A stretch of 64,000 nucleotides of DNA from Flavobacteriaceae bacterium (GTDB lineage Bacteria > Bacteroidota > Bacteroidia > Flavobacteriales > Flavobacteriaceae), in assembly GCA_018401115.1 (NCBI GenBank), contig JAGYKX010000005.1, positions 868,001 to 932,000 on the forward strand, given 5' to 3'. Made by a program: the position numbers and the translations under genes. The notes under the pieces were generated by a model. The model did not search any database. It was not told the origin of the DNA and saw only the letters and a list, made by a program, of their open reading frames with translations. Shown piece after piece: positions 1 through 64,000 of the stretch. The stretch's first letter is position 1, and every line of letters starts with the position of its first letter.

Positions 1-1
1 A

Positions 2-505
2 TTTTCATGGGCTTCCATTGTTTTAGCTGTCGTAGTTTTTTTAATGACTTCACTTTATGTGTTTAAAGAGACCAAAAGGATGCGAACCCAGCAGTCTATT
101 GTGAATGATCAGATTAAAGAACTCACTACAGATTTTGACCAAAAACTAGAAGACCTAAGGAATCAGTTTATAGTACTTCAAAGCCCACAAACCGAGAAAA
201 AAGAGCATGAATCTCAATACAATGAGGTCTCCTTTAATTTTTCTTCTTATCTCAATAAAGAGAAGAGATTAGGATTCTTACAATTCGACAACTTACCCAA
301 ACTGCCAGAAAACATGTGTTTCCAAATATGGGTAAGTCGCAATGGAGTTAAAGAAAACATTGGAATCCTCTCTAAAATTGACAAACAACAATTAATTCAA
401 ATTCCTTTTAAAGAAAAGGGTACAATACATATCACTATTGAGGAAAAACCCGGGAATCCAAACCCTGACCCTAAAGCATCCATAGCCAATATAACTATTG
501 GATAA
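2..505 (+). CDS. Anti-sigma factor, C-terminal part (5' end outside window)
   Basis: The frame is open from base 2, so the gene is truncated by the window edge. The visible part begins inside a hydrophobic stretch of about 14 residues, read as the end of a single membrane helix. A charged, probably coiled-coil linker (KETKRMRTQQ to LRNQF) follows, then a C-terminal domain ending in GNPNPDP and ITIG. That arrangement fits the RskA-like C-terminal half of Bacteroidota anti-sigma factors: membrane-anchored, cytoplasmic N-terminus binding sigma, extracytoplasmic C-domain sensing. A sigma-70 family gene lies 256 bp downstream on the same strand, which supports the reading. The sigma-binding N-terminus is not visible, so the partner is inferred. 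Confidence 0.6.
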   Translation, partial: FSWASIVLAVVVFLMTSLYVFKETKRMRTQQSIVNDQIKELTTDFDQKLEDLRNQFIVLQSPQTEKKEHESQYNEVSFNFSSYLNKEKRLGFLQFDNLPKLPENMCFQIWVSRNGVKENIGILSKIDKQQLIQIPFKEKGTIHITIEEKPGNPNPDPKASIANITIG

Positions 506-551
506 GTGTGTTGCAATAGCATATTTTGTACCTTTGTAAAAAAGATAAAAA

Positions 552-752
552 ATGAAGTTAGTTTTCATTACAATTGGACTTTTAGGATTAGGTTTCGCTG
601 GTATTGCCATAAAAATTTGGGCCAAAAAAGACGGTGCTTTCTCAGGAACATGTGCCAGTCAAAGTCCTTTTTTAAATAAAGAAGGGGAGGCCTGTGGGAT
701 GTGTGGAAAACTTCCCTCTGAACAGGAATGTAGAAATGAAATAGTCCAATAA
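552..752 (+). CDS. Small Cys-rich membrane-anchored protein between anti-sigma and sigma genes
   Basis: This 66-residue protein has one N-terminal hydrophobic helix (about residues 2-22), a short KIWAKKDG linker and a tail with four cysteines (34, 48, 51, 60), two of them in a CxxC pair. I recall similar short proteins in flavobacteria annotated only as 'membrane or secreted protein'. The cysteine set could bind a metal or Fe-S centre or form disulfides, but no function is established. It is 46 bp after the anti-sigma gene and 8 bp before the sigma gene, so co-expression is likely. A role in signalling to that pair is inference from position only. Confidence 0.75.
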   Translation: MKLVFITIGLLGLGFAGIAIKIWAKKDGAFSGTCASQSPFLNKEGEACGMCGKLPSEQECRNEIVQ

Positions 753-760
753 AAAAACCA

Positions 761-1336
761 TTGATTTTAGCCCCCGAAAACATATCAAAAACCATTCAAA
801 ATGCTAAATCCGGACAACAACTGGCTTTTAGTAATCTCTTGGATACATTTTGGAATGATGTGTACAGCTTTCAACTCCTTAGAACAAAAAACGAGTTAGA
901 GGCAGAAGACATTACAATTGAAACTTTTTCTAAAGCTTTTGATAAAATTAATAGCTATAAAGAGGAGTTTGTGTTTAAAACCTGGCTCATCACTATTTCA
1001 AAGAACCTCCACATAGATCTCTTGAGAAAACAGAAAAGGAGCCCTGAAAACAATATTTTCTCTTATCAAAATACCACAGGAGAATCGGAGGTTTTAGACA
1101 GTACTCCAAGTGCTGAAGATCAATTGATACAACAACAAAATTTAGCAGATTTACTCACAGAAATAAAAAAGCTAAAACCCGCTTATCAAAAAGTAATTAA
1201 CCTGCGATATTTTAATGAAATGAGTTATGCTGAAATGGCATTAGAATTAGGTGAACCCGTAAATAACATTAAAGTAAAAGCACTTAGGGCAAGAAAATTA
1301 TTGTCCGAATTGATTAGGAACAAGCCTTTGATTTAG
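761..1336 (+). CDS. Sigma-70 family (ECF-type) RNA polymerase sigma factor
   Basis: The 191-residue protein has a region 2 part (about 20-95: FSNLLDTFWNDVYSF, AEDITIETFSKAF, FKTWLITISKNLHIDLLRK) and a region 4 helix-turn-helix (about 135-185: LKPAYQKVINLRYFNEMSYAEMALELG). It lacks regions 1 and 3, the usual layout of ECF sigma factors. It should direct RNA polymerase to a small regulon under control of the upstream anti-sigma factor. The only start in range is TTG at 761; a stop at 737-739 blocks any longer frame and no in-frame ATG lies nearby. Unlike other TTG starts in this window, this TTG is not part of a TAnnTTTG element. Confidence 0.85.
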   Translation: MILAPENISKTIQNAKSGQQLAFSNLLDTFWNDVYSFQLLRTKNELEAEDITIETFSKAFDKINSYKEEFVFKTWLITISKNLHIDLLRKQKRSPENNIFSYQNTTGESEVLDSTPSAEDQLIQQQNLADLLTEIKKLKPAYQKVINLRYFNEMSYAEMALELGEPVNNIKVKALRARKLLSELIRNKPLI

Positions 1337-1358
1337 GGTTTTTATCCCCATTGTTTAT

Positions 1359-1366
1359 TATATTTG
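1359..1366 (+). promoter_or_regulatory. Candidate -7 promoter element before lipA
   Basis: TATATTTG matches the Bacteroidota -7 consensus TAnnTTTG, 12 bp before the lipA ATG. A TTTG at 1327-1330 is the only -33-like sequence and its spacing is long, so only the -7 half is convincing. Confidence 0.45.
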
Positions 1367-1377
1367 CTTAAAAAAAT

Positions 1378-2259
1378 ATGGCTACCGATACAATAACACC
1401 CACCAAAGACAAGCCTAAGGCAGGAAAGCCAAAATGGTTAAGGGTTAAACTCCCCACCGGTCAGAAATACACCCAACTTAGAAGTTTGGTTGATAAATAT
1501 GATTTACATACCATTTGTACTTCCGGAAGCTGCCCAAATATGGGTGAATGTTGGGGAGAAGGTACGGCAACATTTATGATCTTAGGAAATATTTGTACCA
1601 GGTCTTGCGGATTTTGCGGTGTTAAAACGGGGAGACCTGAAACAGTAGATTGGGAAGAACCTGAGAAAGTGGCACGTTCTATTCAAATAATGGGTATAAA
1701 ACACGCTGTAATTACTTCCGTAGACAGAGATGACCTTCAAGATATGGGGTCTATTATATGGGAAGAAACAGTGGGCGCTATTCGCAGGTTAAATCCAACA
1801 ACGACTTTGGAAACACTTATTCCTGATTTTCAAGGAATCACAAGACACTTAGACAGAATTGTCAGGGCTAATCCTGAGGTGGTTTCTCACAATATGGAAA
1901 CCGTTAAAAGACTTACGAGAGCCGTAAGAATTCAAGCCAAATACGAGAAGAGTTTGGAGGTACTAGCCTATCTTAAAAAAGCTGGGATTAACAGAACTAA
2001 GTCTGGTATAATGTTAGGGCTAGGTGAACGAGAAGAAGAAGTTATTGAGACCTTAAATGATTTAAGAAATGCACAAGTAGACGTAGTGACCATTGGTCAA
2101 TACTTACAGCCTTCTAAAAATCACCTCCCTGTGACAGAATTTATTACGCCTGAACAGTTTAAAAAATACGAAACCATCGGTTTAGAAATGGGCTTTAGAC
2201 ATGTAGAAAGTGGCGCATTAGTAAGATCTTCCTACAAAGCACACAAACACATGCTTTAA
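1378..2259 (+). CDS. lipA: Lipoyl synthase
   Basis: LipA is a radical-SAM enzyme that inserts two sulfurs into octanoyl groups on lipoyl domains of 2-oxoacid dehydrogenases and the glycine cleavage H protein. Both cluster motifs are intact: CxxxxCxxxxxC for the auxiliary sacrificial cluster (Cys47, 52, 58) and CxxxCxxC for the radical-SAM cluster (Cys73, 77, 80). The C-terminal RSSY motif, which supplies a serine ligand to the auxiliary cluster, is present. Length (293 aa) is normal. The ATG at 1378 follows a good -7 element. gap starts 15 bp downstream, so the two may be cotranscribed. lipB is not in the window. Confidence 0.97.
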   Translation: MATDTITPTKDKPKAGKPKWLRVKLPTGQKYTQLRSLVDKYDLHTICTSGSCPNMGECWGEGTATFMILGNICTRSCGFCGVKTGRPETVDWEEPEKVARSIQIMGIKHAVITSVDRDDLQDMGSIIWEETVGAIRRLNPTTTLETLIPDFQGITRHLDRIVRANPEVVSHNMETVKRLTRAVRIQAKYEKSLEVLAYLKKAGINRTKSGIMLGLGEREEEVIETLNDLRNAQVDVVTIGQYLQPSKNHLPVTEFITPEQFKKYETIGLEMGFRHVESGALVRSSYKAHKHML

Positions 2260-2274
2260 CAGCACAAACTCTAG

Positions 2275-3285
2275 ATGAAAAAAATAAAAATAGGGATTAA
2301 TGGGTTTGGCCGAATTGGTCGAACGCTATTTCGCCTACTGATCAACCACCCCTCTATTGAGGTAGTTGCAATTAATGACCTTGCCCCTGCAAAAACACTT
2401 GCCCATCTTTTAAAATATGACTCAATACATGGAGTATTGGATCAAGACATCATTGGCTTGGATCATGCTATATTAGTGGGTAAAAATAAAATCCCTGTCT
2501 TCAATGAAGCGTCTATTGATTCTATATCTTGGCAAGAAACTGGTGCTGAAATAATCATTGAAGCAACCGGTAAGTTTAAAAGCAAAAGTTTATTGTCTCT
2601 ACATCTCAAAGAAGGTGTAAAAAGAGTTATTTTAGCAGCACCTCCTGAGGAAGATAAGATTCCAATGATCATTATGGGTATTAATGAGCATACTTTAAAA
2701 AAAGGAGATCAAATTATTTCAAATGCTTCTTGCACTACAAATAATGCAGCACCAATGATAGCAATAATCAAGGAATTATGCGGCATTTCAGAGGCTTATA
2801 TCACTACGGTTCATTCATATACTTCGGACCAAAGTTTACACGATCAGCCTCACAGAGATCTCAGAAGGGCTAGGGCTGCAGGACAATCAATAGTACCTAC
2901 TACAACAGGTGCTGCAAAAGCACTGACCAGAGTGTTTCCAGATCTTGCTGAAGTAATGGGTGGTTGTGGCATAAGGGTTCCTGTGGCAAATGGTTCATTG
3001 ACCGATATTACATTTAATGTCATAAAACCAACAACTATTACTGAAATAAACACTACATTTAAGAAAGCTGCTGCTGGAAAATTTAAACATATTTTAGCTT
3101 ATACCGAAGATCCTATTGTATCTGTAGACATAAACAGCAGTCCTTATTCTTGTACTTTTGACGCCCAAATGACTTCTGTCATTGGTAATATGGTTAAGAT
3201 TATCGGATGGTACGACAATGAAACAGGTTATAGTAATAGGCTGGTAGACTTAATTTTATACACTAGAAAAATAGCAAGTTCATAA
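2275..3285 (+). CDS. gap: Glyceraldehyde-3-phosphate dehydrogenase, type I
   Basis: The glycolytic enzyme oxidises glyceraldehyde-3-phosphate to 1,3-bisphosphoglycerate with NAD+. The Rossmann motif GINGFGRIGR is at residues 7-16, and Asp35 after the second strand argues for NAD rather than NADP. The catalytic motif NASCTTN places the nucleophile at Cys153. The 336-aa length is normal. It lies between lipA and a histidine kinase gene 2 bp downstream, so it probably shares their transcript. A flavobacterial genome may carry further gap copies; whether this is the main glycolytic one cannot be told here. Confidence 0.96.
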   Translation: MKKIKIGINGFGRIGRTLFRLLINHPSIEVVAINDLAPAKTLAHLLKYDSIHGVLDQDIIGLDHAILVGKNKIPVFNEASIDSISWQETGAEIIIEATGKFKSKSLLSLHLKEGVKRVILAAPPEEDKIPMIIMGINEHTLKKGDQIISNASCTTNNAAPMIAIIKELCGISEAYITTVHSYTSDQSLHDQPHRDLRRARAAGQSIVPTTTGAAKALTRVFPDLAEVMGGCGIRVPVANGSLTDITFNVIKPTTITEINTTFKKAAAGKFKHILAYTEDPIVSVDINSSPYSCTFDAQMTSVIGNMVKIIGWYDNETGYSNRLVDLILYTRKIASS

Positions 3286-3287
3286 AT

Positions 3288-4532
3288 ATGATCCTTTCTG
3301 TTAACATTTCGATCACACCTTTGTTGTTGTCGTTATTATTTTGTGTTTTTGGAATTTTAGCAATTATCATAGTGATTCTAATCTTAAAAAATGAAAAGGA
3401 AAAGCGCAAGAACACCCTTAAATTAGCGGAAACATTGGCTTTTAACACTACTCTAAGTCATGAACTAAGAACACCTTTGTATGCTGTAATCGCTATATCT
3501 AAAAGTTTACTAGAAAACGCTCCTAAAGCTTCACAAATAGAGGACTTACAAATACTGGAAAGGGCCTCAAATTATCTAGTTAAATTAATTAATGATTCTC
3601 TTTTGCTAAAGAGAATCGATGCACAAAAGTTAAGCTTACATCAAGAATCTTTCGATATTGATAAGCTGGTTCACCAGGTTGCTAAAACAGTAGAAAAACA
3701 AATTGCTTTTTCAGACGTTAAAATAATTATCAAAATAGATCCCACTATTCCAAATCATTTAATAGGAGATCCTGTTAAATTGAGTCAAATATTAATAAAC
3801 CTATTAAACAACGCAGCTAAGTTTGGTGAAAAAAAACCAGTATATATAGAAGTAGTAGCTCAAAATATCTACGAAAAAAACTGCGTAATTTATTTTAAAA
3901 TTATTGATCATGGAAAAGGAATCCTCAAGGAAGATCAAGGGAAAATTCTTAAACACTTTCATCAATTAGAATCAAAAAACAAATCTTTTGGTAGTGGACT
4001 AGGATTACCTATTGTAGTGTCACTATTAAAAATCCTAAACAGTGATTTGGTTATAAAGAGTACCGTAAATAAAGGAAGTGAATTTAGTTTTTCTCTAAAC
4101 TTCAAGATTAATTCAAAAGGTATTAAAGACAACCTAAAAGTAAATAAAACTGCGCTTAAAGACCTCATTGTTTTAGTGGTAGACGACAATCAAATCAACC
4201 AAGTAATTACCATTAAAACCTTGGAGAAAATTGGTATTAAAGCAATGTCTTGCCATTCTGGATTAGAAGCTATTCAATTGGTTGCTTCCAATAGCTTTGA
4301 CCTTGTCCTTATGGATCTACATATGCCTGTGATGACGGGAGAAGAGGCTACAAAAAAAATAAGATCCACCAATAAATCTATTCCAATTGTAGCACTAACA
4401 GCGCTAGAAAAAGACAATCATTGGAAGGAATTGTCTGATTTGGGCTTTTCTGCTATGCTTCACAAACCATATGAAGAAGAAGAACTATACAAAGTTCTAT
4501 TATTGGCTCATAATTCAGGCAATGCTTTATAA
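3288..4532 (+). CDS. Hybrid sensor histidine kinase with C-terminal receiver domain
   Basis: One N-terminal transmembrane helix (about 11-33) leads directly into HisKA (His58 in LSHELRTPL), then an HATPase domain with N-box (NLLNNAAKFG, 171-180), G1 (DHGKGI, 207-212) and G2 (GSGLGLPIV, 235-243). A receiver domain begins near 293, with the acidic pair Asp299/Asp300, phospho-acceptor Asp343 (LVLMDLHMP) and Lys393. There is no periplasmic or PAS/GAF sensor domain, so the stimulus is not evident. No separate response regulator or Hpt gene is nearby, so output must pass to an unlinked partner. The last 25 bp overlap the convergent lpxK gene. Confidence 0.93.
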   Translation: MILSVNISITPLLLSLLFCVFGILAIIIVILILKNEKEKRKNTLKLAETLAFNTTLSHELRTPLYAVIAISKSLLENAPKASQIEDLQILERASNYLVKLINDSLLLKRIDAQKLSLHQESFDIDKLVHQVAKTVEKQIAFSDVKIIIKIDPTIPNHLIGDPVKLSQILINLLNNAAKFGEKKPVYIEVVAQNIYEKNCVIYFKIIDHGKGILKEDQGKILKHFHQLESKNKSFGSGLGLPIVVSLLKILNSDLVIKSTVNKGSEFSFSLNFKINSKGIKDNLKVNKTALKDLIVLVVDDNQINQVITIKTLEKIGIKAMSCHSGLEAIQLVASNSFDLVLMDLHMPVMTGEEATKKIRSTNKSIPIVALTALEKDNHWKELSDLGFSAMLHKPYEEEELYKVLLLAHNSGNAL

Positions 4533-5560
4533 AAAATGTGTTTCTCTCTTTCTACAAAATCGTGAGATACAGGGAGGTAAAACAATTGAGGTATAGCTGC
4601 ACTTAACTTCACAAAATCCTTGTGAGTACAAATGATTTTTTGATATTTTTTTAATGACTCTATTTCGTTTCTGGAGAAATAATGATGGTCTGCATACCTT
4701 AAATGATGTATTATTATGCTTTGTTTTTCTAAAAAACTAACCAATGGTTCTGGATTAGCAATTGCGGTAACCAATGTAATTTCCTGACCCTTCAGATTAT
4801 TTAAAGAAATGGACTTATTCAATCCAATGAGGACATTGTCATATTTTAAGTGACTGAAAAAAGCTGGCTGATTTGGCATAAGATTAAGGCCTGAAACAAA
4901 AGACGCTTTCTTGGTGGCGTCTAAATGATAGGGAGATTTAGTGACCACGACAATATGGGCTTTTTTGACCCTTAATTGATGATCTCTCAATGTGCCAGCT
5001 GGCAAATAAAAATCCTTAAAGTAAGGTTTATTGTATGTGGTGAGTAAAATATTAAACTGAGCTTTAATGGCCCGATGTTGAAATGCGTCGTCTAAAAGCA
5101 CTAAATCAAGAGCGGATTGACTCCCTGAATTTTGAGTTTCAAACAAGTTCTCTTTTCCACAAAATCCTTGAGTATAGTTCGATTCTAAATAAGCCATTGC
5201 TGCTACTCTAGAAGCACAAACAACCATCCTAATTTGAGGAAATGAATTGTAAAGTTGAAAGGCTTCGTCTCCTATTTCAAACGCATTAGATGCTGCATTA
5301 GCCTCAATTAAGCCACGTGACTTTCTTCCATAACCCCTACTTACTACTGCAATTTGCAAGCCCTTGCTTAAGTAGTATTCAATTAAAAGCGCAATCATTG
5401 GTGTTTTTCCTGTACCTCCCAAACTAAGGTTGCCCACGCAAATTGTGGGGGTATTGAAGCTTTCACTTCTAAATAAACCGAGATCATAAAAAAGATGTCT
5501 AAGCCTAAGCACCCATGCATAGAGAAGCGATAAAGGCCATAAAAGCATACTGATCTTCAT
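4508..5560 (-). CDS. lpxK: Tetraacyldisaccharide 4'-kinase
   Basis: LpxK phosphorylates the 4' position of the lipid A disaccharide at the inner membrane. An N-terminal hydrophobic segment (about 5-20) fits a membrane-anchoring helix. The P-loop is VGNLSLGGTGKTP (42-54), and the LLDDAFQHR motif, typical of the family, lies in the middle. The 350-aa length is normal. The gene is alone on the minus strand: its 3' end overlaps the histidine kinase and its 5' end faces the Nif3-like gene across 50 bp. Confidence 0.95.
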   Translation of the reverse strand: MKISMLLWPLSLLYAWVLRLRHLFYDLGLFRSESFNTPTICVGNLSLGGTGKTPMIALLIEYYLSKGLQIAVVSRGYGRKSRGLIEANAASNAFEIGDEAFQLYNSFPQIRMVVCASRVAAMAYLESNYTQGFCGKENLFETQNSGSQSALDLVLLDDAFQHRAIKAQFNILLTTYNKPYFKDFYLPAGTLRDHQLRVKKAHIVVVTKSPYHLDATKKASFVSGLNLMPNQPAFFSHLKYDNVLIGLNKSISLNNLKGQEITLVTAIANPEPLVSFLEKQSIIIHHLRYADHHYFSRNEIESLKKYQKIICTHKDFVKLSAAIPQLFYLPVSHDFVEREKHIFYKALPEL

Positions 5561-5580
5561 AGGAACGAAATTATAATATT

Positions 5581-5588
5581 TATATTTG
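5581..5588 (+). promoter_or_regulatory. Candidate -7 promoter element before the Nif3-like gene
   Basis: TATATTTG is an exact TAnnTTTG match 22 bp before the ATG at 5611. No clear -33 TTG is seen. Confidence 0.5.
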
Positions 5589-5610
5589 TCAAGAACACAA
5601 TTTTACAATT

Positions 5611-6411
5611 ATGACGGTAAAAGATATTACTAATTTATTGGAAGAACTAGCACCATTAAGCTGGGCAGAGGAATTTGACAATGTTGGGTTATTGGTGGGA
5701 GATCCACAGTCAACGGTATCTGGTATATTAGTAAGTTTAGATACTTTGGAAAATGTGGTAGAAGAAGCTATTGCAAAAAATGCTAATATGATCGTGAGCT
5801 TTCATCCAATCATTTTTAAAGGACTCAAGCAACTGACTCCCACAGATTATGTTTCAAAGGTTGTCCTAAAATGTATTCATAACGGTATATCCATTTATAG
5901 TATGCATACAGCATTAGACAATGCTTCACTTGGCGTAAATCATGAAATTGCGGAACGTCTTGGCCTGCAAAAAGTAGAAGTCCTCATTAATAATCCAAAT
6001 CTAAAGCCTCAAACACCAGATGGAGCTTTAGGAATGGGAAGAATTGGATTACTCCCCGAAGCCATGGAGGAAAGGGACTTCCTGAAACACTTGAAAGCAA
6101 TTTTTAGTACACCTTGCATAAAACATTCGCAATTAGTTGGAAAAAAAATAAAAAAAGTAGCTGTATTGGGGGGTAGTGGCGCTTTTGCCATTGACAACGC
6201 AAAACACTGTAAAGCAGACGCTTATGTTACTTCAGATTTAAAATATCACGACTTCTTTAAAGCAGAAAATAACATTCTACTTGCAGATATAGGTCACTAT
6301 GAAAGTGAGCAGTTTACAAAAAATCTTTTAGTGGGCTATCTTAAGAAAAAAATTCCTAATTTTGCAATCTCTTTATCAGAGAGTAACACCAATCCCATCA
6401 AGTATTATTAA
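5611..6411 (+). CDS. Nif3-like dinuclear metal centre protein (short form)
   Basis: The protein belongs to the NIF3/YbgI family, ring-shaped hexamers with a two-metal site in each subunit; some members are linked to GTP cyclohydrolase I type 2, but the general role is unsettled. Family motifs seen are WAEEFDNVGLLVGD near residue 20, SFHPIIFKGLK near 64, YSMHTALDN near 96 and GHYESEQ near the C-terminus, which together supply the metal ligands. Its 266 aa match short family members; the junction EVLINNPNLKPQTPDGALGMG has no room for the extra PII-like domain of about 100 aa that I recall from many Bacteroidota homologues. The coiled-coil gene follows after 2 bp, the usual pairing. Confidence 0.88.
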   Translation: MTVKDITNLLEELAPLSWAEEFDNVGLLVGDPQSTVSGILVSLDTLENVVEEAIAKNANMIVSFHPIIFKGLKQLTPTDYVSKVVLKCIHNGISIYSMHTALDNASLGVNHEIAERLGLQKVEVLINNPNLKPQTPDGALGMGRIGLLPEAMEERDFLKHLKAIFSTPCIKHSQLVGKKIKKVAVLGGSGAFAIDNAKHCKADAYVTSDLKYHDFFKAENNILLADIGHYESEQFTKNLLVGYLKKKIPNFAISLSESNTNPIKYY

Positions 6412-6413
6412 TT

Positions 6414-7193
6414 ATGGCAACAAAGAAAGAGGTAACAGTAGAAGATAAGCTAAGGGCTTTATACGACCTTCAATTGATAGATTCAAGGGTAGACGAAATT
6501 AGAAATGTAAGGGGTGAACTTCCATTAGAAGTAGAAGACCTTGAAGATGAAGTTTCTGGATTAAATACCAGAATGGAAAAACTTAAATCTGATTTAGAAA
6601 CCCTCAATGTAGAAATCGCTGCAAAGAAAAATCTAATTGAAGATGCTAAGTCTGCCATAAAAAAATATGCGGAGCAACAAAAAAACGTAAGAAACTCTAG
6701 AGAGTTTAATGCGCTTTCAAAAGAAGTAGAGTTTCAAGAACTTGAAATTGAATTAGCAGAAAAAAATATTCGCGAATTCAAAGCCCAAATGGAGCAAAAA
6801 AAGACAGTTATAGAAGACTCTAAAGAACGCTTAGAAGCTAGAGAAACGCACCTAAAACACAAAAAAGAAGAACTAAACGACATTCTTGCTGAAACAGAAA
6901 AAGAAGAAGAAGCCCTTCTTAAAAAATCTGCAGAATACGAGACTCAAATTGAAGAAAGATTGATCAATGCATATAAACGCATAAGAACCAATGTGAAAAA
7001 TGGTTTAGCGGTTGTTGCTATTGAGAGAGGTGCTTCTGGAGGATCATTCTTTACTATTCCTCCCCAAGTTCAAGTTGAGATTGCTTCAAGAAAAAAAATT
7101 ATTACAGATGAACACTCTGGAAGAATTTTGGTAGATCCTATACTTGCAGAAGAGCAACAAGAAAAAATGCAAAAACTATTTGCTAGTTTGTAA
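6414..7193 (+). CDS. Coiled-coil protein with degenerate C4-type zinc ribbon
   Basis: About 190 residues of charged heptad-like sequence (long coiled coil, roughly 35-180) are followed by the C-terminal ribbon fold of the zf-RING_7 family. The canonical metal site has two CxxC pairs; here the matching positions are Ser208, Ser211, Asp232 and Ser235 (contexts RGASGGSF and TDEHSGRIL), while flanking residues such as IPPQ and GRILVDP are kept. The protein therefore should not bind zinc in the usual way. Function of the family is unknown; a nucleic-acid-linked role is often guessed. It sits 2 bp after the Nif3-like gene and ends at an intrinsic terminator, so the two form one short operon. Confidence 0.9.
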   Translation: MATKKEVTVEDKLRALYDLQLIDSRVDEIRNVRGELPLEVEDLEDEVSGLNTRMEKLKSDLETLNVEIAAKKNLIEDAKSAIKKYAEQQKNVRNSREFNALSKEVEFQELEIELAEKNIREFKAQMEQKKTVIEDSKERLEARETHLKHKKEELNDILAETEKEEEALLKKSAEYETQIEERLINAYKRIRTNVKNGLAVVAIERGASGGSFFTIPPQVQVEIASRKKIITDEHSGRILVDPILAEEQQEKMQKLFASL

Positions 7194-7218
7194 AAGCAGT
7201 ATTTTAACTATATTAAAA

Positions 7219-7246
7219 AAATCTCCATAAATGGAGATTTTTTTTT
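7219..7246 (+). terminator. Intrinsic terminator after the Nif3/coiled-coil operon
   Basis: Inverted repeat AAATCTCC/GGAGATTT (7219-7226 with 7233-7240) around a 6-nt loop, followed by a run of nine T (7238-7246). Confidence 0.85.
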
Positions 7247-7319
7247 GGCCTTACTCAAATAAACACATTCATTACAATAGAAAGAAGTATTAAATATTAT
7301 AATTAGCTATTTGCTTTAT

Positions 7320-7327
7320 TATATTTG
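7320..7327 (+). promoter_or_regulatory. Candidate -7 promoter element of the photolyase operon
   Basis: TATATTTG lies 21 bp before the GTG start at 7349. The surrounding TTTATTATATTTG string is the same as that before lipA. Confidence 0.5.
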
Positions 7328-7348
7328 TTTAATAAAACTATATAAAAA

Positions 7349-7981
7349 GTGAAACAATTTAAGGCGGCAGATTTAGAAGGACTTCCATCGAGGTTCAGGG
7401 CTAATCTCATTAATAGTTGTACTGGATATAAATCATTAAATCTAATAGGCACACAAGACAGTGATGGAAATAAAAACCTGGCCGTTTTTAACTCTATCAT
7501 TCACCTTGGCAGCAACCCAGCGCTGATAGGTTTCACATTTAGACCGCTCACTGTGCAAAGGGACACCTATAAAAATATCAAAGAAACTGGTGTTTTTACA
7601 GTAAACCATGTTCAGGAAGCCTTTGTAGACAAAGCCCACCAAACCGCTGCAAAATACCCTACCAATACGTCTGAATTTGAAGCAGTCGGATTAGAAGTTG
7701 AATACCTTGAGGGTACACTTGCACCCTTTGTAAAAGAGAGCACTATTAAATACAGCTGCACTTATATGAATGAATATCCCATTGTAGAAAATGGTTGCAT
7801 TATGCTTATTGGCGCCATAAATGCGCTTTATTTAAATGAAGATTTTATTGCAACTGATGGTTGGATAGATTTAGCAAAAGCCAACAGTATTGCAGGGATT
7901 GGAATTGACGGATATATTAGAGGATCTGAACCGATTAGATACGAGTACGCAAAACCAGACACAAATCCACAAAAGAAATAA
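7349..7981 (+). CDS. Flavin reductase family protein
   Basis: The 210-residue protein resembles the DIM6/NTAB flavin reductase-like family, FMN-binding split-barrel proteins that reduce flavin or use bound FMN. The conserved core [25 protein letters not shown] and the CTYMNEYPI segment are visible. It starts at GTG (7349), 21 bp after a -7 element; no ATG lies near enough to compete. DUF2256 and two photolyase/cryptochrome genes follow with 1-bp to 45-bp gaps, so it is the first gene of a light-response operon. A plausible job is keeping flavin reduced for the photolyases, but that is inference. Confidence 0.85.
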
Positions 7982-7982
7982 G

Positions 7983-8126
7983 ATGCATAAAAAGGCCTTA
8001 CTTCCATCCAAAATTTGCGCCGTGTGTCAAAGGCCTTTTAATTGGAGAAAGAAATGGGAGAAAAACTGGGATGAAGTGCGATACTGTTCTGAAAAATGCA
8101 AAAGAAATAAAAACACAAGCTTATGA
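7983..8126 (+). CDS. DUF2256 small zinc-binding-like protein
   Basis: This 47-residue protein has the compact DUF2256 pattern: CxxC (CAVC), an aromatic/basic middle ([11 protein letters not shown]) and CxxxC (CSEKC), which should form one zinc site. Families of this type are repeatedly found next to cryptochrome and photolyase genes, yet no function is assigned. A longer in-frame start exists inside the preceding gene, but the ATG at 7983, 1 bp after the flavin reductase stop, gives the family length. Its TGA stop overlaps the ATG of the next gene, which implies translational coupling with the cryptochrome. Confidence 0.9.
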
Positions 8127-9406
8127 AGTCTCTTGTTTGGTTTACGAATAATCTAAGGGTTGCAGACCACCCTTTACTCTCAGCGGCTTGTGAAAACAAG
8201 GCAAATGAAGTTGTGGCCGTATATTGTTTAAACCCTCATAAATTTGAGGGAGATTTACCTAAAATTGGTCCATTCAGGGCTAAATTTATCGTAGAATCAT
8301 TATTGGATTTAAAGCAAAGTTTAGAAGCACTGAATATTCCATTCACGATTCTAATAGGGGAACCATCCAAACGATTACCCGAATACATTAATGAAAATAA
8401 TTTTGACACATTGTACTTTCAAAAGGTATGGCACGAGGAAGAGGTCTTAATAAATAAAGAAATAGAAACTCAGATTTCGCCAAACACTCAGCTGATAAGT
8501 CTTTACGATCAATTTTTATTGGGACCCAAATTAATCCCTTTTGAATTATACAAACTTCCTAAAGTCTTTACGCCATTTAGAAAAAAAGTTGAAGCGACTT
8601 TAAAAGTTCCTGCACCGCTGGCTATTCCAGCTAAGCAAATAAATACCACAAACCTTCCATTGTTTTATTCCGACGCCCTTTGGAGTTCTATCTCAAAAGA
8701 ATTACTGTCGCTAAAAACCGACCCAAGGTCTGCTTTTCCATTTAGTGGAGGAGAAAAGGCAGCACAAGATCGAATCAATCATTACTTCTTTGAAAGCCAT
8801 AGAGTAGCCCAATATAAAGAGACACGCAATGGATTAATTGGGATAGATTACAGCACTAAATTATCTGCTTGGTTAGCCCATGGCTGCATTTCTGCTAGAA
8901 CTGTGTACCACCAACTTAAAACCTATGAAAAAACAGTAAAAGCCAATGAAAGTACCTATTGGGTACTCTTTGAACTTCTATGGCGGGAATTTTTTAAATA
9001 TGTGGGACTAAAATATAAAAACGAACTTTTTAAAAGTGGTGGAATTAACCAAAAAACTTTTGCGAAAGGAAACAACCCTAAAGTGTATAATGACTGGAAA
9101 AATGGTACTACACATAGCGCTTTCATCAATGCTAATATGAAGGAATTGGCTCAAACTGGATGGATGAGTAATCGAGGTAGGCAAAATGTAGCAAGTTATT
9201 GGTCAAAAACATTGGATCAAGACTGGAGAACAGGAGCTAGCTACTTTGAAAGTCAATTAATAGACTACGATGTAGACAGTAATTGGGCCAATTGGATGTA
9301 TACAAGTGGTGTGGGAAATGATCCAAGAGATCGAATTTTTAATCCCGACAGACAGGCAGACATGTACGATCCACAAAAAGCATTTCAAAAAATCTGGAAT
9401 AAATAA
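8123..9406 (+). CDS. Cryptochrome-DASH / DASH-type photolyase
   Basis: The 427-residue protein has an N-terminal Rossmann-like antenna domain (about 1-130, starting [16 protein letters not shown]) and a C-terminal helical FAD domain. The FAD-site region [13 protein letters not shown] and the hallmark stretch [16 protein letters not shown] to [22 protein letters not shown] identify the DASH class. DASH proteins repair cyclobutane pyrimidine dimers, chiefly in single-stranded DNA, and may act as blue-light sensors; MTHF and FAD are the usual cofactors. The start overlaps the DUF2256 stop (ATGA). Confidence 0.94.
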
Positions 9407-9451
9407 CAATAAAAATAACCGAAATCTACCATTCAAATAGCGACCAGAGAT

Positions 9452-10996
9452 ATGTCAAGCACAAAAAAACTTAGATTCGTTTTAGGAGATCAACTCAATT
9501 TATCTCACAGTTGGTTTACAGAAATAGATAAGCAAACTTTATATCTCATGGTAGAAATGAGACAAGAAACGGACTATTTGACCCACCACATCCAAAAAGT
9601 CGTAGGCTTTTTTGCTGCTATGCGTGAATTTGCATCGGCCGTTAAGGCCAAAGGCCACCAAATCATATACATTAATATTGACCAAGCAGAGGCCAAAGAA
9701 GATTTGGAAAAATTAATCCAAGTCCATATTAATAGTCATGAAATTGATTTATTTGAATACCAAGAACCAGATGAGTATAGGCTAGATCTGCAATTTCAAT
9801 CTATTTGCGACGCTTTAGATATTCCGACTAAAGCATATTCAACAGAACATTTCTACACAGACAGAAAGCGTTTAAAAAACTTTTTTGAGGGAAAGAAACA
9901 ACTGATTATGGAGCCTTTTTACAGGCAAATGAGAAAAGAGCATCAGATTTTAATGACACCTGAGGGACCACTTGGAGGAAAATGGAATTACGACCAAGAG
10001 AATAGAAAAAAGTGGAAAGGTCAAATCCCTGTACCCACTGGATTTCCAGTATCAAATAACCTCATAGAAATATATAAAAGTATTCAATCGCAATCTATTC
10101 AAACCATTGGATCCATAGATGCTGAGCAATTTAATTGGCCAATTAACAAAAATCAAGCACAACAAATACTCGATTATTTCTGTGAAAATCTCTTGCCCTA
10201 TTTTGGCGATTTTCAAGATGCCATGCATACCCAAGAAAAATTTCTTTTCCACTCTAGACTGTCTTTTGCTTTAAACACAAAAATGATTAGCCCAAAAGAG
10301 GTGGTGGATCAGGTGCTAGAGACTTATTATGAACAAAAAGAAGACAAAATAAGCTTGAATCAAGTGGAGGGTTTTGTGAGGCAAATTTTGGGATGGAGAG
10401 AATATATGAGGGGGATTTACTGGAGAGAAATGCCTGGTTATGCGCAAAAGAACGCCCTAGATAACCACGGAAAGCTTCCTGATTTTTACTGGACGGCAAA
10501 AACCAAAATGAATTGCATGCACCAATCTATAAAGCAAAGTCTTGAACATAGTTACGCCCACCACATCCAAAGGCTCATGGTAACTGGAAATTATGCCTTA
10601 CTCACGCAAACCCATCCAGATGAAGTAGATAAATGGTATCTGGGAATTTACATTGACGCCATTGAGTGGGTAGAAATGCCCAACGCAAGGGGGATGAGTC
10701 AATTTGCAGATGGTGGCTTATTGGCTACAAAACCCTATGTAAGTAGCGGAAATTATATTCAAAAAATGGGGAATTACTGTGAGGGTTGCCAATACAACCA
10801 CAAAGAAAAAATAGGAGAAAATGCCTGCCCTTTTAATTCGCTATACTGGAATTTCTTAGATGAAAAGAAGGGCTATTTTGAAAAAAATAACCGCATGTCC
10901 ATGATGCTATCTCTTTTGAAAAAAATGGATCCAAATGACCTTAAAGACATTAAAAAAAGGGCTTCCCATATTATAGAAAACCCTTCAGAGTATTAA
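9452..10996 (+). CDS. FeS-type cryptochrome/photolyase (FeS-BCP, PhrB-like)
   Basis: This 514-residue protein is a bacterial (6-4) photolyase-like enzyme with a [4Fe-4S] cluster. The four cluster cysteines are present at 355, 443, 446 and 459; the spacing (88, 3, 13) equals that of Agrobacterium PhrB. The N-terminal antenna domain opens with RFVLGDQLNLSHSW. The FAD domain includes FVRQILGWREYMRGIYW near 308 and NARGMSQFADGG near 411. FeS-BCPs carry FAD and a 6,7-dimethyl-8-ribityllumazine antenna and repair (6-4) photoproducts. With the DASH gene 45 bp upstream, the operon would cover two kinds of UV lesion. Actual lesion specificity is inferred from family. Confidence 0.94.
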   Translation: MSSTKKLRFVLGDQLNLSHSWFTEIDKQTLYLMVEMRQETDYLTHHIQKVVGFFAAMREFASAVKAKGHQIIYINIDQAEAKEDLEKLIQVHINSHEIDLFEYQEPDEYRLDLQFQSICDALDIPTKAYSTEHFYTDRKRLKNFFEGKKQLIMEPFYRQMRKEHQILMTPEGPLGGKWNYDQENRKKWKGQIPVPTGFPVSNNLIEIYKSIQSQSIQTIGSIDAEQFNWPINKNQAQQILDYFCENLLPYFGDFQDAMHTQEKFLFHSRLSFALNTKMISPKEVVDQVLETYYEQKEDKISLNQVEGFVRQILGWREYMRGIYWREMPGYAQKNALDNHGKLPDFYWTAKTKMNCMHQSIKQSLEHSYAHHIQRLMVTGNYALLTQTHPDEVDKWYLGIYIDAIEWVEMPNARGMSQFADGGLLATKPYVSSGNYIQKMGNYCEGCQYNHKEKIGENACPFNSLYWNFLDEKKGYFEKNNRMSMMLSLLKKMDPNDLKDIKKRASHIIENPSEY

Positions 10997-11004
10997 AGCC
11001 CTTC

Positions 11005-11095
11005 AGAATATTAGAAACGGCTCCTTATTAATAAATCCTTTCGGAATAATAACATTAATTAGAATATTAGAAGCGCCTCTTATTAATAAACTTTC
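11005..11095. repeat. Imperfect direct repeat downstream of the photolyase operon
   Basis: Two copies of a 35-38 bp AT-rich unit beginning AGAATATTAGAA and containing CTTATTAATAAA, at 11005-11042 and 11061-11095, about 85% alike by eye. They fill most of the gap between the photolyase and clpP stops. A shorter related CTTCAGA(G/A)TATTA motif occurs twice just before. No coding or hairpin role is evident. Confidence 0.65.
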
Positions 11096-11129
11096 AGTTA
11101 TTATAAATTCATTAGCGCACGGGTAAAAA

Positions 11130-11675
11130 CTACAACATGGCGTCTACAATACCGTAGGCCAAGCTTTCTTCTGCATTCATCCAATAGTCACGATCAAAAT
11201 CTTTCATGACCTTGTCTACTTTCTGACCACAGTTGTCTGCTAAAATTTGCGCACTCAACTCCCTTGTTTTGATTATTTCTCTGGCTTGTATCTCAATATT
11301 AGAAGCCTGTCCTCTGGCACCACCACTCGGCTGGTGAATCATTACTTGAGCATGTGGTTGCATAAAACGTCTTCCTTTGGCTCCAGCAGATAACAAAATT
11401 GACCCCATAGAAGCAGCCAAACCGCTACATACTGTAGAAACAGGGCTTTTTAGAGATTTTATAGTGTCGTATATCGCAAAACCAGAGGTTACGTAACCTC
11501 CAGGACTATTGATCACCAATTGTATTTCCTTGCTGTTTTGGAGGTCTAAATACAACAATCTGTCTATGACATGTTTGGCAGAAGCGTCGTCTACTTGTCC
11601 CCATAGAAACACTTTGCGTTCCTCTAAAAACTTTTCTTCAATTAGTTCTTGTACTTTTCCTTTCTTGGCACTCAT
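11130..11675 (-). CDS. clpP: ATP-dependent Clp protease proteolytic subunit
   Basis: ClpP forms the barrel protease that degrades proteins unfolded by ClpX or ClpA/C. The catalytic triad is visible: Ser89 (GLAASMGS), His114 (MIHQPSGG) and Asp in the DRDYW segment (161-163). The handle-region helix and C-terminal AEESLAYGIVDAML are typical. At 181 aa it is slightly shorter than usual because it lacks a long propeptide. No tig or clpX lies beside it, so it is not the classic tig-clpP-clpX cluster and may be a second clpP. A minus-strand TAATTTTG at 11702-11695 is a suitable -7 element. Confidence 0.93.
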   Translation of the reverse strand: MSAKKGKVQELIEEKFLEERKVFLWGQVDDASAKHVIDRLLYLDLQNSKEIQLVINSPGGYVTSGFAIYDTIKSLKSPVSTVCSGLAASMGSILLSAGAKGRRFMQPHAQVMIHQPSGGARGQASNIEIQAREIIKTRELSAQILADNCGQKVDKVMKDFDRDYWMNAEESLAYGIVDAML

Positions 11676-11694
11676 AACACGTATTTATATCTGT

Positions 11695-11702
11695 CAAAAT
11701 TA
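11695..11702 (-). promoter_or_regulatory. Candidate -7 promoter element of clpP
   Basis: Reads TAATTTTG on the minus strand, 19 bp before the clpP ATG; fits TAnnTTTG. Confidence 0.4.
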
Positions 11703-11758
11703 CATAATTTAGAGATAATGTCCCTCCAAATAAAAGCCTTGTTTTTAATAAATTGCCC

Positions 11759-12916
11759 TTAGTCCTTTACCGTATTTTTCTTTCTTAAAAAAACGGTCAG
11801 AATAAGGACTAGTAACACACTGATTAGCAAACCAAAAAAACCGACCGATAAACCATACTTCTCAGACACTACCCCTAAAATTACCGGTGTTAAAAGAAAG
11901 CCTGAATACCCAAATCCAGCGACCACAGACATGGCTTTGGTAGGATCTATGCTATTGGATTGGCCAGCTATTCTAAAGACTTCTGGAATGACTACTGAGA
12001 AACCCAAACCATTTAAGGCAAATCCTATGAGGGCTAAGTAGGTGTTTTCACTGAGGACTAAAAAATACCCTATTCCAGCTGTGAATGCGCCCATAGAAAT
12101 AATTTGGATGCTACCAAAGCGTTTGCTCCACTGGTCTCCAAAAAAGCGGGCTATGGTCATACACATGGAAAACAAAAAGAACCCTCCTCCTACTAAATAC
12201 TCGGGTGCTAAAGCTACCTCCTGAAGATAGAGGGCACTCCAATCTACAATGGCTCCCTCAGATCCCATCACAACAAAAGAAATTCCCCCTATCAATAAGA
12301 ATGGTTTTATGTGACTATAAGAAATTCTGGATTTAGGTACTACAACGGCCTTAACAGACTGGTATGCAGGATAGAAATACAGGTTCGCCAAAACCACTAT
12401 AGTCAATACAAATAACATATGTATTAAAGGATTATTGAGCCATGCTAGTCCAAAACTTCCCAGGCCTGCAAGAACCCCTCCCAGGCTAAAAAAACCGTGG
12501 GTTGCTGTCATTACACTTGCTCCGTCTTCCTTTTCTATATGAGCTACCAATCCATTCATGGCAATATCTGTAAAACCTTGGGTGGCACCCAATAAAAACA
12601 AAGCGATAATCAGTTGTAGGTAAGAAAGGGCTAGAAAAGGAAATAAGGCCGTACTTACAATACATAAAACACCTATACCTGTGCTCTTCCCAACCCCAAA
12701 GTATCCAATTACACGAGACGCAAAGGGTAAAACCGAAAAAGTGCCTAAAGCCAAACAAAAAATAGCCAAGCCCAAGGCAGATTTATCAATATTTAATTGT
12801 GCTTTTACAGTAGGAATATAAATGGCCCAAGTACCAAACACAAAATTTAAACTAGCAAAAACAAGGGCAGGTCCCAAATAACGTTTGCTAGAAAAAAGTC
12901 GTTTAACACCATTCAT
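11759..12916 (-). CDS. MFS transporter
   Basis: The protein (385 aa from the ATG at 12916) is strongly hydrophobic throughout and fits twelve membrane helices of the major facilitator superfamily, in the FucP/YbjJ-like sugar and drug transporter group. Motifs such as FFGDQWSKRFGS in the mid-loop and GFALNGLGFSVVIPEVFR in the second half fit. A TTG at 12925 would add three residues, but the ATG lies 11 bp after the kynU stop and is preferred. Downstream of kynU on the same strand, it could move a tryptophan-kynurenine metabolite; the substrate is unknown. Confidence 0.88.
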   Translation of the reverse strand: MNGVKRLFSSKRYLGPALVFASLNFVFGTWAIYIPTVKAQLNIDKSALGLAIFCLALGTFSVLPFASRVIGYFGVGKSTGIGVLCIVSTALFPFLALSYLQLIIALFLLGATQGFTDIAMNGLVAHIEKEDGASVMTATHGFFSLGGVLAGLGSFGLAWLNNPLIHMLFVLTIVVLANLYFYPAYQSVKAVVVPKSRISYSHIKPFLLIGGISFVVMGSEGAIVDWSALYLQEVALAPEYLVGGGFFLFSMCMTIARFFGDQWSKRFGSIQIISMGAFTAGIGYFLVLSENTYLALIGFALNGLGFSVVIPEVFRIAGQSNSIDPTKAMSVVAGFGYSGFLLTPVILGVVSEKYGLSVGFFGLLISVLLVLILTVFLRKKNTVKD

Positions 12917-12927
12917 TTCAAGCAATT

Positions 12928-14205
12928 TTAAGTTAAAATAGCTTTATTAATGCCTTCTTCTAATCTTTTTCCTAAAGTGTGAATGTCTTTAAAACTATTG
13001 TAAAGAGGTACCGGCGCAAAGCGCATTACATTGGGTTCTCGCCAATCTGTGACCACCCCATGAGACATTAAATAGTCAAAAATAGCCCTTCCGTGTTCTT
13101 GAAAATATACAGAGAGTTGTGATCCCCTATGCTCAGGAGTCAAAATTATAATATCAAATGGTGCCCTAGCGGCTATGGATTCAATAATAAAGGACATATA
13201 ACTCACTAAAAGTGACTGCTTGGTCCACAATTCTTCTGGTGGCACTGATTTAAAAATATCTAAAGAAGCTAAAAAAGGGGCCATAGCTAGAATAGGCGCA
13301 TTACTCACTTGCCATGCGTCTGCGTTGTCCATAGGAGTGAAATTAGGTTCCATTTTAAAACGAAGTCCTTTATCGGTACCCCACCAACCTTCAAATCTAG
13401 GAAGATCAGTTCTATTCAGATACTGCTCATTGATGTAAATAGCAGCCGCATTTCCTGGGCCTGAATTTAAATACTTATAACTACACCAGCTGGCAAAATC
13501 TACCCCCCAATCATGAAGCTGTAAAGGGACATTCCCTACTGCATGGGCCAAATCCCAACCTACAAACGCACCATGCTCTTTTGCTTTTGCAGTAATACTT
13601 TCCATAGGAAAAACCTGTCCATTATAATAATTCACTCCACCCATGAGCACTAAAGCCAATGTATCTCCATGACTCTCAATAGCTTCTAATAAATCTTCTT
13701 CCCTCCAAACATTTTCTCCAGGGCGTTTCTTCACGGTAACTATTGCAGTCTCTGGATCATAACCGTGAAACTTTACTTGGCTTTGAAGCATATATTGGTC
13801 TGAAGGGAAAGCTTTTTCTTCACACAATATCTTAAAACGCTTTGGACTAGGTCTGTAAAAAGACACCATTAAAAAATGAAGATTTACTGTCAAAGTATTC
13901 ATCACTGAAACCTCAGGTATTTTAGCGCCTACCAATGAGGCTAATGGTGCCGCTAATTTTTCATGATACTCCCACCAAGGTTCCTTGGAATAAAAATGCC
14001 CTTCTACCGCCATAGTCTCCCAATCTTTCATGACCCTTTCTACATAAGCTCGGGCAGACTTGGGCTGTAAACCCAGTGAATTACCAGTAAAATATGCCAC
14101 TTCAGCTCCATGATGCCTTGGAATGTGAAACAAGTCCCTATAAGATTTAAGTGGATCTGAAGCGTCTAATTCTAGGGCAAAATCTAATTGATTTGAAAAA
14201 TTCAT
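12928..14205 (-). CDS. kynU: Kynureninase
   Basis: KynU is a PLP enzyme that cleaves kynurenine (or 3-hydroxykynurenine) to anthranilate (or 3-hydroxyanthranilate) plus alanine, in tryptophan breakdown or de novo NAD synthesis. The PLP lysine is Lys244 (SWCSYKYLNSGPG) and the cofactor-binding aspartate is Asp218 (GWDLAHAVGN). Length of 425 aa is normal for the family. It is followed by an MFS transporter gene 11 bp away. Other kyn or nad genes are absent from the window, so which pathway it serves is open. Confidence 0.95.
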   Translation of the reverse strand: MNFSNQLDFALELDASDPLKSYRDLFHIPRHHGAEVAYFTGNSLGLQPKSARAYVERVMKDWETMAVEGHFYSKEPWWEYHEKLAAPLASLVGAKIPEVSVMNTLTVNLHFLMVSFYRPSPKRFKILCEEKAFPSDQYMLQSQVKFHGYDPETAIVTVKKRPGENVWREEDLLEAIESHGDTLALVLMGGVNYYNGQVFPMESITAKAKEHGAFVGWDLAHAVGNVPLQLHDWGVDFASWCSYKYLNSGPGNAAAIYINEQYLNRTDLPRFEGWWGTDKGLRFKMEPNFTPMDNADAWQVSNAPILAMAPFLASLDIFKSVPPEELWTKQSLLVSYMSFIIESIAARAPFDIIILTPEHRGSQLSVYFQEHGRAIFDYLMSHGVVTDWREPNVMRFAPVPLYNSFKDIHTLGKRLEEGINKAILT

Positions 14206-14280
14206 AGCAAAATTATTAAAGTCCTAAAATACAATTTATAGGGGGAATAAAAAGGAATTAGTCTCGCTTCTAAAAAGGTG

Positions 14281-14288
14281 TATTTTTG
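14281..14288 (+). promoter_or_regulatory. Candidate -7 promoter element of the O-methyltransferase gene
   Basis: TATTTTTG, exact TAnnTTTG match, 23 bp before the ATG at 14312. Confidence 0.5.
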
Positions 14289-14311
14289 TATAAACTTTGT
14301 AATAGTAATTC

Positions 14312-14953
14312 ATGCACTTTTTATCAGATACTTTAGAGACATATATTGAGCAACATTCAGACGCAGAGCCAATATTGCTTCAGGAGCTCAGTAGAGAAAC
14401 CCATGTAAAAGTGATACAACCTAGAATGATAACCGGGCATTTTCAGGGAAGGTTTTTAAGCCTATTATCTACGATCATAGCACCAAAAAAAATACTTGAA
14501 ATTGGTACCTATACAGGCTATTCCGCCCTTTGCTTAGCAGAAGGACTTACAGAGAGTGGCACCCTTGAAACCATTGAAGTAAATCCAGAATTAGCTAAGA
14601 TCCAAAAAAAGTACTTTGACAAAAGTGATTATTCCACTCAGATTAAAACCTATATCGGAGACGCATTAGATATTATTCCAACATTAGAGGGTCCTTTTGA
14701 CTTGGTGTTTATAGATGCAGAAAAAAAACAATACGACGCTTATTTTGAAGCAGTGATTAAAAAATCTAAATCTGGGACTGTTATTCTCTCTGATAATGTA
14801 CTTTGGACCGGAAAAGTAGTAGAACCATTAGACCCCAAAGACAAGACCACCAAAGTGCTTTTAGACTACAACAAAAAACTAGCAGAAGACCCTCGTGTTC
14901 AAACCTCTTTACTACCCATCAGAGATGGACTAACAATGAGTAGGGTCATTTAA
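14312..14953 (+). CDS. O-methyltransferase (class I SAM, COMT-like)
   Basis: The 213-residue protein is a class I SAM-dependent O-methyltransferase of the Methyltransf_3 family. Motif I is ILEIGTYTGYSALCLAEG (61-78); the metal-binding aspartate lies in VFIDAEKKQYDAYF, and LSDNVLWTGKV is the downstream metal-site segment. Such enzymes methylate catechols and related hydroxyls with Mg2+. The physiological substrate is unknown. It is a single gene with its own -7 element, ending in an 8-bp overlap with the convergent PAP2 gene. Confidence 0.92.
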   Translation: MHFLSDTLETYIEQHSDAEPILLQELSRETHVKVIQPRMITGHFQGRFLSLLSTIIAPKKILEIGTYTGYSALCLAEGLTESGTLETIEVNPELAKIQKKYFDKSDYSTQIKTYIGDALDIIPTLEGPFDLVFIDAEKKQYDAYFEAVIKKSKSGTVILSDNVLWTGKVVEPLDPKDKTTKVLLDYNKKLAEDPRVQTSLLPIRDGLTMSRVI

Positions 14954-15515
14954 AAGGGTTAAAAAAGGATCGTTTTGAAATAGCTAGCCAACTGTAAAAC
15001 AGGTAAGCAAAACCACTACCAATCAAGGCCCCTGCAATACTATCTAATGGATAATGCACTCCAATATAAATTCTGCTGTAACTATACAACAACGCCCATA
15101 CATAAAACACATATACCCATGGTTTTATTTTTCTCAGTAGCAGGCATAGAAAGGTGACTATAGCAAAAGAACTTGCCGCATGCCCAGAAAAGAAACTATA
15201 ACCGCTAATGGGTTTTAGCGCTCTAATATCATGGGCCATATCCAATAATTGATGGGGTCTTGGTCTTGCAACTGTGTATTTTACAAAAAAACCTACTAAT
15301 GCGACGGTCAAAATCATCAGAAAAGCAGTCCAAATAGTATTGTAAAATCTATTTTTTTCTACTGAAATAAAAGCCAAAAAAATAAAATAGCTAAAAAGTG
15401 GAATCCAAAGACTACTCAAAGTAACGGTGAGAAAAAAAGCGTCCCAAGATGTATTACCAGCGTTGTTGAGAAATACAAACAGATCACGATCCAAATCTAT
15501 GAGCTGCTGGTACAT
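14946..15515 (-). CDS. PAP2-family membrane phosphatase
   Basis: This 189-residue membrane protein carries the three PAP2 signature motifs: KYTVARPRP (79-87), SGHA (110-113) and SRIYIGVHYPLD (147-158), with His112 and His154 as the catalytic pair. Five or six hydrophobic helices surround them. Members dephosphorylate undecaprenyl pyrophosphate, phosphatidic acid or lipid A; which one applies here is not evident. The gene starts directly after the tatA stop (no gap) and is cotranscribed with it. Confidence 0.92.
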   Translation of the reverse strand: MYQQLIDLDRDLFVFLNNAGNTSWDAFFLTVTLSSLWIPLFSYFIFLAFISVEKNRFYNTIWTAFLMILTVALVGFFVKYTVARPRPHQLLDMAHDIRALKPISGYSFFSGHAASSFAIVTFLCLLLRKIKPWVYVFYVWALLYSYSRIYIGVHYPLDSIAGALIGSGFAYLFYSWLAISKRSFFNPFK

Positions 15516-15797
15516 TTAGTTCCTTTTTATACTTCCAGTCACATCACTCACCTGTTCTTTGACTTTGTCAATCTCTTGCTTAATGTCTTTAGCAAAACTA
15601 GTATCTATTCCTTGCTTATCTGCAGTCTTGTAAATTTCCTGCTTAATGTCGTCCGTTGCATCTTTAAGTTGACGCATACCCTTACCGAGGCCTCTGGCAA
15701 TTTCCGGTATCTTATCTGCACCAAAAACCATGACAACAATAAACATGATGAAAAAAATTTCACCACCACTTATGAATAGAAAATACAACGCGTTCAT
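15516..15797 (-). CDS. tatA: Sec-independent translocase component, TatA/TatB family
   Basis: The start chosen is the ATG at 15797, giving 93 aa. One N-terminal membrane helix (about 8-23) is followed by the FGADKIPEIARGLGKGMRQLK hinge and amphipathic helix, diagnostic of TatA/TatB, then a charged tail. The protein forms the pore part of the twin-arginine translocase for folded proteins. Whether it acts as TatA or TatB cannot be decided; tatC is not adjacent. A longer in-frame reading to 15848 would run back through the upstream terminator hairpin and is rejected. Confidence 0.92.
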   Translation of the reverse strand: MNALYFLFISGGEIFFIMFIVVMVFGADKIPEIARGLGKGMRQLKDATDDIKQEIYKTADKQGIDTSFAKDIKQEIDKVKEQVSDVTGSIKRN

Positions 15798-15831
15798 AAA
15801 ACAAATATAAGGAGAAGTTTGAAAGCGAAAT

Positions 15832-15860
15832 AAAAAAAGCCCCACCAAATTGGTGGGGCT
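15832..15860 (-). terminator. Intrinsic terminator of the M1 peptidase gene
   Basis: AGCCCCACC/GGTGGGGCT (15838-15846 with 15852-15860, 5-nt loop) followed on the minus strand by seven T (15838-15832). It separates the M1 peptidase gene from tatA. Confidence 0.88.
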
Positions 15861-15898
15861 TTAAAATTTATACCCAGCTGGGTTTTAATTTTTTCTAT

Positions 15899-18208
15899 TT
15901 AGTCTTTAATTCCGGCTTTAAAAGAATCAAACTCAGAGCGAGTTTCTGCTTTTGGCCATGAATTGTTGGTGGTATCTATATCTGCAGTTTCTGCTTTAGG
16001 ATCTACAACAATACCCACAATTTCTTTTTCTGTAGAAAGCACCGTTTTTACTTCTACATCATTCTTCCTCCAGATTTCTGCTGGATAAGTGATTGATTTT
16101 GTAGTCCCGTCTGCGTAGGTATATTCTACGATAAGTGGCATTGGTATCCCACCTGGCTTGTTAAAAGTTACTTCATAGAAATACTTAGGTTCTTTTACTG
16201 CTGCTCTTTCGCTCTCGGTCATATTATCCATCATAAAAGCATTAAGCGTTTGAGAAGACTCAGAAGGTTTCTTCCCTTTTAACTCAGGGTTATAATCCTC
16301 GCTGTCTTCTGCCGCTAAATAAACCAATGGTGGTAAATCTGCTTCTGTAATATTTCTAGCAGCCATATACTCTTTCATTTGTTTGGTTGGCTCATTGCTA
16401 ACATAATATTTCTTTACCCCTTTCACCCCTATGTCTACAAAGTCTGTGGTGTAAAACCATCCCCTCCAGAAGTAGTCTAAATCTACTGCAGAAGCGTCTT
16501 CCATAGTTCTAAAGAAATCTTCAGGCGTGGGGTGTTTGAACTTCCATCTATTGGCATAAGTCTTAAAAGCATGATCAAATAATTCCCTACCCATTACAGT
16601 CTCTCTTAAAATGTTTAGCGCTGTAGCTGGTTTACCATAGGCATTTGGGCCTAACTGATATACATTTTCTGGATTAGACATAATAGGCGCAATAAAGCTT
16701 TGGTCTCCAGCCATATAAGGAACAATCTTTGCGGGAGCACCTCTTCTAGAAGGATATGCTTCTAATGGAGCAATGGCCTCTGGAAATGCTTCTCCAAATT
16801 CTTGTTCTGCCATGTATTGCATAAAAGTATCTAAACCTTCATCCATCCATCCCCACTGGCGCTCGTCTGAATTTACAATCATAGGGAAGAAATTATGACC
16901 AACCTCATGAATAATTACAGAAATCATTCCGTATTTAACTCCATCTGAATAAGTTCCGTCTTCGTTTGGTCTTCCGTAATTCCAACAAATCATAGGATAC
17001 TCCATCCCTTGGTTCTTAGCATGAACAGAAATAGCCTTTGGATAAGGATAATCAAACGTATGAGAAGAGTAGGATTTTAAAGTATGAGCTACTGCTTTAG
17101 TAGAGTATTCTTCCCAAAGCGGGTTTCCTTCCTTAGGATACATAGAAACCGCCATAACATCTCTGTTACCTAATTTAACGGCTTGCATATCCCAAATAAA
17201 TTTTCTAGAAGTGGCAAAACCAAAATCTCTTACATTTTCTGCTTTGAGTTTCCATGTCTTTGTTTTGTCAGAGAAACCCTTTTCAGCCGCCTCAGCTTCT
17301 TCTTGGGTAACAATCACAACGGGGGCGTCATAAGATTTTTTAGCCTGGTTGTAACGCTTGATCATTTCCTTAGAGAACACTTCTTTCATGTTTTGAAGCT
17401 CTCCAGTTCCATCTAATATATGGTCTGCAGGAACAGTAATATTCACTTCGTAATCTCCAAACGGAAGGGCAAATTCTCCACTTCCCCAGAATTGATGGTT
17501 TTGCCATCCTTCTACGTCACTGTAAACAGCCATTCTAGGAAAGAACTGAGCAATCACATAAGCCCTGTTGCCGTCTTTAGGAAAATACTCATAGCCAGAA
17601 CGTGCTCTGTCTGTAGTATGGTCTGGAATATTGTACCACCATTTAATAGAAAAAGACACTTGTGAATTGGACGCTAATGGCGTGGGTAAGTCTACACGCA
17701 TCATGGTCTGATTAATCGTATATGGCAATGGTCTACCATTGGCATCTTTAACAAATTCAATGTTAAAACCACCGTCAAAAGATTCTTTCATATAAGAAGA
17801 CACAAAAGAAGTAGTAGGGGCTGCTAATGGCACTCCTCCCCCATTTCTTAAGGCAGACTTGGTATCTTTGGTCCTTACATTCTGATCCAATTGAACCCAT
17901 AAAAATTCTAAAACATCTGGAGAATTATTGGTATAAGTAATGGTCTCTTCTCCATAGATTTTTGCATTCTTGTCGTCCAAGGTAATATCCATTTTATAAT
18001 CTGCTTGTTGCTGGTAATAATTAGGACCTGGCGCTCCTGAAGCAGATCTGTATGAATTTGGCGTAGAAAACTCTTGGTAGAGTTGTCTAAATTTACTCTG
18101 ATTGGTGTGTCCTCCTTCTTTGACAACTTCTGTTTCTTGCGCTTGTGCAAAAGCAACAACAGCAAAAAACATTAAAAAAGATCTGAACACATAAGTGATT
18201 TTTTTCAT
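15899..18208 (-). CDS. M1 family zinc metallopeptidase, secreted
   Basis: The 769-residue protein has an N-terminal signal peptide (MKKITYVFRS to AFAQAQ). Its catalytic site is HEVGH at 434-438 with the third zinc ligand Glu457 in WMDEGLD, exactly the HExxH-x18-E spacing of gluzincin aminopeptidases. An N-terminal beta domain precedes it and a long C-terminal part follows. There is no T9SS C-terminal sorting domain, so it is probably periplasmic or outer-membrane associated. It heads a minus-strand group with the DUF6702-like and two carboxypeptidase-D-like genes upstream and ends at a strong terminator. Confidence 0.93.
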   Translation of the reverse strand: MKKITYVFRSFLMFFAVVAFAQAQETEVVKEGGHTNQSKFRQLYQEFSTPNSYRSASGAPGPNYYQQQADYKMDITLDDKNAKIYGEETITYTNNSPDVLEFLWVQLDQNVRTKDTKSALRNGGGVPLAAPTTSFVSSYMKESFDGGFNIEFVKDANGRPLPYTINQTMMRVDLPTPLASNSQVSFSIKWWYNIPDHTTDRARSGYEYFPKDGNRAYVIAQFFPRMAVYSDVEGWQNHQFWGSGEFALPFGDYEVNITVPADHILDGTGELQNMKEVFSKEMIKRYNQAKKSYDAPVVIVTQEEAEAAEKGFSDKTKTWKLKAENVRDFGFATSRKFIWDMQAVKLGNRDVMAVSMYPKEGNPLWEEYSTKAVAHTLKSYSSHTFDYPYPKAISVHAKNQGMEYPMICWNYGRPNEDGTYSDGVKYGMISVIIHEVGHNFFPMIVNSDERQWGWMDEGLDTFMQYMAEQEFGEAFPEAIAPLEAYPSRRGAPAKIVPYMAGDQSFIAPIMSNPENVYQLGPNAYGKPATALNILRETVMGRELFDHAFKTYANRWKFKHPTPEDFFRTMEDASAVDLDYFWRGWFYTTDFVDIGVKGVKKYYVSNEPTKQMKEYMAARNITEADLPPLVYLAAEDSEDYNPELKGKKPSESSQTLNAFMMDNMTESERAAVKEPKYFYEVTFNKPGGIPMPLIVEYTYADGTTKSITYPAEIWRKNDVEVKTVLSTEKEIVGIVVDPKAETADIDTTNNSWPKAETRSEFDSFKAGIKD

Positions 18209-18283
18209 GATATGTATTTGTTAGTTTATGGTTTTAATTTTAGTGGGTTGAAATTACGGATTTAAATTCTATTAATTATTTAT

Positions 18284-18802
18284 TTAATCTAATTTTAATA
18301 GGCCAGAAGGTTTGTCTTTCATGAGTAAGAAACTCTTTTTTTGGTTATTTATCTTTAAATGCACCACATTTTGCTGTTTGTCAAACAGGTCCGTCAGCAG
18401 GGCATTATACACCTCTAATTCTTGAATATCAGTGAGATAAACACCTGTAGCTTCAATAAAAAAAACCACCTTATCTGTATCTCTTTTTTGACCTAAAATC
18501 TGATATTCTAGCGCTTTACCATTAACCTTTAGCTGAAATTTCTTCTGAAAATATTCCTTTATATATTGCATCGCCAGAGGGTGCTGATCTTTTGTCTCAA
18601 AATGAGCATCAATACTATAACGCTCTAGCATTAAACTGTTTAAGTCATCTATAAAAAGCCGCGACGTTATTTGAAGGCTGTACTCCTTTTCACTGTAATT
18701 CACTTGAGTAACACTTAAGTAAAATTTATGCGTTCCAGACCAGGATAACAGGCATAGAAAAAAACACCCTAAAGTGATAAAATTAAAATATCTACATCTC
18801 AT
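18284..18802 (-). CDS. DUF6702-like secreted protein
   Basis: The 172-residue protein has an N-terminal signal/anchor (about 8-25) followed by THKFYLSVTQVNYSEKEYSLQITSRLFIDDL, the conserved opening of what I recognise as the DUF6702 family, found next to M1 peptidase genes in flavobacteria. The remainder is predicted beta-rich with no catalytic motif. No function is known. It lies 75 bp upstream of the M1 gene on the same strand. Confidence 0.75.
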   Translation of the reverse strand: MRCRYFNFITLGCFFLCLLSWSGTHKFYLSVTQVNYSEKEYSLQITSRLFIDDLNSLMLERYSIDAHFETKDQHPLAMQYIKEYFQKKFQLKVNGKALEYQILGQKRDTDKVVFFIEATGVYLTDIQELEVYNALLTDLFDKQQNVVHLKINNQKKSFLLMKDKPSGLLKLD

Positions 18803-18841
18803 ATATACTTTTTTACACCTATTAAACGTAACGGCTTATAC

Positions 18842-19672
18842 TTAGTCTTCCAACAGCACTTTATTATTCCTAATATAGGCCTCACTTTTTTCTTTCAAGA
18901 ACTCCCAGATCCTAAGCAAGTCTTGTGATTTAGCCAAGGACAAAAATTGTTCATCTATTTCACAATAATAGAAAAAATCTGAAAGCTTTTCTTCCCTTAT
19001 TCCCAACTTGTTAATATATAAGCTATCTGGAAAAAAAGTTCTCATTTGCTCTGAAAGTATATAGCGTTTGTCTCTGGCTACACGCTTTTTTAGCATTTTA
19101 GTTCGGCCTGTAATTTCATTAATAATAGGATTAAATGGCAATGTAAGTAACATACTCACATTAAATTTAGGCATAGCTGCCTCTCTGAGTAGTCGCTCGC
19201 TTTGCATAAGTGGCTTTACATTTGCATTTGGCAAACCGAGAGTGCTGGCGGTAACTACTTCTTGTGGCCCTAAAGAATTTGCATCTCTAGATAAATCACC
19301 ACTTAAATTATAGGGCATAAGGACTATTCCTTGAAGCTCTGTAATCTTTTCTTCCAAAGGAATATAAACCAACTGCTGTTCCAAATGAGCTTTGGTGACC
19401 ACAAAAATCTTTTTTTTAAAGGACACTCCAGAAAGTAATAAACTGTCTTGAGCTAAGGCTCTGATCTCAAAAAAACCGGCATCGTCCGTAATTGTTGCGT
19501 AACCCCTTGTAGTATTTTGTACAGAAATACCGCCAATATCTTCTGCTGTAGAAGCCACCCTTGCTTTAAAATTATCAGGATAAAAAAAAGATTGTCCATG
19601 CACCAAAGTGGCACACAAAAAAAGGATTAAAAAACAACAAAAATGCGTGTATGTTAGCACATTAGACCTCAA
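18842..19672 (-). CDS. Secreted protein with carboxypeptidase-D-like regulatory domain (paralogue A)
   Basis: A signal peptide (about 1-26, ending LVHGQS) is followed by a carboxypeptidase-D regulatory-like beta sandwich (about 30-120: GGISVQNTTRGYATITDDAGFFEI), then a helical, uncharacterised part with LPFNPIINEITGRTKMLKKR. It has no TonB-dependent barrel. It resembles the next gene upstream in layout (same N-domain, similar end DLLRIWEFLKEKSEAY), which suggests an old tandem duplication. The N-domain type is common as a periplasmic adhesion or plug module; a function cannot be given. Confidence 0.78.
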   Translation of the reverse strand: MRSNVLTYTHFCCFLILFLCATLVHGQSFFYPDNFKARVASTAEDIGGISVQNTTRGYATITDDAGFFEIRALAQDSLLLSGVSFKKKIFVVTKAHLEQQLVYIPLEEKITELQGIVLMPYNLSGDLSRDANSLGPQEVVTASTLGLPNANVKPLMQSERLLREAAMPKFNVSMLLTLPFNPIINEITGRTKMLKKRVARDKRYILSEQMRTFFPDSLYINKLGIREEKLSDFFYYCEIDEQFLSLAKSQDLLRIWEFLKEKSEAYIRNNKVLLED

Positions 19673-19717
19673 GAAACTCTTTTGTAATAATATGAATCCA
19701 ACACTATACTCATAGCA

Positions 19718-20461
19718 CTACTCTTTGGAGCTGTCAATGAAATCCCTACTCTGATTAACTAAAAAATCAATCAGTTGAAACTCATTTTTTCTCTTAAGTA
19801 AATTCTGTGGGCTAACCTTGCTGTCTAAATAGTAAAGAAATGGTTCTATTTGTTCTGGAGATAACTTGAGATCTTCAATAAAAAAACGGTCTTCATAAAT
19901 TACCCTTAATGCTTCTGACATTTTTAAAACTGGCACAGCATTATTATTAGCATCTTTAGACTGAAATAACAATTTAAAAATATTAACAAAATTTAAACCG
20001 TTTTGCATACCCTTCACAGCCCCTGCTTCTGCAATATTATCTACTTCAGTACTGCGATCTATCTCATAATCATAGCCCTTGAACTTTTCACTCTTTAAGG
20101 CCAAAAATTTCTCCGTATTCTCTGGACCTACTACAACCTCTTCTAAAGCAGTTACTTTCTCCTCAACAGCAACTACCAGTCGCCTGTTTTCCAAAATTTC
20201 TGCAGTGATCAATACCGCAGTGATTTTATAATTGACCGCTGTAAAAACCAATTCGTCCCCTTCAGCTACTTCAATTTCAAAAGAGCCCTCCTGGTCTGTA
20301 ATAGTTGCTAAACCAGCAGTGGTATTCAACACGTTTTCATTGACCACATTACTCCCCCTATACATTACCTTACCCTTAAGTGGCACCCTATCTTGAGACC
20401 AGAGACTCAAGGAGATTAAAAGTAAAAAAGAGCACAACAAATAAGCCTTTTTTAGTATCAT
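19718..20461 (-). CDS. Secreted protein with carboxypeptidase-D-like regulatory domain (paralogue B)
   Basis: The 247-residue protein has a signal peptide (about 1-22), then a carboxypeptidase-D-like domain (LKGKVMYRGSNVVNENVLNTT to ATITDQEGSFEI, about 28-65) and an EKVTALEEVVVG segment as in TonB-linked outer membrane proteins, but no barrel follows. The C-terminal helical part ends with LIDFLVNQSRDFIDSS. It shares architecture with the gene 45 bp downstream. It faces pepE across a short divergent region. Confidence 0.78.
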   Translation of the reverse strand: MILKKAYLLCSFLLLISLSLWSQDRVPLKGKVMYRGSNVVNENVLNTTAGLATITDQEGSFEIEVAEGDELVFTAVNYKITAVLITAEILENRRLVVAVEEKVTALEEVVVGPENTEKFLALKSEKFKGYDYEIDRSTEVDNIAEAGAVKGMQNGLNFVNIFKLLFQSKDANNNAVPVLKMSEALRVIYEDRFFIEDLKLSPEQIEPFLYYLDSKVSPQNLLKRKNEFQLIDFLVNQSRDFIDSSKE

Positions 20462-20584
20462 AGATCAAAATATTTCATGCCACAGACATGGATTAATAGC
20501 TTTTGTAATATAAAGAAAACCCATCTTAGTTAGAAATAAAAAAATAGGATGGCCAAACTTTTGTTAATTTGCAAAAAAATAGTC

Positions 20585-21292
20585 GTGAAACATCTTATAC
20601 TCGCCAGTACCAGCACATTACCCGATGAAAAGTATTTGGCTTATTTACTTCCTGAGCTTGAAACTTTTTTTAAAAATGTCACTACCATCACTTTTATTCC
20701 ATACGCTAGACCAAATGGAATTAGTCACGACCATTACACCAGACACGTGACTCAAGCGTTTTCCAAAATAGGAAAAAAAGTAATAGGGCTTCACAAATAC
20801 AAAGACCCTATTGAAGGGATCTCCAAGGCAGAAGCAATTTTTACTGGAGGAGGAAATACCTTTGTCTTGGTAAAAGCCTTATACGACTTAGGCATTATTT
20901 CTGCTTTAAAAAATGCACTTATAGAAGGTATACCTTATTTAGGTTGTAGCGCTGGAAGTAACATCATTGGACAAAGCATGCACACCACTAATGATATGCC
21001 CATAACTATGCCAAAAGATTTTAGAACTATTGGTCTCATCCCTTATAATATTAACGCACATTATCTAGATCCAATACCACATTTAAAGCACAATGGAGAG
21101 AGTAGAGAAACTAGGATAAAGGAATTCCACACCTATCACGACACCGACGTTATTGGACTTCGGGAAGGGAGTTATTTAGAGGTGATTCATCAGGATATAT
21201 TCCTAAGAGGTCCCCATACAGCTCGATTATTTCAAAAAAACCATGAAGCTACAGAAGTGTATCAAATAGAGCGCAAAGCAATCGATTTATAA
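20585..21292 (+). CDS. pepE: Dipeptidase E (peptidase S51)
   Basis: PepE cleaves dipeptides with N-terminal aspartate (alpha-aspartyl dipeptidase). The nucleophile is Ser122 in GCSAGSN and the catalytic histidine His159 in INAHYLD; the LTGGG-like turn is FTGGGNTF at 87-94. I chose GTG at 20585 (235 aa, family length) because an ATG at 20549 precedes a likely -7 element TTAATTTG at 20564-20571 and adds a non-conserved leader. The gene is single and diverges from the carboxypeptidase-D-like genes. Confidence 0.88.
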   Translation: MKHLILASTSTLPDEKYLAYLLPELETFFKNVTTITFIPYARPNGISHDHYTRHVTQAFSKIGKKVIGLHKYKDPIEGISKAEAIFTGGGNTFVLVKALYDLGIISALKNALIEGIPYLGCSAGSNIIGQSMHTTNDMPITMPKDFRTIGLIPYNINAHYLDPIPHLKHNGESRETRIKEFHTYHDTDVIGLREGSYLEVIHQDIFLRGPHTARLFQKNHEATEVYQIERKAIDL

Positions 21293-21465
21293 ACACTTCT
21301 AATACACTTAAACACCTATTAAAGTCTTTTAAAAGAACTGACTTAAAAACCAGGCGTTTTAGTCAAAAAATACTCATTTCGGGACATTAACAGATAAAAA
21401 GACCCACTTTATCTTATTTTCTGATATTACAATCAATTGGATTGTACCTTATAGAAAAGCGAAAA

Positions 21466-22827
21466 ATGAAGTCTTTATCTTTTTTAGGTTTAACACTACT
21501 ATTTTCCTCTATTTCCCTAGCCCAGGTAAAAATAGGAGGAGATCCTGAAACGATTCATCCCCAATCACTTTTAGAATTACAAAGCCAGACAAAAGCATTG
21601 ATCTTAACGGTTGTCACAGACAAGGAAATGCTGTCTATTAGGCCTCTTAGCGGCGCCTTAGTGTATAATATTGATCAAAACTGCGTCTTTTACTACCACC
21701 AAAGGTGGATGCCCCTATGCGAGTTCAACCCTCCTACAACACCCACTCCTGCAAGCTTCCAAAACATCTCAGAAAACAATTTTTTATTTACAAGTAGTAA
21801 CGGAGAACAAACACTTATTGAGGTACCCCCAATAAATCACCAACATGAAAATATTTCAACAGCTATTTTGAGCCATACGCATGAAAACGAAAACTTCGCA
21901 TTAAACAATCACAGTCATGAAACCCAAGACTTTGCATTAATAGATCATACCCATGATTTTCCGCTGACAACAACGGCTTCTCACACCCATGACTTTCCGC
22001 TGACAACAACGGCTTCTCACACCCATGACTTTCCGCTGACAACAACGGCTTCTCACACCCATGAAATACCGGACTATGCATTAATAGATCACTCACACAC
22101 CACATCCAATACAACTGACACAACAAACCCACACCAAAGACTAAACCCACTAGACAGCCTTCAATTAAACCAATTTAGACAGGGAACTTCAGGAAGTCTT
22201 TGGCACACTGAAAGTAATGGTGTGGTGGGTGAAATAAAAAATAAAAGCCAAAGCGTATTGGCTGTGTTTTGGGACCAAGACAAACAAAGACTTGGAATTG
22301 GCACTACAAATCCCACTAATAAATTACATGTCGCTGGAGAAATTAGAAGCCAAGGGTTCTCCAATTCAAACGGAAGTCAGAACGAGCCCAGTTATAGTTT
22401 TAAGTCAGATAGCAATACTGGTATGTTCAGGGCGGCAGCAGATCAGTTGGCTTTTAGTACAAAAGGGCAAGAAAGAATGAGGCTCACTAAGGAAGGTCAT
22501 TTGGCTATTGGAATATCTGCCACAAACTCCTTTTTAGAGGTCAATGGTGCACTTTCATTAAAAATCACTCAAAGTCATACTCAAACCACTACATTAAATG
22601 AAAACCACCATACCGTCATTTTGTATGAAGAGGTACAAACCATTGTTCTTCCTATAGCCTCAGAGAATAAAGGCAGGGTATATTGTTTAAAAAATTTAAG
22701 TGGTCATGGTCTTCACACACCTCTCCCATTTATAGGGTTAAGCTACGGCACTATTACTGAAAACATGATTCCAGAAGGAGTTACTTGGATTCAAAGCGAC
22801 GGAGAAAACTGGCAGCAAATTAGGTGA
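21466..22827 (+). CDS. Secreted tail-fibre-like protein with eight HxH repeats
   Basis: The start is taken as the ATG at 21466 (453 aa), which gives a clean signal peptide ending LAQ. The order is: N-terminal domain (about 20-95) with Cys residues; a repeat region (124-211) with eight H-x-H motifs (NHQH, SHTH, NHSH, DHTH, SHTH three times, DHSH) exactly 12 residues apart; then RLGIGTTNPTNKLHVAGE and NTGMFRAAADQLAFSTKG, typical of phage tail fibres and bacterial trimeric surface fibres; then a beta-rich C-domain. HxH motifs in T4 gp37 bind iron along the axis of a trimer. There is no intramolecular chaperone (S74) domain. Function and true trimeric state are inference. Confidence 0.75.
   Translation: MKSLSFLGLTLLFSSISLAQVKIGGDPETIHPQSLLELQSQTKALILTVVTDKEMLSIRPLSGALVYNIDQNCVFYYHQRWMPLCEFNPPTTPTPASFQNISENNFLFTSSNGEQTLIEVPPINHQHENISTAILSHTHENENFALNNHSHETQDFALIDHTHDFPLTTTASHTHDFPLTTTASHTHDFPLTTTASHTHEIPDYALIDHSHTTSNTTDTTNPHQRLNPLDSLQLNQFRQGTSGSLWHTESNGVVGEIKNKSQSVLAVFWDQDKQRLGIGTTNPTNKLHVAGEIRSQGFSNSNGSQNEPSYSFKSDSNTGMFRAAADQLAFSTKGQERMRLTKEGHLAIGISATNSFLEVNGALSLKITQSHTQTTTLNENHHTVILYEEVQTIVLPIASENKGRVYCLKNLSGHGLHTPLPFIGLSYGTITENMIPEGVTWIQSDGENWQQIR
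21946..22053 (+). repeat. Three tandem 36-bp in-frame repeats
   Basis: Three contiguous units at 21946-21981, 21982-22017 and 22018-22053 differ by only two C/T changes and encode HTHDFPLTTTAS. A partial fourth unit follows. Near-identity at synonymous sites points to recent slippage or duplication inside the fibre gene. Confidence 0.95.
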
Positions 22828-22884
22828 GTTATGAACAGAACACCTATAACTGCTTGAAAAAAAATAATATAATAAACCCCACAA

Positions 22885-24087
22885 ATGTCACTGAGAAAAA
22901 ATATTTCAAAACCGACTATAATACTTGTGGTTGGTAGCTTTTTTTGCAACCAATTTTTAAGATCCCAAGAGCTTACTGTAATTCACGAATCAGTAAGTGT
23001 TGGCTCCCTGAATCCCTTTACTGTATTTGGCAGTAGACTAATCATTAAAAAATCTCTTAATGGCATTCATGGCATTCACTTTTCAGGACTTAAAAAGCAA
23101 ACCCTTGAATTAGTGTACCCTCAAGACATTCAAAATCTTTTCATAAACAAACCTAAAGGGATAGAAATCCTTGGTACGTTGCACCTAAGTAACACCCTTA
23201 TTTTAAATGGCCCTATAGTCGTGAGTGACCAAAAAGAAAGCCTTCTTGAACTTGGAGCAGACGCCCAGATAAAAAACAACCTACCCCCTCATGTAATTCA
23301 AGGTTGGGTTGGGATCAAAGACAAACATGAATTTATTTTTCCCATTGGATCAGGTGAAAAGTTCATGCCATTAGGAATGAATAGTGCAGAACCAATGGAA
23401 AATATTCCCTCTGGCATAAGCCTTCAAATAAAAACTACCGCTGGGCATGCCAACGTGAAAACAGGTAGCACCCATAGCACACCAAACTATCTTTCTAGGG
23501 CTGGAATTTCCGAGATGGATCCCAATCACTATTGGGAAATTCAATCCGAAACAGCACAATACATTCAGATTGAATGGCCCAGTGAACAAACATTTTATAA
23601 TGATCTAAACGTACAACACAAAGGAATAGCAGCCTGGAACAGAAGCACCCAAAACTGGCAGATACTCCCCCTAGAAATAGTACCAAGGGTAAGTAAAGTT
23701 GAGACAGAAACTGCCCTTAATACTAGGTCGCATAATTCCATAAAAACACTTCCTTTTAAAGGGAGTAATTTCTCTAAATGGGTGCTGTGCGATTGCCATA
23801 TGTACGATACAGAATACAAGGCTTTGGGTAATTTCATTCTTACTTTAAATGGAGACTCAATTAACAGTGAAATCAATCTTTCCCAATACCCAAAAAATAG
23901 GCTGGTTAATTTTCAGTTGTATGACCGCTATGGTATAATGCTGTTTAAATTAAAATCAATGAATCTAAAATCATTGAAAGATCTTATTAAAAACTACACA
24001 TACTATACAGGCACTTATTTTTATATAGTACATTTAAAGGCACCTAAGCAAATAGAACAAGGCTATATATATTTAATTAAACAGTAA
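22885..24087 (+). CDS. Secreted protein with CHU_C-like (T9SS type B) C-terminus
   Basis: The 400-residue protein has an N-terminal signal (about 10-28). A beta-rich middle contains LTLEL-like repeats and the segment GWVGIKDKHEFIFPIGSGEKFMPLG, a pattern common in large Bacteroidota surface proteins. The last 90 residues (NFQLYDRYGIMLFKL to GTYFYIVHLK and YIYLIKQ) resemble the CHU_C / gliding-motility C-terminal domain used for T9SS export, although the usual W-G of 'RWG' is Y-G. It begins 57 bp after the HxH-fibre gene and its stop abuts a GNAT gene. No catalytic residues are recognised. Confidence 0.68.
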   Translation: MSLRKNISKPTIILVVGSFFCNQFLRSQELTVIHESVSVGSLNPFTVFGSRLIIKKSLNGIHGIHFSGLKKQTLELVYPQDIQNLFINKPKGIEILGTLHLSNTLILNGPIVVSDQKESLLELGADAQIKNNLPPHVIQGWVGIKDKHEFIFPIGSGEKFMPLGMNSAEPMENIPSGISLQIKTTAGHANVKTGSTHSTPNYLSRAGISEMDPNHYWEIQSETAQYIQIEWPSEQTFYNDLNVQHKGIAAWNRSTQNWQILPLEIVPRVSKVETETALNTRSHNSIKTLPFKGSNFSKWVLCDCHMYDTEYKALGNFILTLNGDSINSEINLSQYPKNRLVNFQLYDRYGIMLFKLKSMNLKSLKDLIKNYTYYTGTYFYIVHLKAPKQIEQGYIYLIKQ

Positions 24088-24579
24088 ATGAAATTAGAAA
24101 TTAAGGTCATAAATGCCGCGCAAACCTATCCAGTGAGACATCCTGAACTCAGAGAAGGGAAACCCATTGAAAGTTGTGCATTTGATGGAGACCTAAATGA
24201 AAGCACCATTCACATAGGGGCATACTTAAATTTTGAGTTGGTGGGAGTAGCCAGTTTTATGAAACAGCCCACTTATTTTCCAGCTAAAAACGATGATTCT
24301 ATGATACAACACAAAAATAACATGCCTAGTCAACTTTGTGAAATGCAACTCAGAGGAATGGCTGTTTTAAAAAACCACCACAAAAAAGGAATCGGTGAAG
24401 CTATACTCAGTTATGGTGAGCAAAAACTAAAAGAGATTGGTTATCATGGTATTTGGATGAATGCAAGAATAAAAGCTGTGGGTTTTTATGAAAAATTAGG
24501 CTATAACATTCATGGAGATATATTTGAAATTCAAGGGGTGGGGGCTCACTTTAAAATGAGTAAAAAAATTGACAAATAG
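24088..24579 (+). CDS. GNAT family N-acetyltransferase
   Basis: The 163-residue protein has the GNAT fold: the acetyl-CoA loop appears as KNHHKKGIGEAILSYGEQ (about 95-112, R/Q-x-x-G-x-G/A variant), and the C-terminal NARIKAVGFYEKLGYNIHGD is the classic last strand. The acceptor is unknown. The ATG begins directly after the stop of the CHU_C-like gene, so it is probably translated from the same message; whether it has anything to do with that protein is unclear. Confidence 0.88.
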   Translation: MKLEIKVINAAQTYPVRHPELREGKPIESCAFDGDLNESTIHIGAYLNFELVGVASFMKQPTYFPAKNDDSMIQHKNNMPSQLCEMQLRGMAVLKNHHKKGIGEAILSYGEQKLKEIGYHGIWMNARIKAVGFYEKLGYNIHGDIFEIQGVGAHFKMSKKIDK

Positions 24580-24628
24580 GGTGCCTATTGTGTATTAGTG
24601 GTTAATTTTACACTTTAAACGATATAAG

Positions 24629-26140
24629 ATGAATAAGAAGACGCTTTTAATGATTCTAGATGGTTGGGGGAAATCTCCAGACCCTAGTATCTCCGCCATT
24701 GATCAGGCCAATACGCCCTATATAGACCAATTGTATAAAGACTATCCAAACGCAAACCTCAGAACAGATGGAATGCATGTAGGATTGCCTGAAGGTCAAA
24801 TGGGAAATTCGGAAGTAGGACATATGAACTTAGGTGCTGGAAGAATTGTTTATCAGGATTTGGCTAAAATTAACTTAGCCATTAAAGAAAATAACCTCAA
24901 AGACCAAAAAGCGATCAAAAAAGCCTTTGCATTTGCCATAGAAAACAATAAGCCCATTCATTTTTTGGGCTTACTATCTGACGGGGGCGTTCACAGTCAT
25001 ACTAGTCATTTACGCAGTCTTATTTTAGCGGCTAAAAAGGCGGGTGTTCAGGAGAGTTATGTACATGCTTTTACAGATGGAAGAGATGTAGATCCTAAAA
25101 GTGGTAGCGCTTACACCAAAGCGCTTATAGATTTTTGCAAAGATACCCCAACCAAACTTGCGAGTCTAATAGGTAGGTATTACGCTATGGACAGAGATAA
25201 TAGATGGGAACGAGTAAAAAGAGCATATGATTTACTGGTTCACGGGGCTGGCACAAAAACAACTGATATGGTGGCTGCCATAGAATCGAGTTATGCAGCA
25301 GAAGTTACCGATGAATTCTTAGCACCAATTATCAATGAAAATGCAGGGCCAAACAGCACCATAAAAGAAGGTGACGTTGTCTTGTTTTTTAATTTTAGGA
25401 CAGATAGGGGTAGAGAACTTACCCAGGCCTTAAACCAACAAGACTTTCATGAGCAAAACATGAATGCACTAGATTTATACTATGTTACTATGACCAATTA
25501 CGACGCTTCTTTTAAAGACGTTCATGTCATTTTTGACAAGGATAATATTGTAGAAACTTTGGGCGAGGTAGTCGCTAATGCAGCTAAGAAGCAAATTAGG
25601 ATTGCAGAGACTGAAAAATACCCTCACGTCACCTTCTTCTTCAACGGCGGGAGAGAGACTCCTTTCGAAGGAGAAACGAGGTTATTATGCCCATCTCCTA
25701 AAGTAGCTACTTATGATTTACAACCAGAGATGAGTGCCTATGATATTAGAGACGCCATTGTTCCTGAATTAGAAAAGGCAAGTTCAGATTTTATTTGTTT
25801 AAATTTTGCCAATCCAGATATGGTAGGACATACTGGAAACATGCAAGCGGCCATAAAGGCATGTGAAGTAGTAGACAGCTGTGCGCAAACTGTGATTGAA
25901 GCAGCCAAAAAACAAGACTATTCTGTTTTGGTCATTGCAGATCATGGAAACTGTGATACCATGAGAAATCCTGATGGTTCACCAAATACTGCACACACCA
26001 CCAATCCAGTACCATTCATACTGGTGGACCAAGACATTAAAAAAGTATCTAATGGTGTTTTAGGAGACATTGCACCCACCATATTGGCGCTAATGGGTAT
26101 TCCACAACCCTCAGTTATGACAGGGAAAAGTCTTTTATAA
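24629..26140 (+). CDS. gpmI: 2,3-bisphosphoglycerate-independent phosphoglycerate mutase
   Basis: GpmI interconverts 3- and 2-phosphoglycerate using two Mn2+ ions and a phosphoserine intermediate. Asp11 (LMILDGWG) and Ser61 (GQMGNSEVGHMNLGAGR) are the metal ligand and nucleophile; the later metal motifs LNFANPDMVGHTG and VIADHGNCD are intact. The 503-aa length is standard. map follows after 21 bp. Confidence 0.97.
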   Translation: MNKKTLLMILDGWGKSPDPSISAIDQANTPYIDQLYKDYPNANLRTDGMHVGLPEGQMGNSEVGHMNLGAGRIVYQDLAKINLAIKENNLKDQKAIKKAFAFAIENNKPIHFLGLLSDGGVHSHTSHLRSLILAAKKAGVQESYVHAFTDGRDVDPKSGSAYTKALIDFCKDTPTKLASLIGRYYAMDRDNRWERVKRAYDLLVHGAGTKTTDMVAAIESSYAAEVTDEFLAPIINENAGPNSTIKEGDVVLFFNFRTDRGRELTQALNQQDFHEQNMNALDLYYVTMTNYDASFKDVHVIFDKDNIVETLGEVVANAAKKQIRIAETEKYPHVTFFFNGGRETPFEGETRLLCPSPKVATYDLQPEMSAYDIRDAIVPELEKASSDFICLNFANPDMVGHTGNMQAAIKACEVVDSCAQTVIEAAKKQDYSVLVIADHGNCDTMRNPDGSPNTAHTTNPVPFILVDQDIKKVSNGVLGDIAPTILALMGIPQPSVMTGKSLL

Positions 26141-26161
26141 CCATCATTTAAAACTGGAAGA

Positions 26162-26971
26162 ATGATCAAAATAAAAACAGCAGAAGAAATTGAACTCATG
26201 AGAGAGAGTGCCCTAATTGTTTCTAAAACATTGGGCATGTTAGCCAAAGAGGTTAAACCAGGAGTCAGTACTTTGACCTTAGATGCTTTGGCTGAAACTT
26301 TCATCAGAGACCACGGGGCTATTCCTGGCTTTTTAGGATTATACGATTTTCCAAATACGCTTTGTATGAGCCCTAATGCTCAAGTAGTGCATGGCATCCC
26401 TAATAGCAAGCCCTTGGAAGAAGGAGACATTATTTCCATTGACTGTGGTGCTTTAAAAAATGGTTTTTATGGAGACCACGCCTATACTTTTGAAGTAGGC
26501 AGTGTTTCTCCAGAAATTAAAAAATTATTGGAGGTGACTAAAGCTTCTTTATACAAAGGGATTGAAGCATTTAAGGTGGGTAATCGCGTTGGAGATGTAG
26601 GTTTTGCTATACAAGAGTTCACAGAGAAACACGGCTACGGTGTAGTCCGTGAATTGGTAGGACACGGACTTGGAACCAGTATGCATGAGGATCCAGAAAT
26701 GCCCAACTACGGAAGAAGGGGGAGGGGGAAAAAATTCATAGAGGGTATGGTTGTCGCTATTGAACCTATGACTAATATGGGTACCCATAAAATTAACCAA
26801 CTCAAAGATGGCTGGACCATCTTAACGGCAGACGGAAAACCCTCCGCACATTTCGAACACAATGTGGCCCTTGTCAATGGGAAACCTGAGTTACTTTCTA
26901 CCTTTGATTATGTTTATGAAGCTTTGGGCATTACATCTGATGAAGAAGCACCTTTTAGAGCTGCAAATTAG
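26162..26971 (+). CDS. map: Methionine aminopeptidase, type I
   Basis: MetAP removes the initiator methionine from nascent proteins. The pita-bread metal site is complete: VVHGIPN, DCGALKNGFYGDHAYTF (two aspartates), VGHGLGTSMHEDPE (His) and VVAIEPM (Glu), with the final Glu in HFEHNVAL. The 269-aa length fits type I enzymes. It follows gpmI by 21 bp. The 135 bp before the next gene hold no obvious feature. Confidence 0.96.
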   Translation: MIKIKTAEEIELMRESALIVSKTLGMLAKEVKPGVSTLTLDALAETFIRDHGAIPGFLGLYDFPNTLCMSPNAQVVHGIPNSKPLEEGDIISIDCGALKNGFYGDHAYTFEVGSVSPEIKKLLEVTKASLYKGIEAFKVGNRVGDVGFAIQEFTEKHGYGVVRELVGHGLGTSMHEDPEMPNYGRRGRGKKFIEGMVVAIEPMTNMGTHKINQLKDGWTILTADGKPSAHFEHNVALVNGKPELLSTFDYVYEALGITSDEEAPFRAAN

Positions 26972-27106
26972 AGCCGCTAAATAATCCATTTAAAAAAAAC
27001 CAAACCGATCAAGTTTGCATAGATAATTGAGGCGGCCGTACACAAAGTAGAAAGCCAGAATTAATTCAAAAACTTTGATGAAAAATAAGCTTAATAAAGC
27101 ACCCAG

Positions 27107-27883
27107 ATGAGTGGCACATTTTTTACCTGGATTCTCAATAAATTCCCAAGGCCTTTTTTAATAAAAGCCAGCTATTGGGCAAGACCTTTTTTGGCCTTCT
27201 ATCTTCGTGGAAAAAACATCACTGACCCTATCGATGAAAAATCTTATAAACGCTTTCTACCTTATGGTTATAGTGTCTCCAGACCAGGGGTTTTAGCCCC
27301 AGGAACTTTGTCACTGGAAAGACACAGGTTACTGTGGCTCTTTTTAAAAGCAGAAACCAATTTATTTACCATTGCTCAATCCGTTTTACATATGGCACCG
27401 GAGCAGGCGTTTTTCAAGCGTTTTAAAAAGCTAAAACACCTCAAGTACACTACTGCAGACCTCTACTCTCCCCTTGCTATGGTGAAAGCAGACATTTGTA
27501 ACTTACCTTTCAGGGATGGGGAATTTAATGTGGTACTATGTAACCATGTTTTAGAACATATAGAAGACCACCAAAAAGCACTTTCAGAACTCTATAGGGT
27601 TATGAAGCCTGGGGGTTGGGGAATCTTTCAAGTTCCACAGGATCTTAAAAGACCCACCACATTTGAAGACAATAGCATTAAAGACCCCAAAGAAAGGGCA
27701 GCTATTTTTGGTCAATACGACCATGTAAGGGTCTATGGGAAAGACTATGGTGACTTTTTAACTGCAGCAGGGTTTGAGTTCGAGGCAATAGACTATACTA
27801 AGGTATTGGGTCCAGAGAAAATAGCCCAATACGGACTTGCAGCAGGAGAGCTTATTCCGCTTGTTCGTAAACCACTTGTTTAA
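27107..27883 (+). CDS. Class I SAM-dependent methyltransferase
   Basis: The 258-residue protein has a methyltransferase core in its second half: LHMAPEQAFFKRFKKLKHL (motif I region, without a clear GxGxG), TADLYSPLAMVKADICNLPF, and LCNHVLEHIEDHQKALSELYRVMKPGG, the usual motif IV-VI run. The N-terminal 100 residues (YWARPFLAFYLRG, SRPGVLAPGTLSLERH) are specific to a Bacteroidota subfamily. The substrate is unknown. The last 32 bp overlap the convergent apbE gene. Confidence 0.85.
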   Translation: MSGTFFTWILNKFPRPFLIKASYWARPFLAFYLRGKNITDPIDEKSYKRFLPYGYSVSRPGVLAPGTLSLERHRLLWLFLKAETNLFTIAQSVLHMAPEQAFFKRFKKLKHLKYTTADLYSPLAMVKADICNLPFRDGEFNVVLCNHVLEHIEDHQKALSELYRVMKPGGWGIFQVPQDLKRPTTFEDNSIKDPKERAAIFGQYDHVRVYGKDYGDFLTAAGFEFEAIDYTKVLGPEKIAQYGLAAGELIPLVRKPLV

Positions 27884-28871
27884 ATCCCTCACTCATATAT
27901 TGATCGAGAGCTCCCTCTGTATTTACATAGACCAAATAGACTTCAATATTCTCAAGAGTTGCCGCAAGGGCAATGGCCTTTTCATAACCCATAGCCATAA
28001 ATGCCGTGGCATAGCCATCTGCTAAAGCACAATTAGGTGCCAATACACTAGCGGCAAGTGTAGCACTGTTCTCTGAATAGCCTGTCAATGGGTTAATAGT
28101 ATGTACGAATTTTTCTCCCGTTTCAGGATCTACCCTAAATTTTCTATAATTCCCGGAAGAGGCCAGCGCCCTATCTTTTAACTGAACCAATACAATAGGA
28201 TTATTTCTGTCTTCATTTTTAGGATGGTCTATACCCACAAGCCATTGCTTTTCTTTGAGCGTATTACGGCCTTTAGCCACCAACTCGCCTCCCAATTCAA
28301 TGAGATAATTAGTCACACCCAAACGGTCTAAGATTAAGGCTATTCTATCTAAGGTATAGCCTTTGGCAATAGCATTGAAGTCAAAATAGATCGCTGGATC
28401 ACTTTTATTAATTTTTCCAGAGGGCAACAAGGATACCTTAGAAAACCCCACATAGGTCATGAGGCTGTCTACACGATTGGAAGTCATTTCCAAAGCCTTC
28501 TCTGGACCAAAACCCCAAGCGTTCACCAACTGACCTACAGTAGGATCAAAATACCCACCACTAGATTTATAAACCAACTCAGATAGATCAAACACCTGTC
28601 TAAACATAGGCTCTACCACCACTGAAGTGTCTCCACGATTTATTTTAGAAATGTCTGAATCTGGCCAATAAGTAGACATGGACTGGTTCACTACTTGAAT
28701 CAATGAGTCCATAGCAGCACTAGTGAGTAAGGGGGTTTTACTGATATAACTTATACCGTAAGTAGTCCCTAATGCGTCTCCACGCAATATTTGCTTTTCA
28801 GGGGTCTTTGGACCGCTATTACAAGCAGCAAATAATAAAAAAATTCCTAATAACACACTACTATTTCTCAT
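27852..28871 (-). CDS. apbE: FAD:protein FMN transferase (ApbE), lipoprotein
   Basis: ApbE covalently attaches FMN through a phosphoester bond to threonines in NqrB, NqrC and related proteins. The signal ends with a lipobox (LLFAAC, Cys17), so it is an outer-membrane or periplasmic lipoprotein. Conserved parts include GDALGTTYGISY near residue 32, FDFNAIAKGYTLDRIA near 160, LIELGGELVAKG near 188 and the C-terminal HTINPLTGYSENSATLAASVLAPNCALADGYAT region, which forms the FAD/Mg site. It closes the nqr gene group, as expected for its targets. The 5' end overlaps the upstream 122-aa gene by 11 bp. Confidence 0.95.
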   Translation of the reverse strand: MRNSSVLLGIFLLFAACNSGPKTPEKQILRGDALGTTYGISYISKTPLLTSAAMDSLIQVVNQSMSTYWPDSDISKINRGDTSVVVEPMFRQVFDLSELVYKSSGGYFDPTVGQLVNAWGFGPEKALEMTSNRVDSLMTYVGFSKVSLLPSGKINKSDPAIYFDFNAIAKGYTLDRIALILDRLGVTNYLIELGGELVAKGRNTLKEKQWLVGIDHPKNEDRNNPIVLVQLKDRALASSGNYRKFRVDPETGEKFVHTINPLTGYSENSATLAASVLAPNCALADGYATAFMAMGYEKAIALAATLENIEVYLVYVNTEGALDQYMSEGFKQVVYEQAE

Positions 28872-29229
28872 CAGATACTGGAATTAGGCCCGCATATGTA
28901 ACCGTATAAGGGGCGTTTAAATACAAAGGTAAACTAGGGTCTTCTATATTGTGCAATCCTACCCCTGCATAATAAGTGTTAGCTTCAAATTTGTCTGCAT
29001 GCCGTTTCATTTTAGTAGCGGTCTCTGCATCCATTTCATGAGGATTGTCTGGATACACCACTGCACGAACCAAAATAAAATGAAGTATTTTGTCTTTCAA
29101 ACACACAAATTGAGGATGTTTCTTCAATTCACTATTAACAGCCATGAATTCATAGCCATCTTCTTCTAGTGACTTACCCACGATATTCATGGCTAAGTTG
29201 TGGCGTTCTTGTGGAGTTAATGGAGTCAT
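28861..29229 (-). CDS. Conserved Nqr-linked protein of unknown function
   Basis: The 122-residue protein has no signal peptide or membrane helix. It has conserved-looking segments ERHNLAMNIVGKSLEEDGYEFM, FVCLKDKILHFILVRAVVYPDNPHEM and ANTYYAGVGLHNI. In databases such proteins are, as I recall, often misnamed 'NqrF' because of their place. It bears no Fe-S or FAD site. It lies between nqrF and apbE, overlapping apbE by 11 bp, so a role in Nqr assembly or flavinylation is plausible but unproven. Confidence 0.75.
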   Translation of the reverse strand: MTPLTPQERHNLAMNIVGKSLEEDGYEFMAVNSELKKHPQFVCLKDKILHFILVRAVVYPDNPHEMDAETATKMKRHADKFEANTYYAGVGLHNIEDPSLPLYLNAPYTVTYAGLIPVSDEK

Positions 29230-29248
29230 ATAGGAGTGTTTAGGGTAT

Positions 29249-29270
29249 AAAAAACCGATACGAGTATCGG
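29249..29270 (-). terminator. Intrinsic terminator between nqrF and the 122-aa gene
   Basis: Inverted repeat CCGATAC/GTATCGG (29255-29261 with 29264-29270) followed on the minus strand by six T (29254-29249). It lies just after the nqrF stop and before the last two genes of the group, for which no TAnnTTTG element is seen. Confidence 0.75.
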
Positions 29271-29283
29271 CTTTTTAAGATGT

Positions 29284-30591
29284 TTACCCTCCAAAATCAT
29301 CAAAACGAATATGCTCGTCTGGGATACCAAAGTCTTCTCCCATTTTTTGAACCGCTTGGTTCATTAGTGGGGGTCCACAGAAGTACAATTCAATATCTTC
29401 TGGAGATTCGTGTTTACTTAAGTACTGGTCAATCACGCAATTGTGAATAAAACCAACAAAACCGTCTCCTTGAGCGTCTACATCTTCTTTTACTTTCCAA
29501 TTGTCTTCTGGCATAGGCTCTGAAAGTGCCATATAGAATTTAAAGTTTGGAAATTCTGCCTCTAATTTCTTAAAGTGATCTATATAGAATAATTCTCTCT
29601 TAGAACGACCTCCATACCAGTAAGTCACTTTTCTATTAGTCTTTAATGTTTTGAATAAGTGGTATAAGTGCGAACGCATAGGCGCCATTCCAGCTCCACC
29701 ACCTACATAAAGCATCTCAGAATCTGATTCATTAATGAAGAATTCACCGTAAGGTCCTGAAATTATCACGTCATCTCCAGGCTTTAAACTAAAAATATAA
29801 GATGAAGCTACTCCAGGATTTACGTCCATCCATCCGTTTTTTGCCCTATCCCATGGCGGGGTAGCTATACGAACATTCAACATAATCTCTCTTCCCTCTG
29901 CTGGGAAGGAAGCCATTGAGTAAGCTCTTTCTACTAACTCGGGGTTTTTCATGACTAGTGGCCACAAGTTAAACTTATCCCACTCGGCTTGAAATTTATC
30001 TGGAGTCTCGTGCTCTTCAGGATGTGCCGTAATGTCTATGTCTTCATATTTTACCTCACAAGCAGGAATTTCAATCTGAATATAGCCTCCAGCTTTGTAG
30101 TTCATGTCTTCTGGGATCTCTACCACAAATTCTTTAATAAAAGAAGCCACATTGTAGTTTCTAACTACTTTACCTGGCCATTTTTTAATCCCAAAAACTT
30201 CTTCTGGAATAGTAATATCCATATCTTGTTTCACCTTCACTTGGCAAGCCAAACGAGCTCCAGCATTGAGTTCTCTTTTTGAGAAATGAGGTGTCTCAGT
30301 AGGAAGGGCTTCTCCCCCTCCAGAATTCACATGACATTCACATTGAATACAAGTACCTCCACCTCCACAAGCAGATGGTAAGAACACTTTCTGGTTACCT
30401 AATGTAGATAACAAAGTACCCCCTGAGGCCACTTCAATCTTCTTTTCACCATTAATGGTGATCGTTACTGGACCAGACGGAGATAATTTTTCTTTGGTAA
30501 ACAACAATACACTAACCAAAAGCAATAAGAGTACTAAAAAAGCAATTACAGTAATGGTAATGGTTCCTATGGTAGAAGTCGCTAATATCAT
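29284..30591 (-). CDS. nqrF: Na+-translocating NADH:quinone reductase subunit F
   Basis: NqrF is the NADH-oxidising entry subunit. An N-terminal membrane helix (about 10-32) is followed by a plant-type [2Fe-2S] ferredoxin domain with Cys75, 81, 84 and 116. A ferredoxin-reductase FAD/NADH domain follows, with RAYSMAS-type FAD motif (ERAYSMASFPAEG) and GGGAGMAPMRSHLYHL. The C-terminal CGPPLMNQAV and FDDFGG are typical. Electrons pass from NADH through FAD and the cluster toward NqrC/NqrB. The 435-aa length is slightly above the Vibrio protein. Confidence 0.97.
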   Translation of the reverse strand: MILATSTIGTITITVIAFLVLLLLLVSVLLFTKEKLSPSGPVTITINGEKKIEVASGGTLLSTLGNQKVFLPSACGGGGTCIQCECHVNSGGGEALPTETPHFSKRELNAGARLACQVKVKQDMDITIPEEVFGIKKWPGKVVRNYNVASFIKEFVVEIPEDMNYKAGGYIQIEIPACEVKYEDIDITAHPEEHETPDKFQAEWDKFNLWPLVMKNPELVERAYSMASFPAEGREIMLNVRIATPPWDRAKNGWMDVNPGVASSYIFSLKPGDDVIISGPYGEFFINESDSEMLYVGGGAGMAPMRSHLYHLFKTLKTNRKVTYWYGGRSKRELFYIDHFKKLEAEFPNFKFYMALSEPMPEDNWKVKEDVDAQGDGFVGFIHNCVIDQYLSKHESPEDIELYFCGPPLMNQAVQKMGEDFGIPDEHIRFDDFGG

Positions 30592-30593
30592 GC

Positions 30594-31370
30594 TTATTCG
30601 TTTATTTTGTTATCAGTAACAGGGCTGTCTTCCTGAACTGTTTCATTTTCTTTTTGGGTAATATCTTGCTGAGCGGCATCGGCCGTAAGGCCAGACATAT
30701 CTTGAGTAGGCGCTACAGCAACCACTTCTTCTTGTGGCGCAGCTTCATCTCCTCCAGTGAGCATTCCTCCGAAACTCATAAAACCAATGGCCATTAGACC
30801 CGTGATAATAAATGTGATTCCAAGACCTCTCAATGGAGCAGGTACGTTTGAATACCTGATTTTCTCTCTAATGGCAGCAATGGCTAAGATGGCTAAAAAC
30901 CATCCTATTCCAGAAGACAAGCCGTAGTTAAAGGCCAATCCAAGAGTTTGAATATCTCTGGATTGCATAAATAAAGAGCCTCCTAAAATGGCACAGTTTA
31001 CCGCAATTAGGGGCAAGAAAATCCCCAAAGAGTTGTATAGAGATGGACTGAATTTTTCTACTACTATCTCCACCAATTGAACCATAGTAGCTATGGTTGC
31101 GATGAATAATATAAAAGATAAAAAACTCAAATTATAATCCGCGTATTCAGGACCTAACCAGGCCAATGCACCGTCTCTTAATAGGTACTGATCCAATAGC
31201 CAGTTCAAAGGAACCGTTACGGCTAATACAAATATTACGGCTGCACCAAGTCCTACTGCTGTAGTCACTTTTTTGGAAACCGCTAGGTAAGAACACATTC
31301 CGAGGAATGTGGCAAATACCATATTGTCTATAAAGATGGACTTAAAAAATAATTCTATGTGTTCTAACAT
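30594..31370 (-). CDS. nqrE: Na+-NQR subunit E, with C-terminal extension
   Basis: NqrE is a six-helix membrane subunit that with NqrD binds a buried iron centre. The core (about 1-205) has the standard motifs FATFLGMCSYLAVSKK, FLPLIAVNCAILGG and the C-terminal-core ITFIITGLMAIGFMSFGG. After it comes an acidic, low-complexity tail of about 50 residues (GDEAAPQEEVVAVAP onward) that takes the length to 258 aa rather than about 200. The tail has no recognisable domain. The gene follows nqrD by 19 bp and is 2 bp before nqrF. Confidence 0.96.
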   Translation of the reverse strand: MLEHIELFFKSIFIDNMVFATFLGMCSYLAVSKKVTTAVGLGAAVIFVLAVTVPLNWLLDQYLLRDGALAWLGPEYADYNLSFLSFILFIATIATMVQLVEIVVEKFSPSLYNSLGIFLPLIAVNCAILGGSLFMQSRDIQTLGLAFNYGLSSGIGWFLAILAIAAIREKIRYSNVPAPLRGLGITFIITGLMAIGFMSFGGMLTGGDEAAPQEEVVAVAPTQDMSGLTADAAQQDITQKENETVQEDSPVTDNKINE

Positions 31371-31389
31371 GATCTAGTCTGTGTATTTG

Positions 31390-32037
31390 TTAGTTTTCTT
31401 CGATTAATGCAGGGTTTCTTGAACGTTGTACCCAAATAATAAGTCCTACAACGATGAGGGCCATTGGAGATAATAACATAAAACCGTTGTTCTCATATCC
31501 AAATGCGTATAATCCTGTTTTTTCAATAGGATCTCCCAATACTTTTATTCCCAATAGTGTTCCTGAACCCAAAAGTTCTCTGAAAAATCCAATGACTACA
31601 AGAATAAATCCGTAACCCGCAGCGTTTCCTATACCGTCCAAAAAAGATCTTTTGGGACCGTTTGCCAAAGCGAATGCTTCAAAACGTCCCATAATAATAC
31701 AATTCGTAATAATCAATCCAACGAATACCGAGAGTGTTTTACTCAGTTCATAAGCAAAAGCCTTTAGTACTTGATCTACCACAATTACAAGGGTAGCTAC
31801 TACGACCAATTGAACAATAATTCTGATTTTAGATGGAATAATGTTTCTCATTAATGAGATCACTACGTTCCCCATTCCCATCACAAACAGCACCGATACG
31901 GCCATTACGATGGACGCTTCTAATTCTGCGGTGATAGCCAAAGCAGAGCAAATTCCAAGAACCTGAATAGTGATTGGGTTGTTGTCTGCTAGTGGATCTA
32001 AAATTAAAGCGGCGTCTTTTTTTGAAAGAATTCCCAT
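31390..32037 (-). CDS. nqrD: Na+-NQR subunit D
   Basis: NqrD is the six-helix partner of NqrE, with which it forms an inverted pseudo-symmetric pair holding an iron site. The conserved motifs NPITIQVLGICSALAIT (about 19-35), VFVGLIITNCIIMGRFEAFA and NGPKRSFLDGIGNAAGYG are present. The 215-aa length is normal. It is tightly packed between nqrC (6 bp) and nqrE. Confidence 0.97.
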   Translation of the reverse strand: MGILSKKDAALILDPLADNNPITIQVLGICSALAITAELEASIVMAVSVLFVMGMGNVVISLMRNIIPSKIRIIVQLVVVATLVIVVDQVLKAFAYELSKTLSVFVGLIITNCIIMGRFEAFALANGPKRSFLDGIGNAAGYGFILVVIGFFRELLGSGTLLGIKVLGDPIEKTGLYAFGYENNGFMLLSPMALIVVGLIIWVQRSRNPALIEEN

Positions 32038-32043
32038 GTTTTA

Positions 32044-32793
32044 TTAATTAGAAGCTATGGTTTGTAAAAAAGGTTTGTAAAGCGAAATACTTTTTTTGAT
32101 CATGGCAGAAACACCATCACCCGTAATAGTCGCTCCAGCAAGAGCGTCTACCTCGTTGTCGTCTTTAGTTTCATTGGTAGGGTCATTGTTTCCTTTGGCC
32201 ACTGTAATACCCACATAATTGTCGTTATTTAGGATAGACTCTCCAATAAAATCATCCATAAAGTAACGCTGCTTAATATTAGCTCCCAATCCAGGAGTTT
32301 CTCCTTTATGGTCAAAGTAAACGCCTTGAACAATCATATTCTTGTCCACCGCGACAAAGCCCCAGATAGCGTCCCAAAGCCCTTTACCCCTCATGGGAAT
32401 AATGTAAAACTCCTTATTGTCTTTTTCGCCAATAAAAACAGGTAACTTTCTTGTTTTACCTGCCTTTGCATTGGTTTCTTCTTTTTTGAGGTCAATCAGG
32501 TATGCAGCGTCATTGGAAGTAACCTTATCTCCTTCTAACACCAACTGTTCCTTAATGTAAGTATTAAAAGCCTCTGCCACTTTATCAGTACCAATAAAAG
32601 AGACAGATCCAGCACCTTCATTCTCATTGACACCCATCGCATATAGAATGTTTTGCTGTTTTTCTAAACGCTCATTTTCACTGATTTTGGCGCTTAGCGC
32701 CGATGCCATAAAGGCCAATAATGCCCCTACAATTACTACCATCACAGCAGCAAAAGCAATCGTATATGTATTTTTCTCTGTGTTTATAGCCAT
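32044..32793 (-). CDS. nqrC: Na+-NQR subunit C (covalent flavoprotein)
   Basis: NqrC carries a covalently bound FMN on a periplasmic domain anchored by one N-terminal helix (about 10-33). The flavinylation motif is DALAGATIT (216-224), with Thr224 as expected acceptor; the first S/T of the common D-x-x-S/T-G-A-T-x-T form is alanine. The upstream GKGLWDAIWGFVAVD and HKGETPGLGANI segments are the conserved FMN-domain core. ApbE from the same gene group should attach the FMN. 249 aa, normal length. Confidence 0.97.
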   Translation of the reverse strand: MAINTEKNTYTIAFAAVMVVIVGALLAFMASALSAKISENERLEKQQNILYAMGVNENEGAGSVSFIGTDKVAEAFNTYIKEQLVLEGDKVTSNDAAYLIDLKKEETNAKAGKTRKLPVFIGEKDNKEFYIIPMRGKGLWDAIWGFVAVDKNMIVQGVYFDHKGETPGLGANIKQRYFMDDFIGESILNNDNYVGITVAKGNNDPTNETKDDNEVDALAGATITGDGVSAMIKKSISLYKPFLQTIASN

Positions 32794-32795
32794 GA

Positions 32796-34037
32796 CTAAA
32801 CTGTTTCTACATTTAAGGTTTTAGCAGCACTATTTTTAGCGCGCTTTAAACGTTTTTTAATATTTCCTTGAACTACGTAATGGTCAATCGTAGGTGCAAA
32901 TACATTCATCAATAGAATGGCCAAGAACACCCCTTCAGGATAAGCTGGATTAAACACCCTAATGAGCACAGAGATGAACCCTATAAAGAATCCGTAATAC
33001 CATTTTCCTTTATTGGTTTGAGAACCCGTCACAGGATCTGTGGCCATATAAACAATACCAAAGGCTAAACCTCCTACAATTAAATGTTGCCAGAAAGCAA
33101 AACTCATGAGTCCGTAAAATTTACTGCTCTCTGTGATCCATCCAGCGTCTACTACACCATTAAAGATTAATCCCATTGTTAATGCACCCAATATAGCACT
33201 AAGCATAATTCTCCAGCTGGCAATCTTGGTGAACACTAAAAATAAGCCCCCCAATAAAATCAGGAAAGTAGAGGTTTCTCCTACTGAACCTGGTATAAAT
33301 CCAAAGAACATATCTGAGATTGAATAGGTGTATTCAGATCCCCTCCCTTGCGCTAAGTAGCCTAGGATGGTCTCCCCTGAAATGGCATCTGGGGTTCCAG
33401 CTCTCTCTACGGCTTGGTGTACCCAAACTTTATCTCCACTCATCCAAGTAGGATAGGCAAAGAACAAAAAGGCCCTAATCGTTAAGGCTGGATTTAAAAT
33501 ATTCATTCCTGTTCCTCCAAAGACCTCTTTTCCAATCACAACACCAAATACCACTGCCACAGCTAACATCCATAAAGGAGTGTCTACTGGTACAATAAGA
33601 GGCACTAACATTCCTGTAACCAAATACCCTTCTTCTACTTCATGACCTTTAATCACAGCGAAAACGAATTCTACTGCTAGACCTACACCATAAGATACCA
33701 CCACCAAAGGAAGAACCGTTAAGGCACCTATCCAGAAATTGTCAAACGTAAGAAAGTTTCCTAAAATATCTAGGGTTCTTGGGGTTCCATTGGCTGCATC
33801 AATCGCTGAATAATGTTGGTAACCTGCATTGAAAATTCCAAAAAGCAACACAGGAATAAGGGCTGTAATAACCGTATTCATGGTTCTCTTTAAATCATCA
33901 GCTACTCTAATATGAGCACCAGAATGGGTGGTTTCATTAGGAGTGTACAAGAAAGTATGCAATGCATTAAAAGCAGGAGCAATCTTCTTTCCTTTTAATT
34001 GCTCTTTAATTTCGTGTAATTTGTTCTTAAAGCTCAT
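32796..34037 (-). CDS. nqrB: Na+-NQR subunit B
   Basis: NqrB is the large membrane subunit that carries covalent FMN and riboflavin and takes part in Na+ translocation and quinone reduction. It has about ten hydrophobic helices, the motif GKEVFGGTGMNILNPALTIRAFLFFAYP (170-196), and a candidate FMN-threonine site DAISGETIL around Thr223, where most homologues have S/T-G-A-T. The 413-aa length is normal. It starts 1 bp after the nqrA stop. Confidence 0.96.
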   Translation of the reverse strand: MSFKNKLHEIKEQLKGKKIAPAFNALHTFLYTPNETTHSGAHIRVADDLKRTMNTVITALIPVLLFGIFNAGYQHYSAIDAANGTPRTLDILGNFLTFDNFWIGALTVLPLVVVSYGVGLAVEFVFAVIKGHEVEEGYLVTGMLVPLIVPVDTPLWMLAVAVVFGVVIGKEVFGGTGMNILNPALTIRAFLFFAYPTWMSGDKVWVHQAVERAGTPDAISGETILGYLAQGRGSEYTYSISDMFFGFIPGSVGETSTFLILLGGLFLVFTKIASWRIMLSAILGALTMGLIFNGVVDAGWITESSKFYGLMSFAFWQHLIVGGLAFGIVYMATDPVTGSQTNKGKWYYGFFIGFISVLIRVFNPAYPEGVFLAILLMNVFAPTIDHYVVQGNIKKRLKRAKNSAAKTLNVETV

Positions 34038-34038
34038 A

Positions 34039-35388
34039 TTAACCTATTTCTTTTTGTAAAAAGTCTAATCCTTCTCTTATAATCTGCTGGTGCGGTTGTT
34101 TCGATATACAGACAAACTCTGTTAAGGCAAAGTCTTCTGGGGCTACCTCATATAAACCTAAGTTTTCCATCTCATCCAAATCCTTCACCAAACAAGCCTT
34201 CAAGAGCTGTAATGGATATATATCTAAAGGGAACACTTCTTCATAACCTCCAGTCACTACAAAAGCTCTGTGCTCTCCATTAGTATTGGTGTCTAGGTTA
34301 TATTTCTTTTTAGGAAATAACCAAGAAAAGGTCAAAGCTCTGGTGGTAGATACCTTATTAAAAACCGGCTTATTCCAACCAAAAAACTCATAATCATCTC
34401 CCTCTGGAAGTGCCACTACACAATTGTTTTTATAGCCTAAATGACCCTCAGACCTGCACATATTTCCAGTAAGTACATCTCCATTTACCAGCCTAAAATT
34501 GTCTGAATTAATTCCGGCACTCTTTAGTATTGGCGCCAATTCTGCACCAATAAGCGCTGTAAAATATTGTGGGTTTTCTACCACAGAACCGCCTAATGCA
34601 AAAGTCCTGGAAGCATTGAAAATCCCTGTTTCCAAAAGATTTCCTAAGATCAATAAGTCCTGAGCGGCTACTGTCCAAACTATCTCTCCTTTATTAATAG
34701 GGTCAATTTTATTAATCTGAGTACCCACCAAACCAGCAGGATGTGGACCAGAAACGGTATGCACTTCACAGTCCATTAGACCTGCCATTGGGGCATCTTT
34801 ACCAGAAACGGATACATGAACTTTACCTGGTGTTAAGGTTGCTAAAGCAGTTACTGCTTTTTGCAATAAAACCTCTTGGCCAGCAAGTACATAATCTAAA
34901 TCTGCTGCTAGTGGTGCCGTGTTATGGGCTGATATAAAAATAGCTTTGGGTGATTGTGATGGGTCTGCCACCACATCGTATGGTCTTTGCTTTACAAAAG
35001 GCCAAAAGCCACTCGCCAGCAAGTAACTTTTAATTTCTTCTGAAGATGCTTTATATAGATCTAAAACTGGATGTGCTACAGGTGTTTGATCTGCTCCAGG
35101 ATTTACCGTTAAAGAAATAATTCTCCTTCTAGCACCACGCTCTACTGAAGTAAGCACACCGCTTACGGGAGAAACTACCTGAATAGCCTCGTTGTTTTTA
35201 TCAAAAAACAAGGGCGCTCCAGCTTTAACCTCGCCACCTTCTTTAACGATTAGTTTAGGCGTTAAACCGTGAAAATCTTCTAATGAAACCTTATACGTTG
35301 TACTTAGCTTGGTTGGATTGGTTTGTGTCTTTGCAGCACCTACCAATTTAATATCCAATCCCTTTTTAATTTGGATGTCTTTAGACAT
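34039..35388 (-). CDS. nqrA: Na+-NQR subunit A
   Basis: NqrA is the cytoplasmic, cofactor-poor subunit associated with quinone binding. It opens with IQIKKGLDIKLVGAA and has FHGLTPKLIVKEGGEVKAGAPLFFDK (biotinyl-lipoyl-like part), FGGSVV-type segments and EVFPLDIYPLQLLKACLVKDLDEMENLGLYEV near the end. 449 aa, normal length. It is the first gene of the operon; a minus-strand TAAATTTG at 35430-35423 is a suitable -7 element. The operon supplies a sodium motive force, which suits a marine bacterium. Confidence 0.97.
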   Translation of the reverse strand: MSKDIQIKKGLDIKLVGAAKTQTNPTKLSTTYKVSLEDFHGLTPKLIVKEGGEVKAGAPLFFDKNNEAIQVVSPVSGVLTSVERGARRRIISLTVNPGADQTPVAHPVLDLYKASSEEIKSYLLASGFWPFVKQRPYDVVADPSQSPKAIFISAHNTAPLAADLDYVLAGQEVLLQKAVTALATLTPGKVHVSVSGKDAPMAGLMDCEVHTVSGPHPAGLVGTQINKIDPINKGEIVWTVAAQDLLILGNLLETGIFNASRTFALGGSVVENPQYFTALIGAELAPILKSAGINSDNFRLVNGDVLTGNMCRSEGHLGYKNNCVVALPEGDDYEFFGWNKPVFNKVSTTRALTFSWLFPKKKYNLDTNTNGEHRAFVVTGGYEEVFPLDIYPLQLLKACLVKDLDEMENLGLYEVAPEDFALTEFVCISKQPHQQIIREGLDFLQKEIG

Positions 35389-35422
35389 ATGTTCAATAAC
35401 CTTAGGTTAATAAAATTCGGCA

Positions 35423-35430
35423 CAAATTTA
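35423..35430 (-). promoter_or_regulatory. Candidate -7 promoter element of the nqr operon
   Basis: Reads TAAATTTG on the minus strand, 34 bp before the nqrA ATG. No convincing -33 TTG at the expected spacing. Confidence 0.45.
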
Positions 35431-35540
35431 CCACATAAAGCAAAGTTTTCATAATTATTAACGATAAATTTAAGAGATTCGTTTAATGGGTTTTAAAAAG
35501 ACTCTTTTTGTTTATCTTTAGATCATAAAACACCCTTTAA

Positions 35541-36848
35541 ATGTCCGTTTTACTTAAACATTTTAAATTTTTGGGCACCGTACTGCTCTTGGGGTTTTAC
35601 TTGCCATTAACAGCTCAAAGATTGGAAGAAGTGAGTCCTCCAGCCTCACTGAGAACAATTATTTTTAAAAGCGGTCAAGAAGACCAATTTCCTATTGTTA
35701 GACTTGGGGAAACCATTCGCCTACAATTCGACGACCTTCAAGCCAACGAGGAAGATTACTTTTTCAAAATCATACACTGCACTGCACAATGGACTCCTTC
35801 AGATTTACTAAAATCACAATATTTGGACGGATTGGACAACCAGCGCATTATAGACCACAAAAATAGCTACAACACCCTAGTGCCTTACTCCCACTTTAAC
35901 TTGGAGATACCCAATGAAAATTTGCGTTTAAAACTTTCTGGAAACTATATGCTACAAGTCTTTAACACCTACGATGAAATTCAGTTTTCCAGAAGGTTTT
36001 TAGTGTACGAAGACCTTGTTGGAGTCCAAGCAGCCATTAAAAGGAGTAGAACTTTAGCCTACCTCAATAGCAAACAGGTGTTACAGTTTAGCGTAAACAC
36101 ACAAAATATTAACCTCAACCAACCCTCCAAAGAGCTGGAAATAGTTTTACTCAAAAACTACCAATGGAACACCCAGATAAGTGGGATCCAACCCATGTTC
36201 AATAATGGAAACACACTGGTGTACGACTACGACCAACCGACCAGCTTTTGGGGTGGAAATGAGTACTTGAATTTTGACACTAAAGACATGAGAGCTGCCA
36301 CTGCAGCCATTAAAGAAGTTCATTTAGAAGATATATACGAACATTATTTGTACCCCAACACCCCAAGAAATAATAAGCCTTACACCTATTTTCCGGATGT
36401 AAATGGAGATTTCATACCTAGAACACTTCAAGGCGTACTCCCAGAAAGAGAAGGAGATTACACTTGGGTGCATTTTAGTCTAAAACCAAGTAGCACTGGG
36501 AATACGGACACCTATATATATGTACTGGGAAAATTCAACAATTACACTCCTAGTCCAGAATACCTTATGACCTACAATGCTGCGCAGAATATGTACCAGG
36601 CACGTATTTTATTTAAACAAGGTTTTTACAACTACAGCTATGCACTCTCTTCTACACCCTTTGAAATTAACACCTATGAAATAGAGAAAAAAGCCGGCTA
36701 TAGCTTAGATAATTATAGCATAGACGGAAATTTTCATTTCACTGAAAACCAATACCAGATACTGGTATATTTTAAAGGATTCAGAGACCAACACCAGCGT
36801 TTGGTTGGAATAGGGAGCAGCAATTCAAGCACTATAAAAGACCAGTAA
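35541..36848 (+). CDS. Type IX secretion system plug-domain protein (DUF5103)
   Basis: The 435-residue protein has a signal peptide (about 1-26, ending LTAQR) and the conserved DUF5103 start SPPASLRTIIFKSGQEDQFPIVRLGETIRLQFDDL. Further family segments are YFFKIIHCTAQWTPSDLLKSQYLDG and GDFIPRTLQGVLPEREGDYTWVHFSLK. In Flavobacterium johnsoniae a protein of this family (Plug) closes the periplasmic side of the SprA translocon. It is a single gene, divergent from nqrA, with pruA following 38 bp later behind its own promoter element. Assignment as Plug rests on family resemblance. Confidence 0.85.
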   Translation: MSVLLKHFKFLGTVLLLGFYLPLTAQRLEEVSPPASLRTIIFKSGQEDQFPIVRLGETIRLQFDDLQANEEDYFFKIIHCTAQWTPSDLLKSQYLDGLDNQRIIDHKNSYNTLVPYSHFNLEIPNENLRLKLSGNYMLQVFNTYDEIQFSRRFLVYEDLVGVQAAIKRSRTLAYLNSKQVLQFSVNTQNINLNQPSKELEIVLLKNYQWNTQISGIQPMFNNGNTLVYDYDQPTSFWGGNEYLNFDTKDMRAATAAIKEVHLEDIYEHYLYPNTPRNNKPYTYFPDVNGDFIPRTLQGVLPEREGDYTWVHFSLKPSSTGNTDTYIYVLGKFNNYTPSPEYLMTYNAAQNMYQARILFKQGFYNYSYALSSTPFEINTYEIEKKAGYSLDNYSIDGNFHFTENQYQILVYFKGFRDQHQRLVGIGSSNSSTIKDQ

Positions 36849-36880
36849 GGAAGGAGCTTTTACAGGCACTTTATTATTTG

Positions 36881-36888
36881 TACTTTTG
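36881..36888 (+). promoter_or_regulatory. Candidate -7 promoter element of pruA
   Basis: TACTTTTG, exact TAnnTTTG. Its last three bases are an in-frame TTG that would be a false start for pruA; the real ATG is at 36922. Confidence 0.5.
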
Positions 36889-36921
36889 TTGGCAAATAAA
36901 TTAAAAGATAAAATTACCACT

Positions 36922-38556
36922 ATGGGAAAAGGCTTTTTTCAAGTACCAGTTGCCTACAATGAACCAATTAAATCATACGCTCCTGGCAGTCCAGAACGTG
37001 ATGCAGTTCTAGCACAATACGAATCATACTACAATGGAACCATAGATGTTCCTATGTATATTAACGGTAAGGAAGTAACGACCGGAAATACCAGAGACAT
37101 GACACCTCCGCATGACCATAAACACGTTGTAGGACAATACCATGTAGGAGAACAAAAACACGTACAAGAGGCCATAGACACCGCGCTTGAAGCGAGAACT
37201 CAGTGGGCTGCTATGCCATGGGAACAAAGGGCTGCTGTCTTTTTAAAGGCTGCAGAACTATTAGCCGGCCCATACAGAGCTAAAATTAATGCTGCCACAA
37301 TGATGGCGCAGTCAAAAACAATCCACCAAGCAGAAATAGACGCTGCCTGTGAATTTATAGACTTCTTAAGATTCAACGTGTCTTATATGCAAGAAATCTA
37401 TGAGCAGCAACCAGAATCTGCAGAAGGCATATGGAACCGTGTAGAATACAGACCTCTCGAGGGATTTGTATATGCTATTACACCGTTTAACTTCACTGCT
37501 ATTGCAGGAAACCTTCCAGCGAGTGCTGCCATGATGGGAAATGTTGTGGTTTGGAAACCTTCTGACAGCCAGGTCTTTTCTGCGAAGGTAATCATAGATG
37601 TTTTTGCAGAAGCAGGACTTCCCGCAGGAGTGATTAATGTAGTCTTTGGAGACCCAGTAATGGTGTCCAATACTGTATTGGCAAGTCCTGATTTTGCAGG
37701 ATTGCATTTCACGGGATCTACCAGTGTTTTTAAGGCTTTGTGGAAACAAATCGGAAACCAAATAGAGACCTACAAAACCTACCCAAGAATTGTTGGGGAA
37801 ACAGGGGGTAAAGACTTTATTATCGCACACCCAACAGCCAATCCAAAGCAAGTAGCTACTGCTATGGTGAGAGGAGCTTTTGAATTTCAGGGACAAAAAT
37901 GTAGCGCTGCCTCTAGAACATATCTGCCAAAGTCTATTGCTCAAGAGGTTTTAGATTTAGTAAAAAAAGACGTAGCAAGTATGAAAGCACCGGGTTCTCC
38001 AGAGGACATGAGTAACTTTGTTACTGCCGTAATTCACGAAGGATCTTTTGACAAATTAGCGGCTTATATTGATCAAGCAAAGGCTGACGCCGATGCCGAG
38101 GTGATCATTGGAGGGAATTACGATAAATCTAAGGGTTACTTCATTTCTCCAACCGTGATACTGACCACCAACCCTCATTATAAAACCATGGAAACAGAGC
38201 TTTTTGGACCTGTTCTTACGGTATATGTCTACGAAGACGCGGCTTGGGAAGACACCTTAAAATTAGTAGACGCTACCTCTGAGTACGCATTGACAGGTGC
38301 AGTTATTTCTGGGGATCGCTACGCCATTACTCAAGCTACAGAGGCCTTACAAAATTGCGCAGGTAACTTTTACATCAATGACAAGCCCACCGGAGCTGTA
38401 GTAGGCCAACAACCTTTTGGCGGTGCAAGAGCTTCCGGAACCAATGATAAAGCAGGTTCTCCTCAGAACTTATTGCGTTGGGTGTCTCCAAGGCTCATTA
38501 AAGAAACCTTTGTTACCCCTGTAAATTATAGATACCCATTTTTGGGTGAATCATAG
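36922..38556 (+). CDS. pruA: L-glutamate gamma-semialdehyde dehydrogenase
   Basis: PruA (1-pyrroline-5-carboxylate dehydrogenase) oxidises glutamate semialdehyde to glutamate in proline breakdown. It is an aldehyde dehydrogenase with ITPFNFTAIAGNLP and VVWKPSD (NAD site), VGETGGKDFIIAHP (general-base Glu) and FQGQKCSAASR, where the nucleophile is Cys327. The ATG at 36922 gives MGKGFFQVPVAYNEP, the family start, and 544 aa. An upstream in-frame TTG lies inside the -7 box and is rejected. putA-like proline dehydrogenase is not in the window. A long bidirectional hairpin follows the gene. Confidence 0.96.
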   Translation: MGKGFFQVPVAYNEPIKSYAPGSPERDAVLAQYESYYNGTIDVPMYINGKEVTTGNTRDMTPPHDHKHVVGQYHVGEQKHVQEAIDTALEARTQWAAMPWEQRAAVFLKAAELLAGPYRAKINAATMMAQSKTIHQAEIDAACEFIDFLRFNVSYMQEIYEQQPESAEGIWNRVEYRPLEGFVYAITPFNFTAIAGNLPASAAMMGNVVVWKPSDSQVFSAKVIIDVFAEAGLPAGVINVVFGDPVMVSNTVLASPDFAGLHFTGSTSVFKALWKQIGNQIETYKTYPRIVGETGGKDFIIAHPTANPKQVATAMVRGAFEFQGQKCSAASRTYLPKSIAQEVLDLVKKDVASMKAPGSPEDMSNFVTAVIHEGSFDKLAAYIDQAKADADAEVIIGGNYDKSKGYFISPTVILTTNPHYKTMETELFGPVLTVYVYEDAAWEDTLKLVDATSEYALTGAVISGDRYAITQATEALQNCAGNFYINDKPTGAVVGQQPFGGARASGTNDKAGSPQNLLRWVSPRLIKETFVTPVNYRYPFLGES

Positions 38557-38565
38557 TGATATATA

Positions 38566-38616
38566 ACTAATTTAAAAAAAAGGCCTCCCATAGGGAAGCT
38601 TTTTTTTTAAATTAGT
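38566..38616. terminator. Long bidirectional terminator between pruA and cysM
   Basis: The outer stem ACTAATTT (38566-38573)/AAATTAGT (38609-38616) and an A-tract/T-tract pair continue into GGCCTCCC/GGGAAGC with one mismatch around an ATA loop. A-tract and T-tract on the two sides make it work for both convergent genes. Confidence 0.85.
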
Positions 38617-38621
38617 TTTTT

Positions 38622-39503
38622 TTAAAACAAGCCTGAAGAAAGGTAACGGTCTCCGCGATCACAAATAATCACGACCACTACGCCTTTTTCTAACTCGTTA
38701 CACACTTTTAAGGCGGCACTTACTGCGCCTCCAGAACTCAGACCAGCAAACACGCCTTCATTTTCAGCCAATAGCTTGGTGTGCCTTTCGGCCTCTTGCT
38801 GATTTACTTCAAGAATACGGTCTACTTTGGAAGGATTAAAAATTTTGGGCAGGTATTCTTGAGGCCATTTTCTAATACCAGGAATACGAGTACCTTCTTC
38901 GGGTTGAACACCTACAATTTGAATATCACTATTTTGCTCTTTTAGATAGGTAGAAGTTCCCATGATAGTTCCTGTAGTGCCCATAGAAGACACAAAATGA
39001 GTCACTTTTCCCTGAGTGCCTCTCCATATCTCAGGACCCGTAGATTTATAATGGGCTTTCCAATTGTCAGGATTTGAAAATTGATTAAAAGAATAGTATC
39101 CCTCGTGGAGGACTTTATTTTCTACATGATCCCTAGCCCCTTCTATGCCTATAGCCTCAGGAGTAAGCGTAACCTTAGCCCCATAAGCTCTCATGGTCTG
39201 AACCCTTTCAATTGTAGAATTCTCTGGCATGACCAGTTCAATGTTTAATCCGTAAACCGCCGCAATCATCGCCAGTGCAATTCCAGTATTCCCACTAGTG
39301 GCCTCAATGAGTGGGGTTTCCATATTAATTTCTCCACGCTCTAAGGCATTGGAAATCATATTAAGGGCAGCTCTGTCTTTGACACTACCTCCGGGATTCT
39401 GACCTTCTAATTTAAAAAGAAGTTGTACCCCTGGATTGGTATTTAATACAGAAGATAATACCAAAGGAGTATTTCCTACTAGTGATTGAAGCTTATGTGG
39501 CAT
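38622..39503 (-). CDS. cysM: Cysteine synthase B
   Basis: CysM makes cysteine from O-acetylserine and sulfide or thiosulfate. The PLP lysine is Lys42 in GGSVKDRAA; the substrate loop EATSGNTGIALA and phosphate-cup GTTGTIMGTS are intact. At 293 aa it matches CysM more than CysK. Its start overlaps the end of the serine acetyltransferase gene by 11 bp, so the two steps of cysteine synthesis are translated together. Confidence 0.94.
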   Translation of the reverse strand: MPHKLQSLVGNTPLVLSSVLNTNPGVQLLFKLEGQNPGGSVKDRAALNMISNALERGEINMETPLIEATSGNTGIALAMIAAVYGLNIELVMPENSTIERVQTMRAYGAKVTLTPEAIGIEGARDHVENKVLHEGYYSFNQFSNPDNWKAHYKSTGPEIWRGTQGKVTHFVSSMGTTGTIMGTSTYLKEQNSDIQIVGVQPEEGTRIPGIRKWPQEYLPKIFNPSKVDRILEVNQQEAERHTKLLAENEGVFAGLSSGGAVSAALKVCNELEKGVVVVIICDRGDRYLSSGLF

Positions 39504-40284
39504 TGTTTTTAATTTTTATTTCTGGGGTGTGAAATACAGAAGAATTTTCAGAAATAGAATTCGTAATCCAAGTATTCCCACCAATAATAGACTGAGTGCC
39601 AATAACTGTCTTACCACCCAATATGGTAGCGTTGGCGTATATAGTCACCTGATCCTCTATAGTCGGATGTCGTTTTATTTTAGCCATCTCTTTTTTTACA
39701 GATAGCGCCCCTAAGGTCACTCCCTGGTATATTTTAACCCTATTTTTAATCACAGCGGTTTCTCCAATAACAATACCTGTTCCATGATCAATACAAAAGG
39801 AATCACCAATACTAGCGCCTGGATGAATGTCTATGCCTGTTTTACTATGCACATATTCTGTCATCAGTCTGGGTACCAATGGAAAATTTAATTTATACAA
39901 AGCATGTGCCAATCTATAGATCGCCACTGCATAAAATCCTGGATAAGATAAATAGACTTCTTCAAGGGTCCTTGAAGCAGGATCACCTGCAAGAATTGCC
40001 TTGGCATCTTTATGAAGTTTCTCTAAAATAAATGGTAAGTCTGACAGATAAGACTCACAAATACTTTGGCAGTTGGCTTCAGGCTTCCAACAAGCCAATG
40101 CGACCATCTCTTCAAAGTGGTTGTGTATGGTTTGTATGCCTTCTAAAGCATCTGTTTGGGTGTCAAATAAGACTTTGAATAAAAGGTCTGTAAAATCTTC
40201 TACTACTTCCTTTAACTTTAAGGATAGGGGGATTTCTTTCTTGTATGCATTTATGGCTTCTGCCAATACTTTCTGATTTATCAT
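39493..40284 (-). CDS. epsC: Serine O-acetyltransferase
   Basis: The enzyme acetylates serine to O-acetylserine, the substrate for cysteine synthase. An N-terminal helical region (about 1-140) precedes a left-handed beta-helix of hexapeptide repeats, with GIDIHPGASIGDSFCIDHGTGIVIGETAVIKN carrying the catalytic His. A C-terminal tail ends NSSVFHTPEIKIKNNAT. 263 aa, EpsC/SAT type. The overlap with cysM shows operon structure. rsmG is 3 bp upstream and may be cotranscribed. Confidence 0.93.
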   Translation of the reverse strand: MINQKVLAEAINAYKKEIPLSLKLKEVVEDFTDLLFKVLFDTQTDALEGIQTIHNHFEEMVALACWKPEANCQSICESYLSDLPFILEKLHKDAKAILAGDPASRTLEEVYLSYPGFYAVAIYRLAHALYKLNFPLVPRLMTEYVHSKTGIDIHPGASIGDSFCIDHGTGIVIGETAVIKNRVKIYQGVTLGALSVKKEMAKIKRHPTIEDQVTIYANATILGGKTVIGTQSIIGGNTWITNSISENSSVFHTPEIKIKNNAT

Positions 40285-40287
40285 GAC

Positions 40288-40923
40288 TCAACCTTTGAAT
40301 TTTTGTGGCAGGTACACCAGTTTTTTGGTTTCAAAGAAGTCTTCTTTGTAATAATTCATTAAAGAATATATCTGAACGGTTCTGTAGTCTTTTAACTCCT
40401 CAGAAAGGTCTCCTCCTTTCAAATATAACACTCCATTCTTAATAGAATGCTCAGAAACCTTCTTAATGCGGCCCTTGATCCACCGCATAAAAGTTGGCAT
40501 GGCAGCTACCGCCCTACTCACCACAAAATCGTATTGGTGCTTGTCCTCCTCTACACGTTGGTGTTTGGCTATGACGTTTTCTAAGCCTAAACCAGCCACT
40601 ACCTCTTCTACTACCTTAATCTTTTTTCCAATAGCGTCCACTAAGGTGAAGTGGGTTTCAGGAAATAAAATAGCCAGGGGTATGCCTGGGAATCCACCTC
40701 CGGTACCTACATCTAAAATTTGGGCGCCAGGTTTAAATGAAATAAATTTTGCAATGGCTAAAGAATGTAGCACATGCCTCAGATAAAGCTCTTCAATATC
40801 TTTTCTGGAGACTACGTTAATTTTTAGGTTCCAATCCTGATATAAGGTTTCTAGTGCAATGAATTGATTCTGCTGCTGTTGGGTTAAATTTGGAAAATAA
40901 TCAAAGATTAATTTAGCCGTCAT
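40288..40923 (-). CDS. rsmG: 16S rRNA (guanine-527-N7)-methyltransferase
   Basis: RsmG makes m7G527 in 16S rRNA; loss gives low-level streptomycin resistance. The SAM motif is ILDVGTGGGFPGIPLAILFP (69-88), preceded by LYLRHVLHSLAI, a typical N-terminal motif, and followed by VVSRAVAAMPTFMRWI. The start is set at the ATG at 40923 (211 aa). A TTG at 40941 would extend it by six residues, but that TTG ends a T-rich TTTG element that looks like a promoter -7 box. Confidence 0.94.
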   Translation of the reverse strand: MTAKLIFDYFPNLTQQQQNQFIALETLYQDWNLKINVVSRKDIEELYLRHVLHSLAIAKFISFKPGAQILDVGTGGGFPGIPLAILFPETHFTLVDAIGKKIKVVEEVVAGLGLENVIAKHQRVEEDKHQYDFVVSRAVAAMPTFMRWIKGRIKKVSEHSIKNGVLYLKGGDLSEELKDYRTVQIYSLMNYYKEDFFETKKLVYLPQKFKG

Positions 40924-41017
40924 GAAGTATATTTTATGCAAAAAAACAACATATTTTATGATTTATAGCAAAAGCTTCCACTCGCTTTAGCGTATATTTA
41001 CCACTTAATACAATTTT

Positions 41018-42118
41018 ATGAAAAAACCCCAAGTAAAATTCTCCAGAAAAGACCCAGGTCAGTTTTTTAAAACACTGAACCAAAGAGTTAATAGTTACTT
41101 TAAAGAAAACAATTTACAAAAAACAGGAAATTGGGCATTGCACCTTAAGACACTTGTCATGTTTACCATTTTCCTAGCGCCTTACTTTTTAATACTAACG
41201 CTTAACTTACCAAACTGGGCTAACTTTCTGTTGACCATAGTGATGGGTATTGGTATGGCTGGTGTAGGAATGAATGTAATGCATGACGGAAATCACGGCG
41301 CCTACTCCAATAAAAAATGGGTCAATAAACTCATGGGAAGCAGTATTTATATTCTCGCTGGAAATGTGTATAACTGGCAGGTACAACACAATGTACTTCA
41401 CCATACTTACACCAATATTCCAGAACATGACGAAGATTTAGACGCAGGAAGAATTCTTCGTTTTTCAAAACATGCAGACTGGAAAAAATACCATAAATTT
41501 CAACATTTATACTCTGTATTGTTATATGGATTATTGACTTTTAACTGGGCCATTACTACTGACTTCCAACAGATGTACAGGTACACCAAAAGAAAGTTGT
41601 CCTACGGCAAGTTCCCTAACCCAGTGATTAACTGGACCAAATTATTGGTCACTAAAATCATGTATATCGCCATTTGGATTGCCATCCCTATAATTTTTAC
41701 AGAAATTGCCTGGTATCAAGTCCTTATTGGATTTTTTGTTATGCATTATGTGGCTGGATTAATACTGAGTATCGTATTTCAATTGGCTCATATCATTGAC
41801 CATGCAGAAACCCCTGTTCCAAACGAACAAGGAGACATGAAAAATACCTGGGCCATTCATCAATTGTTTACTACAGTAAATTTTGGCACAAAGAATAGGA
41901 TCATTAATTGGTTTACTGGAGGCTTAAACCATCAGGTTGAACATCATATATTTCCAAATATTAGTCACGTACATTACACAAAAATTGCGAAAATTGTGAA
42001 AGAAACGGCTAAGGAGTTTGAATTACCTTATCACGAGTATAAAACCACCAGAAAAGCCATAATTTCGCATTTCAAACATTTAAAGACGCTAGGTCAAAAA
42101 CCGAGCCTACAATATTAA
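41018..42118 (+). CDS. Membrane fatty acid desaturase
   Basis: The 366-residue protein is a di-iron acyl desaturase. The three histidine boxes are HDGNH (89-93), HNVLHH (124-129) and HQVEHH (305-310), the front-end/acyl-lipid desaturase pattern. Four hydrophobic helices lie between. It should introduce a cis double bond in membrane fatty acids, useful in cold water. Regiospecificity cannot be read from sequence. It is followed by an aminotransferase gene 5 bp downstream. Confidence 0.94.
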   Translation: MKKPQVKFSRKDPGQFFKTLNQRVNSYFKENNLQKTGNWALHLKTLVMFTIFLAPYFLILTLNLPNWANFLLTIVMGIGMAGVGMNVMHDGNHGAYSNKKWVNKLMGSSIYILAGNVYNWQVQHNVLHHTYTNIPEHDEDLDAGRILRFSKHADWKKYHKFQHLYSVLLYGLLTFNWAITTDFQQMYRYTKRKLSYGKFPNPVINWTKLLVTKIMYIAIWIAIPIIFTEIAWYQVLIGFFVMHYVAGLILSIVFQLAHIIDHAETPVPNEQGDMKNTWAIHQLFTTVNFGTKNRIINWFTGGLNHQVEHHIFPNISHVHYTKIAKIVKETAKEFELPYHEYKTTRKAIISHFKHLKTLGQKPSLQY

Positions 42119-42123
42119 ACAAC

Positions 42124-43317
42124 ATGAGTACGCAACATTTATCTGATAGAATTAACGGAATGGCTACCTCAGCAACTTTAGCGATGGCAGCCAAAGCGAG
42201 GGAATTAAAAACAGCCGGAAAAGACATTATTGGACTGAGCTTAGGAGAGCCTGATTTTAACATCCCAGACTTTATCAAAGCTGCTGCCAAACAAGCCGTA
42301 GATGATAATTATTCTAGTTACTCTCCTGTAGATGGATACCTAGATTTAAAAGAAGCTATTGCTGAGAAATTTTCAAGAGACAACCAATTAGACTACAAAC
42401 CAAGTCAGATTGTGGTTTCTACAGGAGCCAAACAGTCTCTTGCAAATATTGCTATGGTCATGCTCAACCACGGAGATGAAGTCATTTTACCTGCACCGTA
42501 TTGGGTGAGTTATAGTGATATTGTTACATTGGCAGAGGGTGTGCCTGTTGAAGTTCCTACGAGTATTGAAAATGATTTTAAAATGACTGCGACTCAATTG
42601 GAACAAGCGATTACGCCAAAAACAAAAATGATTTGGTTTAGCTCTCCTTGTAATCCAAGTGGATCTGTATATAGTCATGAGGAATTAACCGCATTGGCAG
42701 CAGTATTGGCTAAGCACCCCAATATATTTATCGTGTCTGATGAAATTTACGAACATATTAATTTTGTTGGAGGCCATGTGAGCATTGCTGGAATTCCAGG
42801 TATGTACAACAGAACCATCACTGTCAATGGGGTTTCTAAAGCGTTTGCTATGACCGGGTGGCGTATTGGTTATATTGGTGCTCCTGAATGGATTGCTAAG
42901 GCTTGTACTAAATTTCAAGGACAGAATACTTCTGGTGCTAATTCCATAGCACAGAGAGCTACTATAGCTGCACTAAAGGCTCCTGTAAGTAGTATTTCTC
43001 ATATGATTGAAGCTTTCCATCAAAGAAGGGATTTGGTTCTTGAATTATTGGGAGAAATTCCAGGATTTAGACTCAATATACCTGAAGGCGCTTTTTATGT
43101 ATTTCCAGATGTAAGTGAGTTTTTTGGAAAAACAATCAAAGGAAAACAGATCAATAACGCCTCTGACTTCGCTATATTTCTATTAGAGGAGGCTTTGGTA
43201 GCTACAGTTACAGGAGAAGCATTTGGAAATCCAAACTGTATTAGAATATCCTATGCTGCCTCCGAAGAAGCACTTAGAGAAGCTATGGCAAGAATTAAAA
43301 AAGCGGTAAACGCTTAA
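42124..43317 (+). CDS. Class I PLP-dependent aminotransferase (aspartate type)
   Basis: The 397-residue aminotransferase has the fold-type I active site: Asn177 (SPCNPSGSV), Asp206 and Tyr209 (SDEIYE), PLP lysine Lys239 (VNGVSKAFAMTGWRIGY) and Arg at GNPNCIRISYA. These fit the AspC/AspB subgroup I-gamma, which transfers amino groups between aspartate or aromatic amino acids and 2-oxoglutarate. The exact amino donor is not determinable. The gene ends at a strong bidirectional terminator. Confidence 0.93.
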   Translation: MSTQHLSDRINGMATSATLAMAAKARELKTAGKDIIGLSLGEPDFNIPDFIKAAAKQAVDDNYSSYSPVDGYLDLKEAIAEKFSRDNQLDYKPSQIVVSTGAKQSLANIAMVMLNHGDEVILPAPYWVSYSDIVTLAEGVPVEVPTSIENDFKMTATQLEQAITPKTKMIWFSSPCNPSGSVYSHEELTALAAVLAKHPNIFIVSDEIYEHINFVGGHVSIAGIPGMYNRTITVNGVSKAFAMTGWRIGYIGAPEWIAKACTKFQGQNTSGANSIAQRATIAALKAPVSSISHMIEAFHQRRDLVLELLGEIPGFRLNIPEGAFYVFPDVSEFFGKTIKGKQINNASDFAIFLLEEALVATVTGEAFGNPNCIRISYAASEEALREAMARIKKAVNA

Positions 43318-43336
43318 TTTCACTACCGACTTATAA

Positions 43337-43368
43337 AAAAGCGGGCTTCCTTTGGGAAGCCCGCTTTT
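43337..43368. terminator. Perfect 14-bp bidirectional terminator
   Basis: AAAAGCGGGCTTCC (43337-43350) pairs with GGAAGCCCGCTTTT (43355-43368) around TTTG. Six T on the minus strand make it strongest for trkH; it also follows the aminotransferase gene. Confidence 0.9.
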
Positions 43369-43412
43369 AGTTTTAAATAATATATTTCTACTAAACTTAA
43401 TTGAGATTAAAC

Positions 43413-44903
43413 TTAAATCTTTCTCCAGAAATAAGGTGAAAACAAAATGAGGACCGTAAAGAGTTCTAACCTACCTAAAATCATTAAAAACCCACACCAC
43501 CATTTTCCTAGGGCGGGTAAGCTGTTAAAATTAGACAGTGGGTTTAGGGAACCTAGTCCAGGACCTACATTTCCTAATGATGTTGCTGCACCACCTATCG
43601 AAGATTCAAAATCTAAGCCCATAAATGCCAATACAAGTGCACCTATGATAAACAACAGCATATAAAGCACAAAAAATCCAATAATATTATATACAATACT
43701 CTCTGCGACTGTTTTGTTATTATAGCGCACTGGAATGATTGCATTACTGTGTAATGTACGCTTGAACTCCAACAAGCCATTCTTGATAATCAATAGGTGG
43801 CGCATGACCTTAATCCCACCTGCAGTAGATCCTGCTGAACCACCCAAGAACATTAACCCAAAGAAGAATATAGTTAAAAATGGGGTCCAAGCCGTAAAAT
43901 CTGCCGTTACAAATCCCGTAGTAGTCACTACAGCCAAAACTTGAAACAAAGCATGTCTAAAGGCACTTTCTCCATAACCTAAAACCATGGGGAATGATTC
44001 TGAAACTTTTGGTTGAGCTTGAAAAAAGACTACCAAGGCTGCTATGACGCTAAAAGCTACTATAAAACCGGTATAAAACTTAAATTCTTCGTCTCTAATA
44101 ACCTTTTGTACTTTTCCCTTAAATGCAAAATAGCTCAATACAAAATTAGAGCCCGCCAAAAACATAAATAAAATAACAATATACTGAATGAGCGGTTGGT
44201 CATTCCAAAAAGCCAAACTGGTATTTTTAGTAGAAAAACCGCCTGTAGACAATGTAGCCATAGCATGATTCACAGCGTCAAAAAAGTCCATCCCCGCTAG
44301 TTTCAATAACAGCGTTTCTGCCACTGTATAGCCAACATAGATAAGCCACAAGCGTTTAGCAGTATCTGTTATTCTCGGATGCAATTTATCTGCACTTGGA
44401 CCTGGGGCTTCTGCTGCAAATAATTGCATGCCCCCTATACCCAACAAAGGCAAAATAGCAATGGCCAAAACAATAATACCCATGCCTCCAATCCAATGCG
44501 TTAGACTTCTCCAAAATAAAATACCCTTGGGAAGTGATTCTATATCGTTTAGGATACTAGCACCGGTAGTAGTATAACCAGAAATAGTTTCAAAAAAAGC
44601 ATTAGTTATATCTGGAATAGATCCTGTAAATAGATAGGGTAACACTCCAGATGCAGACATGACCAACCAACCAAAAGTAACAATAATATAACCCTCTTTA
44701 GGCTTAACTTCTTTTTTATGGTCTCTTGTAAAAAACATTGACACAAGCCCTATAAGCATAGTGACAATTGCCGCCATTGTAATTTCAATGGTGACACCAT
44801 CTTTGTAAAGACCACTTACCAAAGCAGCTACCAACATAAAAGCCCCGTTACAAAGCAACAGCAAGCCCATTAGGTGAATAATAATCTTTCCGTTTAAGCG
44901 CAT
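43413..44903 (-). CDS. trkH: Trk potassium uptake protein TrkH
   Basis: TrkH is the channel-like membrane subunit of the Trk K+ uptake system. The 496-residue protein has about ten hydrophobic helices and the four half-conserved filter loops, seen as ISGYTTTGASIL, MATLSTGGFSTKN, VVTTTGFVTADF and TSLGNVGPGLGSL. It starts one base before the trkA stop region, with no gap. TrkA gates it by binding NAD(H)/ATP. Confidence 0.95.
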   Translation of the reverse strand: MRLNGKIIIHLMGLLLLCNGAFMLVAALVSGLYKDGVTIEITMAAIVTMLIGLVSMFFTRDHKKEVKPKEGYIIVTFGWLVMSASGVLPYLFTGSIPDITNAFFETISGYTTTGASILNDIESLPKGILFWRSLTHWIGGMGIIVLAIAILPLLGIGGMQLFAAEAPGPSADKLHPRITDTAKRLWLIYVGYTVAETLLLKLAGMDFFDAVNHAMATLSTGGFSTKNTSLAFWNDQPLIQYIVILFMFLAGSNFVLSYFAFKGKVQKVIRDEEFKFYTGFIVAFSVIAALVVFFQAQPKVSESFPMVLGYGESAFRHALFQVLAVVTTTGFVTADFTAWTPFLTIFFFGLMFLGGSAGSTAGGIKVMRHLLIIKNGLLEFKRTLHSNAIIPVRYNNKTVAESIVYNIIGFFVLYMLLFIIGALVLAFMGLDFESSIGGAATSLGNVGPGLGSLNPLSNFNSLPALGKWWCGFLMILGRLELFTVLILFSPYFWRKI

Positions 44904-46253
44904 TTATAAAAACAGCTTTTCAATTTTGGGTATGGCGCTTGGTAAACAACAAACCACTACTCGGTCGCCCTCAGTAATTTTAAAGGCTCCCAATGCTATA
45001 ATACCTTCGCCATCTCTAATGACGCCTCCAATGGTAGCCAGCCTAGGAAAATCAATTTCTCGAATTAGTTTTCCACTTACAGCTGAATTAGGCTTTACAA
45101 TAAATTCTAAAATTTCAGCATTTAAATTATTGAGTCGCGTCATGGCAACCACTTCACCTTTTCTGATATACCTGAAGATGTTATTGGCAGCCAAAAGTTT
45201 TTTATTGATTAAGGTGTCTATTCCAATAGAATGGGACAATTGAAAATAATCCATGTTTTCTACTAAGGCTATGGTCTTTTTAATGTCTTTAGATTTGGCC
45301 ACCAGGCAAGACATAATGTTGGTCTCTGAATTTCCTGTCACAGCAATAAAAGCGTCCATAGCTGAAAGACTCTCTTCTTCAAGTAATTCTACATTGCGAC
45401 CATCTCCGTTAATCACTAAAGCATTGGGGAGTTGCTCCGCTAAATCTGTTGCTTTTTGTTTGTCTTTTTCAATGAGTTTTACATTGAATTTCCTATTACA
45501 TAAATCTCTGGCTGTTTTTTGTCCTACTTTTGATCCACCCAGAATCATGACATTCTTAATATCTTTTTTGATAGTACCTGTCATTTTATATAGCTCCTCT
45601 ACGCCTTCCTTAGAAGTGATAAAATACACTTGGTCTTCTGCCTGAAAAACACTATCCCCTCTTGGAATAATAGTGAATTGTGTGCCAGATCTCTTAATTG
45701 CAATAGGCATAAAATGGACCTCAGAAAATGTTTCTGCAGCATCTTTTACCGTTTTGCCTACAAAAGGAGCTCCTGAAGAAAGGCAAATACCCACCATAAT
45801 TAATTTACCTTCTTCAAATTCGTAGGTATCATTAAAGGCAGATTGGTTAATCAATAATTGTATTTCAGTAGCGGCGAGTCTTTCAGGGGAAATAAGTTCG
45901 TCTATACCTAAGTCTGAAAAGCGCAAACGCTCCTTATTTTCTATAAACTCCGTATTAGAAATCCTAGCAATAGTTCTTTTACAACCCAATTGCTTTGCCA
46001 AGATACAGAGTGTAAGATTGGTGGTCTCTGAAGAGGTGACTCCTATTACAAGATCGGATTGGGCCACACGGGCGTCTTCTAAAATACCAATCGATGTGGC
46101 GTCTCCTTTTAAAACCCTAATATCTAAATGGTTGTCTGCGTAGGACAAACTCTCTTTATCAGAATCAATTAATGTAATATCTTGAGATTCGTAAGAAAGT
46201 AATTTAGCGAGGTGAAAACCAACCTCTCCAGCTCCTGCAATAATAATCTTCAT
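44904..46253 (-). CDS. trkA: Trk system regulatory subunit TrkA
   Basis: TrkA is the peripheral regulatory subunit of the K+ channel. It has two tandem RCK halves: an N-terminal Rossmann motif GAGEVGFHLAKLL (6-18) and a second, less canonical VMILGGSKVGQKTARDL near residue 235. Each is followed by a TrkA_C domain. The 449-aa length is normal. Two candidate minus-strand -7 elements lie upstream (46294-46287, TAGGTTTG; 46332-46325, TAATTTTG). Confidence 0.95.
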   Translation of the reverse strand: MKIIIAGAGEVGFHLAKLLSYESQDITLIDSDKESLSYADNHLDIRVLKGDATSIGILEDARVAQSDLVIGVTSSETTNLTLCILAKQLGCKRTIARISNTEFIENKERLRFSDLGIDELISPERLAATEIQLLINQSAFNDTYEFEEGKLIMVGICLSSGAPFVGKTVKDAAETFSEVHFMPIAIKRSGTQFTIIPRGDSVFQAEDQVYFITSKEGVEELYKMTGTIKKDIKNVMILGGSKVGQKTARDLCNRKFNVKLIEKDKQKATDLAEQLPNALVINGDGRNVELLEEESLSAMDAFIAVTGNSETNIMSCLVAKSKDIKKTIALVENMDYFQLSHSIGIDTLINKKLLAANNIFRYIRKGEVVAMTRLNNLNAEILEFIVKPNSAVSGKLIREIDFPRLATIGGVIRDGEGIIALGAFKITEGDRVVVCCLPSAIPKIEKLFL

Positions 46254-46286
46254 GAATGGTGTAAGATGTTAAGCATATGCTTGTTA

Positions 46287-46332
46287 CAAACCTAACACAG
46301 TAAATTAAATTAGGTTTTATTGAGCAAAATTA
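46287..46332 (-). promoter_or_regulatory. Two candidate -7 promoter elements of trkA-trkH
   Basis: On the minus strand TAGGTTTG (46294-46287) and TAATTTTG (46332-46325) both fit TAnnTTTG, 33 and 71 bp before the ATG. Either or both may be used. Confidence 0.35.
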
Positions 46333-46385
46333 CACAATTATATGATACTGACCCCAAATGTGCTTTTATAAAGCGATGTAAAAGC

Positions 46386-46393
46386 TATCTTTG
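46386..46393 (+). promoter_or_regulatory. Candidate -7 promoter element of ubiE
   Basis: TATCTTTG, exact TAnnTTTG; its TTG is in frame with ubiE but the ATG at 46406 is the real start. Confidence 0.5.
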
Positions 46394-46405
46394 AAAAAAA
46401 AAAGC

Positions 46406-47134
46406 ATGGCTACTCCTGTAAAACCTTATCAAAATAGCGAAGAAGGAAAGAAGACACAAGTACGTAATATGTTTAACGGTATTGCGCAAAACTACGATGC
46501 CTTAAATAGGGTAATCTCTTTTGGAATTGATATTTCATGGAGAAAAAAAGTAGTCGCACTTATTGAAGCTACAAATCCGAAAAATATATTAGACATTGCC
46601 ACTGGTACTGGTGATTTAGCCATTCACTTGGCAGAGACCAATGCCGAAAAAATTATCGGATTAGACCTCTCTCCTGGTATGCTATCTGTGGGTATAGAAA
46701 AAGTTTCCCAAAAAAATCTCAATCATAAAATTGACATGATCATTGGAGACTCTGAGGCATTGCCCTTTGATGCAAATAGCATAGACGCTGTGACTGTAGC
46801 TTTTGGGGTTAGAAACTTCGAAAACCTTACTTTAGGTCTTTCAGAAATTCTCAGGGTTTTAAAACCACAGGGAACCTTAGTGATTCTTGAGACCTCCGTA
46901 CCTGAGAAAACACCCTTCAAACAAGGATATGCATTGTATACTAAAAATTTACTCCCCCTGATAGGAAGGCTCTTTTCAAAAGACAAAAGTGCTTATTCCT
47001 ATTTGTCAGAATCTGCTGCTCAATTTCCTTATGGAGTAAGGTTCAACAATATTTTAAAAGAAATTGGGTTTACTACAGTAATGCACCATCCGCAAACTTT
47101 TGGTGTAGCAACAATTTACCAAGCAGTAAAATAA
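46406..47134 (+). CDS. ubiE: Demethylmenaquinone methyltransferase
   Basis: UbiE/MenG performs the last C-methylation of menaquinone, the quinone that Na+-NQR should use here. Motif I is [17 protein letters not shown], followed by [10 protein letters not shown] and the diagnostic [11 protein letters not shown] and [14 protein letters not shown]. The ATG at 46406 gives 242 aa. A TTG at 46391 belongs to the promoter box and is rejected. porT starts 14 bp downstream. Confidence 0.95.
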
Positions 47135-47148
47135 GACTGCTTTTACTT

Positions 47149-47877
47149 ATGAGGCATTACATATTTTTTTTGGGTTTTCTGCTGTTAAGCATTAGTTTTT
47201 CTTGGGGACAATTCAATGAAAATACAGTGCTTAACATTCCTAATGATGACAAACTACCCTTAAACTGGGGCTATTTTGTGGGCATAAATCAATTTGATTA
47301 TCAAATTTCTTATTTAAACTCGAGCTATAACACCAACCCATTTGGGGAAGTTACGGAGATTTTAGTCCAAAAAAGCACCGGATTTAATGTAGGTTTAATA
47401 GGTGAAATGCGGATTAATGAACTTTTAGACTTAAGGTTAGAGCCAGGCTTTTACAGCGGAAAAACAACCCTTGAATTTAAAAATCAAAACCTAATTACTG
47501 AAAAAGACAGTATTAGAGAAATAAAATCTACTTATATTAATGTCCCTTTGCTTTTAAAATTTAGTGCTAATAGAATTGGAAATTGGCGGCCATTCATTGT
47601 AGGGGGTCCCTATGCTGCCATTAATTTAAGCAGCAATGAAAACAGCATAGACGACAATAAAAGCGGCACGTTTAAAGTTCAAAAATGGAATTATGGATAC
47701 CAAATTGGCGTTGGGATAGATTTATATTTGTCTTACTTTAAGTTCACTCCTTCTATTCGAGGCGTGTTTTCTCTCACAGACGACGCCATAAGGGACGCAG
47801 ATCCTCAAAGCCCTTGGACAGCTAATATTCACAAAATGCGCTCTAGAGGAGTTTTTTTAGTGCTTACCTTTGAGTAA
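47149..47877 (+). CDS. porT: Type IX secretion system outer membrane protein PorT/SprT
   Basis: The 242-residue protein has a signal peptide (about 1-20, ending FSWGQ) and an eight-stranded outer membrane barrel of the OMP_b-brl type. Family features are LPLNWGYFVGINQFDYQISY, EPGFYSGKTTLEF, YINVPLLLKFSANRIGNWRPFIVGGPYAA and the C-terminal GVFLVLTFE. PorT is required for T9SS export and gliding. ubiE-porT adjacency is, as I recall, the usual order in flavobacteria. The stop abuts the convergent RNA methyltransferase stop with no spacer. Confidence 0.9.
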   Translation: MRHYIFFLGFLLLSISFSWGQFNENTVLNIPNDDKLPLNWGYFVGINQFDYQISYLNSSYNTNPFGEVTEILVQKSTGFNVGLIGEMRINELLDLRLEPGFYSGKTTLEFKNQNLITEKDSIREIKSTYINVPLLLKFSANRIGNWRPFIVGGPYAAINLSSNENSIDDNKSGTFKVQKWNYGYQIGVGIDLYLSYFKFTPSIRGVFSLTDDAIRDADPQSPWTANIHKMRSRGVFLVLTFE

Positions 47878-48588
47878 TTACCTGCTCATTTCATAAAAAA
47901 TTATAGCAGCTGCATTGGCCACGTTCAGACTGTCTGCTTTTGAAGAAGGATGGGAAGAAATAGATATCTTCTTAGTGATATGATTACTTAGCTCAATAGA
48001 AATACCATTGCCCTCGTTTCCAAAAACAATAATTCCCGGTGTCTCAAAGACTATTTTCTCAATAGGAGTTCCCTCCATAAATGTTCCATAAACAGTGGCG
48101 TTAAGCCCATTGATTAGTGGAATAATTGGTTCGTAATACACAGAAACCCTTGTTAAAGATCCCATACTCGATTGAACTACTTTTGGGTTATACACATCTA
48201 CCGTGTCTGGACTACAAAGGATTTGCTTTATACCAAACCAATCACAGAGTCTTATGATAGTTCCCAAATTCCCTGGATCTTGAAGTCCGTCGAGCACCAC
48301 CACCCAATCTTTGAAATCTAGTGCTGCTTGTTTTGGAATATAAAAAACTCCTAAATATCCATTTGGGTTTTTCAGGGCACTGATTTGAGAAAACTCCTTT
48401 TCAGAAATTTTTTCAAAGGAATTTATATCAGAACCAACCTGAGAGCTCAACAATTTGTAAGGAATAAGATCATTATTAAGTGCGTCTGCTATTCCTTTTT
48501 CTCCCTCGATTATAAAAAGACCGTGCTGAATGCGATTCTTTTTTTGATGAAGGCTTTTGATTAGTTTTAATTGGCTTTTAACAACCAT
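47878..48588 (-). CDS. TrmH-family RNA 2'-O-methyltransferase
   Basis: This 236-residue SPOUT enzyme has a short N-terminal substrate-binding domain (about 10-90) and a knotted SAM domain with VVLDGLQDPGNLGTIIRLCDWFG, FGNEGNGIS and KISISSHPSSKADSLNVANAAAIIFYEM, the three SpoU motifs. It methylates a ribose in rRNA or tRNA; the target (for example 23S G2251, RlmB) is not assigned. It lies between porT and the TamL-like gene. Confidence 0.92.
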   Translation of the reverse strand: MVVKSQLKLIKSLHQKKNRIQHGLFIIEGEKGIADALNNDLIPYKLLSSQVGSDINSFEKISEKEFSQISALKNPNGYLGVFYIPKQAALDFKDWVVVLDGLQDPGNLGTIIRLCDWFGIKQILCSPDTVDVYNPKVVQSSMGSLTRVSVYYEPIIPLINGLNATVYGTFMEGTPIEKIVFETPGIIVFGNEGNGISIELSNHITKKISISSHPSSKADSLNVANAAAIIFYEMSR

Positions 48589-48598
48589 ACAAATAGTG

Positions 48599-48606
48599 TA
48601 TTTTTG
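48599..48606 (+). promoter_or_regulatory. Candidate -7 promoter element of the TamL-like gene
   Basis: TATTTTTG; predicted transcription start falls near 48612, which favours the ATG at 48630 as translation start. Confidence 0.45.
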
Positions 48607-48629
48607 GACTTATGAAAGGAGCTAACTCC

Positions 48630-51074
48630 ATGTATGTATTTATCACAAAAGTAAGCTTTATCTTACTAATGATTACTATTTACAGTTGCAACCCTTTAAA
48701 AAATCTCTCGAAAGATCAATGGCTTCTCAGGAAGAATGAAATTATCGAGGGTACTGAAAAACGCACAGAAGAAGCTCTTTACAACCTACTGATTCAGCAA
48801 CCCAATACCTATGTTTTTGGAAGCCCTTTAAAGCTCAATGTCAGTAATCTCAGTAAAAAACCCGGCAGCGACACCTGGCTAAATAGAATTGGAGAGCAGG
48901 CTGTCCTTATTGATCAAAAAAGCACCAATAGATCCATAGAAAGGCTTCAATCATATTATAAAAGTCTTGGATATTTCAATGCTAGTGTAAATGCCATACA
49001 GCAAAACCACCCAAGGAAACAAAAAGCGACCGTTCGTTATACCATAGATAAAGGGCGTGCTTTTGTGATAGACTCCGTCAAAACTATTTTTTATTCCAAG
49101 GATCTAGATAGCCTATATAAAAGCAATAAGGGCCACTCTTTTATTCAAAAAGGAAAAGTTTTTTCTTATAAAGATTTTGAAGCAGAGAGAGATCGCATTA
49201 GTAAACTAGCCAAAGACCATGGTATATATAATTTTCAAGAAAGTGCCGTAAGTTTTAGTATTAGTAGAGATACCGTTCAAAAAAACAAAGACTCTTTATT
49301 ATTTGTATTACTCTCGATAAGAAACCCAAAAGAAAACAATGAAACAGTTAGCAAACCCTATCGCATTAAAAAAATAAAAAGGGTTAATTTATATACAGAC
49401 ATTCCTTATAACACGCCCAAAACGGCGCTAGACTCCATTGAACACAACGGATTTACTATATTTTATAAGGACAAACTCCGCTATAAACCTAAAGCTATTA
49501 CTGACCCGGTTTACCTACTAGAAGGGGATATTTATGCAGAGTATAATAGACAACTCACCTTTAGAAAAATGAGTAGTCTAAATACCTTCAAATACCCTAA
49601 TATATCTATCGCTGAAATTGAAGGAGCCCCCGATTTATTTGCAGAAATTTATTTAAATTCTAAGGATACCTATGCCGCTCAAGTTAATTTAGATGTAACC
49701 CACTCCAACATTCAACGACTGGGATTAGCCTTCAGCAGTTCATTAATGGCCAGAAATATTTTTGGAGGGGCAGAAATATTAAGCCTTTCCGGTAGAGGGT
49801 CTGTGGGTATTCTTGGAGACGCCGCCCTAAGCAGTGAAAAATACCTGTCAGAGATTGGTGTAGATGTAAATTTAAATATTCCCAATTTATGGTTTCCCTT
49901 TATTTCACTTAAAGGCTTACTCTCTAAAAATAGCTTACCTCAAACAAAAATTAGCCTTGGAACCAGTTTTCAAAAAAATATAGGACTGGACAAACAAACA
50001 CTTAATGTCACATATGGCTTTAATTGGGCCCCAAGCGATTTTCTGAAATTCAACGCCAGCCTTTTAGAAGTTCAATATGTTCAAAATCTGAACCCAGAAC
50101 GTTTTTTTAGTGTGTATGGCACCACTTACAACAGGCTAAATACTTTGGCGCAAGACTACACACAAGACCCTATCTTTGAATCCTTTTTTGACCCAACAAC
50201 AACAGGTATTGGGGAACTCACCATACCACAAGGTGCAGCAAATTTTATAGAAACCTTTTTAAACACCCAAGACAACAACTCAGAACAATACAAAGAAATT
50301 CAAAGAATTGAAGAGCGAAAAAACAGGCTCATAGAAAACAACCTCATATCTAGTAGCCAACTAACCCTGATTAAAAACAATAAAAAAGAAATTACGGATC
50401 CTGATTTTTATCAGTTTAGAGCCAAAATAGAAAGCGCTGGAAACTTACTAAGCTTACTATCCAATATAATGCCTGTTGAAGAAAATGAATCGGGAACCAA
50501 ATTAATTGCAGGAGTACCTTATGCCCAATACATTAAAACTGAACTAGACTTTATTAAGCATTGGCGCGTTGGAAGAGATCAAGTATTGGCGTTTAGAAGT
50601 TTTGGAGGAATTGCTATACCCTATGGAAATGCAAGTACCATTCCTTTCGCAAGATCTTATTTTGCTGGTGGCTCTAACGATAATAGGGCGTGGAATGCCT
50701 ACGCATTAGGACCAGGAAGTACAAACAACCTCAATGATTTTAATGAAGCTAACTTTAAATTGGCTTTTAATTTAGAGTACAGATTCCCCCTAGTAGGAGC
50801 AATTAAAGGCGCCTTATTTACAGATGCTGGAAATATTTGGAACGCTTTAGATGGCGTTAATGATCCAGAGCGGTCATTCAAAGGCGTTTCTTCCCTTCAG
50901 CAAATTGCCATAGGTAATGGATTTGGTATCAGGTACGATTTTACCTATTTCGTATTTAGACTAGATGTAGGATTCAAAACCTATAATCCAAGCTTAGAAA
51001 ATTCAAAACGCTGGTTTAGAGACTACAATTTTGCGAATTCCGTAATAAATATTGGAATAAATTATCCATTTTAA
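48630..51074 (+). CDS. tamL: BamA/TamA-superfamily lipoprotein (TamL-like)
   Basis: The protein (814 aa from 48630) starts with a lipoprotein signal (cysteine at residue 20 in TIYSCN). POTRA-like domains follow (about 60-330: RLQSYYKSLGYFNASV, ATVRYTIDKGRAFVIDSV), then a 16-strand Omp85 barrel with C-terminal INIGINYPF. A lipidated Omp85 protein of this length fits TamL, a Bacteroidota relative of TamA. I prefer the ATG at 48630 over 48612 because an AAGGAG lies 8 bp before it and the upstream ATG would sit at the predicted transcript start. The barrel insert at about 490-560 is unusually charged. Confidence 0.88.
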   Translation: MYVFITKVSFILLMITIYSCNPLKNLSKDQWLLRKNEIIEGTEKRTEEALYNLLIQQPNTYVFGSPLKLNVSNLSKKPGSDTWLNRIGEQAVLIDQKSTNRSIERLQSYYKSLGYFNASVNAIQQNHPRKQKATVRYTIDKGRAFVIDSVKTIFYSKDLDSLYKSNKGHSFIQKGKVFSYKDFEAERDRISKLAKDHGIYNFQESAVSFSISRDTVQKNKDSLLFVLLSIRNPKENNETVSKPYRIKKIKRVNLYTDIPYNTPKTALDSIEHNGFTIFYKDKLRYKPKAITDPVYLLEGDIYAEYNRQLTFRKMSSLNTFKYPNISIAEIEGAPDLFAEIYLNSKDTYAAQVNLDVTHSNIQRLGLAFSSSLMARNIFGGAEILSLSGRGSVGILGDAALSSEKYLSEIGVDVNLNIPNLWFPFISLKGLLSKNSLPQTKISLGTSFQKNIGLDKQTLNVTYGFNWAPSDFLKFNASLLEVQYVQNLNPERFFSVYGTTYNRLNTLAQDYTQDPIFESFFDPTTTGIGELTIPQGAANFIETFLNTQDNNSEQYKEIQRIEERKNRLIENNLISSSQLTLIKNNKKEITDPDFYQFRAKIESAGNLLSLLSNIMPVEENESGTKLIAGVPYAQYIKTELDFIKHWRVGRDQVLAFRSFGGIAIPYGNASTIPFARSYFAGGSNDNRAWNAYALGPGSTNNLNDFNEANFKLAFNLEYRFPLVGAIKGALFTDAGNIWNALDGVNDPERSFKGVSSLQQIAIGNGFGIRYDFTYFVFRLDVGFKTYNPSLENSKRWFRDYNFANSVINIGINYPF

Positions 51075-51088
51075 GCCTAGTTTTTTCC

Positions 51089-51096
51089 TATTTTTG
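51089..51096 (+). promoter_or_regulatory. Candidate -7 promoter element of fbaA
   Basis: TATTTTTG, 32 bp before the fbaA ATG. Confidence 0.45.
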
Positions 51097-51128
51097 CGTT
51101 TCTAATCAATTATAGATAATACAATTAC

Positions 51129-52196
51129 ATGTCCCACAACATTAAAGCTGGCGTAGCCACAGGAGATCAAGTTCAAGAAATTTTTAACTATGCCAAAGAA
51201 AAAGGTTTTGCCTTACCGGCTGTAAATGTTACAGGTTCTAGCACCATTAATGGTGTGTTGGAAACCGCTGCTTCATTAAATGCTCCCGTAATCATTCAAT
51301 TTTCAAATGGAGGTGCCCAATTTAATGCTGGTAAAGGATTGTCTAACAAAAATGAACAAGCCGCTATTCAAGGGGCTATCGCTGGTGCAAAACACGTGCA
51401 CCAATTGGCAGAAGCATACGGAGCTACGGTAATACTGCATACAGACCACTGTGCAAAAAAATTATTGCCTTGGATCGATGGTTTATTGGACGCCAGTGAA
51501 GCGCACTTCAAAGCCACTGGAAAGCCATTATTTAGCTCTCATATGATTGATTTATCTGAAGAGCCATTGGAGGAAAATATCGCCATTTGCAAAGAGTATC
51601 TTGCTAGAATGAGTAAAATGGATATGACTTTAGAAATAGAATTGGGTATTACTGGAGGAGAAGAAGACGGTGTAGACAATACAGATATAGACGACTCTAA
51701 ATTATACACGCAACCAGAAGAAGTAGCTTATGCTTATGAAGAATTATCTAAGGTAAGTCCAAGATTTACCATTGCTGCAGCTTTTGGAAACGTTCATGGA
51801 GTTTACAAGCCTGGAAACGTAAAATTAACCCCAAAAATCTTATTGAATTCTCAAGAATTCATTTCTGAAAAATACGGTTTGGAACACAATTCAATTGACT
51901 TTGTATTTCACGGTGGTTCAGGTTCTACCTTAGAGGAAATTAGAGAGTCTATTGGATATGGTGTTATTAAAATGAATATTGATACAGACCTTCAATACGC
52001 ATTTTTAGAAGGAACAAGAGATTATATTCAAGACAAAAAAGACTATATACAAGGACAAATTGGGAATCCAGACGGCGCAGACCAACCAAACAAAAAATAC
52101 TACGACCCTAGGGTTTGGATTCGTGAGGGAGAAAAAACTTTCGTTGCGAGATTAACCAAAGCTTTTGAAGATTTGAACAACGTTCAAACCTTATAA
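51129..52196 (+). CDS. fbaA: Class II fructose-bisphosphate aldolase
   Basis: The zinc-dependent aldolase splits fructose 1,6-bisphosphate into dihydroxyacetone phosphate and glyceraldehyde-3-phosphate. HTDHCAKK at 104-111 supplies the catalytic Asp106 and zinc ligand His107; the other zinc histidines lie in AAFGNVHGVYKPG and VFHGGSGSTLEEI. The 355-aa length matches E. coli FbaA (class IIA). It ends at a perfect 12-bp hairpin. Confidence 0.97.
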   Translation: MSHNIKAGVATGDQVQEIFNYAKEKGFALPAVNVTGSSTINGVLETAASLNAPVIIQFSNGGAQFNAGKGLSNKNEQAAIQGAIAGAKHVHQLAEAYGATVILHTDHCAKKLLPWIDGLLDASEAHFKATGKPLFSSHMIDLSEEPLEENIAICKEYLARMSKMDMTLEIELGITGGEEDGVDNTDIDDSKLYTQPEEVAYAYEELSKVSPRFTIAAAFGNVHGVYKPGNVKLTPKILLNSQEFISEKYGLEHNSIDFVFHGGSGSTLEEIRESIGYGVIKMNIDTDLQYAFLEGTRDYIQDKKDYIQGQIGNPDGADQPNKKYYDPRVWIREGEKTFVARLTKAFEDLNNVQTL

Positions 52197-52231
52197 TTTT
52201 TTTAAATTCTAGCTTTTCGCTAAGTTTGTTT

Positions 52232-52260
52232 AAGCGAATACCTATAACAGGTATTCGCTT
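52232..52260 (+). terminator. Hairpin after fbaA
   Basis: AAGCGAATACCT (52232-52243) pairs perfectly with AGGTATTCGCTT (52249-52260) over a 5-nt loop. Only a short T-run follows, so it may stabilise the 3' end or terminate weakly. Confidence 0.65.
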
Positions 52261-52277
52261 CATTTAAATTCATACAT

Positions 52278-53147
52278 ATGTCTGCTTGGTTTAAAAGAAC
52301 AGAAAAAGGAATACAAACCGCAACAGAGGAAAAGAAAGACACGCCAAAAGGCTTGTGGTACAAATCTCCTACTGGTAAAATTGTCGAATCCGATGATTTA
52401 GCTAAAAATTTTTATGTCAGTCCTGAAGACGACTATCACGTAAGAATAGGAAGCAAGGAGTATTTTGAAATACTATTTGACCATAATAAATTTACTGAAT
52501 TAGACGCTAAACTCACTTCTAAAGACCCTTTGAAGTTCGAGGACACCAAGAAGTACGCAGACCGTTTAAAAGCAGCGCAAAAAAAGACAGGTTTAAAGGA
52601 CGCAGTGAGGACAGGTTTTGGAAAATCTAACGGAAAAGATATTGTGATTTGCTGTATGGATTTCGCTTTTATTGGAGGGTCTATGGGCTCTGTAGTAGGA
52701 GAAAAAATTGCCAGAGGAATTGACTACGCCATTAAGAAAAACACACCTTTTTTAATGATTTCCAAATCGGGTGGAGCTAGAATGATGGAAGCCGCACTTT
52801 CTTTAATGCAGTTGGCTAAGACGTCGGCCAAACTGGCCCAATTGGCAGAAGCGGGCTTGCCTTATATTTCCTTGTGTACAGATCCAACTACGGGAGGAAC
52901 AACCGCCTCTTATGCCATGTTAGGAGACATTAATATCGCTGAACCAGGCGCATTAATCGGATTTGCAGGACCAAGGGTGGTAAAAGAAGCGACTGGAAAA
53001 GATTTACCAGATGACTTTCAAACTTCTGAGTTCCTATTAGAACACGGATTTTTAGACTTTATAGTTCATAGGAAATCATTAAAAAACAAAGTAAACCTTT
53101 ATATAGACCTCATTCAAAACAATCCTGTAAGGGAAACTGTAGCATAA
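52278..53147 (+). CDS. accD: Acetyl-CoA carboxylase carboxyltransferase beta subunit, zinc-less
   Basis: AccD with AccA transfers the carboxyl group from biotin to acetyl-CoA. The carboxyltransferase core is intact ([59 protein letters not shown]). The N-terminal zinc ribbon, normally two CxxC pairs, has none: the matching stretch (27-56, LWYKSPTGK and [10 protein letters not shown]) holds Ser30, Thr32/Gly33, Ser48 and Asp51. Length (289 aa) and position of the domain are otherwise normal. I recall the same loss in other flavobacterial AccD. The ribbon helps RNA/substrate binding in E. coli. Confidence 0.95.
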
Positions 53148-53216
53148 GTGCTTCATATAAAAGCTATAGCAACTAATAAAAAATTAAAAAACAAAGTTAA
53201 TATCATTTAGTTTTTC

Positions 53217-53224
53217 TATATTTG
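53217..53224 (+). promoter_or_regulatory. Candidate -7 promoter element of rpsO
   Basis: TATATTTG, 54 bp before the rpsO ATG; the 5' leader includes GATTG/CAATC (about 53232-53246), a small hairpin. Confidence 0.5.
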
Positions 53225-53278
53225 CGCCCTGATTGAAAATCAATCAAATACATCAAAATCATTTAAAACAATATTGGA

Positions 53279-53548
53279 ATGTATTTAACCAAAGAAGTTA
53301 AAGCCGAGATTTTTACAAAACACGGCAAATCTGCCACTGACACTGGTAATTCAGAAGGGCAAATCGCCTTATTCACACACAGAATTAATCACCTTACAGA
53401 GCATTTAAAAAACAACCGTAAAGATTACAATACAGAACGTTCTTTAGTTCGTTTGGTAGGTAAAAGAAGGAATTTATTAGACTACCTAATTAAAGTAGAC
53501 GTCTTGAGATATCGTGCGATAATCAAAGAGCTTAATATTCGTAAATAA
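53279..53548 (+). CDS. rpsO: 30S ribosomal protein S15
   Basis: S15 binds the central domain of 16S rRNA. The 89-residue protein has the family core HGKSATDTGNSEGQIALFTHRINHLTEHLK and RSLVRLVGKRRNLLDYL. Length is standard. It is followed by a hairpin terminator and then pnp, the common rpsO-pnp order. Confidence 0.98.
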   Translation: MYLTKEVKAEIFTKHGKSATDTGNSEGQIALFTHRINHLTEHLKNNRKDYNTERSLVRLVGKRRNLLDYLIKVDVLRYRAIIKELNIRK

Positions 53549-53551
53549 TTT

Positions 53552-53579
53552 AAAAGGGAGGCTTAGGCTTCCCTTTTTT
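53552..53579 (+). terminator. Terminator between rpsO and pnp
   Basis: An 11-bp stem with one G-T pair (53552-53562 with 53567-53577) and a TTAG loop, ending in a T-run. Confidence 0.78.
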
Positions 53580-53640
53580 ACTTTAAAGACCGGACTTTTT
53601 AAACCGGACATATCAAAAAGCTGATACCTAGTTTTTCATT

Positions 53641-53717
53641 GGTCACACAACACACAACAACACAACCTGGCCGTCCAGCAGGCGGAGACCATTGTTTAAC
53701 TTCCCACAGCGAGTGGG
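53641..53717 (+). promoter_or_regulatory. Structured leader of pnp
   Basis: A GC-rich stretch in an otherwise AT-rich leader: GGTC (53641-53644) can pair with GACC (53687-53690) enclosing CCTG/CAGG (53666-53669 with 53679-53682); a second hairpin CCCAC/GTGGG (53703-53707 with 53713-53717) lies 15 bp before the pnp ATG. It resembles the folded pnp leaders that permit autoregulation in other bacteria, but the fold differs and this is a guess. Confidence 0.4.
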
Positions 53718-53731
53718 TGTAATTAAATTGT

Positions 53732-55942
53732 ATGATTCCAAAAGTATTTAAAGAGGTCATAGACCTTGGTGACGGTAGAGAAATCTCTATTGAAACCGGA
53801 AAATTAGCCAAGCAGGCCCATGGTTCTGTTGTGGTTCAGTCTGGTAAATGTATGTTGCTTTGTACGGTAGTTTCTAACTACAAGCAAAGTGATGTAGACT
53901 TTTTACCATTAACGGTAGATTACCGTGAAAAATTTGCGGCCTCTGGCCGATACCCAGGTGGTTTCTTCAAAAGAGAAGCTAGGCCAAGTGATGGTGAGGT
54001 ACTTACCATGAGGTTGGTAGACAGGGTATTACGTCCTTTGTTTCCAAAAGATTACCATGCAGAAACACAGGTAATGATCCAATTAATGTCTCATGATGAA
54101 GATGTTATGCCAGATGCTATGGCAGGATTGGCAGCCTCTGCAGCCATTCAATTGTCTGACTTTCCTTTCGAATGTGCTATCTCTGAAGTAAGGGTAGGAC
54201 GTATAGACGGAAAATTTATCCTTAACCCTACCAGAGCTCAGTTAGAAGTTTCTGATATTGATATGGTTATTGGTGCTTCTGCAGATTCAGTGATGATGGT
54301 AGAAGGGGAAATGCTAGAAATTAGTGAAGAAGAAATGGTAGAAGCCATTAAATTTGCCCATGACGCCATTAAAGTTCAATGTGCTGCTCAAATTAGATTG
54401 GCAGAGGCATTTGGAAAAAAAGAGGTGCGTGAGTATACGCCAGAAAGAGAAGACGAGGCTTTAGCAGCTAAGATTCATGACATGGCGTACGACAAAGTTT
54501 ACGCCATTGCTAAAGCAGGTTCTGCAAAACACGAAAGATCTGCTGCTTTCAATGCAATTAAAGAAGAAATTAAAGCGAGTTTTTCAGAAGAAGAACTGGC
54601 AGATTTTGGCGACTTAGTATCTAGATACTTTTACAAAACAGAGAAAAACGCTGTAAGAGACCTTACTTTAAATGAAGGTCTTAGATTAGATGGTCGTAAG
54701 ACAGATGAGATTAGACCTATCTGGTGTGAAATTGACTACTTGCCTTCTACACATGGTTCTTCTATTTTCACCAGAGGAGAAACGCAAGCTTTGGCCACGG
54801 TAACTTTGGGAACTTCTAGAGAAGCCAACAAAGTAGATATGCCTTCTTTTGAAGGAGAAGAAAGATTCTACCTTCATTACAATTTCCCTCCTTTCTCTAC
54901 TGGAGAAGCAAGACCTATTAGAGGAACTTCTAGAAGAGAGGTAGGACACGGAAATTTAGCGCAACGTGCGCTTAAAAACCAAATTCCAGCAGACTGTCCT
55001 TATACTGTAAGGGTGGTAAGTGAAGTATTAGAATCCAACGGTTCTTCTTCTATGGCAACAGTTTGTGCGGGTACTATGGCGCTCATGGATGCTGGAGTTC
55101 AGATGATCAAACCAGTGTCTGGAATTGCTATGGGACTTATCTCAGATGCTGATTCAGGAAAATACGCTGTATTGTCAGACATCTTAGGAGACGAAGATCA
55201 CTTAGGAGATATGGACTTTAAAGTAACCGGAACTGCAGACGGAATTACCGCTTGTCAGATGGATATTAAAGTGAAAGGTTTGTCTTACGAAATCTTAGTA
55301 AACGCACTTAAACAAGCTTCTACGGGTAGGTTACACATTTTGTCTAAATTAGTAGAAACGATTGCTTCGCCTAAGGCAGAAGTGAAATCTTACGCGCCTA
55401 AGATGATCACTGCTAGAATTCCTAACGAATACATTGGTGCCTTTATTGGACCAGGAGGAAAAGTGATTCAAGAACTACAGAAAACAACCAAAACTACTAT
55501 TGTAGTGACTGAAGATCCTGTAACAGAAGAAGGAATCATTGAGATTTTAGGAACTGAGCCAGAAGGTATTGAATTGGTATTAGCTAAGATAGACTCGTTG
55601 ACATTCAAACCTGTCATTGGAGATTCTTATAAGGTAAGGGTAATTAAAATGTTAGACTTTGGAGCTGTAGTGGAATACTTAGACGCTCCAGGAAACGAAG
55701 TATTGTTACACGTGTCTGAATTGGCATGGGAACGCACTGAAAATGTATCTGACGTAGTAAACATGGGCGACGAATTTGAAGTGAAATACTTTGGTCAAGA
55801 CCCTAGAACTAAAAAAGAGAAAGTGTCTAGAAAAGCTTTATTAGAAAAGCCTGAAGGATATGTTGCCAGACCGCCAAGAGCAGAAGGTGACCGTAAAAAC
55901 GATCGCAGAAACGACCGTGATAGAAAACCGAGAAGAGACTAA
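53732..55942 (+). CDS. pnp: Polyribonucleotide nucleotidyltransferase
   Basis: PNPase is a phosphorolytic 3'-5' exoribonuclease of the degradosome. It has two RNase PH domains (about 15-230 and 310-540, with [14 protein letters not shown] and the active-site [19 protein letters not shown]), a KH domain (about 555-615, [21 protein letters not shown]) and an S1 domain (about 625-695). A basic tail rich in R, D and N closes the 736-residue protein. The gene follows rpsO with a structured leader and ends at a good terminator. Confidence 0.97.
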
Positions 55943-55961
55943 GCTCTTTAAGCTTACTTTT

Positions 55962-55995
55962 AATAGCCAGACCGAAAGTCTGGCTATTTTTTTTT
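55962..55995 (+). terminator. Intrinsic terminator of pnp
   Basis: AATAGCCAGAC (55962-55972) pairs with GTCTGGCTATT (55978-55988) over CGAAA, followed by nine T. Confidence 0.93.
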
Positions 55996-56046
55996 CAAAT
56001 ATTGCCTTTATTCTGTAACCTTTTAAAGATTTGAGCGTATAATATA

Positions 56047-56112
56047 ATGCGACCCAAAACAAATCATTCGGTAGCTCCAATTAATTTAGAAGACATTCAT
56101 GAGACAGCTTAA
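56047..56112 (+). CDS. Possible 21-codon upstream ORF overlapping rpoD
   Basis: An ATG at 56047 opens a 21-residue frame ([21 protein letters not shown]) whose stop lies 14 bases inside the rpoD start in another frame. It could couple translation of the sigma factor to leader translation. No homology or clear ribosome site supports it. Confidence 0.25.
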
Positions 56113-56962
56113 GATTACCAAGCAGGTGACCAATAGAGAAACCGCTTCTTTAGACAAGTATTTACAAGAAATTGGTAAGGTAGACCTTATTACCGCAGAT
56201 GAAGAAGTAGAGTTGGCACAGCGAATTAAAGCGGGTGACCAAGTTGCACTTGAAAAATTAACCAAAGCCAACCTTCGTTTTGTCGTATCTGTAGCCAAGC
56301 AATACCAAAACCAAGGGCTTACCCTTCCAGATTTAATCAACGAAGGTAACTTAGGACTCATTAAAGCAGCACAGCGTTTTGACGAAACCCGTGGTTTTAA
56401 ATTCATCTCTTATGCAGTATGGTGGATCCGTCAATCCATCCTTCAAGCTTTGGCAGAACAATCTCGAATTGTGAGATTACCTTTAAACAAAATTGGTTCG
56501 ATCAATAAGATCAATAAGACTTTTGCTTTTCTAGAGCAGGCTCACGAAAGACAGCCCTCTGCTGAAGAAATTGCAAAAGAATTGGATATGACAGTAGAAG
56601 ACGTAAAACAGTCCCTTAAAAATTCTGGCCGCCACGTATCTATGGACGCGCCATTAATTGACGGGGAAGATTCAAACCTTTACGACGTATTAAGGTCTGG
56701 AGAATCTCCAAACCCAGACAGAGAACTCTTGCATGAATCGCTCAGAACTGAGATTGAAAGAGCTTTAGAGACGCTAACACCAAGAGAGGCAGACGTGATC
56801 CGTTTATACTTTGGTTTAGCAGGACAACACTCCATGACTTTAGAAGAAATTGGAGAGACTTTTGACCTTACAAGAGAACGTGTGAGACAAATTAAAGAGA
56901 AAGCTATTAGACGTTTAAAGCACACTTCTCGCTCTAAAATTTTAAAAACTTACTTAGGATAA
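56099..56962 (+). CDS. rpoD: Primary sigma factor RpoD/SigA
   Basis: The 287-residue protein has regions 1.2 ([15 protein letters not shown], 16-30), 2 ([16 protein letters not shown] to [19 protein letters not shown]), 3 ([25 protein letters not shown]) and 4.2 ([29 protein letters not shown]). It lacks region 1.1 and the long non-conserved insert, as in other Bacteroidota primary sigmas, which recognise TTG ... TAnnTTTG promoters rather than TTGACA/TATAAT. The many TAnnTTTG elements in this window fit that. It ends at a hairpin terminator. Confidence 0.97.
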
Positions 56963-56971
56963 ATCCAAAAG

Positions 56972-56997
56972 CCCAGTGCCTCGCACTGGGTTTTTTT
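56972..56997 (+). terminator. Intrinsic terminator of rpoD
   Basis: CCCAGTGC (56972-56979) pairs with GCACTGGG (56983-56990) over a CTC loop, followed by seven T. Confidence 0.92.
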
Positions 56998-57008
56998 AAT
57001 ACCATTAT

Positions 57009-57473
57009 ATGCCCTTTCACGTCGTTTTAGTGCATCCTGAAATACCCAACAATACAGGAAATATCGGTAGACTATGCCTTGGAACAGGAAGTGAACTTCA
57101 CCTGATTAAACCCCTTGGTTTTTCCTTAGAAGACAAGCAATTAAAAAGATCCGGATTGGACTACTGGCCCAAACTAAAAGTACATATTTACGAAGATTTC
57201 TCTGCCTTCCTTCTGGCTAATCCCAGAGCAAAAATGGCCTTTTACTCCAGTAAAGGCAATCAAAATTATTGGGACCTAGAGACACAGGAAGATCACTATT
57301 TTGTCTTTGGCTGTGAATCCAAAGGCCTGCCAGAATCGCTTTTAGAAAAGCAGCAGCAATCCCTCTATAAAATCCCATTAGCCACGGATAGCATTAGGAG
57401 TTTCAATTTAGCTAATGCGGTAAGTATTGTGCTATTCGAAGGAAAGCGACAACAGTTTTTTAAACAAAAATAA
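57009..57473 (+). CDS. trmL: tRNA (cytidine(34)-2'-O)-methyltransferase
   Basis: TrmL is a small SPOUT enzyme that methylates the ribose of the wobble base of tRNA-Leu. The 154-residue protein has HPEIPNNTGNIGRLCLGTG (about 9-27), FGCESKGLPESLL and IRSFNLANAVSIVLFE, the three knot motifs. Length is normal. It is the first gene after the rpoD terminator and lies 65 bp before rpe. Confidence 0.94.
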   Translation: MPFHVVLVHPEIPNNTGNIGRLCLGTGSELHLIKPLGFSLEDKQLKRSGLDYWPKLKVHIYEDFSAFLLANPRAKMAFYSSKGNQNYWDLETQEDHYFVFGCESKGLPESLLEKQQQSLYKIPLATDSIRSFNLANAVSIVLFEGKRQQFFKQK

Positions 57474-57538
57474 ACCACTCAATTTTTCTTATTTTTATAC
57501 TTTATTTCACCCTTTAAAACCGGCCTTAGCCTTAAAAC

Positions 57539-58198
57539 ATGTTAGAAAAAAAAATAGCTCCCTCCCTACTCGCTGCAGATTTTGCGAACCTTCAAAGAGA
57601 CATAGAAATGGTCAATGCTTCTATAGCGGATTGGTTTCATATAGATGTCATGGATGGTGTTTTTGTCCCTAATATCTCTTTTGGAATGCCGGTCATTGAG
57701 GCCATTGGAAGACATGCAAAAAAAACTTTGGACGTTCATTTAATGATCGTAGATCCAGACCGTTATATCAATGACTTTGCTGCCCTAGGTGCAGATATTC
57801 TTACGGTGCATTACGAGGCATGTACCCATTTACACAGAACTTTACAAGCTATAAAAGCAGCAGGTATGAAGGCTGGCGTGGCTTTAAACCCGCACACCAA
57901 TGTGGCCTTGTTAAAAGATTGTATTCAAGACATAGATTTAGTTTGTATTATGAGTGTAAACCCAGGTTTTGGAGGACAATCTTTTATTGAAAATACTTTT
58001 GAAAAGGTCAGTGAGTTAAAAGCACTAATTCAATCCAAAAATGCCCATACCCTCATTGAAATAGACGGAGGCGTGACCTCAAAGAATGCTTCAGAATTAG
58101 TGGCTGCTGGTGCAGATGTTCTGGTAGCTGGTAGCTTTGTATTTAAAAGTGACCACCCAATAGACACCATTGAGCAACTCAAGAATCAAGTGAACTAA
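57539..58198 (+). CDS. rpe: Ribulose-phosphate 3-epimerase
   Basis: Rpe interconverts ribulose-5-phosphate and xylulose-5-phosphate in the pentose phosphate pathway. The TIM-barrel motifs are complete: SLLAADFANL, FHIDVMDGVFVPN, DVHLMIVDP, VHYEA, MSVNPGFGGQSF and IDGGVTSKNA, with the metal ligands in HIDVMD and DVHLM. The 219-aa length is normal. The stop abuts the ATG of the YpdA-like gene. Confidence 0.97.
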   Translation: MLEKKIAPSLLAADFANLQRDIEMVNASIADWFHIDVMDGVFVPNISFGMPVIEAIGRHAKKTLDVHLMIVDPDRYINDFAALGADILTVHYEACTHLHRTLQAIKAAGMKAGVALNPHTNVALLKDCIQDIDLVCIMSVNPGFGGQSFIENTFEKVSELKALIQSKNAHTLIEIDGGVTSKNASELVAAGADVLVAGSFVFKSDHPIDTIEQLKNQVN

Positions 58199-59266
58199 AT
58201 GAATGAGTATTCCTCGATAAAAACAACGACAAATACTGGGGGTTTAAATACCGAGAACCACCCACTAGACCTTATTATTATTGGCGCAGGGCCCATAGGA
58301 ATATCTTGTGCCATTCAAGCCAAAAAAAAGGGGCTGAATTACTTGGTTATAGAGAAAGGTTGTATGACCAATTCTCTGTACAACTACCCATTAGACATGC
58401 AGTTTTTTTCTTCCTCTGAAAAATTGGAGCTAGAAGATATTCCGTTTAATTCTATTGAAGTAAAACCCAGAAGAAAAGAGGCTTTAGAGTACTACAGAAG
58501 AATTGCTGATCACTTTGGATTAAATATACAGCTTTTCGAAAAGGTATTAGACATTGAATCAAAGTCACAAAACACAGCAAAACAAATCCTAGAATTTGAC
58601 CACCAAAATAATGGTAGTCTTTTCAAAGTAAACAGCTCAAAAGGAACGTATTTTACAAAAAATGTGACCATTGCAACTGGTTTTTTTGATTTGCCTGCAA
58701 CACTTAAGGTTCCTGGGGAGGAATTGACAAAAGTGAGCCATTACTTTAAGGAGGCCCATTACTATTCTGGACAAAAATTAGCAATCATTGGTGCAAGCAA
58801 CTCCGCCATAGATGCTGCATTGGCCTGCTATAGGAAAGGGGCTCATGTAAGTTTAATTATCAGAGGTGCAGCGGTTGGACCCAGGGTAAAATATTGGGTG
58901 CGACCAGACATCATGAACCGAATTGAAGAAGGTAGTATTACTGCCTATTATCATTCATCTGTAACTGAGATTGGCGCAAGCAGCGTTTCTTTTACCCAAG
59001 ATAATATAACTAAAACTATCGAAAATGACTTTGTGCTTGCTTTAACAGGCTATAGGCCAAATCTGCCTTTCCTCACCCAATTAGGCATTACATTAGAAGG
59101 TACAGCTAAGATTCCTTCTCACAACCCAAAGACTATGGAAACCAACGTGCCTGGTTTGTATTTAGCAGGCGTTATTTGTGGTGGATTAGAAACACACAAA
59201 TGGTTTATTGAAAATTCCAGAGCACACGGAAATTTAATTGCGGAGCACATTATTTCTAAGGCCTAA
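58199..59266 (+). CDS. YpdA-family NAD(P)-dependent disulfide reductase
   Basis: The 355-residue flavoprotein has an FAD Rossmann motif (IIGAGPIGISCAIQAKKKG, about 26-44) and a second for NADPH (AIIGASNSAIDAALACYRKG, about 195-214). It has no CxxC active site, which fits YpdA-type bacillithiol disulfide reductases rather than thioredoxin reductase. If this assignment holds, the organism probably makes bacillithiol; bshABC are not in the window. The ATG follows the rpe stop directly; a second ATG at 58203 is out of frame. Confidence 0.8.
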   Translation: MNEYSSIKTTTNTGGLNTENHPLDLIIIGAGPIGISCAIQAKKKGLNYLVIEKGCMTNSLYNYPLDMQFFSSSEKLELEDIPFNSIEVKPRRKEALEYYRRIADHFGLNIQLFEKVLDIESKSQNTAKQILEFDHQNNGSLFKVNSSKGTYFTKNVTIATGFFDLPATLKVPGEELTKVSHYFKEAHYYSGQKLAIIGASNSAIDAALACYRKGAHVSLIIRGAAVGPRVKYWVRPDIMNRIEEGSITAYYHSSVTEIGASSVSFTQDNITKTIENDFVLALTGYRPNLPFLTQLGITLEGTAKIPSHNPKTMETNVPGLYLAGVICGGLETHKWFIENSRAHGNLIAEHIISKA

Positions 59267-59307
59267 ATAGCTTAAAATATTTCATAAAAAAACCTCTTTA
59301 GGGAGCA

Positions 59308-59336
59308 ATTAATATTTATTTTATTTCAATATTAAT
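59308..59336. repeat. Perfect 9-bp inverted repeat upstream of PorP/SprF gene
   Basis: ATTAATATT (59308-59316) and AATATTAAT (59328-59336) are exact inverted repeats 11 bp apart, 37 bp before the ATG. The unit is AT-only, so chance is possible; it could be an operator. Confidence 0.4.
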
Positions 59337-59372
59337 AGTTGTATATTGGAGACTACCTAATAGTTCCCTAAA

Positions 59373-60305
59373 ATGAAGACTTCTAAACATGCTTGGTTTG
59401 TGTTGCTTTTAACCATTAGCGGCATCGGCTTTAGCCAAGAGCAACCCACCATGCTTTTCTTTACAGAAAATACCCCCTTTTACAATCCTGCATTTACAGG
59501 AACATACGGCCAAGTGGCTACTGTAAATAACAGAACCCAATGGGCTGGGGTTACAGACGCACCCGTACTGCAATCATTTTCCTATCAAAGAGATTTTAAG
59601 AACAAAGTAGCTTGGGGGTTGAGTTTTCAAAATGAAAAAGTTTTTATAGAAAAGCAAGGGATACTGGCCATTGATTACAATTATAGGCTGGACCTTTCAG
59701 AAAACAGCAAGTTATATTTAGGACTTAAAGGAGGGGCTTATTTTAAAAGTATTGACAAAGCAAGGCTCAACAGACTTACCAACAGCAGCAACAATGCTTT
59801 AGATGCTGTAAGAAATTATAGCAATCCCCTTTTAGGTGTAGGGGTGAATTTAGATACCCAATATTTCTTTTTATCTGCAGGAGTCCCTAATCTTTTAAAC
59901 AGCAAACGATACAAAGAAAGCGAGGGCTTAGTTACTACTGCTACAGACAGACCGAATTTATACTTAAGTACAGGAGCAACCCTAGGTCTCACTAAGAGCT
60001 TGGCTTTAAAACCAGCCATACTTTACAGGGGGGTATCCGACGCACCAAACTTCTACAACTTACAACTCATGCTTGAATTAAAAGATAAAGTTGGGGTTGG
60101 GGTTTCAAAGATGAATAACGATTACTTTGGTGCGATGTTTATATTTAAAGGCATGAGCTTTTTGGATTTAGGCTATGCCTATGAGTTCAGTAACAGAAGT
60201 AGCAATATTGCTTTAAAAGAGAACAATCATGAGCTATTTGTACGTTTTAAATTTTCCAACACCTCCAAACAAACTGCTTCTTTAGATTCAAAGCAAAGTT
60301 TTTAA
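59373..60305 (+). CDS. PorP/SprF family type IX secretion membrane protein
   Basis: The 310-residue protein has a signal peptide (about 1-21, ending FSQEQ), then the family opening FFTENTPFYNPAFTGTYGQ and a 14-strand-like barrel ending FVRFKF. PorP/SprF proteins pair with large secreted proteins bearing type B (CHU_C) C-terminal domains and anchor them to the cell surface. No such adhesin lies beside it here; the only CHU_C-like gene in the window is at 22.9 kb. This makes its client unknown. Confidence 0.88.
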   Translation: MKTSKHAWFVLLLTISGIGFSQEQPTMLFFTENTPFYNPAFTGTYGQVATVNNRTQWAGVTDAPVLQSFSYQRDFKNKVAWGLSFQNEKVFIEKQGILAIDYNYRLDLSENSKLYLGLKGGAYFKSIDKARLNRLTNSSNNALDAVRNYSNPLLGVGVNLDTQYFFLSAGVPNLLNSKRYKESEGLVTTATDRPNLYLSTGATLGLTKSLALKPAILYRGVSDAPNFYNLQLMLELKDKVGVGVSKMNNDYFGAMFIFKGMSFLDLGYAYEFSNRSSNIALKENNHELFVRFKFSNTSKQTASLDSKQSF

Positions 60306-60370
60306 TACATCATAAATTGTATTACATTTAGATTGAATGTAGCTATTGATTTACAAATTTCATTGAATCT

Positions 60371-61624
60371 ATGCGGAAAATTCTTTCACAACTAGGCCCT
60401 GGATTATTATTTGCAAGCATGTCCATTGGGACCTCTCATCTGGTATTATCTACCAAAGCAGGGGCACAATACGGATGGATCATGATATTTCCCATCCTCT
60501 TAGCAAATGTATTGAAATACCCTTTCTTTGAATTTGGAATACGCTACACCCACACCTTCAAAAAATCACTCCTGGAAGGCTATGCAGATTTGGGTAAAAA
60601 ATATCTTTGGGTCTATACAATCATTACCATAGTGAGTGCCCTCACACTTTTGGCGGCACTTTATATTGTCACGGCAGGACTGTTAAAACAACTTTTTTCT
60701 TGGGCACACTTTACAGACACTACTGTAGCATTATTCTTATTTATAGGCATTAGTGGGGTGTTAATCCTAGGGCGCTATAAAGCGCTTGAAGGAATAGTCA
60801 AAATCCTTTTAGCACTTTTAACAGTAGCTTTAATCATTACCACGGCAACAGTATTGTTTAAAGGACCTATTAAAAGCGCACCCCAATTTGCAAGCCAAAC
60901 TGCACTGAGTGAGATTGGCCTTCTTTTTATGATCGGTCTCATGGGCTGGATGCCAACCGCAGTAGAAGCTTCCAGTTGGGTGAGTCTTTGGCGATTAGAA
61001 AAAGATAAGAAAAATCAAAAAGACAAAAGCACCTACGCAGACAATAGTCTAAAAAACACCTTGGCTGAATTTAATTTGGGGTATTTGCTCACAGCCATAC
61101 TAGCGGTTTTCTTTTTAGTGATTGGTTGGTTTACCCTGTATGGCTCTGGTATAGAAATGAGTGCAAACGCAAGTGTTTTTGCGGAACAACTCATTAATAT
61201 GTTCACCATCCACATCGGAGAGTGGTCTTATTTCTTTATAGCCTTGGCCGCTTTTGCCACTATGTTTAGCACCTGTATGACCGCCCATGACGCCATAGCG
61301 AGGGTAGGCTTAGACACTATAAAAGTTTTGGGGAACAACAAAACTACCAAATGGCGTTATGAATACTTCATTATCCTTTTAGCCATTATTAACTTTATGG
61401 TTATTTGGCTAGCCGGAGGTCAAATGGGTGCTCTAGTCGCACTGGCTACTTTTGTGTCTTTTGTTTTTGCACCAGCTGTGGGTCTTCTCAACCACAAGGT
61501 AGTGACTCAAAAAAACATGCCTAAGGATGCTATGGCGCCTAAATGGTTAATCTTTTTGAGCTATGTAGGAATGGTATTTTTGAGCCTATTTGCTTTGTAT
61601 TACTGTTATGTGGTGCTTTTATAG
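60371..61624 (+). CDS. Nramp-related divalent metal transporter (non-canonical)
   Basis: The 417-residue membrane protein has about eleven helices and the LeuT-type Nramp layout. In canonical Nramp, helix 1 carries DPGN and helix 6 carries MPH, which bind Mn2+/Fe2+. Here helix 1 has GPGLLFASMSIGTSHLVLSTKAGA-like sequence with IGTSH (19-23) in place of DPGN, and helix 6 shows MGWMPTAVEASSWVSLW, with no MPH. So metal choice must differ. It is a single gene, 65 bp after the PorP/SprF gene, with convergent fabD downstream. Confidence 0.82.
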   Translation: MRKILSQLGPGLLFASMSIGTSHLVLSTKAGAQYGWIMIFPILLANVLKYPFFEFGIRYTHTFKKSLLEGYADLGKKYLWVYTIITIVSALTLLAALYIVTAGLLKQLFSWAHFTDTTVALFLFIGISGVLILGRYKALEGIVKILLALLTVALIITTATVLFKGPIKSAPQFASQTALSEIGLLFMIGLMGWMPTAVEASSWVSLWRLEKDKKNQKDKSTYADNSLKNTLAEFNLGYLLTAILAVFFLVIGWFTLYGSGIEMSANASVFAEQLINMFTIHIGEWSYFFIALAAFATMFSTCMTAHDAIARVGLDTIKVLGNNKTTKWRYEYFIILLAIINFMVIWLAGGQMGALVALATFVSFVFAPAVGLLNHKVVTQKNMPKDAMAPKWLIFLSYVGMVFLSLFALYYCYVVLL

Positions 61625-61626
61625 TG

Positions 61627-62508
61627 TTAAAAAACTGGTGCAGAGGTAGTTACTTCCGACGCTATTTTCTTGACCAAACCTTGCAGCACTTTTCCAGGAC
61701 CTAATTCAATAAACTCAGTCGCACCGTCAGCCACCATAGATTGAACACTTTGTGTCCATTTTACTGGGGCAGTCAATTGAGAGATTAAATGGGCTTTTAT
61801 TTCCGCTGGATTTGTCACCGCTGCAGCAGTTACATTTTGATAAATAGGACAAAGAGGTGCATTAAAAGTAGTTGACTCAATAGCAGCTGCCAAGGCTGTT
61901 CTGGCAGGCTCCATGAGTGGGGAATGAAAAGCGCCTCCAACTGGAAGCAACAAAGCTCTTTTTGCACCAGCCTCTTTGAGAGATTCACAAGCTTTTTCTA
62001 CCGCTTCTACAGCACCTGAAATAACCAGTTGTCCGGGACAATTATAATTTGCTGCCACAACAACACCAGAGATTTTTTCACAGATTTCCTCTACCAAATG
62101 ATCTTCTAATCCAAGTACAGCAGCCATGGTCCCCGCAGTTTTATCACAGGCGTCTTGCATCGCTAACGCTCGCTGATGCACCAAGCGTAATCCATCTTCA
62201 AAACCCAATACCCCATTAGCTACTAAAGCTGAAAATTCTCCCAAGGAATGACCCGCAACCATCTGGGGCTTAAAATCAGTTCCTAGGGCTTTTGCCATAG
62301 CCACAGAGTGAATAAAAATAGCCGGCTGAGTGATTTGAGTTTGCTTTAAATCTTCCGTACTACCTTCAAACATGGTTTTAGTAATTTCAAAACCTAAAAT
62401 GTTATTGGCAATTTCCATCATTTCTTTTACGCTAAGAAATTGATCGTACAAATCTTTTCCCATTCCAGAAAATTGAGCCCCTTGGCCCGGAAATACATAT
62501 GCTTTCAT
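61627..62508 (-). CDS. fabD: Malonyl-CoA:ACP transacylase
   Basis: FabD loads malonate onto acyl carrier protein for fatty acid synthesis. The nucleophile is Ser88 in VAGHSLGEFSALV, with GQGAQFSGMG at the N-terminus and GGAFHSPLM carrying the catalytic histidine. The 293-aa length is normal. The gamma-carbonic anhydrase gene lies 4 bp upstream on the same strand. It stops 2 bases after the convergent transporter gene stop. Confidence 0.97.
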   Translation of the reverse strand: MKAYVFPGQGAQFSGMGKDLYDQFLSVKEMMEIANNILGFEITKTMFEGSTEDLKQTQITQPAIFIHSVAMAKALGTDFKPQMVAGHSLGEFSALVANGVLGFEDGLRLVHQRALAMQDACDKTAGTMAAVLGLEDHLVEEICEKISGVVVAANYNCPGQLVISGAVEAVEKACESLKEAGAKRALLLPVGGAFHSPLMEPARTALAAAIESTTFNAPLCPIYQNVTAAAVTNPAEIKAHLISQLTAPVKWTQSVQSMVADGATEFIELGPGKVLQGLVKKIASEVTTSAPVF

Positions 62509-62512
62509 ATTG

Positions 62513-63040
62513 TTAAATTTTATCCCATGGTTTATACCATTGGGCGTATGTAATATAATTATTTGCTATTCTTTCAATTTCACCACTGGCCAATTCAGGG
62601 GGTACTTTCTTCATTAATTTTGCTGGTGTGCCTGTATAAATAGAACCTGGAGGTACAATAGTTCCTTTGGTAAGTACAGCCCCAGCCGCAATAATACTCC
62701 CAGTCCCAATCACACAATCATCCATAACTATACTTCCCATTCCTATTAGAACGTTGTCTTCAATAGTACATCCATGGACAATTGCATTATGGCCTATGGA
62801 AACATTGTTTCCTATTTGGGTGGGGCTTTTTTGGTAAGTACAATGAATGACTGCACCATCTTGTATGTTTACACGATTGCCCATATGAATAAAGTGAACG
62901 TCTCCTCTGAGTACCGCACCATACCATACACTGCAAAAATCTCCCATGCTAACTTGGCCAATTACAGTAGCATTTTCTGCCAAAAAACAATGCTTACCAA
63001 AAATTGGTGTGTGTCCATTTAAAGTCTTTACCAGGGCCAT
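62513..63040 (-). CDS. Gamma-class carbonic anhydrase-like protein
   Basis: The 175-residue protein (ATG at 63040) is a left-handed beta-helix trimer of the YrdA/CaiE type. The three zinc histidines are present at 66 (AVIHCTY), 84 (SIGHNA) and 89 (IVHGC). Family members are either active carbonic anhydrases or acyltransferase-like proteins. The upstream in-frame TTG at 63079 lies before the promoter element TATATTTG (minus strand, 63066-63059) and is rejected. It is cotranscribed with fabD. Confidence 0.92.
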   Translation of the reverse strand: MALVKTLNGHTPIFGKHCFLAENATVIGQVSMGDFCSVWYGAVLRGDVHFIHMGNRVNIQDGAVIHCTYQKSPTQIGNNVSIGHNAIVHGCTIEDNVLIGMGSIVMDDCVIGTGSIIAAGAVLTKGTIVPPGSIYTGTPAKLMKKVPPELASGEIERIANNYITYAQWYKPWDKI

Positions 63041-63058
63041 TTGAATCGTATTAAAGAT

Positions 63059-63066
63059 CAAATATA
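63059..63066 (-). promoter_or_regulatory. Candidate -7 promoter element of the carbonic anhydrase-fabD pair
   Basis: Reads TATATTTG on the minus strand, 18 bp before the ATG at 63040. Confidence 0.5.
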
Positions 63067-63122
63067 AGGGGTTCCCCAATAAATGAGGTCATTTTTTTTT
63101 AACTATTCCTAGATTTCCTTTG

Positions 63123-63130
63123 TACTTTTG
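63123..63130 (+). promoter_or_regulatory. Candidate -7 promoter element of the NifU-family gene
   Basis: TACTTTTG, 16 bp before the ATG at 63147. Confidence 0.5.
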
Positions 63131-63146
63131 TGAAAAATTATTTGCC

Positions 63147-64000
63147 ATGTCTAAAGAGTATCACATCACGATTATTCCTACTAATAATCCAAACATTATG
63201 AAGTTTGAAACCAACCATTTTATATCTCCAGATAAAAATTATGAGTTTCAAAATATAGACCAAGCAAAAGAATCTCCATTAGCCCAACAGTTATTTCATT
63301 TGCCCTTTGTGAAAACAGTCTATGTCTCTAGTAATTTTATTGGTATTGAAAAATACGATATAGTTGGTTGGGAAGATATAAAAGACAGTCTCGCACAACA
63401 ATTGGTAGAATATTTAAATACTGGCGCTCCTGTAGTTGCCTTAGATCCAAATAAAGTGCCACAGGCTGTGACTATTTATGCAGAAAGCACTCCAAATCCT
63501 TCTGTAATGAAGTATGTTGCCAATAAACTTATTGTTCCTGCTTTATTCGAATTCAAAAACATAGACGAAGCCAAAGACGCGCCATTGGCAAAAGAATTGT
63601 TTCTCATGCCTTTTGTAAAGGAAGTTTTTATGGATCAAAACTATATTTCTGTCACTAAATATGATGTAGCAGAATGGGAGGAAATTAACTTCGAACTCAG
63701 GGAAAAAATAAGAAACTTTTTGATAACTGGTCAAGAGGCTGTTGGCGCCAATACTGTTCAAAAAGAAAAAGTAAAAGCGCCCACCACTTTATTGCATACA
63801 GAAAACCTAGACGATACTAGCAAACAAATTATAGATATTTTAGAGGAGTATGTCAAACCTGCCGTAGCTAGTGACGGTGGGAATATCATGTTCGATTCCT
63901 ATGATGAGGAAAGTAAAACAGTAAATGTAATTTTACAAGGGGCTTGTTCTGGTTGTCCTTCCAGCACTTTCACCTTAAAAAATGGCATTGAAAACATGCT
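63147..64000 (+). CDS. NifU/Nfu-family iron-sulfur protein with two N-domains (3' end outside window)
   Basis: The gene runs off the window end; 284 full codons are visible. Two tandem Nfu N-domains are seen (about 5-98, ITIIPTNNPNIMKFETN, and about 110-205, VTIYAESTPNPSVMKYVAN), each followed by the LPFVKTVYVS or MPFVKEVFMD strand. The NifU C-domain follows (about 220-284: EEYVKPAVASDGGNIMF and GACSGCPSSTFTLKNGIE), with Cys267 and Cys270 as the cluster-binding CxxC. It should carry [4Fe-4S] clusters to targets such as LipA. The duplicated N-domain is, as I recall, usual in flavobacteria. Confidence 0.93.
   Translation, partial: MSKEYHITIIPTNNPNIMKFETNHFISPDKNYEFQNIDQAKESPLAQQLFHLPFVKTVYVSSNFIGIEKYDIVGWEDIKDSLAQQLVEYLNTGAPVVALDPNKVPQAVTIYAESTPNPSVMKYVANKLIVPALFEFKNIDEAKDAPLAKELFLMPFVKEVFMDQNYISVTKYDVAEWEEINFELREKIRNFLITGQEAVGANTVQKEKVKAPTTLLHTENLDDTSKQIIDILEEYVKPAVASDGGNIMFDSYDEESKTVNVILQGACSGCPSSTFTLKNGIENM

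Follow-up and report, generated by a model that had tools for sequence, protein, structure and literature searches.

A putative secreted fibre with an H-x-H array, and its CHU_C partner gene, in the Flavobacteriaceae

Described fibres and the layout of the window protein

Metal ions that staple a fibre together along its axis are documented in phage and pyocin fibres (PMC6116203, in the text available), and iron sites made from H-x-H motifs have been described, in the accessible parts of these reports, in phage and tailocin fibres (PMC6116203; PMC11705849). The shaft of the R-type pyocin fibre and the spikes of phages are trimeric, with octahedral iron sites whose six histidines come from three H-x-H motifs; they hold one site and not a ladder of sites and are part of a contractile tail (available text of PMC6116203), unlike the fibre of the window (the whole stretch of 64,000 nucleotides of a Flavobacteriaceae genome that was analysed here). 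The tail fibre of Alteromonas phage R22Y is marine and is predicted to hold iron at several H-x-H motifs, with a spacing of 22 residues for four of these sites, but it is a virion protein with a pitch other than that of the window fibre, and its iron was predicted by docking only, according to the accessible text (PMC11705849). The tip of T4 gp37 (2XGF) and related phage fibres carry runs of H-x-H, several of them at a 12-residue pitch like that of the window. These gp37-type arrays mostly form two blocks around ~40 residues, and follow a collar domain in ZRG1 and POR1, whereas the window protein has one block, no collar hit, another head and a signal peptide, and scans of the proteins flanking it gave no phage structural genes. 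The structure of gp37 was reportedly described by Bartual in 2010. A tail-fibre tip from the same family as the window, C24 of Bizionia argentinensis (Flavobacteriaceae), is said to have been studied by Pellizza et al. in 2020. C24 is described as resembling the fibre tip of T4; unlike the window fibre, it is a prophage protein (accessible text of PMC11821841).

Chromosomal fibres are represented by the mosaic adhesive trimer (MAT) fibres that Caulton et al. (2024; PMC10769870) described from Bdellovibrio bacteriovorus and which, as far as the accessible text of that paper goes, appear to have in common with the window fibre a chromosomal gene, a signal peptide, a conserved N-terminal domain, a shaft resembling those of phage fibres, G-x3-P-x3-L capping loops and a variable tip. 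Their beta-rich N-terminal domain is ~130 aa long against ~75 aa in the window fibre, the two being likened by description, and they are typically about 1,000 aa in size against 453 aa (PMC10769870, accessible text). The consensus of the capping loops of the MAT beta-helix is given there as V-G-G/N-pi-x-x-P-x-x-x-L, and the tip is an S74 chaperone or another adhesive domain, with some MATs lacking S74. The window fibre differs in its H-x-H stalk and its T9SS-tagged partner; HxH, metal and histidine are not words of the accessible MAT text, although a figure legend does mention axial ions in the tip of Bd2133 (PMC10769870).

The fibre gene (21466..22827; all window features given here lie on the plus strand) is an open reading frame of 453 aa with an ATG start, and four further genus genomes hold homologues. 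The earliest possible start in the open reading frame listing is a TTG at 21442, and the ATG at 21466 is taken as the start because the MKSL N-terminus that it gives recurs in three of the genus homologues. It begins with a Sec-type signal peptide (MKSLSFLGLTLLFSSISLA; 21466..21522), read by eye and without a lipobox cysteine. The N-terminal domain that follows (aa 19-92; 21520..21741) is delineated by 78 distinct N-domain sequences, an AF2 model and weak fold matches. The model, of ~75 aa and mostly beta strands, has a mean pLDDT of 92.4, and the alignment holds 73 rows (the window and 72 of the 78, six short or weak sequences being dropped). Fold matches are weak (Z of at most 4.4; best Foldseek E of 0.11), and the upper ones are mostly to trimeric proteins, namely Mtd, the trimerisation domains of collagen XV/XVIII, CBA120 tailspikes and phage hyaluronidases; ribosome-associated factor Y and PI3K, which are unrelated folds, stand lower. 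A PDB sequence search with the N-domain profile gave nothing better than E=1.

The C-terminal fibre region (aa 268-365; 22267..22560) resembles the shafts of phage tail fibres by PHROG, PDB and motif evidence. PHROG tail-fibre profiles match aa 238-375 at 6.7e-12 to 2.8e-4, and the sole PDB match of the whole fibre up to E=10 is a weak one to 8ond (bd2133; E=0.0031). Within the region, a G-x3-P-x3-L loop (aa 279-287; 22300-22326), contained in LGIGTTNPTNKL, which ends at aa 287, fits the core of the MAT consensus. The comparison of the LSUCC0859 homologue with the MAT structure 8ojn was not significant (E=0.88). A Pfam search of the fibre up to E=10 returned no family, hence no S74, and recognised no T9SS signal in the fibre itself; NCBIfam, searched up to E=1, offered no name for it. 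The C-terminal head (aa 362-453; 22549..22824) was delimited by AF2 pLDDT, which in blocks of ten residues is 51-82 over aa 371-453 and 43 for aa 361-370, and by VIA-align, where it resembles the tailspike 24qj (Z 8.0, a level that the tool calls common) and the spike 9ny6 (Z 7.2), with the non-phage 4dny and 6o38 (both Z 6.6) in the same ranking. The full-length AF2 monomer, made from five sequences, has a mean pLDDT of 39.3 and only 22-26 over the array, where it is uninformative; in a BFVD fold search with this monomer the hits, to tail-fibre proteins and to phage proteins that are uncharacterised, had low TM scores and were not used. The layout supports the sequence-only reading in its view of a secreted, fibre-like protein.

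The H-x-H array and its histidines

The array (21835..22101), visible directly in the sequence, consists of eight H-x-H motifs at residues 125, 137, 149, 161, 173, 185, 197 and 209 (codons 21838-22098), in the order NHQH, SHTH, NHSH, DHTH, SHTH three times and DHSH. Every step is 12 residues, and a position count (aa 125-209 of 453) confirms the exact pitch claimed earlier for the eight motifs. Shuffling the whole protein gave eight H-x-H in 0 of 20,000 trials and seven in 4 of 20,000, while 200,000 shuffles restricted to the array, with its 16 His in 96 aa, gave a best in-phase count of four; a chance origin of the array was rejected on the two sets of shuffles. The fibre is alone among the 73 stop-to-stop frames of at least 100 aa in the window in having at least three H-x-H. 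Searched by itself against the PDB up to E=10, the array matched no chain, and a literature search, covering titles and abstract openings among the matches listed, found no mention of such arrays for a bacterial fibre encoded in the chromosome.

Five of the 12 genomes of the genus, the window's own included, have a match to the fibre at E<=1e-5. The gene would thus be dispensable, as seven of the 12 are without it; these include G003 (99% complete) and G004 (98%), with some others incomplete. The homologues belong to Flavobacteria bacterium MS024-3C, Flavobacteriaceae bacterium LSUCC0859 (G011) and two metagenome genomes, the last three genomes being presumably of marine origin. MS024-3C is a marine single-cell genome (PMC2668756, accessible text). 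Motifs at pitch 12 number five in G010, five in G008 and six in G009, and the latter two have one extra HPH inside the N-domain. The LSUCC0859 homologue, which is 47% identical, has ten H-x-H at a pitch of 7-8, in two blocks of five that lie 29 residues apart, and its intervening residues are also changed. As read from these sequences, the conserved feature is H-x-H and not the pitch. The sequence-only reading had stressed a strict register and had named homologues without conserved H-x-H spacing as evidence against it; the LSUCC0859 homologue is of this kind, but it keeps the motif. The idea that a register of exactly 12 residues is what is conserved for function was rejected, on the pitch of 7-8 in this homologue and pitches of 9 and 14 in T4-type viral relatives.

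Inside the array, repeat analysis finds a recent 36-bp tandem duplication (21945..22064; 3.3 copies, 97% matches), and units 4, 5 and 6 are pairwise identical at 32-36 of 36 bases, so that the array does not stand for eight independent events. Such near-identity in DNA is what a low-complexity spacer grown by 36-bp tandem duplication would leave, its histidines having no metal role, and it accords with this account that at least three H-x-H occur in none of the 75 distinct frames with an N-domain from outside the genus, of which 20 are cut by locus ends, from which it follows that the fibre family does not need the array. The histidine codons tell against it. In 48 pairwise comparisons of repeat units from the four pitch-12 genomes, 36 His codons were identical, 12 synonymous and none non-synonymous, against 143, 26 and 71 in 240 comparisons of the other codons of the same units (Fisher, synonymous vs non-synonymous, p=8.6e-7, the pairs not being independent and the test somewhat circular, with units picked for holding H-x-H and paired partly by judgement). 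Two non-overlapping genome pairs, which still share a deep branch, gave non-synonymous changes in 0 of 5 His changes vs 31 of 40 elsewhere (p=0.0016). Synonymous changes without replacement imply that the His codons had time to diverge. Since, in addition, ten H-x-H are kept at a different spacing in the 47%-identical homologue, we regard a spacer of this kind as improbable.

Among 50,697 phage records, tblastn with the array as query matched six at E values up to 10 (two of them the same phage), with a best E of 0.009. In three of the five phages examined, ZRG1, FP_Lugh and POR1, H-x-H motifs stand in blocks at exact 12-residue steps in tail, tail-fibre or tail-collar proteins, the gaps between blocks being 40-42 in ZRG1 and FP_Lugh and 24, 27 and 40 in POR1; RobinSparkles has no frame with at least three H-x-H, and AG-345-F15 has steps of 9-11 with end steps of 15 and 18. 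The T4 gp37 iron tip 2xgf is hit by the ZRG1 region at E=8.8e-9, the only other hits of that region being two nanobody chains at E ~0.1, which are noise. A profile built jointly from phage arrays and arrays of the window type also hits 2xgf, at E=0.0022, a match that the phage rows and the HxH letters may carry. The AG-345-F15 array matched no PDB sequence. Pitch-12 runs, of up to seven plus six motifs, occur in L125 and L126, two of the 16 viral contigs that are related; of the others, T4-like contigs have pitches of 9 or of 14 and 9, L140 has one 12-step, and L127 falls below the four-motif threshold on the strand examined. Scans of viral contigs with the window array found no relative. The phage arrays mostly have two blocks ~40 residues apart (L041, L043, L125, L126). 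The likeness to gp37 drawn in the sequence-only reading is borne out to the extent that gp37-related fibres with H-x-H at a 12-residue pitch exist in ZRG1, FP_Lugh, POR1, L125 and L126, and by analogy the window array plausibly works like the gp37 needle, though it is not assigned to the gp37 family, having a single block, no hit to a collar and, taken by itself, no significant similarity. Marine virus AG-345-F15 (L045), an unannotated marine viral record, has a frame with twelve H-x-H.

The chromosomal locus and the partner gene

The locus is flanked on the left by a peptidase S51 gene (20549..21292) and on the right by a GNAT acetyltransferase gene (24088..24579) and the phosphoglycerate mutase gene gpmI (24629..26140), all three assigned by Pfam and conserved as flanks. 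Gene order is fixed in the window, G008, G009 and G011, running from M1 peptidase and DUF6702 through two CarboxypepD_reg-like genes, S51 and the fibre and CHU_C pair to GNAT and gpmI, and G010 has the same order from M1 peptidase to gpmI, split over two contigs. Matches to S51 and to GNAT are at most 50 bases apart in G002, G003, G004 and G005, from which the pair is cleanly absent. In G001 (L054, about 5084-5500) the fibre is gone and ~140 aa of the CHU_C C-terminus are left against S51, which, judged from the sequence, is probably a natural deletion of the fibre and most of the partner. G007 has none of the fibre-locus neighbours within 2.3 kb beside its gpmI (47% identical), and gpmI of G006 is in pieces on short contigs. 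The two adjacent CarboxypepD_reg-like proteins (window 18842-20461) are similar to each other, score below the curated Pfam cut-off and are kept with the fibre locus in the genus.

Single neighbours are shared with fibres of six other genera, in a search of short flanks with one flank each: a CarboxypepD_reg-like gene adjoins the fibre in G012, G022 and G029, GNAT comes directly after the fibre in G177 and after the partner in G402, and gpmI lies within 1 kb of the fibre in G093. A fixed locus in the genus, clean absences and neighbours recurring in other genera together favour an old chromosomal site with losses over a recent capture from a phage, which these sequence comparisons disfavour. 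The sequence-only reading had remarked that no phage genes surround the fibre, and no phage structural genes were found among the flanking proteins (12 scanned by Pfam, 11 of these also by PHROGs); a prophage context was rejected on these scans. Its suggestion of domestication, taken as a recent capture, is disfavoured, as the fibre and partner pair recurs in the family with shared neighbours.

A remnant or recently domesticated prophage tail fibre would account for the matches of the shaft to PHROG tail-fibre families and for the 16 phage records that match parts of aa 267-393. None of these records covers 80% of the protein, however, and the two viral contigs found with the five-row fibre alignment match aa 232-368 only. 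The signal peptide (read by eye), the flanking proteins scanned, which gave no phage structural gene, and the single flanking genes common to fibres of six other genera also argue against a prophage fibre, as do the matches of the five-row fibre profile in 103 of 397 Flavobacteriaceae genomes (E<=1e-10; many in longer frames) and the partner homologue after 38 of 50 fibres, and such an origin seems to us very improbable.

The partner gene (22885..24087; 400 aa) lies 57 bp downstream of the fibre gene. Its aa 318-397 match the CHU_C type IX secretion signal (PF13585; E=2.1e-8, 34.6 bits, cut-off 27), and it scores 22.4 bits against TIGR04131, under the cut-off of 35; with this C-terminal sorting domain its sequence identifies it as a T9SS type B cargo protein. 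The T9SS family sprA is over cut-off in the window's genome and in 11 of the 12 genus genomes, its own included. Sixty N-domain places were sampled from the matches listed, with N-domains counted by HMM, and together with earlier loci they gave the 78 distinct sequences, three of them from the genus. The 60 loci hold 64 N-domain frames, and dropping 14 with a cut 3' end left 50 fibres, which are not independent, several genomes contributing more than one; 1.6 kb downstream of each was examined, except for one fibre near the end of its contig, where the stretch was shorter. In 38 of the 50 the downstream stretch encodes, on the same strand, a homologue of the CHU_C protein of the window, 29 of them found with the window protein alone (E<=1e-5) and the rest after one iteration. 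The partner frame starts at once in 34 and after 520-745 bases in four, and the 34 complete partner frames span 376-418 codons from stop to stop (median 385). Another N-domain frame comes next in 2 of the 50, and neither in 10. As PF13585 is common in all 30 genomes searched, a nearby CHU_C gene is no evidence in itself; the homology of the adjacent protein to that of the window is. A literature search of titles and abstract openings found nothing on a fibre and CHU_C pair among the matches listed.

The pair recurs across the Flavobacteriaceae (window 22885-24087, L142-L190). At the partnerless loci L141, L159, L161 and L170 the next frame often has a secreted-like start, some with an N-domain-like ...GALIYN... 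(by eye), and these frames are perhaps further members of the cassette.

Proposed metal sites and surface display

The reading that we prefer, and consider probable with some reserve, is of a secreted, chromosomal, homotrimeric Flavobacteriaceae fibre with axial H-x-H metal sites, displayed together with a T9SS-tagged partner. It would run from the signal peptide through an N-terminal domain, either anchoring or trimerising, and an H-x-H stalk to a beta-rich, phage-fibre-like shaft and the C-terminal head. The H-x-H motifs of three chains would meet on the three-fold axis with one metal ion per six histidines, the metal being probably Fe(II) and possibly Zn. These sites would stiffen the short stalk and hold it in register, and its length may shift by gain or loss of 36-bp repeats. 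The T9SS-exported partner, given the pairing of the genes, might tether the fibre for display at the surface, where the probable role is adhesion to particles, algae or other cells.

This reading gains from the non-random array, the conserved His codons, the H-x-H kept in the distant homologue, the 12-pitch phage fibres, the ZRG1 and joint-profile matches to 2xgf, the trimer-like N-domain folds, the tailspike-like head, the CHU_C partner after 38 of 50 fibres and sprA. It is weakened by the lack of a PDB match to the array, a best phage match of only E=0.009, the single block, the weakness of the N-domain folds, the absence of the array outside the genus, the dispensable gene and the lack of a recognised T9SS signal on the fibre. 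The same conserved codons would also suit a secreted fibre in which the H-x-H stretch is a flexible linker that scavenges or buffers Zn, Cu, Ni or Fe and forms no trimeric metal sites on an axis. A loose chelator would tolerate a copy number of 5-8 at pitch 12 and a spacing of 7-8 in one homologue, and the monomer model is unstructured at the array, though uninformative. Such a linker has less to say of a register that stays at exactly 12 in four genomes despite the change in copy number, of the same pitch in fibres of phages that are akin to the gp37 tip, which bears iron, and of two other domains that both weakly resemble trimeric proteins, and we think it unlikely.

If the axial reading is true, bacteria build surface fibres of their own with the same metal-stapled construction. 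Going further, and only tentatively, a non-phage cellular fibre may have gained a gp37-like metal ladder of up to eight six-His sites, with an adjustable stalk and a dedicated T9SS partner, as the genus version of a widespread and apparently undescribed two-gene fibre system, possibly coupling adhesion to the availability of metal in the sea. The pair of fibre and T9SS partner, present in many genera of the family, is a testable candidate for the display of phage-like trimeric adhesins by Flavobacteriaceae.

A search of 397 family genomes with an array profile, of limited sensitivity since it missed the known pitch 7-8 array of G011, hit seven genomes at E<=0.1, the hit in the genome of the window being the only convincing one; the other six score 15.6-17.5 bits, and two of them have in-frame stops. 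Some N-domain fibre frames are very long, reaching 5385 aa in L096 (G405) and 3278 aa in L085 (G389).
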